Shown: piece by piece, positions 1 to 36,357 of the stretch
How the letters are laid out: every line of letters starts with the position of its first letter
Numbering within the stretch: position 1 is the first letter of the stretch
Assembly: GCA_015075425.1 (NCBI GenBank)
Contig: JABTUL010000003.1
Coordinates: 312,501-348,857 of the forward strand
DNA length: 36,357 bases
Reading direction: 5' to 3'
Origin: Spirochaetales bacterium
GTDB taxonomy: Bacteria > Spirochaetota > Leptospiria > Leptospirales > Leptonemataceae
Translations under genes and position numbers: made by a program
The notes under the pieces: model-generated
What the model was told of the DNA's origin: nothing
Seen by the model: only the letters and a program-made list of their open reading frames with translations
The model's database searches: none

Positions 1-192
1 TTTTGAAAAACACGAACTCAAAACAAAGAAGCGGCTCGATTTTATTTGCTTCAGAAAGGTTCTGCAAATGATGCAAAGAAATGAGCATCTGGAAGAAGCA
101 GGGCTGGAAAGAATCAGAAGAATCAAAGCACGCATGAATAGAGGTCGAATAAGATAGAGTCCGGCTGATTTAGAAATGGATCAGACGAACCG
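1..192 (+). mobile_element. 3' end of a group I intron inserted in 23S rRNA (site L1931)
   Basis: The rRNA exon resumes at base 193 with AGCGAAATTCCTTGTCGG, which is universal 23S sequence. The conserved exon that should precede it (ending GGTCCTAAGGT) is absent. In its place is an endonuclease tail (stop at 155-157), about 35 non-coding bases and a final G at 192. By E. coli numbering (m5U1939 lies in GAAAUU) the junction falls after U1931, a site where group I introns are known in Thermotoga and Simkania. Only the 3' end is in the window, so the intron class is inferred from the endonuclease type, the site and the terminal G, not from a visible catalytic core. Confidence 0.8.
2..157 (+). 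CDS. LAGLIDADG homing endonuclease, C-terminal fragment (starts off-window)
   Basis: An open frame runs from base 2 to a TAG at 155-157 and gives 51 residues, open at the left edge. It contains KTKKRLDF, then a basic helix, then EEAGLERIRRIKARMNRGR. This matches the C-terminal signature of I-CreI-type LAGLIDADG endonucleases (KTKKRLDF, then EGLxxIRxIKxxMNRGR). Such enzymes cut intronless rRNA genes at the insertion site and so promote spread of the intron. The gene sits inside the intron and ends 35 bases before the 3' splice site, a usual arrangement. The catalytic LAGLIDADG helix would lie upstream of the window. It is too short and too truncated to say whether the enzyme is intact. Confidence 0.8.
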   Translation, partial: FEKHELKTKKRLDFICFRKVLQMMQRNEHLEEAGLERIRRIKARMNRGRIR

Positions 193-1157
<965 letters not shown>

Positions 1158-1161
1158 ATAT

Positions 1162-1193
1162 TACCCTGTAGCCCGGGAAATCGGGCTACGGTA
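1162..1193 (+). other. Hairpin just after 23S (probable rRNA 3' processing stem or weak terminator)
   Basis: The perfect 8-bp arms GTAGCCCG (1168-1175) and CGGGCTAC (1182-1189) are extended by TACC/GGTA on the outside. No T run follows, so it looks more like a processing stem than a terminator. A second small hairpin (CATGCG/CGCATG, about 1207-1221) and a perfect 14-bp palindrome, TGAATTGCAATTCA (1234-1247), follow before the true terminator. Confidence 0.5.
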
Positions 1194-1264
1194 AGAAAGT
1201 AAGACTCATGCGTTTCGCATGGAATACGTTGCTTGAATTGCAATTCATGAAAATTTCTTCCCCG

Positions 1265-1291
1265 AACCCGGCCAATGGCCGGGTTTTTTAT
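1265..1291 (+). terminator. Intrinsic terminator of the 23S transcript
   Basis: The 9-bp GC-rich stem AACCCGGCC (1265-1273) / GGCCGGGTT (1277-1285) has a 3-nt loop and is followed at once by a run of T. It is the only strong intrinsic terminator after the rRNA. Confidence 0.88.
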
Positions 1292-1621
1292 TGCCTTCCG
1301 GAAATTAGCCGGCGAAGGTTCCCTGTGCTCCCCAGCCGACTGGCTTTTTTGACATTATGGACCGGATTTTTCTGGCTTTCCGCTGCGCCACCGCAGGGCA
1401 GCGGAGGATGTCCCATTGTGATTGAGCAGCCGACCGGCGAGAAAAAGAATCCAGAGAAGCAGGAGAAAGAAAAGACTCCGCCAGCGGAACAGACGTCCGG
1501 TGACCGGCAGGCGAAAAAGGCAAAAGAAAAATAACTCCACGCGCTGTAGAAACCAAAAAACTCCTTGCCCTGTGCTTCCGTTCGAGCATGGCTTCAACAT
1601 CATACTCCAAGGCGGGAAAGA
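1292..1621. other. Intergenic stretch with no convincing gene
   Basis: Between the rRNA terminator and the first clear gene there is an open frame that ends at 1534. Read from about 1322 it would have a hydrophobic N-terminus followed by a lysine/glutamate-rich tail. It has no good ribosome binding site, and an equally long frame lies on the other strand. I see no recognisable domain and do not call a gene. Confidence 0.4.
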
Positions 1622-2470
1622 ATGTCCAAATTAGAAGAAAGTCTAAGCCAGTACAAGGCTGATAATCTCACGGTTAAGCTCTGCTCCACTATATTCCAGG
1701 TCGTGCCGGGTGGGCCGGAATTTGTTTTCTATGACAATCTGGAAGCCGGCGTTAAAAGGCACAATCCCTCAGCGGGGGCGGATGTTGTGGAACGGGCCCG
1801 TACACTCGGTGCGAGCGACGATGCAGCCAAAGCCATCTGGGTAGCAGACGCTCTGGACACGGCTGATGCGGGGCTGGGCATCTATACAGGTGTGAAAAAT
1901 CTCTTCTCCCTATTTGGAAAGAGCGCCGGGCCCGCAAAACGGACCTTTGAAGCGGATCCCCAGCAGGCAGCCGATGCAGCACTCAAAGGCGTGGGCCTGG
2001 CCTACATGATTCATAAACTGTTCCCCGGTTCCATTGCGGAAAAAGTAAATGCGTTTAAGAGCCTGAAGGCCGGACAGGAAATTGCCACTTACTATGCGGT
2101 CGCAGAAGTGGCCCTGCCTTTTGCGGATAACCTGGTGGAAGGCGGCGGAAACCTGGTGGAGAAGCTGATGAATTCCAATACCGGTGCCATCAAAGATAAG
2201 TTTGCTGGCTTTGCTGGCGCGGAGGCTTTTTCTCAGGCTACCGGTGTCCTGAGTCAATTAACCGCCCCTCTTGAAGGTTACATTTCTGCCGCAAAAGGAC
2301 ACACGGATGCTGTCATGGAGCGTATCAAAGGTTACCTGCCTGGTGCTATGAATGTAGCCGATTCGGTTTCTGGCGCCGCTGCAACGGGCGTCGATCTCAT
2401 GCCGGTCTGGCGCTTCCTTGGCGCTAGATTGGTGGTGGAAGCCTGCGCCTATCGCGCCGAGCGAGCCTGA
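1622..2470 (+). CDS. Hypothetical protein, alanine-rich, operon partner of a crotonase
   Basis: The 282-residue protein begins MSKLEESLSQYKADNL. The start at 1622 is chosen because GGCGGGAAAG lies just upstream; the open frame extends to 1565 but the extra residues look non-coding. I do not recognise the family. The protein is rich in Ala, Gly and Val, has no signal peptide, and contains several amphipathic stretches (roughly residues 110-260) that could be long helices associated with a membrane or lipid. Its stop overlaps the next start (TGATG), so it is translationally coupled to the crotonase, and a role in fatty-acid or lipid handling is a reasonable but unproven guess from context. Confidence 0.8.
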   Translation: MSKLEESLSQYKADNLTVKLCSTIFQVVPGGPEFVFYDNLEAGVKRHNPSAGADVVERARTLGASDDAAKAIWVADALDTADAGLGIYTGVKNLFSLFGKSAGPAKRTFEADPQQAADAALKGVGLAYMIHKLFPGSIAEKVNAFKSLKAGQEIATYYAVAEVALPFADNLVEGGGNLVEKLMNSNTGAIKDKFAGFAGAEAFSQATGVLSQLTAPLEGYISAAKGHTDAVMERIKGYLPGAMNVADSVSGAAATGVDLMPVWRFLGARLVVEACAYRAERA

Positions 2471-3297
2471 TGCAATCCGCCGGTTCCTTTCCATTTTTTG
2501 AATTGCGTAAGGAACCGGCGGAGAAAATTGCCACACTCTATCTGAATCGGCCAGAAAAGCGCAATGCCATGCACTGGCCTTTCTGGCGCGATTTGCCGCT
2601 GATTGTCAAACAGATTGAAGAAGACCCGGAAATTCGGGTCTGTATCGTGGCCGGCCACGGCAAATCCTTTACCACCGGCCTTGATTTTGAACCGTTTTTT
2701 GCAGAGTTTGGCGAGAAAATCAGTGCGGACACGGGCGACGGCCGCCTGAAATTCTATGAATTCTTAAAAGTTATGCAAAGCGGAATGAATGCAATAGCAG
2801 AGGCCAGGACGATTTTCATTGCCGCTGTGCATCGCCATTGCATTGGTGGAGGACTGGATCTGATTGCTTCCTGCGATCTGCGGCTGGCATCGGCGGATGC
2901 AAGTTTTTCCTTACGCGAAACCCGCGTGGCCATTGTGGCGGATATGGGCAGCCTGGCCCGTCTGCCGGGCCTCATCGGACAGTCGGCCACGCGCTACCTT
3001 GCGCTGACAGGCGCTGACATTGGAGCCGGGGAAGCGCTGCGAATCGGTTTACTTAATTTTGTTTTACCCGATCAAACATCTTTGATGACGCGCGCACGGG
3101 AGCTGGCTTTAGAAATTGCAGCCAATTCCTGGCCGGCAGTCAGTGGAACCAAAGCTATGCTGAACTACGCACAGGATCATGGCGTGAAAGAAAATTTAGA
3201 TCATGTACTGCTCTACAACGCTGCCTTTCTGGATACACTGGATCTGCGGGAAATGCTGCGGGCCTTTCAGGAAAAGCGGCGACCGCGCTTCGTTTAA
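2470..3297 (+). CDS. Crotonase-family enzyme, probable delta(3,5)-delta(2,4)-dienoyl-CoA isomerase
   Basis: The 275-residue protein has the enoyl-CoA hydratase/isomerase fold: an LNRPEKRNAM N-terminal motif, an oxyanion-hole region, HCIGGGLDLIASCDLRLAS (about 123-141) and FSLRETRVAIVADMGSLARL (146-165). The acidic pair Glu150 and Asp158 has the spacing (8 residues) and surroundings of the Glu/Asp pair used by dienoyl-CoA isomerase (ECH1 type) to move double bonds of odd-numbered unsaturated fatty acids during beta-oxidation. Plain enoyl-CoA hydratases have Glu/Glu and a different context. It is coupled to the upstream gene by TGATG. Its stop codon overlaps the convergent phosphodiesterase stop by two bases (TTAA), with no terminator between them. 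Confidence 0.85.
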   Translation: MQSAGSFPFFELRKEPAEKIATLYLNRPEKRNAMHWPFWRDLPLIVKQIEEDPEIRVCIVAGHGKSFTTGLDFEPFFAEFGEKISADTGDGRLKFYEFLKVMQSGMNAIAEARTIFIAAVHRHCIGGGLDLIASCDLRLASADASFSLRETRVAIVADMGSLARLPGLIGQSATRYLALTGADIGAGEALRIGLLNFVLPDQTSLMTRARELALEIAANSWPAVSGTKAMLNYAQDHGVKENLDHVLLYNAAFLDTLDLREMLRAFQEKRRPRFV

Positions 3298-4598
3298 GGC
3301 TTCAGGAAGTCAGGTACTTTTCCATCCATACCGGGCGGCACAGGAATGCCGGAGAGCTTTAGAATGGCCGGTGTGAGATCGACAAGAGAGATGCTCTGCG
3401 CTGCCGTGCTTCCCGCAATTCCGTGGCCACTGGCGATGAAAGCGGCGGGGACTTTCTCGGGGATTCCACCGTGCATTCCCAGATTCACCAGGGCCGGAGC
3501 AACAATCAGGCCATTGCTATTAAAACGAAAATACACATCGCTTTTTCCTGTGGCGGTGAAATCCGGTATTTCTGTGTCGGCCGCAAATTCTTGCTTTTTC
3601 CTGGTGGCGGTGCTATCGGAGATATGCGAGAAATAGCTCTGCCGCTGTAGAAATTCCTGAAAGCGCAACTTTTCTGCGCTACTCAGGGCGTGGGTATAGA
3701 AATACACCATCTGTCCGTTCTCGGCATACTCCACCTGCCGAAAGCCGCCCCTTTGCAGAGCACGGGCTATATCGACACGCTTTTTCACCCGCTGGAATCC
3801 ATGATCCCCGACGATAAACACCGTTAAAGGTTGCATACCATTCAGAGCCGCAGCATGCAAAATGTCACCGATAAGAATATCGAGAAATTCCAGGCTTCTG
3901 TTCTCTGCCCAATCCTCTGGCCCCAGTCGATGCAGCATCGTGTCCAGGGATAGGAAGTGAATAAGCAAGAGCTGCGGTCTGTGCTTGCGTATAGTAAAAA
4001 GTGCGCTGTCCCGGACCAGAAAGTCGAGCAGCATATCTTCTTTTTCGGCAAGGCGCGGGAGCAGATCAACGGGAATACCGGAACGCTCCAGGGCGCGCAA
4101 GAAATCCTGCGGGCTGGACCTCATTTCACTGTGTAGATATACAGCGGGCAAATTGAAACGAATGAACCTTGAGCCCTGGAGACCCGGCCACAGCATACTT
4201 GCGCTCTGCGCACCGGCCCCGGCCAGGATTTCGGGCAGAGTCGGCGTCTGGATGAGAGTTTCTGCCGGAAATTCCCAGGCTTTGATGATCCGTTTCTTTT
4301 TTGCAGATCGGAACCGATTGCCAATGATACCATGGCGGGCGGGATTCATTCCGGTTATCATGCTTACGTGGGCGGGCCAGGTCATGGAAGGAAATACGGT
4401 CCGGGCCACACCATACACCCCCTTCTTTTTAAGCTCGCGCAGATTGTGGGCCGCGTCCGGGAGAGACGTAGCATCGGACCACCCGTCGATAGATATCACA
4501 ATAAAATACTGTTTGAGCCCCCGGTTTTCTGAAAGGATGGAGCAGTAGAGAGGCAAAAAGAAAACCGCTACAATGGCGGCAGAGAGGCCCTTTTTCAT
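3294..4598 (-). CDS. Secreted type I phosphodiesterase / nucleotide pyrophosphatase
   Basis: A member of the alkaline-phosphatase superfamily, ENPP-like branch. From the ATG at 4598 the protein is 434 residues and starts with a signal peptide (MKKGLSAAIVAVFFLPLYCS). The open frame extends to 4715 but that part is non-coding in style. Metal and catalytic motifs are visible: Asp38 in ISIDGW, the nucleophile Thr73 in FPSMTWPAH, SLDTMLHRLGPE, IVGDHGF and MHGG. Family members hydrolyse phosphodiester or pyrophosphate bonds of nucleotides or lipid head groups outside the cytoplasm. It is transcribed divergently from the sulfatase-type gene at 4659, which belongs to the same superfamily, so the two may act on related cell-envelope phosphates. 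No strong ribosome binding site is seen. Confidence 0.88.
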   Translation of the reverse strand: MKKGLSAAIVAVFFLPLYCSILSENRGLKQYFIVISIDGWSDATSLPDAAHNLRELKKKGVYGVARTVFPSMTWPAHVSMITGMNPARHGIIGNRFRSAKKKRIIKAWEFPAETLIQTPTLPEILAGAGAQSASMLWPGLQGSRFIRFNLPAVYLHSEMRSSPQDFLRALERSGIPVDLLPRLAEKEDMLLDFLVRDSALFTIRKHRPQLLLIHFLSLDTMLHRLGPEDWAENRSLEFLDILIGDILHAAALNGMQPLTVFIVGDHGFQRVKKRVDIARALQRGGFRQVEYAENGQMVYFYTHALSSAEKLRFQEFLQRQSYFSHISDSTATRKKQEFAADTEIPDFTATGKSDVYFRFNSNGLIVAPALVNLGMHGGIPEKVPAAFIASGHGIAGSTAAQSISLVDLTPAILKLSGIPVPPGMDGKVPDFLKP

Positions 4599-4658
4599 CA
4601 GCTGCAGGGAAAAATGATGTGACCACCGGTAAAGGATAATTATTGGGTAGTGCGGGTC

Positions 4659-6743
4659 ATGAAGAGCAAGAGCAGGAAACGCAAGCGCTTGCGCCGCCGG
4701 GAACGGGGCAAGCATCCCTTTTTTGGGACGACGCTGACAGACACGGCCCAGGCGACAATACAGGCGGGCAGATCCAACGTTTCCTTTTTGACCATGCCGG
4801 CCATTGTGGTGGACGCATTCCTGGCTCTCTTCCTCACTGTTTTGCTTTATCGGCTGCGATTGTATACCCGACTTTATTCCGCTGTTGACTCACCCTTTTC
4901 TTTTGGCACGGAAGATACTCCCGTTCCCTTTCTGGTGCAGTTTATCTGGCAGGACCTGGCGATGGCCGTCTTGATATCATCGCTGCTGCTTATCATTATA
5001 TTGCCGCTGCGCCGTTTTTTCCATTGGAAATTGCAGCGCCTTGGGCGGCCTGTCGCCATTTTTTTTATCAGTCTGCTGATCTTTTTGATTTCTCTGGGTC
5101 ATTTTTTACATTATCATCTTATTTTTTTTATGAATACCGGTCTGGTATTTGATCTCCTTGTTGAGGCGGCGGCCGGTCTTTCTCCCGGGAACATGCTTGC
5201 TTATGCTTCACCTCTGGATTACGTATTCCTTGCTCTGCCGCTCATCCTGTTCTGGGTTTCTCTCTTCCTCCCGCACAGTTTCCGGTTTTTTCGCAATGCT
5301 GTTGCCGGTATTATCCTGATCAATTTGCTCGCTTTTATTCTAATAGGCCTGGCTGTGCGCCCCGGTGTGTCCACCCAGCTTTCCAGCAACCCGCTATTTT
5401 TTCTGTTTCGCGATGCGATCGCCTTTTTTGATAGACCGGTAGAGAAAAGCAGCATTGAGCGTTCTGCTGACGACCTGCAATCCGTTGCCCTGAGCGGAGA
5501 AATTTTTGCTGATCCGGGTACGGCACCACGCCCGGCTTATACCGAACCTCTTTCTTACAATGTGATTTTTATCATTATGGAAAGTACAGGGGCATCTTAT
5601 ATTTTCGATACCAGCAAGGGCAATGACCTGCCCATGCCTTTTGTACAGAAACTGGCTCTTGAGGGCCTTTTTTTTCAGCATCATTTTTCCACCTCGAATT
5701 CCAGTGCTCGTTCCCTTTTTTCTATCTTTAGTGGAATCTATGTTGATCCCCAGGTGGATTTTTATGTGACCAGGCCGGAGATAGTCATTCCGTCCTTTTT
5801 TTCTTTCGTTAAGGGGGATCGGTTTCTGGTTACTCCCGGTTCTCTGGGTTGGTACTTTCCGCGTGGCTTTTTCCATAACAGCGGGTTAGAAAATATGCAG
5901 GGCTTCGATGAGCTCAAAGAGATACCACGTAAGAATGATTTTGCTGATGTTGTTTTTGCCCGCGATGAACGTCTGACCACGGACGTGTTTATAGAAAGAA
6001 TGAAACGGGCAGCTGAACCTTTTCACGGAGTTTACTATTCCGTTGTACCGCACTGGCCCTATACCGACTACGGGCCAGAGTTTGATGTTTCCGGTGGAGC
6101 TCAGCGCTGGAAATTTAAGTACTACAACAATTTACGTCTCCTGGACCGACTCATTGAGAAAATTTACCAGGCGGTTGCAGAGGAGGGGCTTCTGAATCGT
6201 ACCATCTTTGTCCTCACCGGTGATCATGGTGAGGCTTTTGGACAGCATGAGGGAAATTTCCTGCATTCCCGGGCAAGCTACAATGAAAATGTGCAGGTTC
6301 CCTTAATCATTCATGCCCCTTTTCTTTTCAAGCCGCGTCAGATCAGCGAGTATACTTCGCATGCGGACATCCTGCCCACCTTGCTTGATATACTGCAGAT
6401 CGACTACAATCCTTTGCTTTTTCAGGGGGAGTCTCTCTTTGTTGGCGTTCCCCGCCGGAAGTATATCTTTTTCTACGGAAATGAAGACGCCATGTCGGCC
6501 ATTGATCGTGGTGGACAGAAGACACATTACGATTTCAAGACCCGTAACTGTACTGTATTTAATCTCCAGACAGACCCGGGAGAAAAAAAGCCGCAAAGAT
6601 GTCCGCCTGGCTGGCTGGCCCGCGAAGCTATCCTCTATAAAAAAGAGCATCAAATGCAGATCCTCAGCGCCTACAATAGCAATGCACGGAATGGCTTCCA
6701 CGGGAAACAGCATCCGGCTCTGGCAGCGGCAGACCGATACTGA
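4659..6743 (+). CDS. Membrane sulfatase / LTA synthase-like phosphoglycerol transferase
   Basis: The protein is about 694 residues. The ATG at 4659 is preferred over a GTG at 4650; both are in frame. A very basic N-terminus (KSRKRKRLRRR) is followed by about five membrane segments (near residues 50-68, 102-120, 135-153, 190-207 and 217-236), then a periplasmic PF00884-type sulfatase domain from about 300. Motifs are IIMES (metal-binding Glu), a Ser-rich nucleophile segment SNSSARSLF, LTGDHGEAFGQH and SHADILPTLLDIL. This layout is that of LtaS/OpgB/EptA-like enzymes that transfer phosphoglycerol or phosphoethanolamine, or remove sulfate, at the cell surface. Substrate cannot be told. Its 3' end overlaps the next gene by about 50 bases. 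Confidence 0.85.
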   Translation: MKSKSRKRKRLRRRERGKHPFFGTTLTDTAQATIQAGRSNVSFLTMPAIVVDAFLALFLTVLLYRLRLYTRLYSAVDSPFSFGTEDTPVPFLVQFIWQDLAMAVLISSLLLIIILPLRRFFHWKLQRLGRPVAIFFISLLIFLISLGHFLHYHLIFFMNTGLVFDLLVEAAAGLSPGNMLAYASPLDYVFLALPLILFWVSLFLPHSFRFFRNAVAGIILINLLAFILIGLAVRPGVSTQLSSNPLFFLFRDAIAFFDRPVEKSSIERSADDLQSVALSGEIFADPGTAPRPAYTEPLSYNVIFIIMESTGASYIFDTSKGNDLPMPFVQKLALEGLFFQHHFSTSNSSARSLFSIFSGIYVDPQVDFYVTRPEIVIPSFFSFVKGDRFLVTPGSLGWYFPRGFFHNSGLENMQGFDELKEIPRKNDFADVVFARDERLTTDVFIERMKRAAEPFHGVYYSVVPHWPYTDYGPEFDVSGGAQRWKFKYYNNLRLLDRLIEKIYQAVAEEGLLNRTIFVLTGDHGEAFGQHEGNFLHSRASYNENVQVPLIIHAPFLFKPRQISEYTSHADILPTLLDILQIDYNPLLFQGESLFVGVPRRKYIFFYGNEDAMSAIDRGGQKTHYDFKTRNCTVFNLQTDPGEKKPQRCPPGWLAREAILYKKEHQMQILSAYNSNARNGFHGKQHPALAAADRY

Positions 6744-7821
6744 ATCTGTGAGGCGGCTCATTCCCATTCTGGTCTGTGGTGTGTTTTTCTCTTATGAGCG
6801 ACCCGCAGATTACCGGGTTATCCTTGTGGCTGTGGGTTCTTTGCGGGGGGACTTCCAGGTGGACCCGGCCGGTCGTTCCGGGCTGGCGGCTCTGCATACC
6901 TATGTGGAACGCCTGCGCAGCAATGTGCGGCCAGAAGCGGGCCGGGTGCTGCTTTTTCATGCCGGAAACCTGACAGGGGCCTTCGATTCTCAGGAATTCC
7001 GCCAGAAAATCATGAGTCCGCAGTGGAGCATTCTTGAGCGGCCAGCTTTCGATGTCCTGGCCCTTTCTTCCACAGAATTATTATTTATTGAGGAGCAAGC
7101 AGCATCAGACCATGAGGAAGCCCGAATCTATCGGCGGACTCTGGAACGTTTACCGGTGGTAGCGTTCGACTATGCCTGCCCCCGGGAAAAACGCATTATT
7201 TCTCCCTACCGGATTCTCAGTGCACGGTCTTTGAATGCGGACTACGACCCTGATAATATTTTTATATTTACCAGTTCTTTATCTGATGGAGTGGGTCCCT
7301 GCTTTGTCCCGGCTCCATACGCTGCCCTCCGCCGCGAGCTGGATGAGCAAAGTGGCAGCTCACTGGGCGTTTTCCTTCTGGAGGCGGCGCCTGCTGTGCC
7401 TGTGGCCCGTCGCGATCCGGCCAGCGTAAGCAGCGAGCTCAGCGAGGCTCTGGACCAGGAGCGGATTTTATCCCACGTCCAGGAAGAAAGCTTTGGTCCG
7501 GATTTCGATCGCTTCCGGCCAGCGGAAAATCCCTATACGGCGCTGCCCGTCAAAAATATTCCGATTGTGGCCATTGAAGCCGGTGCTGCAGAGAATCGCT
7601 TCTTTCAGTTACCGGGGGGCCTGCGTGTGTGCCGGCTCATGGGCCGGCATGTTTGTGTACTCGACCTCACCTTCCGACGCGGTCGTTTGATTGTATTCAA
7701 GCAACAATTTGTGGATCTCAATGGGTTGCAGCGGGCACACGGCTGGATTCCGCCGGACAGGATTCTAATGGAAAACATGGATTCAGACAGGGAAGAGGGC
7801 AAAGGTCAGGCTACAGACTGA
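6682..7821 (+). CDS. Secreted 5'-nucleotidase-like protein with eroded metal ligands
   Basis: About 379 residues from the ATG at 6682 (another ATG at 6691). It overlaps the end of the sulfatase gene, so they are probably cotranscribed. A hydrophobic stretch LIPILVCGVFFS may be a signal peptide. The body follows the order of UshA-type metallophosphatases: a first strand (VILVAVGSLRGDF), GRSGLAALHTYVERLR, a second strand (VLLFHAGNLTGAF), FDVLALSSTELLF and then PVVAFDYACP. The positions that normally carry metal ligands (DxHG, GDxxxG, GNHEFD) read differently here, so it may be a non-catalytic relative. The family call is by pattern and is moderate. A short inverted repeat (ACTGAA/TTTCAGT) lies between its stop and the convergent SDR gene. 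Confidence 0.6.
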   Translation: MHGMASTGNSIRLWQRQTDTESVRRLIPILVCGVFFSYERPADYRVILVAVGSLRGDFQVDPAGRSGLAALHTYVERLRSNVRPEAGRVLLFHAGNLTGAFDSQEFRQKIMSPQWSILERPAFDVLALSSTELLFIEEQAASDHEEARIYRRTLERLPVVAFDYACPREKRIISPYRILSARSLNADYDPDNIFIFTSSLSDGVGPCFVPAPYAALRRELDEQSGSSLGVFLLEAAPAVPVARRDPASVSSELSEALDQERILSHVQEESFGPDFDRFRPAENPYTALPVKNIPIVAIEAGAAENRFFQLPGGLRVCRLMGRHVCVLDLTFRRGRLIVFKQQFVDLNGLQRAHGWIPPDRILMENMDSDREEGKGQATD

Positions 7822-7830
7822 AGAGCCCTT

Positions 7831-8685
7831 TCAGTAATCGGTTCCCAGGAGTTCATTACTGATTTTCCAGAGCCTGACGGCCGCTTCCGGATCCCGGGCC
7901 TGTGCAGAAGCCGTTGCAACTTCCTTTTTGATCCAGTATTTTCCTGTCTGGTCCTGCACAACGGGTGAACTGGCCAAAAAGACTGAAGTTGCCGCCCCGG
8001 TGGCAGGCCCGGGCAACAGTGTTTTCCAGAGCCAGGAGATTACGGCAGGATAGTTGCGGGCAATGTTGCTTGCGATCATGCCCGGATGAAGTGCGTTGAC
8101 CGTTACTCTTTTGCCCGTCAGTCGGCGGGCAAGTTCAAAAGTGAACAGGAGATTTGCCAGCTTGGAGTGGGCATAAACGTAGAAGGGATCGTACTTTTTT
8201 GTAAACATCAGATCCTCAAATTCTATGCCTTTTTTAATTTTTCGGTGCGCATCGGAGGCGACGTTGACAATGCGCCCATCGCCGGATTTTTCCAACAAAT
8301 CAAGAATGGCCAGGGTAAGATGGAAGTAGGCCAGATGATTCACGGCCAGTGTGCGTTCTATCTGTCTGGAATTATTTTCGCGCTGGCGAAAAATGGCACC
8401 GGCGTTATTGATCAAACAATCGATTTTGCCCACCCGCTTGCGGAGAGCCACAAGCAGCTTGTCTATGTCTTCTTTTTCTGAAAGATCGGCCTGTAGCACG
8501 CTGATTTTTGGATTGTCCGATTCGCGTTTGATTTCCAGAGCAATTCCGTTCCCCGACAGAGCGCTTCGCCCGATCAGAATGAGTTCCGCGCCCATGCCCG
8601 CCAGCTGCCTTGCGGTCTGCAATCCGATGCCGGAGGTAAAGCCCGTCAGTAGAATTGTTTTATCTTGCAGGGTTTTGAGTGCCAT
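7831..8685 (-). CDS. SDR-family oxidoreductase (retinol dehydrogenase-like)
   Basis: The 284-residue short-chain dehydrogenase/reductase has the classical order of motifs: TGFTSGIG (NAD(P)-binding glycine motif, residues 14-21), LINNAGAIF, a catalytic YAHSKLAN (Tyr-x-x-x-Lys), and NALHPGMIASNI after the active site. The Arg after the second beta strand (IGRSA) favours NADP. The start at 8685 puts the glycine motif at its usual distance; the frame is open to 8796 with less typical sequence. The TGFTSGIG/HPG style resembles retinol dehydrogenase or WW-domain-oxidoreductase-like SDRs that reduce lipophilic carbonyls; the substrate is unknown. It is convergent with the nucleotidase-like gene and divergent from the next. 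Confidence 0.9.
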   Translation of the reverse strand: MALKTLQDKTILLTGFTSGIGLQTARQLAGMGAELILIGRSALSGNGIALEIKRESDNPKISVLQADLSEKEDIDKLLVALRKRVGKIDCLINNAGAIFRQRENNSRQIERTLAVNHLAYFHLTLAILDLLEKSGDGRIVNVASDAHRKIKKGIEFEDLMFTKKYDPFYVYAHSKLANLLFTFELARRLTGKRVTVNALHPGMIASNIARNYPAVISWLWKTLLPGPATGAATSVFLASSPVVQDQTGKYWIKKEVATASAQARDPEAAVRLWKISNELLGTDY

Positions 8686-8769
8686 GAGTGACACGACTCG
8701 CCTGGCCGATTTTTTTTCCATTCGTATTTGCATTGGTAGGCAGGGGAGCCGCCTGTAGAGAGATGGTTT

Positions 8770-9147
8770 ATGACCCTTGATTTGTCGCCTGATCACTATG
8801 CTCTTTTACTCAAGTACCTCAGCCGGGCCAGCTTTCTGGTACGCGAAGAGGAGGAATCGGAATTTGATCAGCTCGCAGCGCAGGTGACCCGCCAGGCTGA
8901 TGCATTTGGCGCGGCAGATTTGATCAGTCCAGATGAAGTGTTTGCCCGTTCTCTGCTTGAAGATGCTGGAGAGACCATTGAAGAGTTTGAGGAAGAAGCC
9001 TTCTGGGAAAATCTGTCCGACAGTCTGACTCTCCGGGATATGGAAGAGGCCGGCAGTGAGGACGATCAGGAGTATCTTACGCGCAAAGAAAGATACATGG
9101 ATGAATTTGCGGAATCGGGCGTCAGTCGGCTCAAGCTCGTTCTATAA
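8770..9147 (+). CDS. Hypothetical acidic protein
   Basis: The 125-residue protein (MTLDLSPDHYALLLKYLSRA) is very rich in Glu and Asp, has no signal peptide or membrane segment, and is probably helical. I recognise no family. A purine-rich AGAGAGATGG lies upstream of the ATG at 8770. Its 3' end overlaps the convergent patatin gene by 17 bases. It is supported as a gene mainly by its size, its start context and the lack of another candidate in the interval. Confidence 0.65.
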   Translation: MTLDLSPDHYALLLKYLSRASFLVREEEESEFDQLAAQVTRQADAFGAADLISPDEVFARSLLEDAGETIEEFEEEAFWENLSDSLTLRDMEEAGSEDDQEYLTRKERYMDEFAESGVSRLKLVL

Positions 9148-9982
9148 TTTTTTTATCATCCACCTGAATGATTGCCTTGAGTTGATCCACGGCACCCTGC
9201 ATGCGCTCCACGCAACGGACACCTTCTTCGATGCCTTCATCGGCACGGTGAAAATCGAGCAGGCCAAAGCTGCCCATCATGGGCTGGAACATGATTTCCG
9301 GCGGATCCCCGGCCAGGCGTGAGCGGGTAATGCGATCCTGCATGACGTTGATGGATCGGCTGACCACTTCAAGGAGTCCGAGCTTCTCATCGGCAAAATT
9401 TCCTTCCAGCTCCGTTCGCGGCCGGATGTTATTCATCAGATCGCCATTCAGATTCACACCGATGACGATATCTGCTCCCAGGGCCCGGCACATGGAAACA
9501 GGCACGGGGTTAACAAGCCCGCCATCCACCAGAACCCTTTCCTCCTGTATGAGTGGAGTCAGAAGGCCGGGCAGAGCGATGGAGGCGCGAACCGCTTCGA
9601 GTACCGGACCACTTTTTAGCCAGACTTCGCGGCCGCTGGTTAAGTCGCAGGCAACGGCCCCGTAACGCAGGGGCAACTCTTCAATGGAGAGATCGCGGAC
9701 GTGTTCCTCGAAAAAAGAAATGAGCTTTTTGCCGGCAAGCACTCCGCCGGAGAGAGTGAAATCCATCAGTTTCCACATCTTAGTAAAATCAAGGCTCCGC
9801 AGCCACTCGGTAAGTCGGCCCAGGCGGCCCATGGCATAGGCTGCACCAATTAAAGAACCGATGGACGAACCGCAAACGATGGTGGGGCGGATGCCTTCCT
9901 GTTCCAGTTTCTGGATCACCCCAATGTGCGCCAGGCCGCGGGAGGCCCCTGATCCCAGGGCAAGGCCGATTTTCATAGGCAT
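9131..9982 (-). CDS. Patatin-like phospholipase (RssA type)
   Basis: The 283-residue serine hydrolase has the full patatin signature: an oxyanion-hole glycine stretch GSGASRGLAHIGV (10-22), the nucleophile elbow GSSIG (Ser40), and the Asp of the Ser-Asp dyad in DGGLVNPVPV. There is no signal peptide, so it is cytoplasmic or membrane-peripheral. Bacterial RssA-like proteins hydrolyse phospholipids or acyl esters; the substrate here is unknown. The start could be the ATG at 9982 or the one two codons later at 9976. It is followed by the convergent acidic-protein gene with a 17-base overlap. Confidence 0.92.
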   Translation of the reverse strand: MPMKIGLALGSGASRGLAHIGVIQKLEQEGIRPTIVCGSSIGSLIGAAYAMGRLGRLTEWLRSLDFTKMWKLMDFTLSGGVLAGKKLISFFEEHVRDLSIEELPLRYGAVACDLTSGREVWLKSGPVLEAVRASIALPGLLTPLIQEERVLVDGGLVNPVPVSMCRALGADIVIGVNLNGDLMNNIRPRTELEGNFADEKLGLLEVVSRSINVMQDRITRSRLAGDPPEIMFQPMMGSFGLLDFHRADEGIEEGVRCVERMQGAVDQLKAIIQVDDKKIIERA

Positions 9983-10087
9983 GCTCGAAATGGATTCCAG
10001 ACCGCCTGCCGGTCAAGCCATCCTTTTTTCTCTTGCCGGCTGAACAAATACCGGAGATCTTCCCTCTAAGTTTCGTAAGGAGTTCGT

Positions 10088-10561
10088 ATGCGAATCGTTG
10101 CCCTGTTTTTTGCAGTTCAGATGGTTCTCCTGGCCGGTCAGGAGCAAGAGTATGTCTTTGTAACGTCAGAGAAGCTCAATTCTCAAGAGATCAAGCTATA
10201 TCCCGCAAAGGCCAGAGTCCCGGGTGTTTTGTGGGGATACAATTACAAGTACACCGCTGGAATGATTATGCTAAAAGTCAGTTGCGGAGCCAGTGATGAG
10301 ATGAAGGTCCGCCTGGCCGATGGCAGCAAAGATGAGGTCTATGTTGAACCCCATCGGGTGGAAGTGTATCAGTATTCTGGCAGCAAATGGGAATACAAGA
10401 GCTGGTACCGCTTTCCCCATATGCCTTATGATCGTGAGTGCCGCTCTCTTACAGATATGGGCGCGATCGCCAGTGCCGGCCGGCCTCTGCGGGTGCGCCT
10501 CATGATTGAAGATCGCGGGCTTACCAATCGTAATGTAGTAACCTCCTGGGAATCCAATTAA
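10088..10561 (+). CDS. Small secreted protein of unknown function
   Basis: The 157-residue protein has a signal peptide (MRIVALFFAVQMVLLAG) and a good ribosome binding site (AAGGAG, about 8 bases before the ATG). The mature part is beta-rich, with many Tyr, Trp and Val residues and two Cys (in VSCGAS and DRECRS) that could form a disulfide. I do not recognise the family. It stops at 10559-10561, immediately before the frame of the serine hydrolase, so the two are probably one transcription unit. Confidence 0.8.
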   Translation: MRIVALFFAVQMVLLAGQEQEYVFVTSEKLNSQEIKLYPAKARVPGVLWGYNYKYTAGMIMLKVSCGASDEMKVRLADGSKDEVYVEPHRVEVYQYSGSKWEYKSWYRFPHMPYDRECRSLTDMGAIASAGRPLRVRLMIEDRGLTNRNVVTSWESN

Positions 10562-10599
10562 TCCCGCATTCTTTACGGCCAGGGCTTTTTTTCCTGGTC

Positions 10600-11502
10600 G
10601 TGCTCTCTTCCTGCGCGCTGCGTGATGGGATTTTTCTGCCTGCTTCACAGATTGAACGCGCAGTCGATCGAGCATTGCGAGGCCGGGTCAAACAGTATTC
10701 CCTATCCCTGTATGATCCGGTAAGCGGAGAGAGACTGCGCGTGCGCGCAAGCCGGGTGTACCCGGCAGCCAGCACCATGAAAGCGGCTATCTTGTTCAGC
10801 GCGTTCAGCCTCTCGGATCGGCGGCTCCTGTCTCTGGAAAAAAGAATCACGGTGGAAAATCAGTTCACCAGTGTTGCCGATGGCAGCATCTTTCAAGTTC
10901 CGCCGGAACTATCGCGCAAATGCACCTGCCTTGCCTGGCGTAACCAGGGGGCGGATCTGACGATTCGCCTGCTTCTACGTGACATGATCCGCAATTCCAG
11001 CAATCTGGCCACGAATCTGCTGATCAAGGAGATGGGTGCTGCGGCTATCATGCAGGAACTCAAGCGGGCCGGCATTGAAGGCGTTTCCATCAGCCGGGGT
11101 CTGTACGATTTACCGGCTTTTGACCGCAACTGGCACAATACTCTGACGGCAGACGGTACCCTGGAACTATTCTATCAAATATACTATTCTTCTTTCTTTT
11201 CCATGGAAAGTCGGCTGGAGATGGTGGAAATTCTGTCCCGGACGATTCATCGGGATCGCCTTCCCGCGCTCCTGCCCGGATCTGCCAGTGTTGCCCACAA
11301 GGCCGGCATGACAGATGATGTGGCTCATGACGCGGGAATCGTCTTTCCGGCGGGACAGAACCCGTATTTTGTAGCCATCCTGACGGAAGGTTATGAGAGT
11401 CGGCCAGCCGCTTCTGCGGCCCTGGCAGAAGCCAGTTTGCTTCTGTATGAGCACATCAGGGATCAGAGAAACCGCATGGCAGTAGGCTATGGCGGAAAAT
11501 AA
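10600..11502 (+). CDS. Serine hydrolase, beta-lactamase/PBP fold; probable lipoprotein; start unresolved
   Basis: Active-site motifs of penicillin-interacting enzymes are present: Ser58-x-x-Lys61 in AASTMKAA, a Ser-x-Asn element in MIRNSSNLATN, and HKAGMTDD in place of KTG. The overall layout is that of a class A beta-lactamase-like hydrolase (COG2367 type). No general-base Glu of true class A enzymes is obvious, so antibiotic hydrolysis should not be assumed. The first usable codon is GTG 10600, which begins only two codons before SSC. The in-frame sequence upstream (SLRPGLFFLVVLSSC) is a textbook lipoprotein signal with lipobox LSSC but has no ATG/GTG/TTG. The true start may be a rare codon such as ATC 10561, which overlaps the preceding stop, or a base may be missing. 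Confidence 0.85.
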   Translation: MLSSCALRDGIFLPASQIERAVDRALRGRVKQYSLSLYDPVSGERLRVRASRVYPAASTMKAAILFSAFSLSDRRLLSLEKRITVENQFTSVADGSIFQVPPELSRKCTCLAWRNQGADLTIRLLLRDMIRNSSNLATNLLIKEMGAAAIMQELKRAGIEGVSISRGLYDLPAFDRNWHNTLTADGTLELFYQIYYSSFFSMESRLEMVEILSRTIHRDRLPALLPGSASVAHKAGMTDDVAHDAGIVFPAGQNPYFVAILTEGYESRPAASAALAEASLLLYEHIRDQRNRMAVGYGGK

Positions 11503-12541
11503 AAAAAAAGCGGGAGGAATCCCGCTTCACAGGTCAGGAGTGTTCTCAAGTCTCAGTATAGGGTTTTGGCGCGGGCCCGGCTGCCTTTTTTTTCTTCTTC
11601 CCCTGGCCTGTCTTCAGCTGACGGCAGAGAGCCATATTAAGATTGTCAGCTTCAATATTAAGTCAGATCCAGGCTACCCGTTCTATGATGGCTGGAGGCA
11701 ACTGGACTCCCCGCGCAAGAATCGGGCCCTCCGTTCCTTACAGGAGCTAAAACCGGACCTCCTCTGCATTCAGGAGGCCCAGTCCGTGCAACTGGCCGAC
11801 CTGGCGATCGAGATCGATGGGATGGGCGTTACCGCTGCCAGCCGCGATCCAGAGGACTCCGGATCAGAGTGGATGGCCATTTTTTTTAAAACCGAGCGCC
11901 TGGATTATCTAAAATCCGGCGCATTCTGGCTTTCCGCAACCCCGCATCTTCCCGGTAGCCGATTTGCGGGCAGTAACTTTCCCCGGGTGGTGAGCTATGC
12001 TCTGCTCCGTGACCGGCACACAGGCGCTCCCTATGGTGTATTCTGTACCCACCTGGACTTTGATCCTGACGTTCGGTTCCTTTCCATGCAACTGTTGCGG
12101 GAGCAGATCTTTCAAATCGCTCCTTTTTTACCCCTTATTGTTCTGGGAGACTTCAATACCAGGCAGGGCGATTTTGCTTATAGAATGATGATTGATGGCA
12201 ATGATCTTTACGATAGCTACCGGAGAATTTATCCGGCACCCCGCCAGGATGACGGTACGCTGCATCGCTCCGTTGGTGATCGCCGTGGCCCACGCGTGGA
12301 TTACATTTTTTTGTCGCATCATTTCGATACCATCGCTGCCGGGATTTACCGTAGAACATACAACGGACAGTATCCATCGGACCATTTTCCCATCTGGAGC
12401 ACCGTTCTCTTCGAGGATGAACGTTCCTGGCTCTTTCAATCTCGAATCGATGAGCGGCCTGTAGAACAAACTCTCCACGCATTAGGGCCGCCAGAGTTTC
12501 TGGAAGGCATTTTTTATGATATTCTCAATCTCTCTTTTTGA
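11489..12541 (+). CDS. Secreted endonuclease/exonuclease/phosphatase (EEP) family hydrolase
   Basis: The 350-residue protein, read from ATG 11489, contains the EEP (DNase I-like) motifs: VSFNIKSD, LCIQEAQ (metal-binding Glu), FCTHLDFD, VLGDFNT, PRVDYIFLS and the terminal YPSDHFPI. The fold covers Mg-dependent nucleases, sphingomyelinases and inositol phosphatases; the substrate is not evident. A hydrophobic segment (CLFFLLPLACLQL) shortly before the domain is a signal peptide, so a GTG start at 11540, preceded by AGGTCAGGAG, may be the real one. The annotated start overlaps the serine hydrolase by 14 bases and would read through the hairpin at 11508-11527. It is convergent with the PLD gene. 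Confidence 0.88.
   Translation: MAENKKKAGGIPLHRSGVFSSLSIGFWRGPGCLFFLLPLACLQLTAESHIKIVSFNIKSDPGYPFYDGWRQLDSPRKNRALRSLQELKPDLLCIQEAQSVQLADLAIEIDGMGVTAASRDPEDSGSEWMAIFFKTERLDYLKSGAFWLSATPHLPGSRFAGSNFPRVVSYALLRDRHTGAPYGVFCTHLDFDPDVRFLSMQLLREQIFQIAPFLPLIVLGDFNTRQGDFAYRMMIDGNDLYDSYRRIYPAPRQDDGTLHRSVGDRRGPRVDYIFLSHHFDTIAAGIYRRTYNGQYPSDHFPIWSTVLFEDERSWLFQSRIDERPVEQTLHALGPPEFLEGIFYDILNLSF
11501..11527 (-). terminator. Terminator-like hairpin pointing leftwards
   Basis: Arms AAGCGGGA (11508-11515) and TCCCGCTT (11520-11527) have a 4-nt loop. On the minus strand they are followed by a run of nine T. This is a good intrinsic terminator for minus-strand transcripts, although no minus-strand gene lies immediately upstream of it. 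On the plus strand it sits between the serine hydrolase stop and the EEP gene. Confidence 0.55.
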
Positions 12542-12571
12542 ACAAAAAAGGACCAGGATCATTGCAGGCGC

Positions 12572-14182
12572 TTATTCTCTGCTGCATGTAATCTTCTTTC
12601 CATAGTAGTATTCCGCAAGCTGTAAAAAAAGGGCAATGTCCTGGTCGAGTGTCGTGCCGCTCTGCACACAGCCCAGATACTGCGATGTTGCGCCATGCAG
12701 AAGAACTAAAGCATCACCGGGGATCCCTTGCGGAAGTTCCACAAAGTCCGTAAGTTCAGCCGACAGTTCATAGCGCACGTTCCTTCCTTTTTGCCAGACC
12801 ACTGCTTCCTGAGCCAGGATCGGGGATCGTAACCAGATCCAGCCCTGGTCGAGTCGGGCTCTTTCCGCATTGAAGACTTCGCTTGCCAGCGGATCAGGGA
12901 CAGGTGCCGCAAAAGGGCCCCCCGACAGCCGTGCTCCGCCGTCGCTGTGGTAGGTGAGTCTTATACCTTCCTCCGACGGGCTGAAGGTCGGCCCAACAGT
13001 AGTGGTTTTCTGATTCTCGCAGCCGGCATCTTGCCGCATTTCTTGCATTCGAAGAAAAGGCCAGGGTCCCTGATACAGCAGGGCTGTGCCGGCCTCACAT
13101 TCTTCCAGTCGGGGGACGGGCCCGGAAAAGGGAGAACGGCTGGCAAGGAAAGCCCACTTACGAGAGCGCGCAAAATCAACAGAGAAAAGTTGGGCAATCC
13201 ACGCATTCTCGAAGTCGAAGAAAATTTCCAGATTGGAATCCCGCGCGGAAAGGCTCCAGTTGTAAGAACCACTCAGAACCCGCCGGCCGTCAATGATCAG
13301 AGTTTTATGGTGCATGTGTCCTCCGGCAAGAAGATCGCCCCGGGAGAATACATTGTTATTGCCATCGGCATAAAGAAATAGAGGATGCGCTGCCGCCAGG
13401 CGATTCAGTGCGATGGCCTGACCTGTTACCGGTAACTTTCCCTGGTGAGAAGGATCATCGACGATACCCTCAACCAGCAAGCCTTCCATGGAACGACGGA
13501 GCAGGGCGGCCATGATCAGGGGATCGGTGAAGCTGTACATGCTAAATTGTATAGAGTATCGGGCGTCAAGGATCGCCTGTAAAATTACCAGTTGGATCAG
13601 TTTTCCCTGGCCGGGAGAGACAAGAATGCGCGTATCCGGCAGGCGCAGTATGTGGCTCTGGTTTTCCAGAAGCATCTCTTCGAGCATGGTTGCCTGTGTA
13701 CTGGACAAAGAAAATTTCCAGAAGGCATTGTTGTTATGAAAAAAGCCGCTGCGTGTGAAGTTTCCCGTCCCGGTAAACAGGTGTTGCTGATCGGCGAGAA
13801 TGAGTTTGACGTGCTGCAGTCCGCTGCGCTCCCGGCGTTCGATGAGGAATCCCTGGCCTTCGAGCAGAGGATAGGTTTCCTCCGGGTCACCAATGAGGCG
13901 CAGCCTCACTCCCCGGCTGCGGGCCCGCTCCAGGGCCTGGACCAATTCTTCCTGGTCCAGCCCGTAGCAAAATACCAATAGCTCTCTCTCTGCCGAATCG
14001 ATCACAGAAAGGGCAGCTTCCAGCGGACGGCGTTTTTCTATCAGGCTTGCCTCATGATCGGGCCGGGTGAAGAAAAAGAAATTGTGGTAGGGATTATTCT
14101 GCGACAAAAGGAAATCGGGACTCCTTTCACTTTCCAGGCAGGACAGAAAAAGAAGCAGCAGAGCACAAAGACAGGCTTTCAT
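12572..14182 (-). CDS. Phospholipase D-family lipoprotein
   Basis: The 536-residue protein has a lipoprotein signal (MKACLCALLLLFLSC) and two HKD catalytic motifs, HVKLILAD with GTGNFT, and HHKTLIID with SGSYNWS, the hallmark pair of PLD/endonuclease-type phosphodiesterases. The region after the second motif (about residue 350 to the end) is not recognisable and is unusually long. Start 14182 is chosen for the signal sequence; the frame is open to 14272. It follows the barrel-protein gene by one base (TGA-A-ATG) and is the last gene of a three-gene minus-strand unit. A role at the cell surface, acting on phospholipid or nucleic acid, is inferred. Confidence 0.85.
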   Translation of the reverse strand: MKACLCALLLLFLSCLESERSPDFLLSQNNPYHNFFFFTRPDHEASLIEKRRPLEAALSVIDSAERELLVFCYGLDQEELVQALERARSRGVRLRLIGDPEETYPLLEGQGFLIERRERSGLQHVKLILADQQHLFTGTGNFTRSGFFHNNNAFWKFSLSSTQATMLEEMLLENQSHILRLPDTRILVSPGQGKLIQLVILQAILDARYSIQFSMYSFTDPLIMAALLRRSMEGLLVEGIVDDPSHQGKLPVTGQAIALNRLAAAHPLFLYADGNNNVFSRGDLLAGGHMHHKTLIIDGRRVLSGSYNWSLSARDSNLEIFFDFENAWIAQLFSVDFARSRKWAFLASRSPFSGPVPRLEECEAGTALLYQGPWPFLRMQEMRQDAGCENQKTTTVGPTFSPSEEGIRLTYHSDGGARLSGGPFAAPVPDPLASEVFNAERARLDQGWIWLRSPILAQEAVVWQKGRNVRYELSAELTDFVELPQGIPGDALVLLHGATSQYLGCVQSGTTLDQDIALFLQLAEYYYGKKITCSRE

Positions 14183-14183
14183 T

Positions 14184-15650
14184 TCAAAGCTCCATGCTGG
14201 CAGCAAGATAGAGTGATTCTCCGGCCAGACGGGAGGAGCGTTTTCCAGCGCTCCGTTCCATAAGCCGGCCATAGCTCAATTCCAGTTGTCCGTTCTCCAG
14301 CCGGTGATGGATGACTGCGGACACCTCGATGTAATCCGGACGCTCGATATCTCCCTTCTGCCGGGCAAAGGGGTTCGCTGAAGAGGCGGTCCGCAGGGCC
14401 AGCGGACGCAAAATTCCGGCTCCCGCTTCGATGTAGCTTTCCCCAAAAAGGAATGAGAAGCGTAACCTGGCAAGTGCGGCATGATCCTGAAAGTAGGGCA
14501 AACTCCCTTTGCGGGCAATGGATTCTTCTTCTGTGCAATTTTCGCCGGAGCACAGCTCCGGGAAGGGTCGGGCTCCCAGGGATCCCAGCATGGGCCAGGT
14601 AAGCAAAAGGTGGTCGGCAAAGCCGATGTAGCCACTTTTTTCATGGGTATTGCCGGCTGCATCTTCGTAGCGTTCGGGGGCCTCCGGCAAAAATCCTTCC
14701 AACCTTACCCCCACGGGCCCGGCCTGCAAAGAAAACCGCAAGCTCAAGGCCGTTCCATCCACTTCCTGAAACTTTCCCTCTGACGATGCCCGGTAAAGCG
14801 TTCGGAATTGGCCCAGGGACCTCTCCGCGCCAAGGAAGGCCCGCACTTTGACGAAGTGGTCTGTAACCACACCGAGTCCCAGAGAACTGTAGTGGATGCG
14901 GCTCACGTAGCGGGGCCCGGAAAGGTAAGCATCTTCATCGCGGACGTGGGTGCCATGCGCCAACGCCAGACGGAAGAAGCTGTGAGAGAAGGTGCAGGCG
15001 ATGCGCTGCCCGTAGCTGTCCTCCCTTTCTTTCTGGAAGAGATGGCTCTTGCGCCGGCGCACCACGGCATGAAGGGTGGCGCTATCCGGCCTTGTCCGCA
15101 GCATGCTTCCCGGTGGATCATCAGCTTCGGGCAGAAACGTTCCGGCCAGAGCATAGCGATGGTACGGTGTGGCCAGAAGGGTCAGTCCAGCGCGGCTGTA
15201 ACGCACATGAATTCCGGTCAGACTGCCATGCCCTCCCAGTAAGGAATCAAATTCACCGCTGTGATGACGGCCAAGGATGAGTTCGCCATCCTCGTGGAAG
15301 TTGTAGGTCAAAGCCAGATGATTCCCTGGCAGGACACTCACCGGTTCAGAAGGTGCGTCTTCTTCCAGCGTTTGCCGGCCTTCTGTGTACAGAATACCCG
15401 CTTCCAGTTGAGCTCGCAGTGGACCCTGGCTGTCGCGTCTCTTCAAAATCGCACCGGCCGCCTGCCATTGATCGCTATAGCGGTTGCGCAGTTTACCCTG
15501 ATCTTTTTCTTTCTGGTCCGGTTCGATTTTTGCCTCTTCTGTCTGCGGATGGAACCGCAGTCCGCCGCTGAAAAGGAAGATCCCGGTTTGCCAGCCTTCT
15601 GCCCGCAGAGTTGACATGCCTACGAAAAGCCAGAGCAGCGTTCTTTTCAT
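14184..15650 (-). CDS. Probable outer-membrane beta-barrel protein
   Basis: The 488-residue protein has a short signal peptide (MKRTLLWLFVGMSTLRA), a charged linker (about residues 38-55) and then many alternating hydrophobic stretches rich in Gly, Tyr, Leu, Arg and His typical of membrane beta strands. It ends in SLYLAASMEL without further domain. I do not recognise a named family; a porin-like or assembly-related barrel fits. It lies between two lipoprotein genes. Its start overlaps the stop of the upstream gene (15647-15650, ATGA), so the three are translationally coupled and probably form one envelope-located system. Confidence 0.65.
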   Translation of the reverse strand: MKRTLLWLFVGMSTLRAEGWQTGIFLFSGGLRFHPQTEEAKIEPDQKEKDQGKLRNRYSDQWQAAGAILKRRDSQGPLRAQLEAGILYTEGRQTLEEDAPSEPVSVLPGNHLALTYNFHEDGELILGRHHSGEFDSLLGGHGSLTGIHVRYSRAGLTLLATPYHRYALAGTFLPEADDPPGSMLRTRPDSATLHAVVRRRKSHLFQKEREDSYGQRIACTFSHSFFRLALAHGTHVRDEDAYLSGPRYVSRIHYSSLGLGVVTDHFVKVRAFLGAERSLGQFRTLYRASSEGKFQEVDGTALSLRFSLQAGPVGVRLEGFLPEAPERYEDAAGNTHEKSGYIGFADHLLLTWPMLGSLGARPFPELCSGENCTEEESIARKGSLPYFQDHAALARLRFSFLFGESYIEAGAGILRPLALRTASSANPFARQKGDIERPDYIEVSAVIHHRLENGQLELSYGRLMERSAGKRSSRLAGESLYLAASMEL

Positions 15651-18364
15651 CGACGAACCTCAAAGAAGGATCGTGCGCTACCGGTTCCATGGGTTCGTTC
15701 TACAAATTCGCCTGATACGCTGTGCAGTCCGCCATCCTGTCCGTACGCCGCCAGATTTCGATTCTCCGCAAAAATCAGGATTGCTTCTCCGCTCGAAATT
15801 CCATTACCCAGAGCGGTGGTCGATTGGATGGTCCACAGGGCGCGGTCCTGTGCACGGATGGGCAGCGGATGACCGTTGTAATCGGGATCCATGACAATGG
15901 CGCATTCGCCGGCAGAAATATGAAACTGCGATCCACTCAGACCGGCCGGCGCAGGCGTTGTCCGCCGCGTGAACCAGGGAACGATTTCATCTTCTGCCGA
16001 GGAATCGCGCAGGAAAAGCCTCTCTGCCCGGAAATCAGAAACCGCACAGACACGCAGCCATTCTTCTTCATTTTGCGCGGGAACAGGAACGATTGTCTGG
16101 ATCAGGAGCTCCGGGGCAGGGTTGAAAACCTCCGTGCGGTAAAGCTGGCGATCCTCATGAAGGATATCCAGGAAGAGCTGCCCGGACAAAGAAGCAAGCG
16201 GCGGGGAAAGGAGTCCGGGCGATGCCTGGAAAGTAAGGGACTCAAGTGTTCGCCCGCTGTACCGAGCTGTCAATTGCAGCGGCGTGCTACTTTCCAGAAT
16301 CAGGCCGTTTTGCTCATGCACAAAAGGATCATACTCAGCTGGCCTGCCCGGTGTTCCCCGATTCGCGGGGCAGGGTCCGACCGCTGCAGAGGAATCGGTA
16401 AAAAGTGACCCGCGAACCCATTCGAGGCTACGCTGTTCCTGGCTCTGTTGCCAGTTCAGTGCAGAAAGAACCGCTGCGCCGCGGCTCAAGCGAATTTCCC
16501 CGCTATCCGGCAATGACAGTTGGGCTTCCCTGGTTTGCGGAAGGCAGGCCGGTTCTTTTGACTTCGCAAAAACGATGAACCCGCGGGCCGAACCCGGGCT
16601 TATCGGATAGTGGTCTATTTTGCCCTGTGACTCCACTGCAAGGGAGTAGAGTTGATCACTGTTACCATTTATGAATACTTCTATATATTCTTCTTCTGCT
16701 CGCGATACTCCGGCCGGATCTTTGAGGCTCCAGGGCATGACTTCTGTTAGAATCACAGCCTGCGGATGAACAGCCAGGGCCGGATTGGCTTGACCCGGGC
16801 TCATGTGGTGGGTCAAAAGATCAGGCCGGATGGAGGTCTGTCCCGGCGGATGGAAGAAGAAACCGTCCGGGCCCAGGACAAGCGATGCCGGGGCATCATC
16901 GGCAAAAAGGTACGTGCCCTGAGGCAGCTCATAGGATCGGTCCATGTGCTGCCCTAAATCAACGAGGCGTAGCCTTGAACCGGGTCTTATGCTGCGCAAT
17001 CGTCCATCGGCCTTGAAGGGTTGCTGAAAATACGCCTGGCCTGCACTGAAAAGCCGGATCTCCCTTTCCCGGAAGTTTTCACCCAGATTCAGCGGCATTC
17101 CATCAAATTCCATTACCAGAGCATCCGGCCGGCATGCACGCAGAGCGGCGATTTCGATGAACTTACCCGTGGGGTCCAGGGTATGTTCTGTCAGGATTCC
17201 GGTCGCATTTACTTCACTGAGTTGAAGATCATCGAGAGAACAGAAGGAAGGATCCGGCGCAACAGGCAAAATAAGCATACCTTCAGTGTGGCAACGCCCT
17301 TCCGTGCAGCGGATGGATGGTGAATAGTCCCCCTCCGCAGAGGATCGTTCCATGGATCGATCTTCATGCTCTGTAAGTTCTGGCACGATGTAAGAGCCTT
17401 TCTGTCGTAGTTCGAGACCCGCCACTGGCATATTGCGATACACGTGCACGCCTCCCGCAAAGAAAAAGCGATCCTCTCTGAAGGTGTATCCTGTTGGGCT
17501 GTACAGCTCGATGCGTGCCCGCTGCCATGCTGCCTGATTTGGCGCTGCAAGTTCAATGAAGCCTTCCCGGGTAGAATACTCGGACAGGAAAAGTTCCGAT
17601 GGTGTTGCCTCTTTAATAACCGTTCTGAGAATGGGCGGCAATCTTTCCAGTCCTGCCGCAAAGGCCCGGGCGAGCTCCGGGTCCTGAACGGACAGCAAAA
17701 GGAGATCTCCTCCCTCGGGATAGAGGAACATAACAGAGCTGTCCGTTACGATGACATCAAAACTCTGATTTTCGAATGTCCAGGGAATGGGATTGTAGTC
17801 TAATGTTTGATCGTTAAGTGGAAATGCTGAGTAAAAATTCAGCTGGCCGCTGAGCTTCTCGTTCATTGCCTGATTTTCCTCTGGATTTCCGGAAAGGACA
17901 ACTCGGACGTTCTTCAGGGAACGGGCAAGTTTGCGGTAGCTTGTCCGCGAGAGCTGCAGTCTGTCTGTGGCATAATAGGGGTCTTTCAGAGCGCTGAAGC
18001 TATCAACCAGGGCATTGTAATCCACGGTGGAAAAGTCCGCACTGCAGAAGCGAAAGCGCATCCCCATTTCCCGCGCAAAAAAATACGGCCGATGGCTCTG
18101 GATGCAGAGCAAATCTCTATCACGCTCGAAGAAAGGGCGTGAACTTCCCCATAGATCGCTGTAGGATAGGGGAGCTTCGCCTGCCAGGATACCCTGGCCG
18201 CTCAGGTCAAAGCCGGCAAAGTTCAGCTGGAGTCGGGCCTCGTGCTCAGATTGTAGCCAGAAATCCAGCGGTTTTTCCCGCTGGCAGTAAAGAGATAGAA
18301 AGCAGGCGAGGATTGGCAAGGTGCAGTTGAAAACCGCGGTAGCGGTTGGAAAACGGATGGTCAT
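15647..18364 (-). CDS. Large secreted lipoprotein with lamin-tail-like domains
   Basis: The 905-residue protein begins with a signal that ends in a lipobox (FLSLYC, about residue 27). Segments such as VILTEVMPW...EEEYIEVFING and VNATGILTEHTLD...GKFIEIAAL repeat the 'I-x-E-(V/I), EYIE(V/I)' pattern of bacterial lamin-tail domains (LTD), which are beta-sandwiches found in surface proteins, often with nucleases or PLD enzymes. That fits the PLD lipoprotein in the same unit. The first 300 residues are unlike any family I can name. Its start overlaps the divergent glycosyltransferase region, so the promoters of the two genes must lie inside each other's 5' regions. Confidence 0.7.
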   Translation of the reverse strand: MTIRFPTATAVFNCTLPILACFLSLYCQREKPLDFWLQSEHEARLQLNFAGFDLSGQGILAGEAPLSYSDLWGSSRPFFERDRDLLCIQSHRPYFFAREMGMRFRFCSADFSTVDYNALVDSFSALKDPYYATDRLQLSRTSYRKLARSLKNVRVVLSGNPEENQAMNEKLSGQLNFYSAFPLNDQTLDYNPIPWTFENQSFDVIVTDSSVMFLYPEGGDLLLLSVQDPELARAFAAGLERLPPILRTVIKEATPSELFLSEYSTREGFIELAAPNQAAWQRARIELYSPTGYTFREDRFFFAGGVHVYRNMPVAGLELRQKGSYIVPELTEHEDRSMERSSAEGDYSPSIRCTEGRCHTEGMLILPVAPDPSFCSLDDLQLSEVNATGILTEHTLDPTGKFIEIAALRACRPDALVMEFDGMPLNLGENFREREIRLFSAGQAYFQQPFKADGRLRSIRPGSRLRLVDLGQHMDRSYELPQGTYLFADDAPASLVLGPDGFFFHPPGQTSIRPDLLTHHMSPGQANPALAVHPQAVILTEVMPWSLKDPAGVSRAEEEYIEVFINGNSDQLYSLAVESQGKIDHYPISPGSARGFIVFAKSKEPACLPQTREAQLSLPDSGEIRLSRGAAVLSALNWQQSQEQRSLEWVRGSLFTDSSAAVGPCPANRGTPGRPAEYDPFVHEQNGLILESSTPLQLTARYSGRTLESLTFQASPGLLSPPLASLSGQLFLDILHEDRQLYRTEVFNPAPELLIQTIVPVPAQNEEEWLRVCAVSDFRAERLFLRDSSAEDEIVPWFTRRTTPAPAGLSGSQFHISAGECAIVMDPDYNGHPLPIRAQDRALWTIQSTTALGNGISSGEAILIFAENRNLAAYGQDGGLHSVSGEFVERTHGTGSARSFFEVRR

Positions 18365-18404
18365 ACCCGGAACGGTCGTCAGGATGACGATTGTTGCGCA
18401 GAAA

Positions 18405-19565
18405 ATGAAGAAGGTGCTGTTCTTAACAGAGTTCTTTCGCCCGGAACCCGGGGGACTTGAGGGACTTTACACCGGTATAGCCGACTTCTGGGAGCCGGCA
18501 TCGCTTGAGGTCGTCGTTAGCTGTAAGGAGAGTTCCTATTTACAGAGTAGTAGTGTTCGTGCACAGTTCGATCGCAGCCGGCCCTATCCCGTTCACAGAA
18601 TCTCTCCTTTCGCAGACAGTTTGAAGCAGATGTTTAACAAATCAGACCAGGAGCAGAAATTTTTGAAATTTCTGGAGGAACGGCTGGAAATATTTGAGCC
18701 GGATCATGTGCTGATCGGTCAGATTTCTGAATCGTCCCAGGTTGCTCGTTACGCGCTGAGCGATTACAATGTTCCCTACTCTATCTTTCTTGGCGGCCGC
18801 GATTTTAAGAATAAATTAAGTTTATTTAATTTTAAGGACAGGAAGCTTGTGAGTCGAGCTCGCAATGTTTTTACATTGAGCCGATTCATTGCCCGCGGGG
18901 CCCGGGATTACGGCATCCCGGAGGAACGTATAACGGTGTTGCCCCCCGGTCTGGTTCGTTTGCCGGAGGAAAGTAAGAAAAGGAAGAAGAAAGAATTTGA
19001 TTTTTCTGAAAAGTTAAAGGGAAAGGTGGTGGTCCTCGGGATTGGCCCGTTTGTACCGCGGAAGGGATTTGATGTGCTTCTGGAAGCTCTCAGTATGGAG
19101 CTTGATGTGCAGAAAAAAGTACACGTTCTATTAGTAGGCAGTGGTCCGGAGTATTCTTACCTGGCGGAATTGATTCGCATCCGCGAGCTGGAAGAGAGTG
19201 TCACCATGACAGGCTTCCTCGACGAGGACAATCTGGCGGAAATCTACCAGCAGGCAGATATTTTTGTGCAACCAGGCCAGGACCGTGAAGATGACGTAGA
19301 GTCTCTCAGTACAACGCTCATGGAGGCCGCCGCCTGCGGCCTGCCCGCCATTGCGGGCAGGCAGGGTGGAAACGATGAATTGCTGCGGCATGGTATCAAT
19401 GGTTTCCTGGTTGAACCGGGCAATGTGGCCGATTTCGGCCGCAGGCTCCGCGAACTGGTCTTCTCTCCCACTCTGCGCAATCGCCAGGGGCGCATGGCCC
19501 AGGAGATTGCCCGGCAGGAGTTTGATTTTGCCCGTACCTGCGAAGCAATTCTTGTCCGGGTCTGA
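18405..19565 (+). CDS. GT4-family glycosyltransferase
   Basis: About 386 residues from ATG 18405 (MKKVLFLTEFFRPEPGGLEG); the frame is open to 18321 but the upstream part overlaps the divergent gene. The N-terminal Rossmann half has the GGLEGLYTGI acceptor-site pattern. The C-terminal half has GPFVPRKGFDVLLEAL, VLLVGSGPEY, VTMTGFLDEDNLAEIYQQADIFVQPG and the nucleotide-sugar-binding motif with two Glu (MEAAACGLPAIAGRQGGNDE). This is a retaining GT-B enzyme of family 4, as used in lipopolysaccharide or glycolipid synthesis. The acceptor and sugar are unknown. Confidence 0.92.
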   Translation: MKKVLFLTEFFRPEPGGLEGLYTGIADFWEPASLEVVVSCKESSYLQSSSVRAQFDRSRPYPVHRISPFADSLKQMFNKSDQEQKFLKFLEERLEIFEPDHVLIGQISESSQVARYALSDYNVPYSIFLGGRDFKNKLSLFNFKDRKLVSRARNVFTLSRFIARGARDYGIPEERITVLPPGLVRLPEESKKRKKKEFDFSEKLKGKVVVLGIGPFVPRKGFDVLLEALSMELDVQKKVHVLLVGSGPEYSYLAELIRIRELEESVTMTGFLDEDNLAEIYQQADIFVQPGQDREDDVESLSTTLMEAAACGLPAIAGRQGGNDELLRHGINGFLVEPGNVADFGRRLRELVFSPTLRNRQGRMAQEIARQEFDFARTCEAILVRV

Positions 19566-19581
19566 AGTCCGGTATCCGTTT

Positions 19582-22239
19582 TTACTTTTTCAAAAATTCC
19601 CGCAGCACCGTGTGCAGAATCCCACCATTGCGGTAGTACTCGATGTCCACCGGTGTGTCCAGTCTGGCAATAGCAGTGAATGTTTTGGAATCGGCTTTGA
19701 TGATTACTTCTTGCATGGGCTTTAAATCGTTGGAGAGTCCTGTAATTTCAAAAACTTCCTTACCGGTCAGGCCCAGAGAATCGGCATTTTCCCCGGCTTT
19801 GAACTGAAGCGGCAGCACGCCCATGCCGACCAGGTTTGAGCGGTGGATGCGTTCGTAGCTTTCCGCGATCACGGCCCGCACTCCCAGCAAGTAGGTTCCT
19901 TTGGCTGCCCAGTCGCGAGAGGAGCCGGTGCCGTACTCCTGACCGGCCAGTACTACCAGCGGAACTCCCTGTTTTTTGTACTCGATACTGGCGTCGTAGA
20001 TGGTCATTTGTTCGCCTGAAGGCTGATACGTTGTCCAGCCACCTTCCGTTCCCGGAGCCAGCTGATTGCGCAGGCGAATGTTGGCAAAAGTGCCGCGGGT
20101 CATTACCCGGTCGTTGCCGCGCCGCGAACCGTAGGAATTGAAATCGACTGGCTCGACTCCCTTTTCCTGTAAATACCTGGCGGCGGGCGAGTTCTTACTG
20201 ATAGAACCGGCGGGGCTGATGTGATCGGTGGTCACCGAATCCCCGACCTTAACCAGCACCCGGGCGCCTTTGATGTCACCGATGTTGCCGGACTCCGGGC
20301 TCATATCTACAAAGAACGGAGGTTCCTGGATGTATGTGGACTTTTCATCCCAGTCGTAAACGAGGCCGGTGCTGGTCTTGATCTCATTCCAGCGTGCGTT
20401 AAAGTTCCGTACCTGACCATACTGTGACTCGTACATTTCAGGAGAGATGACAGACAGGGCACGCTGCACTTCCGCAGTGGTAGGCCAGATGTCGCGCAGG
20501 TACACCGGCTGTCCACTGCTGTCCTGACCGATGGGATCTTTTTGCAGATCAATGTCCACGGTTCCTGCAAGAGCATAGGCCACAACCAGTGGCGGACTGG
20601 CCAGGTAGTTGGCTTTCACGTCAGGTGAGATTCGCCCTTCAAAATTGCGGTTCCCGGAAAGGACCGATGCAGCGACCAGGCCTTCTTTGTTTATGGCGTC
20701 AGAGACCACCGGGGGCAGGGGACCGGAGTTGCCAATGCAGGTGGTGCATCCGTATCCTACCGTATGGAACCCCAGGGCTTCCAGAGATCCCGTGAGACCT
20801 GCTTTATCTAAGTATTCTGTAACAACTCGGGAGCCAGGAGCGAGACTCGTTTTTACGTAAGGCTTAACTTTTAGGCCCCGTTCGACGGCTTTGCGGGCCA
20901 AGAGTCCCGCACCGATCATGACGCCGGGATTGGACGTGTTGGTGCAGGAAGTGATGGCCGCGATGACCACAGATCCATGAGTGATTTCAGAGTCCATGCC
21001 GGGCAGTCCGGCTTTCTTTTTTAGATCCTCTGATTTGAGCTCAAAGCCGCGTTCTTTCAGCGGTTGCGACAGAGCCTTTCGCCAGGTCCCCTGCATATCG
21101 TTCAGGTTGACCCGATCCTGGGGTCGCTTGGGGCCGGCGAGAGCCGGGAGCACAGAAGACAGATCGAGTTCAAGCGTGTCCGTAAAATCAGGTGTCGGAG
21201 AACTTGCAGTCAGGAAGAGACCCTGTTCTTTGTAATAGGTTTCCACCAGAGCAATCAGATCTTTGCTGCGTCCGGTTCGCTCCAGGTAGCGCAGGACTTC
21301 TTGATCTACAGGGAAAAATCCCATTGTTGCTCCGTATTCCGGGGCCATATTGGCCATGGTCGCCCGGTCTGGCAAAGACAGCTCCTGAATTCCTGGACCA
21401 AAAAATTCTACAAATTTATTTACGACTCCTTTTTTACGCAACATCTCCGTTACCCGAAGCACCAGATCGGTTGCAGTTGCGCCTTCCGGAAGACGTCCGA
21501 TGAGCTTGAAGCCAACAACCTGCGGGATCAGCATGTACATGGGCTGTCCAAGCATGGCCGCTTCTGCCTCGATTCCACCCACACCCCAGCCAAGGACTCC
21601 CAGGCCATTGATCATCGTGGTATGCGAATCCGTGCCCACAAGGCTATCAGGATAGGCAATCCCATCACGAGTAAGGACGACTCGAGCCAGATACTCCAGG
21701 TTCACCTGGTGCACGATGCCGGCTCCGGGCGGAACAATACCTAAATTTTCAAAAGCACCCTGGCCCCATTTCAGGAATTCATACCTTTCGCGATTGCGTT
21801 CAAATTCGATAGCGATATTCTTTTCGAGGGCATCCGGGCTCCCGAAGTAATCAACCATCACGGAGTGATCGATGACCAGATCAACCTGAACGCGAGGGTT
21901 GATTCGGGATGGATCGCCACCCATACGCACCATGGCACTGCGCAGAGCTGCCAAATCGACGACTGCAGGCACGCCGGTAAAATCCTGCAGAACGACCCGC
22001 CCTGGTTTGAACGCGGTTTCCCGTTCCGTATTGTTTTTGTCCCAGTTCAGTAAAGCAAGCACATCGGACTCATGGATCTGAAAGTTGTCCAGATTGCGCA
22101 GGGCAGCTTCCAGAAGGATCCGGATGGAGTAGGGTAGCCGATCCAGATTTCCTTCCGCCGAGCGGGCCAGTTCCGGCAAACTGTAGTAGCCGTATTCTTT
22201 TCCGGCAGCCGTACATTTTTTGAAAGTGCTTTCCTTCAT
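19582..22239 (-). CDS. acnA: Aconitate hydratase (AcnA/IRP type)
   Basis: The 885-residue protein is full length for the monofunctional AcnA/IRP1 family. It isomerises citrate to isocitrate in the TCA cycle with a [4Fe-4S] cluster. The cluster cysteines are in TSCTNTSNP (one) and [13 protein letters not shown] (two). Other family signatures are [44 protein letters not shown] and [16 protein letters not shown]. Order and length agree with intact enzymes. The arsC-like gene lies 40-45 bases upstream on the same strand and may be cotranscribed. Confidence 0.97.
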
Positions 22240-22282
22240 GGAGCCGGGGTGTCCGGCGTAATGACTTGAGTCAATAAGATAA

Positions 22283-22687
22283 TTATCCGCTGGCCCTGAC
22301 GATCTCCCGCACCTTACTACCGATCAAATCACGGACTTTTCGGAAGTCATCCGGGTTCATATCGCGGGGGTCAGGGATCTGCCAATCAAGGCGATTTCTC
22401 GCGGGTATGAACGGACAGGCGTCGCCACAGCCCATCGTGACAACATAGTCAAATTCCATGGGCGGAAGATCGTCCAGGCTTTTGGAAGTGTGACTCGACA
22501 GGTCATAATTGAGTTCGGCCATGGCTGCAATGGCTCTGGGATTGACTTTGCCCGATGGGCGTGAGCCCGCGCTGAAAGCTTCGATCTGGTCCCCCCCATA
22601 AATACGGGCAAAAGCCTGGGCCATTTGGGAGCGATTGGAATTTTCAATACACACGAACAGGAAACGTTTCACTTCAAAGGACAGCAT
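22283..22687 (-). CDS. Arsenate reductase-like low-molecular-weight phosphatase
   Basis: About 134 residues from ATG 22687 ([16 protein letters not shown]); an ATG at 22711 and a GTG at 22672 are alternatives. The P-loop is CIENSNRSQ (Cys-x5-Arg), as in LMW protein tyrosine phosphatases and thioredoxin-linked ArsC. The later [13 protein letters not shown] matches the redox Cys pair (Cys82/Cys89 in S. aureus ArsC), and the [15 protein letters not shown] tail is also ArsC-like. The second P-loop position that is usually Cys (NSC-R) is Asn here. Probable function is reduction of arsenate to arsenite, but no other ars gene is adjacent. It is the last core gene before the accessory array. Confidence 0.82.
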
Positions 22688-22711
22688 CCCGGGGAATACG
22701 CAAATGCGCAA

Positions 22712-23130
22712 GCCAGTTTGACAGCCAGCCGTTGAACGGGGCCAGCGCCGCCCCGAAGAGCCGGAGCGACGGTGTAGTGGATTGGAGGCCCGCAGCTCTT
22801 TTTACGGACTGGCCCATCATCTTATGCAAGTGAATTGGAAGGCCCAATGATTTTTTTTACCATCTCTCCAGAGATTCCGAATAGGATCTTTCTGCGGAAC
22901 AAGGGAATGGGGTCATTCTTCCTGCGGATCAAAGGAATGCATGAACCGGGATTTCGAGAAAAAGATATCTGGCTTTCTTCTTTCGTACGGAGGCTGAAAG
23001 GAACGTTTGAAGAAGGCAAGTAACGTTCCGGACACGAAACCCTCGCGAAACAACGGAACTTTGTCTTACGCCATGCCCAACTCAAATTCTTTTTCTTGTT
23101 TTGGAATCTGGCGTCCACCCGATTTTACCT
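22712..23130. other. Gap between core genome and array; holds a remnant of an attC-like site
   Basis: No convincing gene is seen (ORFs of 62 and 98 codons lie on opposite strands over the same bases, with no start signals). Bases 22744-22797 resemble the right-hand part of the family-2 site at 33440-33478: both have GCGCCG, CCCGA-GAGCCGGAGCG and GGAGGCCCGCAGC in order. This suggests that the array once extended to the edge of the arsC-like gene. Confidence 0.5.
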
Positions 23131-24424
23131 AGCAGGCTGCTGAAAAAGTCAAAAAAATCCTGGCCGATAGTAGGCCTAATTTATTAATAGGCCACGGAGG
23201 TCCAAAAATGCGTGGATCAGATATTCAACAGCCTGTAATGTTCAGCTATATGCCGCTGGATGAAATCGTATCAAAGAAACAGCCTTTGCGAGAGATTCGG
23301 GAAATGGTCGACTTTATTCTGGAACGTATGGACAGGCGTTTTGGATCAATGTATTCAACCTTGGGGCGACCTTCCATCCCGCCGGAAAAGATCATGCGAG
23401 TCTTATTGCTGCAGATCCTGTATTCCGTCCGTAGCGAGCGGCTGCTCATGGACCAATTGAAATACAATATGCTTTTTAAATGGTTTGTGGGACTCAACCC
23501 GGATGATGAACCGTGGGATCCTACCGTTCTTTCAAAAAACAGGGAGCGTTTCCTCAGGGGCGGAGTTGCCAGGCGTTTTTTTCGCGAAGTAGTGGCTCTG
23601 GCTCGAAATAATGGTCTACTGAGCGCTGAGCACTTTACGGTTGATGGGACACCTGATTCAATCCCTGCCAGCCTGAAAAGTTTCCAGCCCAGGGGAAAGA
23701 AACGAAAGAAACCGCAAGGAAGAAATCCATCCATAAATTTTCATGGAGAAAGAAGGTCCAATAAGACCCATCAATCGATTACAGACCCGGAAGCCATCCT
23801 GTGTCGCAAGGGTCCGGGAAAGGAAGCGCTTCTTTCCTACCTTGGCAATGCGCTTACTGAAAACCGCAATGGGCTGGTGGTCGATTGCAATCTCGTTCTG
23901 GCAACAGGTACAGCAGAGCGCGAGGCGGCGATGCAAATGCTTAAAGCAGAAAGGACAAGGAATCCTTTCGGGAGAATAACTGTGGGGGCGGACAAGGGCT
24001 ACGATGTCAGAAGCTACGTGGACTTCTGTCGAAAAAATGATGTTACACCGCATGTGGCATCCCGAAAAAGGAACCGCAATTGATGGTCGAACGATAAGAC
24101 ATATCGGATATAAAATCAGTCAGATAAAACGTAAGATGGTAGAAGAACCTTTTGGATGGGCGAAGACCATCGGGAATATGCGCCGCTCTCGTTACTTCGG
24201 TCTGGCCAGAACCGGCTTTTCATTTATTCTGTGCATGGCAGCTTATGATCTCGTGCGGATGCGAAAATTGATTTACTGAGGGGAAGGTGTGTCCGTTTGG
24301 GTGCGGACAAACAAAAAAGGAGCCAGAATGAACCGAAAAATTAACGATGCATCATATTATTTCATAAAGAATACATACAGTGCATCATCGGTCAAAGAAA
24401 ATCAAACTTTTTCAGCAGCCTGCT
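23131..24424 (+). mobile_element. IS5-family insertion sequence with perfect terminal repeats
   Basis: The 19-bp inverted repeats are perfect: AGCAGGCTGCTGAAAAAGT at 23131-23149 and its complement at 24406-24424. CT before and AG after extend the symmetry, so each edge reads CTAG, probably the target motif. Length is about 1.29 kb with one transposase frame. It removes the left half of attC-like site A: only that site's right part survives, directly after the element. Confidence 0.92.
23208..24279 (+). pseudogene. IS5-family transposase, interrupted by one frameshift
   Basis: The first frame (23208 to the stop at 24083, 291 residues) covers the DUF772 N-terminal region (residues about 14-110, with GRPSIPPEK and RSERLLMDQLKYN), the first catalytic Asp in FTVDGT, and the second in VGADKGYD. 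The second frame (open from before 24060 to 24279) carries TAIDGRTIRHIGYKISQIKRK and the catalytic Glu in MVEEPFGWAKTIG. Family members have these in one protein, so the break near 24065-24085, shortly after TPHVAS, is a frameshift. The ATG at 23208 has a GGAGG just before it. It is likely inactive unless the break is a sequencing error. Confidence 0.88.
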
Positions 24425-24426
24425 AG

Positions 24427-24582
24427 ACCAAACCGGGCGCGCATCCGCACGACCCGCCACCATTCCGGCTTGCCTCAAAGCTTTCGCAACCCCTTTTCCC
24501 GGAATGGTGCCGGGGAGAAGACAAGGGCCGAACGACCGGAGCGCATAGCGCAGGGAGTGAGCGCTAAGCCGCAAAGTTAGCC
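24427..24582 (-). repeat. attC-like site A (family 1), truncated by the IS5 element
   Basis: Retains the inner branch half (GGGCGCGCATCCGCAC), the branch ACCATTCCGG/CCGGAATGG and the outer arm CGCTAAGCCGC followed by AAA-GTTA (24576-24579). The other half is missing at the IS5 edge. The stop codon of the BrnA-like antitoxin (24577-24579) lies inside the end box. Confidence 0.8.
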
Positions 24583-24864
24583 GCCGTGTCCGACTTTTTG
24601 GTCCGGATAGACTCTTTCATACAGATATTGTTTGATTAGACTCTGGTAGGGAATACCGCGTTCATTTGCCTGAATTTTCAGTTGATTCAGCAACGCCTCT
24701 GGCATTCTGATAGAAACAGAGCGGTTACTCGGTTTCAAATTAGGAAAAGACATCTTGCGGGCCCGAGAGTAATCAACGTATTCAGCGGAATCATGAGTGT
24801 GCCAGAAGGCAGCTTCTTCTTCCTCATTCTTAAATTTCGGAATCTTCTTCAAGGTGGCTTTCAT
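24577..24864 (-). CDS. brnA: BrnA-type (CopG-like) antitoxin
   Basis: The 95-residue protein has an acidic Trp/His segment (EEAAFWHTHDSAEYVDYS), then NLKPSNRSVSIRMPEALLNQLK, a ribbon-helix-helix DNA-binding domain typical of CopG/BrnA antitoxins. It neutralises the BrnT-like toxin encoded just upstream and, with it, represses the operon. The start at 24864 lies inside the toxin gene (35-base overlap), consistent with coupled translation. The stop codon TAA is part of the end box of the attC-like site, a common arrangement in compact integron cassettes (minus-strand reading). Confidence 0.85.
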   Translation of the reverse strand: MKATLKKIPKFKNEEEEAAFWHTHDSAEYVDYSRARKMSFPNLKPSNRSVSIRMPEALLNQLKIQANERGIPYQSLIKQYLYERVYPDQKVGHGG

Positions 24865-25150
24865 AAGCTTTTTGCTCCCTTCTGGTCATGTTACGGGTTG
24901 ATATAATCCGGATTTTGTTTCTGCGTATTGTAAAAACGAGAAAAAGGAGCCGGTATGTTGCAGTGCGTCCGAGTACATGAAACCGGTCTTCTGATTCCGA
25001 GTGCATTTCATCCGGGATGACCAGAATGGGGTCATGGAAGAATACCTCCTCGCATTCAGCCGGGTGGACACTATGCCTGTTGCTGACCTTTTCTGCATTT
25101 CCTTTGTTCCAGTCGCAGCCGACAATTTTTGAAGAATCGGGCAACTTCAC
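24830..25150 (-). CDS. brnT: BrnT-type ribonuclease toxin
   Basis: The 106-residue DUF497/BrnT-family toxin (RelE-like fold). Family pattern: VGCDWNKGNAEKVSNRH, VHPAECEEVFFHDP, ESEDRFHVLGRTATYRLLFLVF and IRIISTRNMTRREQKAYE. BrnT cleaves RNA and is held inactive by BrnA. It starts with GTG at 25150, which lies within a large palindrome (25146-25178), so expression is probably tightly autoregulated. A later start is possible, since many BrnT proteins begin close to the Trp-Asn-Lys segment. It pairs with the antitoxin at 24577-24864. Confidence 0.85.
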   Translation of the reverse strand: MKLPDSSKIVGCDWNKGNAEKVSNRHSVHPAECEEVFFHDPILVIPDEMHSESEDRFHVLGRTATYRLLFLVFTIRRNKIRIISTRNMTRREQKAYESHLEEDSEI

Positions 25151-25178
25151 TTGTATATATGCAGTATATACAAGTGAA
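25146..25178 (-). promoter_or_regulatory. Palindromic operator/promoter of brnT-brnA
   Basis: Perfect 14-bp arms, TTCACTTGTATATA (25146-25159) and TATATACAAGTGAA (25165-25178), are separated by 5 nt and overlap the GTG start. A TTGACA on the minus strand (25183-25188) is a candidate -35, with TATACT 14 bases further on; that spacing is short. It is the expected place for binding by the RHH antitoxin complex. Confidence 0.7.
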
Positions 25179-25273
25179 AAAATGTCAAGAGGAAAAGGGC
25201 TCTCTACCAGGTTTCCGGCAATCGTGCACGCGAAAAAAAACAGAGGGAAGGTGAATAAGCCCAGACATGGCGG

Positions 25274-25507
25274 TTAATGACGCGGCTTAGCGAAGTTGGG
25301 CCGGCAGGCCCAATTTGCCCGCAGTCTGGTGCGGTGCGCGCCATACGCGTAATCTAAACCGGGCGCGCATCCGCACGACCCGTCACCATTCCGGCTTCCC
25401 TCAAAGCTTCTGCAACCCCTTTTCCCGGAATGGTGGCGGGGAGAAGACCAGGGCCGAACGACCGGAGCGAACAGCGTAGGGAGTGAGCGCTAAGCCGCTA
25501 AGTTATG
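25274..25507 (-). repeat. attC-like site B (family 1), complete
   Basis: About 234 bp. Outer arms GCGGCTTAGCG and CGCTAAGCCGC (11 bp, perfect) are followed by AA-GTTA at 25502-25505. Internal branches are TTGGGCC/GGCCCAA, GTGCGGTGCGCGCC/GGCGCGCATCCGCAC and CACCATTCCGG/CCGGAATGGTG. The left end box reads TTAAT where the other copies have TAAC. It separates the BrnT/BrnA unit from the PIN unit. Confidence 0.85.
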
Positions 25508-25565
25508 CGCTTTGTTCCGAGCCCATCCTCTGGTGAAAGAATCCGGAGAAAGAGAGATAAATGAA

Positions 25566-25600
25566 TTGACGGATGATAGCGCCGGTGCTATCATATTCTA
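25566..25600 (+). promoter_or_regulatory. Promoter and palindromic operator of the PIN-toxin operon
   Basis: -35 TTGACG (25566-25571), a 17-bp spacer, and -10 TATCAT (25589-25594). A perfect palindrome, ATGATAGC (25573-25580) / GCTATCAT (25587-25594), fills the spacer and covers the -10, so a repressor bound there would block transcription. The predicted transcript start, 6-7 bases after the -10, falls on the GTG start codon at 25601. Confidence 0.72.
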
Positions 25601-26038
25601 GTGCGTGTAGTCATGGATACGAGTGTCTTGTATCAGGCTTTACGTAGTGCGCGAGGGGCGTCGCACCGGATCCTCCGCATGATCAGTGCCGGAAAACTTG
25701 AATTGGCCCTGTCAACGAGTGCGTTTGAGGAGTACGCGGCCGTTCTGTCGCGTAGGTCCAGCCTGGCAGACCTTCGACTGTCCAGAAAGGACGTAGATAA
25801 TGTGCTGGAATTCATAGCTTATCTTTGCATTCCGGTCACTATCCACTTTGGGTTGAGACCCAACCTGCAGGATGAAGGGGACAATTTGTTTGTGGAGCTG
25901 GCATTCGCGAGCCAGTGCCGGTATTTGATCAAGAGCAATGTTAGGGATTTTAGGTCTGGAGACCTGAAGTTCGACAGTTTTGAGGCGGTTACGCCTGCCG
26001 AGTTCTTAAGAATTTGGAGGAAGACATATGAAAGCTAA
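25601..26038 (+). CDS. PIN-domain toxin (COG1569-type)
   Basis: The 145-residue PIN-family ribonuclease toxin. Acidic metal-binding residues are in VVMDTSVLYQAL (first Asp), FEEYAAVL (Glu), DEGDNLFVELAF (Asp/Glu pair) and IKSNVRDF (Asp near the C-terminus), in the family order. PIN toxins cleave RNA, and COG1569 members are annotated as toxin components of type II modules. The start is GTG 25601, or ATG 25613, which would leave a 12-nt leader; the promoter position suggests a leaderless or nearly leaderless mRNA. It overlaps the antitoxin gene by 11 bases. It is the only cassette gene on the plus strand. Confidence 0.85.
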   Translation: MRVVMDTSVLYQALRSARGASHRILRMISAGKLELALSTSAFEEYAAVLSRRSSLADLRLSRKDVDNVLEFIAYLCIPVTIHFGLRPNLQDEGDNLFVELAFASQCRYLIKSNVRDFRSGDLKFDSFEAVTPAEFLRIWRKTYES

Positions 26039-26297
26039 GACCAATGTTTTGACCTTAAGGATCCCTCAGGATCTGAAAGACCGAATTGAGAAAATGGCAG
26101 ATCAACAGGGTGTGTCGATCAATCAGCTCGCGATGTATGCCTTTGCGCGGGAGATCACAGAGATGGAGACCCGCGGATATTTTCAGCGTATCTACGGTAC
26201 GAAAAGTGGAAAGCAGTTAAGGGCTGGGTTCGAGCGAGTAATGTCCAAAGTAAAATCAGACCGAGTTCCGAACTGGGACAAGCCTGTTGAGCAATAA
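26028..26297 (+). CDS. Ribbon-helix-helix antitoxin of the PIN toxin
   Basis: The 89-residue protein has an N-terminal Arc/CopG/HicB-like RHH domain (VLTLRIPQDLKDRIEKMADQ, then GVSINQLAMYAFAREI) and a C-terminal tail (GYFQRIYGTKSGKQLRAGFERVM) that probably wraps the toxin. Toxin-first order and the 11-base overlap with the PIN gene fit a type II module. It is the likely ligand of the palindrome at 25573-25594. The GGAGGAAG 8 bases before the ATG is a strong ribosome binding site, stronger than anything seen for the toxin, which would favour antitoxin excess. Confidence 0.85.
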   Translation: MKAKTNVLTLRIPQDLKDRIEKMADQQGVSINQLAMYAFAREITEMETRGYFQRIYGTKSGKQLRAGFERVMSKVKSDRVPNWDKPVEQ

Positions 26298-26353
26298 TGG
26301 CGGTTTCGCTGCAAGTGGTCGTGGATAAAACAAGAAAAACTGCGAGGAATGAC

Positions 26354-26490
26354 GCTTAACGACGCGGCTTAGCGAAGTTGGGCCGTGAGGCCCAATTTGC
26401 CCGCAGTCTGGTGCGGTGCGCGCCATACGCATCCACCAACCCGGGCGCGCATCCGCACGACCCGTCACCATTCCGGCTTTTATCAAGGCT
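26354..26490 (-). repeat. attC-like site C (family 1), truncated by the IS3 element
   Basis: Contains the end box TTAAC (26356-26360), the arm GCGGCTTAGCG, branch TTGGGCC/GGCCCAA, branch GTGCGGTGCGCGCC/GGCGCGCATCCGCAC and half of the third branch (CACCATTCCGG). It then stops at the IS3 terminal repeat (26491). The other half is not found on the far side of the insertion at 29140, so sequence was lost. Confidence 0.82.
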
Positions 26491-26544
26491 TGATCTTCCC
26501 CCGATTTTCTGGACACCCCAACACCAAATGGGAGGAACGAAAAT

Positions 26545-26811
26545 ATGGGAAGAAAGAAAGGAGTTCCATTGTATGATGATGGATTCAAGCGGGATGCAGT
26601 CGATCTGACTGTCCACGGAAAGTCCGTGCGCCAGGTTGCATCGGACATGGGCATTTCTGAAGCCAGTCTTCATAATTGGAGAAAGAAATATTTGGATGAA
26701 GAAGGTCCACAGCGGCAACACCTGAGGGAGGAAAACGAACGCCTGCGCCGGGAAGTCATAGAACTCAGACAGGAGCGTGATATCTTAAAAAGTCCGTGGC
26801 CATCTTCTTGA
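26545..26811 (+). CDS. IS3-family OrfA (HTH), frame broken near its end
   Basis: The 88-residue protein has a helix-turn-helix (SVRQVASDMGISEASLHNWRKKY) followed by a leucine-zipper-like coiled coil (LREENERLRREVIELRQERDILK), the standard OrfA layout in IS3. Relatives continue ILKKSVAIFLKPHRT; here five A follow TT where six would keep that frame, so the last residues (SPWPSS) are off-frame. IS3 elements use programmed slippage in A runs to fuse OrfA and OrfB, so the A run could also be the slippery site; the position and sequence favour a lost base. Confidence 0.75.
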   Translation: MGRKKGVPLYDDGFKRDAVDLTVHGKSVRQVASDMGISEASLHNWRKKYLDEEGPQRQHLREENERLRREVIELRQERDILKSPWPSS

Positions 26812-26814
26812 AAC

Positions 26815-27412
26815 CACACAGGACAAGTATGCCTTCGTGAAGGCGCATTGTCTGATTGTCTGTGAAGAAGATGCAAGATTCTGGAAATTTCGCGGTGGAG
26901 TACCATGAGTGGCTGGATCGCAAGCCCTCCCTCGTCGGGCCAGTGAGAATGCGGCGATCCTTACGGTGATCAAAGCTATCAACGCTGAGGTTAAAGGCGC
27001 CTACGGAAGTCCGAGGATGACCTGAACTTGGCTGGATCGCGGGATTCAGGCCGGGCGAAAACCGTGTTGCCCGTATTATGGCCAGATCTGGCGTTTCTGC
27101 CTCATTCAGGCGCAGATTCAAGGTCCAGACCACGGATTCTAAGCTATGATCTTCCGATCTCTCCGAACTTGCTTGATCAGAAGTTCAAAGCAACTCGCGC
27201 TAACCAGATCTGGTGTTCTGATATCACCTATATCCGCATCCGGCGAGGGCTTCGGCCATCTGTGTGTGGTCAAAGATCTGTATGATGATGAGAAGATTGT
27301 CGGTTGGTCTTCGCGCCATTTAAAAACAGAGCTGGCTCTCGAAGCTTTTCGCCATGCTGTATTCCGTCGCAAACCGCGTCGAAGCATCATCTTCATTCAG
27401 ATCGCGGAGTCC
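26815..27412 (+). pseudogene. IS3-family OrfB (integrase), 5' part, frameshifted
   Basis: Recognisable pieces are KAINAEVKGAYGSPRMT, then NLLDQKFKATRANQIWCSDITYIRI (first DDE Asp) in one frame, and GEGFGHLCVVKDLYDDEKIVGWSSR, LKTELALEAFRHAVFRRKPRRS and (with one base restored) HSDRGV (second Asp) in others. At least four frame changes are needed. The reading breaks just after the HSDRGV codons, where the IS30 element begins. The rest of OrfB is at 28850. Confidence 0.8.
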
Positions 27413-28848
27413 GTGGTGAATTCAATCGGCCGTCGCAACACCCTCAGTCATGGAGGTGGGAATGGAAAGACCGGAAATTGGATGAGATTAATTACCAAAG
27501 CGATCACCGATGAGATCGCCGGGGCACCTGCGCATCGCCGGAAATACAACGACGGTTTTGGCGAGTGATTGCAACGGGGTCACGAGCGAGAGCGCCGCGG
27601 AATCGGTCGGCGTCGCTCTGGTTGTCGGCTGTAGATGGTTCAGACAGGGTGGCGGCATGCCACCACCATTTGCCGTCACAGATCCATCGGGTCGCTACTT
27701 GTCGTATTCAGAACGCGAGGAGATCTCGTTGCTGAAAACACAGGGTATGGGGTCTGAGACATTGCACGTCAATTGAATCGCTCGCCGTCAACGATCTCGC
27801 GAGAACTGCGCCGAAATGCCGCAACTCGCGGCGGCAAGCTCGATTATCGAGCGTCAGTTGCACAGTGGAAGTCAGAACTCGCTGCCCAACGCCCGAAGCA
27901 GGCCAAGTTGCTCATCAACCCACGCCTGCGCCATTACGTGCAAGAGCGCCTATCGGGTCGAATCAGTCGGGCGAACGGAAGACGGGTGGCAGGCCCGACG
28001 GAGACTCCGTGGCAAGGGCAACAAACCACGTCGTGGAGATCGCCGCTGGGTCATGGCGTGGAGCCCGGAGCAGATATCGCAGCGCTTGAAAGTCGATTTC
28101 CGATGATGAGTCCATGCGCATTAGCCACGAAGCGATCTATCAGGCCCTTTACGTCGAATGCCGCGGTGCCCTAAAACGTGAGCTGGTGACATGTTTGCAC
28201 CGGTAGAGCGCTGCGTCCCGCGAGGACGCACTCGTCAGAAAGCCCGGGCACACGTCACACCGAAGTGATGATATGCGAGCGGCCAGAGGAAGTCAAAGAC
28301 CGCGCAGTGCCGTGGCATTGAGGGCGACTTGTTGATCGGCCTGAACCGATCGGCAATCGGCACACTCGTCGAGCGTAACACCCGATCCACAATGCTCATT
28401 CACCTCCCAAGAGAGGAGGGTTTTGGGATCATTCCACGAAGAAAGAACGGACCGCCGCTCGCCGGCTTCGGCGCAATCACGATGAAAACGCACTCGCAGT
28501 GCAGATGACGACCTTACCTGAGCAACTGCGTCGTTCGTTGACATGGGATCGAGGCAAAGAACTTTCGGCGCATGTCGCGTTGGTGGAGACCGGTATCCCC
28601 GCATACTTCGCGGACCCACAAAGTCCATGGCAACGTGGAACGAATGAGAACACCAACGGCATCTTGCGACAGCATTCCCGAAGGAACTGATCTGTCACGC
28701 TGGTCAGCTAACGAGATTGAAGCTGTTGCTCATACGCTTAACACGCGACCACGCAAGACACTGGGATGGAGGACTCCCGCAGAGGTGCTTGACGGTTATC
28801 TACGATCCATTCAACATGCCTGTGTTGCGACGACCGATTGAACCCAAG
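27413..28848 (+). mobile_element. IS30-family element nested in IS3-a
   Basis: Inverted repeats TTCAATCGGCCGTCGCAACA (27421-27440) and the complement of 28823-28842 match at 19 of 20 positions. The element interrupts the IS3 OrfB between the HSDRGV and QYASEAF codons. Exact edges are uncertain by a few bases; no clean target duplication was seen. Confidence 0.85.
27500..28841 (+). pseudogene. IS30-family transposase, multiply frameshifted
   Basis: Fragments in several frames follow the family order: FWRVIATG, VTSESAAESVGV, RWFRQGGGMPPP, RYLSYSEREEISLL, LNRSPSTISRELRRNAA (helix-turn-helix), LDYRASVAQWKSELAAQRPK, RLRHYVQERLSG, WSPEQISQRLKVDF, MTTLPEQLRRSLTWDRGKELSAH (catalytic Asp), [13 protein letters not shown] (catalytic Glu region) and the C-terminal [20 protein letters not shown]. 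At least six frame changes and an in-frame stop at the position of the conserved HWEGD Trp make it inactive as read. Several breaks are single bases missing from short runs (for example GGGGTC at 27571-27576, where GGGGGTC keeps the frame). Confidence 0.85.
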
Positions 28849-29110
28849 CAGTATGCATCAGAAGCATTTCAGGAAGAATTGAAACGTCACGGTTTTCGCC
28901 AGAGCATGAGTCGCAAGGGAAATTGCTACGACAATGCCCCGGTCGAATAATTCTTCAGCAGGCTAAAAGTTGAGGAGGTTTATAGAAACAAATATAAGAC
29001 TTTTTCGGATGCGAGAAGAAATTTATTTGACTACATCGAAGGCTTCTACAACAGGAGGAGGAAACATTCGCGTCTGGGCTACAGGAGTCCGGTGGAGTTT
29101 TCAAATAGAT
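28849..29110 (+). pseudogene. IS3-family OrfB, 3' part (separated by IS30)
   Basis: Resumes with [20 protein letters not shown], then [13 protein letters not shown], a stop where the catalytic FF follows, then [20 protein letters not shown], an [14 protein letters not shown] segment and [16 protein letters not shown]. This is the conserved end of IS3 integrases (DDE Glu in NAPVE). It joins directly to the fragment ending at 27412, which proves the nesting order: IS3 first, IS30 later. Confidence 0.85.
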
Positions 29111-29137
29111 AGGGGTGTCCGTTTTATCGGGGGAAGA

Positions 29138-29549
29138 TCAGTTGCGCTGCCCCAACCGGTCATTGATCTGCTGCGTCAATCTTGCATGCCGATGCTGAAG
29201 GTGCTTGCTCTTCTCCAAAGACTGCGGATTTCTTTCCAGAAAATCTCTCTGAAAAGATAGAAACCGTAATGAGTTTAGATCGGAAACATGCACAACGAAC
29301 GCGAACATGTCTGTTTCGCCGATATTGAAAACTACATTGAGATCTCGTAACAAGCTCATGATGATTTTCACAAATTCATCAGCGTTGGCTACACGAGACG
29401 CACGGATAAAGTCAAAATGATCGGAAGCCTCAATCTTGACTTGGAACTCATGATAATTAAGGATCTCTTGAATTCTAGCGAAATATGGCTCGGACCATGC
29501 TGCGCCAGGGATGCCCATTTCAGAATTCAACGTCTTCGAGGGCCCTCTC
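29138..29549 (-). pseudogene. Cassette gene, 3' part, cut on both sides by insertion sequences
   Basis: An open frame of about 137 codons (from ...GPSKTLNSEMGIPGAAW to ...HARLTQQINDRLGQRN) lies between the two IS3 elements. Its 5' side starts at the IS3-b terminal repeat, and its TGA stop is the first three bases of the IS3-a terminal repeat, so the natural C-terminus is lost. The sequence is a normal mixed globular protein (EPYFARIQEILNYHEFQVKI, EFVKIIMSLLRDLNVVFNI). It is probably the continuation of the gene beginning at 31351; the join is out by one base. No family recognised. Confidence 0.6.
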
Positions 29550-29585
29550 TGCCAGCAAAGTTGCCGCCTCAAATGAGGTAGGAAC

Positions 29586-30061
29586 ATGGCAAGATATAGT
29601 GTGAATTTCAAGGAAGCGGTCGTCAGAAAGATGCTTCTGCCCGGTGGCAAGGGGTCCAGTGCCACAGCGGAAGAGACTGGTGTCTCAGCACCGACCCTCT
29701 ACGGATGGATCAGGAAGCTGAGGAGGACAGTGGAGATGGAGAAGACAGGACCGGTCCGAACGAGCGGAGCCTGAGCGAGAAGCTTGAACTGCTGATGGAA
29801 TCCGCGAACCGGGACCGGATGCACTGGGTGAATGGCTTCGCGGACGGGGAGTCCATGAGGAGCACCTGAAGCTGTGGCGCACCGAGTACGCGAGGCTCTT
29901 GAGTCAGGTGGCTCGGCGACCCGCCGGATCTCGCGCAGAGCCGCGGGGAGATCAAGGCCCGGAGAGGAAGTGCGCCGCAAGGACAAGGCGTTGGCCGAGC
30001 TGACCGCGATCGTGGTACATCAAAAAACTGGAGACCTTGTTGGGCGAGGAAAGGAGCCTTG
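29586..30061 (+). pseudogene. IS3-b OrfA, frameshifted
   Basis: Begins MARYSVNFKEAVVRKMLLPG with a helix-turn-helix (ATAEETGVSAPTLYGWIRKL) and stops at 29774. Later pieces are in other frames: RSLSEKLELLMESA, GVHEEHLKLWRTEYARLLSQ, then VRRKDKALAELTAIVV and KKLETLLGEE. Together they make a typical long OrfA of this IS3 group. Three or more single-base frame changes are needed. Confidence 0.8.
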
Positions 30062-31084
30062 ACCTCGTCGTCGGTCAGATCGCACCTCGTGGCCCCGGGT
30101 CGCGGAGGCGATGGCCGCCGGTGCCCGCCCTCAAGGTCATCGGAGAACACCTGAGGATCGACCACAGGACTCTGCAGCGATGGCGGAAGGACCCGGCCGG
30201 TGACGGCCGCAAGGACGCAGTCCGCAAGGCACAATAAACTCACCGACGCGGAGCGCGCGCGGAAACCTCCGTGTCGTAAACTTGCCCGAATACCGCGACA
30301 TGGCCCCGGCCGAGATCGTGGCCTCTTTGGCCGAACGGGGGCAATGTGGGCTCTGAACGCACCATCTACCGGGTGCTCAAGGAGAACGGCCAGCTGGCTC
30401 ACCGCGGGCCGGGTCGAGCGCGAACGAAGCGTGAACGTCCATCGCATGAGGCGACCGGACCCGGCAACTCCTCAGCTGGGACATTACCTATTTGCTCTCC
30501 AGCATACGCGGCGTCTACTTCTACCTGTATCTCGTGATGGACGTTTGAGCCGCAAAATCGTGGCATGGGAAGTGCACTCGGAGGAGCTCAGCGCACTGTC
30601 AGCCGAAATGATGGATCACCTCGCGGGCACGATGCCGCTCAAGGGCACCATCCTGCATGCCGACAACGGCAGCCCCATGAAGGGTTCCACTATGTTGGAG
30701 AAGCTCTATGAACTCGGGGTCACGGCCTCGTTTTCAAGGCCGCGCGTGAGCGAGGACAATCCGTTCTCCGAGTCGCTGTTTCGCACGCTGAAATACCGTC
30801 CCGGATATCCCAAGGCCTTCGCCACGATGCATTCGGCCCGCTGCTGGATTGCTGATTTCGTGAACTGGTATAACAATGTCCACAGGCATTCGGGCATCGG
30901 TTACGTAACACCGGCGCAGAGGCATTCCGGCATCGACAGGCCCATTCTGGAAAAACGCCGTGCCACATTCGAGGCCGCACGGGAACGCCATCCTGAACGC
31001 TGGTCACGGAATACGAAATCCTGGAAATACATTGACAATGTGAAACTCGGAAGGAAGAAGGAAAGGGTCGAGGCGGCCGCATGA
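30062..31084 (+). pseudogene. IS3-b OrfB integrase, 5' third frameshifted, catalytic core open
   Basis: The N-terminal region appears in pieces (LKVIGEHLRIDHRTLQRWRK, NKLTDAERAR, then ERTIYRVLKENGQLAHRGPG and SWDITYLLSSIRGVYFYLYL with the first catalytic Asp). From about 30545 one frame is open to 31084 and holds RKIVAWEVHSEE, ILHADNGSPMKGS (second Asp), RPRVSEDNPFSESLFRTLKY (catalytic Glu) and the HRHSGIGYVTPAQRH tail. A T run at 30543-30546 appears one base short relative to the family (VMDVFSRKIV). Inactive as read. Confidence 0.85.
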
Positions 31085-31129
31085 CGTTCGGTTCGCATAA
31101 AAGAAAATACGCGGCAACTTTGCTGGCAG

Positions 31130-31351
31130 GGACCAGAGGGAATCATTGTATACTACAAATTGGTAGAATAACGGCGAGGCAGAATGATCTGCTAAGCAAT
31201 ATGTGTGTTCTCCCGATTGGGATAAAAAGCCCTGAAAATATGAATCGAGTTTTTCAAACGGAATATCTGTAACCTTCACCGGCCTGAAAAGATAGTAAAG
31301 GAAAATGAGCACCCCAACAAGAAAGGCGATTATACTTGCAATCCAAATCAT
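31130..31351 (-). pseudogene. Cassette gene, 5' part: membrane-anchored protein cut by IS3-b
   Basis: Begins MIWIASIIAFLVGVLIFLYY, a single N-terminal membrane segment, then a soluble region (VTDIPFEKLDSYFQGFLS, then LADHSASPLFYQFVVYNDSLWS) that runs into the IS3-b repeat. The frame then continues as IS sequence. About 74 native codons remain. The likely remainder is at 29138-29549. The ATG is only 12 bases from the end box of site D, a typical position for the first codon of an integron cassette read on the minus strand. No recognisable domain. Confidence 0.65.
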
Positions 31352-31362
31352 AGCGCAATGTC

Positions 31363-31597
31363 AGGTAACGACGAGGCTTAGCGAAGTTGGGCCGCCAGGC
31401 CCAATTTGCCCGCAGTCTGGTGCGGTGCGCGCCATACGCATAGGCCAAACCGGGCGCGCATCCGCAGGACTCGTCACCATTCCGGCTTTCCTCAGGGCTT
31501 TTGCATCCTTTTCCCGGAATGGTGGCGGGGAGAAGACCAGGGCCGAGCGACCGGAGTGAATAGCGAAGGGAGTGAGCGCTAAGCCGCAAAGTTATCT
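31363..31597 (-). repeat. attC-like site D (family 1), complete
   Basis: About 235 bp. End boxes GGTAAC (left) and GTTATCTGC (right, 31591-31599). The left outer arm reads GAGGCTTAGCG, with one mismatch to CGCTAAGCCGC on the right. Branches TTGGGCC/GGCCCAA, GTGCGGTGCGCGCC/GGCGCGCATCCGCA and CACCATTCCGG/CCGGAATGGTG are kept. Confidence 0.85.
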
Positions 31598-31623
31598 GCT
31601 GTTCCGCCTCTGTATACAATTGC

Positions 31624-31917
31624 TCAGTCCGCTAAAATACTTTCATCCAATAGTCGACGCGAATGGATAACGGCCAGTATTTCAATTCTCTCTCTGATCT
31701 GGTAAAGAATACGATAGGAATAGCAGCTCAATTCCCGGATAGCTGAATCATGCAATTCTGGAACTACTCTGCCAATTTCCGGAAAGCGCTCGAGGATTTG
31801 ACAGCGATTGACAATTTCCTCAGTGACGCGTCTGGCATAACGGTCAGAATCGCGTCCTATGTAATCAAAGATGCTTTTCAAATCCTCAAGGGCTGGACGG
31901 GTCCATACTACTACCAC
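31624..31917 (-). CDS. ParE/RelE-superfamily toxin
   Basis: The 97-residue protein shows the ParE pattern: VVVWTRPALEDLKSIFDYIGRDS, RYARRVTEEIVNRCQILERFPEIGRVVPEL (helical hairpin), then REL-x-CYSYRILYQIRERIEILAVIHSRR with the C-terminal strand and the Arg/His-rich end. ParE toxins inhibit gyrase; RelE-like relatives cleave mRNA; which applies cannot be told from the sequence alone. The start is GTG at 31917 and overlaps the antitoxin stop by 7 bases, so the pair is coupled. The stop is 27 bases from site D. Confidence 0.88.
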   Translation of the reverse strand: MVVVWTRPALEDLKSIFDYIGRDSDRYARRVTEEIVNRCQILERFPEIGRVVPELHDSAIRELSCYSYRILYQIRERIEILAVIHSRRLLDESILAD

Positions 31918-32090
31918 TTCGCCATTGCTTTTCGAACATCTGCTTCTGAGAGCACTTCATCGAGCGACGCGGCCCTCTGACCCTTCTGAATCTTTTCAAG
32001 GACGTAGATCTGGTACATTATGTCATCGGCCGTCGCAGTTTCGGGTAGCTTGGACAAGATTTCGATGGCTTTATCCTTCAGGCTTTGCAT
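31911..32090 (-). CDS. Small antitoxin (59 aa) of the ParE-type toxin
   Basis: The 59-residue frame runs from ATG 32090 to TAG 31911-31913, with a strong ribosome binding site (AGGAG, 3 bases upstream). Residues 1-40 (MQSLKDKAIEILSKLPETAT, ADDIMYQIYVLEKIQKGQRA) match the small helical antitoxins that accompany ParE/RelE toxins in many genomes (DDxMYxxYVxxKIxxG). The end (SLDEVLSEADVRKAMAKW) resembles their toxin-binding tail. Antitoxin-first order with a 7-base overlap is usual for this group. It carries no obvious DNA-binding domain, so regulation may need another factor. Confidence 0.85.
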   Translation of the reverse strand: MQSLKDKAIEILSKLPETATADDIMYQIYVLEKIQKGQRAASLDEVLSEADVRKAMAKW

Positions 32091-32296
32091 TCTCCTATCT
32101 TCAGGCGCCGCTGAAAAAGTTCAAGAGATTTTAGAGCTTCCGGGCCGGAAAAATCTACCGCATAGTCGCGTGTTACCAAAGGAGGTGGGGTGCTCCTGTG
32201 CGTTTCTCGTAGCGCTTACTGTCAAAAATGACATCCGCGCTTCCGGGTTATGATATTGCTTTAGTTTATGAAAAATGAACAGCCTGGCGGAATGGC
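32091..32296. other. Leader of the ParE cassette with possible relics
   Basis: No confident gene. On the minus strand a frame ending at about 32077 encodes VTRDYAVDFSGPEALKSLEL, then FQRRLKIGECKA. It looks protein-like but lacks a start and overlaps the antitoxin start; it may be the remnant of another small gene. GCTGAAAAAGTT at 32110-32121 resembles the IS5 terminal repeat and may be a relic or chance. Confidence 0.3.
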
Positions 32297-32532
32297 AGAT
32301 AACGACGCGGCTTAGCGAAGTTGGGCCGCCAGGCCCAATTTGCCCGCAGTCTGGTGCGGTGCGCGCCATACGCATCCACCAAACCGGGCGCGCATCCGCA
32401 CGACCCGTCACCATTCCGGTTTTCCTCAAAGCTTCTGCAACCCCTTTTCCCGGAATGGTGGCGGGGAGAAGACCAGGGCCGAGCGACCGGAGCGAATGCG
32501 AAGGGAGTGAGCGCTAAGCCGCAAAGTTATTT
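32297..32532 (-). repeat. attC-like site E (family 1), complete; reference copy for the fold
   Basis: Outer arms are 32307-32317 and 32512-32522 (11 bp, perfect). Branch 1 is TTGGGCC 32321-32327 / GGCCCAA 32332-32338. Branch 2 is 32354-32367 / 32387-32401 (one bulged T). Branch 3 is CACCATTCCGG 32409-32419 / CCGGAATGGTG 32450-32460. End boxes are AGATAAC (32297-32303) and GTTATTT (32526-32532). Confidence 0.87.
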
Positions 32533-32553
32533 GCTGTTTACGGGTCGTATTTC

Positions 32554-33255
32554 TCATATTTCCCCGAATCCTCTTTCCTTCAGATTGTAGATCACTTCAG
32601 TTAAAGCTGGTGTATGTTCCGGCTGAAGGAGCCATAGATAAGAACGAGGACTTCCCCGGGTCCAATGCAGAATTCTCCGATGGGGAAGCGCTGGCATAAC
32701 GGATTGAAGGCGGAGTTTGTAAAGATCGATAGGTTTCCGATCGTGATGATTGTAGATGACTACACTGGATCCGTTTTTGAAGGTCGTTTCGATTTCTTCG
32801 GGCATTGCGTATTTGAGTGCCTTTCTGGATCGAGCGGATTTGACCGAGGTCGGCACAATTCCGTTATCAGGGTCAAAGAATACGACTTCTGCTCCATTGA
32901 GTGATTTCAATGAATTTTCAAACCATTGGGTCCGAGCCGCTGGACGCGCTTGTATATCTGCGGGCAGCGGCAGATTATCAGAGAAATAAGAACAATTGGG
33001 AACCAGTCGCAAGGATTCCAGCTCTGCAACCGTTCTCTTGCCGCTGCCAGTCAGTGCGAGCAAACGCGAAAATAATTCCGGGTCATAACGTTCACAATCC
33101 GGGAAATTGTCCAGCGTGTGTTTACCGTCCCCATTTTCTTCTTCGTAAGGATTAAGGTACCAGTTCAGGCCCAGGCTCAGACCAGTTTTGGAAATCCCGC
33201 GTAACAAGACCAGCTTGCTAAAATCTCCAAGATGGCCTGCATATCGGTTTTGCAT
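32554..33255 (-). CDS. Conserved hypothetical cassette protein ('MQNRY' family)
   Basis: The 233-residue protein begins MQNRYAGHLGDFSKLVLLRGI. I recall homologous conserved hypothetical proteins in many bacteria that begin MQNRYxGDxGDxxKxxLLR and have an FxDPDNG motif; here it is EVVFFDPDNGIVP (about residues 122-134), followed by a VVIYNHHDRK segment. The DPDNG strand after a hydrophobic beta strand and the second hydrophobic strand with HH suggest a nucleotide-modifying or methyltransferase-like fold, but no function is established to my knowledge. The gene starts 30 bases from site F and ends 22 bases from site E, a standard single-gene cassette on the minus strand. No frameshift. Confidence 0.82.
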   Translation of the reverse strand: MQNRYAGHLGDFSKLVLLRGISKTGLSLGLNWYLNPYEEENGDGKHTLDNFPDCERYDPELFSRLLALTGSGKRTVAELESLRLVPNCSYFSDNLPLPADIQARPAARTQWFENSLKSLNGAEVVFFDPDNGIVPTSVKSARSRKALKYAMPEEIETTFKNGSSVVIYNHHDRKPIDLYKLRLQSVMPALPHRRILHWTRGSPRSYLWLLQPEHTPALTEVIYNLKERGFGEI

Positions 33256-33284
33256 TCAATTCCCCGGGCAACTCCGCAAATGGC

Positions 33285-33494
33285 AAATAACGTGTAGGAT
33301 TCCTGACGTTTGCCCGTAGGGCAAATGTGGTCAAGCACGATGCGGTGCGCGCCCATAAAAATCCACCAAAACCGGCGCGCATCCGCACGGAGCGGACAAA
33401 TGAAGGCCCACGGCCGGAATGGTCCGCGTAGAGTGCGCCGACCCGAGGAGCCGGAGCGCATGCGGAGGCCCGCAGCAGGAATCCGCAGTTATTT
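33285..33494 (-). repeat. attC-like site F (family 2), complete
   Basis: About 210 bp. Same architecture as family 1 with different stems: outer arms GGATTCCTG (33297-33305) / CAGGAATCC (33476-33484); branch 1 TTTGCCC (33309-33315) / GGGCAAA (33319-33325); branch 2 TGCGGTGCGCGCC / GGCGCGCATCCGCA (shared with family 1); branch 3 GCGGAC / GTCCGC. End boxes AAATAAC (33285-33291) and GTTATTTGC (33488-33496). Confidence 0.85.
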
Positions 33495-33530
33495 GCTGTG
33501 CGCCCGCGGGAGCCACGGACGCCGACGCGG

Positions 33531-33975
33531 GTGTGCCCGGCATGGGCGATGACTAAAGGGTGAGAGTCCCGAACAGGGGAGGTTGAACCCCCTGATAGCC
33601 AAGAGCAAGGGTGTCCATCGTGAGGTGGAATCTGAAGGAAGCTGGAGGCAAACTCCTGGCCTGACGCACAGGAACCTGATGAGGCCGTTAGTCTGGATGA
33701 GGCTGCCCGTGAAGCTGAAGTCCGTTCAACCAAAGGGCGAGGCGGTAGATCAGGCAGGTAGACGGGAGGAAAGTCATCACCCTTACCCGGGGAGATCTGT
33801 AGGAACGTCGGCGGAGGGTCCGCGTGCGGAGGAAACCGACAACCATCATCATGAGATGATGCTGATCTTACAGAAGTCAGCAGAGGTCATAGTGTCCCAC
33901 AAAAGGGTGCGGCTGGAAGGCGACTCGGGGGAACGAAGGACCGAACATTAGTTTTGAGGAGAAACCTGTAGAATC
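33531..33975 (+). ncRNA. Group II intron ribozyme, 5' domains (I-III region)
   Basis: This non-coding stretch before the reverse-transcriptase frame is GC-rich with many local hairpins (for example AGGGGAGGTTGAACCCCCT near 33574 and CATCATCATGAGATGATG near 33845). No gene is seen in it. Together with domains V-VI at 35371-35443 it forms the intron RNA. Confidence 0.75.
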
Positions 33976-35373
33976 ATGATCATGCAAGGACAGCTGGAAT
34001 TTCCATTTGCGGGAGGGCCGGACTCAAACGAAGGGGTGAAGCCCCGACCGCGAGCCGGTAGCGGAGCATGACACGGCTGAAGCAGGCATAGACCTCACGA
34101 ACGGTAAGGAAAATCTCTCGGATCAATTGCTTGATCCGGGAAATACTGCAGAGGCCTGCAAGAAGGTCAAATCGAATAGAGGCGCAGCTGGAGTCGATGG
34201 TATCACGACCGGAGCTCTGGATGAATTCATGACGGAGCACTGGTTGGGTATCGCCGATCGTATTCGCTCGAACAGCTACCGGCCACAGCCGGTGCGACGG
34301 GTGGAAATACCCAAGGCCGATGGCAGCAAACGTTTGCTCGGATACCAACGGTAATTGACCGTGTAATCCAGCAGGCTCTGCTGCAAATCCTGACGCCGAT
34401 CTTCGACCCATTCTCGAGTCGAGCTATGGATTTCGTCCGGGACGGAGCGCACATGATGCGTTCGTGCTGCTCGGAACTCATGGAAGAAGGCTACTACATC
34501 GTGGTTGACATCGATCTGGAGAAATTCTTCGATCGAGTCAATCATGACATACTCATGTCGCGCGTGGCCCGAAAGATAGCGGACAAGACAATCCTGCGAT
34601 TGATCCGTCGCTATCTTGACTCAGGTGTCATGCTGAACGGAGTGTGTGTGGCTACGGAAGAAGGTGTCCCGCAGGGTGGCCCACTCAGCCCCCTTCTGGC
34701 GAACATTCTTCTGGATGACCTCGACAAGGAGCTGGAGAAACGCGGGCACAAGTTCTGTCGCTATGCAGACGACTGCAACATCTACGTGAAGGGCCGTCGA
34801 TCGGGAGAAAGGGTATTCGAAAGCATCGTGCGCTTTCTGAGTAAGAGGCTCAGACTTACGGTGAATGAAGAAAAGAGTGCTGTGGACCGTCCATCAGCCC
34901 GGAAGTTTCTGGGCTTCAGTTTTCTGCGGACTGGCTTCGGGGTGAAGATCTGCATATCCCGGCAATCCATAAAGAAACTTAAAGACAAAATCCGCGAGCA
35001 CACCAGGGTTCGAAGGGGGAACATCACCCTCGAAGAAAGAATCAAGGTGCTCAGGCGATATCTGGTTGGATGGATGGGCTACTATGCACTCACGGACGAT
35101 CCTTCCATTCTTGGCAACATCACATCGTGGATGCGCCGACGAATGCGAATGGTAGTCTGGAACCAGTGGAAGAAGCCAATTGCCCGCTTCAGAGGCTTTC
35201 GGCGCTTCGGGCTGACCGCACGGGAAGCCCGGATGGCCGCCTACAACAGTCGGGGCAAATGGTGGAACTCCCGGATCAAACTGGCTCACATAGCCCTGGG
35301 AAACCAGTTCTGGAAGCGCTCCGGCCTACCGGACCTCTCTTTGCTTCACTTATCCGTTCGGCAAAGCTGGTGA
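33976..35373 (+). pseudogene. Group II intron reverse transcriptase/maturase (LtrA-like), frameshifted
   Basis: The probable start is ATG 33976 (MIMQGQLEFPFAGG). RT domain pieces are KSNRGAAGVDGI, SYRPQPVRRVEIPKADGSKR, (G)IPTVIDRVIQQALL, ELMEEGYYIVVDIDLEKFFD, EGVPQGGPLSPLLANILLDD and the catalytic FCRYADDCNIYV. The maturase domain (RRYLVGWMGYYAL, WNQWKKPIARFRGFRRFGL) runs to TGA at 35373. There is no endonuclease domain, as in class IIC. The main frame from 34426 is open for 315 codons. Upstream, four single G bases appear missing between 34337 and 34473, and the N-terminus needs a further frame change. Inactive as read. Confidence 0.88.
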
Positions 35374-35456
35374 ACCGCCGTATACGCGACCCGTACGTAC
35401 GGTGGTGTGAGAGGGCGGCGGGGAAACCCGCCCCCTACTCGATGGAGGCCGACGCT

Positions 35457-35810
35457 TCAAAGATAGTCCGCCGACATTCGCATTGCAGAGAACGCAACGT
35501 AAGCGTCACTGGGATCTTCGCGATTTGCTTGTGGGCCGGCGAGCCACGCGTCAAGCTCATTGTCGAAGTGCGAAACCACGGACTTCAAGTTGCGCTTCAG
35601 CGCTTCCGGTGTCGCGCGAAGGATTTTAATGCGCATTGTGTCGTCTGTGATCCCCCAGAAGGACGCATACGGTTTGAGAACAAGCAGAGCTTCAGGGACA
35701 TCCCGCAAAGCAAATGTCGCTCTGGGAAACAGAGCCGCGCCTTCCCCCCAAATCTGGGTGATGCGCTCTTCGCTAAGGAGATGCGCTGACATGGGATCTG
35801 ATGTGCTCAT
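35457..35810 (-). CDS. Hypothetical cassette protein 2
   Basis: The 117-residue protein (MSTSDPMSAHLLSEERITQI) has its ATG at 35810 overlapping the stop of the upstream gene (ATGA, 35807-35810), so they are coupled. It has no signal peptide. The C-terminal FDNELDAWLAGPQANREDPS is reminiscent of small cassette-borne hypothetical proteins; no function is known to me. The stop is 14 bases from the 3' end of the group II intron. With the intron removed, it would lie about 50 bases from site F, normal for a cassette. Confidence 0.75.
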   Translation of the reverse strand: MSTSDPMSAHLLSEERITQIWGEGAALFPRATFALRDVPEALLVLKPYASFWGITDDTMRIKILRATPEALKRNLKSVVSHFDNELDAWLAGPQANREDPSDAYVAFSAMRMSADYL

Positions 35811-36124
35811 CGGAGTATTGTCCCCGCATATTCGAGCGTCTCTTTCCCCGAAAGAGCGTTTTGCAGATGTGCGTGCCAAATTTCGGATATAGGTGCATGC
35901 AAATTTCTTTCTTTGAGAGCACGTTTTAAATTTCGATACGATTCTAAAAGTTGACCCCGTGTACCCCAATCTTCGGTTTCGTCTTCAAGGCCTGTCCGAA
36001 TAATGGTATGCTTGGGACTTTCATCACCGATCATGATTTTCGTGTAGTCCCAGTCATAATGGAAAACTACTTCAAACGCACCCAAGAATTCCAAGAATAG
36101 CGTATTCAGTTCTTTATCTTGCAT
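35807..36124 (-). CDS. Hypothetical cassette protein 1
   Basis: The 105-residue protein (MQDKELNTLFLEFLGAFEVV) is rich in aromatic and charged residues, with FHYDWDYTKIMI and a Trp-containing helix (WGTRGQLLESYRNLKRALKE). No signal peptide and no recognised family. It is first in a two-gene operon and is followed by protein 2 with an ATGA overlap. The two-gene layout recalls a toxin/antitoxin or effector/immunity pair but nothing in the sequences proves it. The start codon lies 73 bases from site G. Confidence 0.72.
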   Translation of the reverse strand: MQDKELNTLFLEFLGAFEVVFHYDWDYTKIMIGDESPKHTIIRTGLEDETEDWGTRGQLLESYRNLKRALKERNLHAPISEIWHAHLQNALSGKETLEYAGTILR

Positions 36125-36196
36125 GGTATTTTTCCCACATGCTCTGTGGCGAAGGCGCCGGCCAGGACGGCCGGCTTAAGCCCTTTTGCGGATGTC

Positions 36197-36357
36197 GGAT
36201 AACGTGTAGGATTCCTGACGTGTGCCCGCAGGGCAAATGTGGTCAAGCACGTTGCGGTGCGCGCCGATAATAATATACCAAAACTGGCGCGCATCCGCAC
36301 GGAGCGGAAAAGGCGAACTGGTGACCCGTTCCGCGGAGAGTGCGCCGACCCGAGGAG
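36197..36357 (-). repeat. attC-like site G (family 2), cut by the window end
   Basis: Begins with end box GGATAAC (36197-36203) and follows site F closely: AGGATTCCTG arm, TGTGCCC-GCA-GGGCA branch 1, GCGGTGCGCGCC/GGCGCGCATCCGC branch 2, then GAGTGCGCCGACCCGAGGAG at the last bases. The rest is off-window, so the array continues to the right. Confidence 0.83.

Follow-up and report, generated by a model that had tools for sequence, protein, structure and literature searches.

The window, i.e., the whole stretch of 36,357 nucleotides that was analysed, comprises bases 312501 to 348857 of contig 3 (348857 bases) in the 4.13 Mb draft genome of a Spirochaetales bacterium, so that its left boundary was set by cutting and the contig continues beyond it. 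It opens with the 3' end of a group I intron (positions 1 to 192), which is followed by the 3' exon of the 23S rRNA gene (193 to 1159). This exon extends from A1932 to the 3' end of the rRNA and is recognised by the Rfam model RF02541 with 1062 bits. All features described here lie on the plus strand. The exon starts at position 193 with AGCGAAAT, and the last base of the intron is the terminal guanosine G192, directly after which the 3' splice site is located. Base 193 corresponds to A1932, and T200 to U1939, in E. coli 23S numbering. As the exon begins with A1932, the intron ends at G192 and is inserted after U1931, which corresponds to site L1931. The boundary between U1931 and A1932 that characterises the L1931 family is exact on its 3' side at 192/193 by 23S homology, in agreement with an earlier note on this DNA, which had placed the exon restart right after the U1931 equivalent. 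In relatives, the intron is preceded by GGT in the 5' exon, with 93 relatives bounded on both sides among the matches listed. A match upstream of the intron to the related genome G015 was sought in order to obtain the intron length from synteny, and none was found.

Several structural elements of a group I intron can be recognised in the window, namely the S element with the P7 3' strand, P9.0 together with P9, and the terminal G. The S element AAGATAGAGTCC, consisting of the P7 3' strand and flanking core bases, occupies positions 151 to 162 and was aligned to the general group I model RF00028 near its 3' end, as well as to the conserved AAGATAAAGTCC of relatives. The 5' strand of P9.0 (GG, 163 to 164) pairs with its 3' strand (CC, 190 to 191), and this helix shows two-base covariation. 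Across 105 distinct tails, P9.0 is paired in 77% of two-base positions, while 2000 shuffles averaged 42% and never exceeded 52%. Between the two strands lies the P9 hairpin (165 to 184) with 8 bp, a GAAA loop and a fold z of -3.35. In 26 relatives, all seven consensus pairs of P9 (7/7) display two-sided changes, and the covariation score was reached by none of 500 shuffles.

A covariance model was made from the 3' tails of these 26 related introns, with the window excluded. It matched positions 151 to 192 at 36.5 bits (E=3.7e-8), the runner-up in the 36 kb window having an E of 1.2. This match and the same junction in relatives uphold the central proposal of the earlier note, a group I intron at L1931. 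The Rfam check that the note had advised gave a mixed outcome. RF00028 scored the 3' fragment in the window at 14.4 bits (E 0.3), which is below the cut-off, and yielded no match on the draft genome sequence without the intron core. In the relatives, full-length matches to RF00028 above the cut-off were obtained in seven of the ten scanned. In six of those (L022, L028, L030, L044, L050, and L062) the match is the L1931 intron, and in L036 it lies elsewhere in its own 23S. Since RF00028 alone is weak on the fragment, the identification combines the match of the family-specific model with a comparison to relatives that are complete. The latter contain the P3–P8 catalytic core with the P, Q, and R elements, and by analogy with them we infer the P1–P8 core of the intron, its 5' splice site, and the LAGLIDADG motif of its endonuclease.

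Overlapping the S element at its end, an open reading frame encodes the C-terminus of a LAGLIDADG_1 homing endonuclease (2 to 157), comprising 51 codons and a stop, and remains open in frame up to the TAG at 155 to 157. The earlier note had described an I-CreI-like LAGLIDADG C-terminus upstream of the junction, of which the enzyme family was confirmed and the subtype was not. In phmmer searches, the fragment matched endonucleases of the I-OnuI and I-SmaMI types at about 1e-15 (best E 2.4e-15) and PDB entry 5gkk at 3.2e-10. I-CreI chains were absent from its PDB matches up to E 10, and a direct BLASTP comparison of the fragment with I-CreI returned no alignment at E 100. The similarity to LAGLIDADG_1 (PF00961) lies in the C-terminal part of the family. 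A Pfam search of the 51-residue fragment alone gave no match; the full-length proteins of three relatives match Pfam LAGLIDADG_1 at 1e-26 to 1e-28. One relative, L062, shares 35 of 51 residues with the fragment, and its full-length protein matches 5gkk at 3.7e-56. The endonucleases of the relatives carry one motif, of the type WVVGFVDGEG, and therefore probably work as homodimers. Differences at the first, second, and third codon positions number 15/11/22 relative to L102, 17/13/28 relative to L062, and 15/13/25 relative to L044. This third-position excess resembles that of a gene under selection. A protein search of 30 genomes of the same order detected the window alone, all remaining matches being weak (E 0.07 or worse).

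The last codon (AGA) and the stop codon (TAG) of the endonuclease are located inside the S element. Among the matches listed, 28 of 56 relatives have the stop at the same base of the S element, which indicates that bases of the ribozyme core double as the final codon and the stop. This placement ties the end of the protein to the catalytic core. Overlap of some intron ORFs with core sequence has been described in a review (PMC3984707).

The distribution of the intron was analysed by a pattern scan for the S element, the tail, the G, and the exon in a collection with one genome per bacterial or archaeal species. The same junction, including the terminal G demanded by the pattern, was found in at least 115 contigs. 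Carriers among the matches listed belong to Chloroflexota, Pseudomonadota, Planctomycetota, Cyanobacteriota, Chlamydiota, Acidobacteriota, many CPR groups, and others. Both exons and the whole intron are readable in 93 of the listed matches. A homologous endonuclease ORF is present in 56 of these 93 and absent from the other 37, which mostly measure 193–290 nt. L1931 introns are thus common across bacterial phyla, and they had already been published for Simkania, Thermotoga, and Synechococcus (PMC1995217), as had 23S introns at position 1931 for CPR bacteria (PMC11270868). The rarity assumed in the earlier note does not hold.

The assembly contains one 23S place only. An intact, intron-free U1931–A1932 junction was sought in the genome and none was found, which sets the count of intron-free 23S copies in the assembly, proposed earlier as a check, at zero. 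As the assembly offers no alternative 23S gene, splicing should be required for every ribosome, although the draft genome could lack a second, intron-free copy. Close relatives (G015, G003, G004, G005, G012, G024, and G001) have an uninterrupted L1931 site.

Taken together, these results are best explained by a homing group I intron that carries a LAGLIDADG_1 gene and interrupts the 23S gene after U1931; this reading is assigned a probability of about 0.95. The insertion site, the anatomy of the 3' splice site, the covariation of P9 and P9.0 in relatives, the endonuclease C-terminus, the single assembled 23S copy, and the empty sites in close relatives were all observed here. The P1–P8 core, splicing, dimerisation, DNA cleavage, and horizontal arrival would follow from the relatives and from established biochemistry. 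Members of this intron family typically splice by two transesterifications and home by cleaving the empty site. In the precursor rRNA, the intron would fold into the ribozyme core, and a guanosine cofactor would cleave at the 5' splice site. The upstream exon would then attack with its 3' end after G192, joining the 23S rRNA and releasing the intron. P9.0 and P9 are expected to bring the terminal G into the active site. The LAGLIDADG_1 protein, probably as a homodimer, would cut the intron-free 23S site, whereupon the intron could be copied into empty genes.

A degenerate remnant is an unlikely alternative, in which the 3' end survives and splicing or the endonuclease is dead, e.g., in a pseudogene copy of the 23S gene. 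It draws on the fact that the intron is known here from its last 192 bases and the endonuclease from its C-terminal 51 codons. The reading frame is nevertheless intact up to the conserved stop and shows the third-position excess, and P9, P9.0, and the terminal G are all intact. Moreover, as this is the only assembled 23S gene and its 3' exon retains the full RF02541 score, the gene must work.

Even less probable is an assembly error or a contaminating contig, by which the intron-bearing 23S gene would be foreign to this spirochaete. The genome is a draft with 1.97% contamination, and another draft genome, G017, has a foreign-looking contig with an intron-bearing 23S gene. However, the 23S exon in the window is 91% identical to that of G015 and 88–90% identical to those of other family members, compared with 84% or less for the 23S of other phyla, which assigns the contig to this spirochaete. 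The contig is also 349 kb long, and the junction is internal and not at a contig end.

An archaeal-type bulge-helix-bulge intron or a 23S intervening sequence (IVS), which results in fragmented rRNA, would likewise interrupt an rRNA gene, and IVSs are known in the 23S of Leptospira. In Coxiella, a 23S IVS is found in helix 45 (PMC4990558). This last explanation is refuted by the covariance-model match to 151–192 and has a negligible probability. The insertion site is a different one, RF00028 recognises relatives at L1931, and the S element, P9.0, P9, and the terminal G are characteristic of group I introns.

Downstream of the 23S gene, neither a 5S rRNA nor a tRNA was found within 35 kb on the 3' side (window 1160 to 36357). 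In spirochaetes such as Leptospira, the rRNA genes are unlinked. A short 23S and an unlinked 16S in G015 were also considered and dropped as an artefact of N bases in the G015 sequence. Separately, a group II intron is located near the end of the window (33614 to 35443), with Rfam matches for domains D1–D4 (33614 to 33941) and domain V (35373 to 35443). Its reverse-transcriptase/maturase ORF (34426 to 35373) starts at position 64 of the RVT_1 profile, so that a truncation or frameshift may affect the beginning of the maturase.

Among 393 genomes of the phylum, a strict pattern search retrieved the genome of the window as the sole match. Because the pattern is strict, this is an undercount, and three further genomes were found by other searches. 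G117 and G093 came to light in a Pfam search through their LAGLIDADG_1 genes, and the L1931 tail is altered in both; an Rfam search added G017. G093, which belongs to another spirochaete family, carries an L1931 intron (L155, G093:C181) with a 208-residue frame of a different, CPR-like LAGLIDADG_1 subfamily. Its 23S exon is closest to spirochaete 23S and 84.6% identical to that of the window. The G093 bin has 8% contamination, and the intron contig opens with a sequencing adapter of the Nextera type. G017, a draft genome from the same family as the window, has an L1931 intron of 523 nt without an endonuclease (L146, G017:C16), matched by RF00028 at 75 bits. The 23S gene bearing it is just 78% identical to that of the window, and the contig is probably a contaminant. 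The same probably applies to the intron contig of G117 (L154 and L156, G117:C425), which has two LAGLIDADG_1 genes and a 23S that bears an L1931 tail; the exon of this 23S is unlike spirochaete 23S. No published rRNA group I intron of a spirochaete was found in the open-access papers searched, as the earlier note had supposed for well-studied cases.

In a tree of the endonucleases (96 columns), the copy in the window pairs with a cyanobacterial copy from Symploca (support 98/89), and a Simkaniaceae copy stands next to these two (support 80/68). Given a short alignment, of whose 96 columns the window occupies only about half, the tree suggests horizontal spread of the intron and does not establish the donor. 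It is about as likely as not that spirochaetes gained L1931 introns on two or more occasions from separate subfamilies, as represented by the copies in the window and in G093. If they did, rRNA group I introns would be on record for the first time in the phylum Spirochaetota. They would also clearly exemplify how long-distance homing can recur in an rRNA gene that is essential and apparently present as a single copy.

The intron in the window belongs to a known, widely distributed family, of which it is an unremarkable representative, and its novelty is limited to the poorly sampled host. It extends this family of mobile rRNA introns to a spirochaete. With one assembled 23S gene, ribosome production would hinge wholly on splicing. 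In addition, primers or 23S surveys spanning L1931 would miss or misread such organisms.

I-CreI comes from a 23S intron of an organelle, at site L2593. It shares with the present system the LAGLIDADG family and the location in a 23S intron, but differs in its site, and no similarity between its sequence and the fragment was detected. In I-OnuI and I-SmaMI, a single chain contains two repeats, whereas the L1931 family has one motif. PDB 5gkk, annotated as a "putative homing endonuclease" (170 aa), is similar to both L062 and the fragment in the window. The CPR 23S introns at 1931 (PMC11270868) have the site and the LAGLIDADG_1 family in common with the intron described here, although, among the matches listed, many CPR-type copies differ in being about 200–290 nt long without an endonuclease or in having a different tail. 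The introns of Simkania negevensis, Thermotoga spp., and Synechococcus share the L1931 insertion site; they measure 654–700 nt and contain a single-motif LAGLIDADG gene (PMC1995217). Compared with these, the host is a spirochaete, and the copy is known from its last 192 bases. The collected relatives exhibit a 3'-end anatomy like that in the window; they include Simkaniaceae bacterium L106 and cyanobacterium L102, which are its nearest neighbours in the endonuclease tree.
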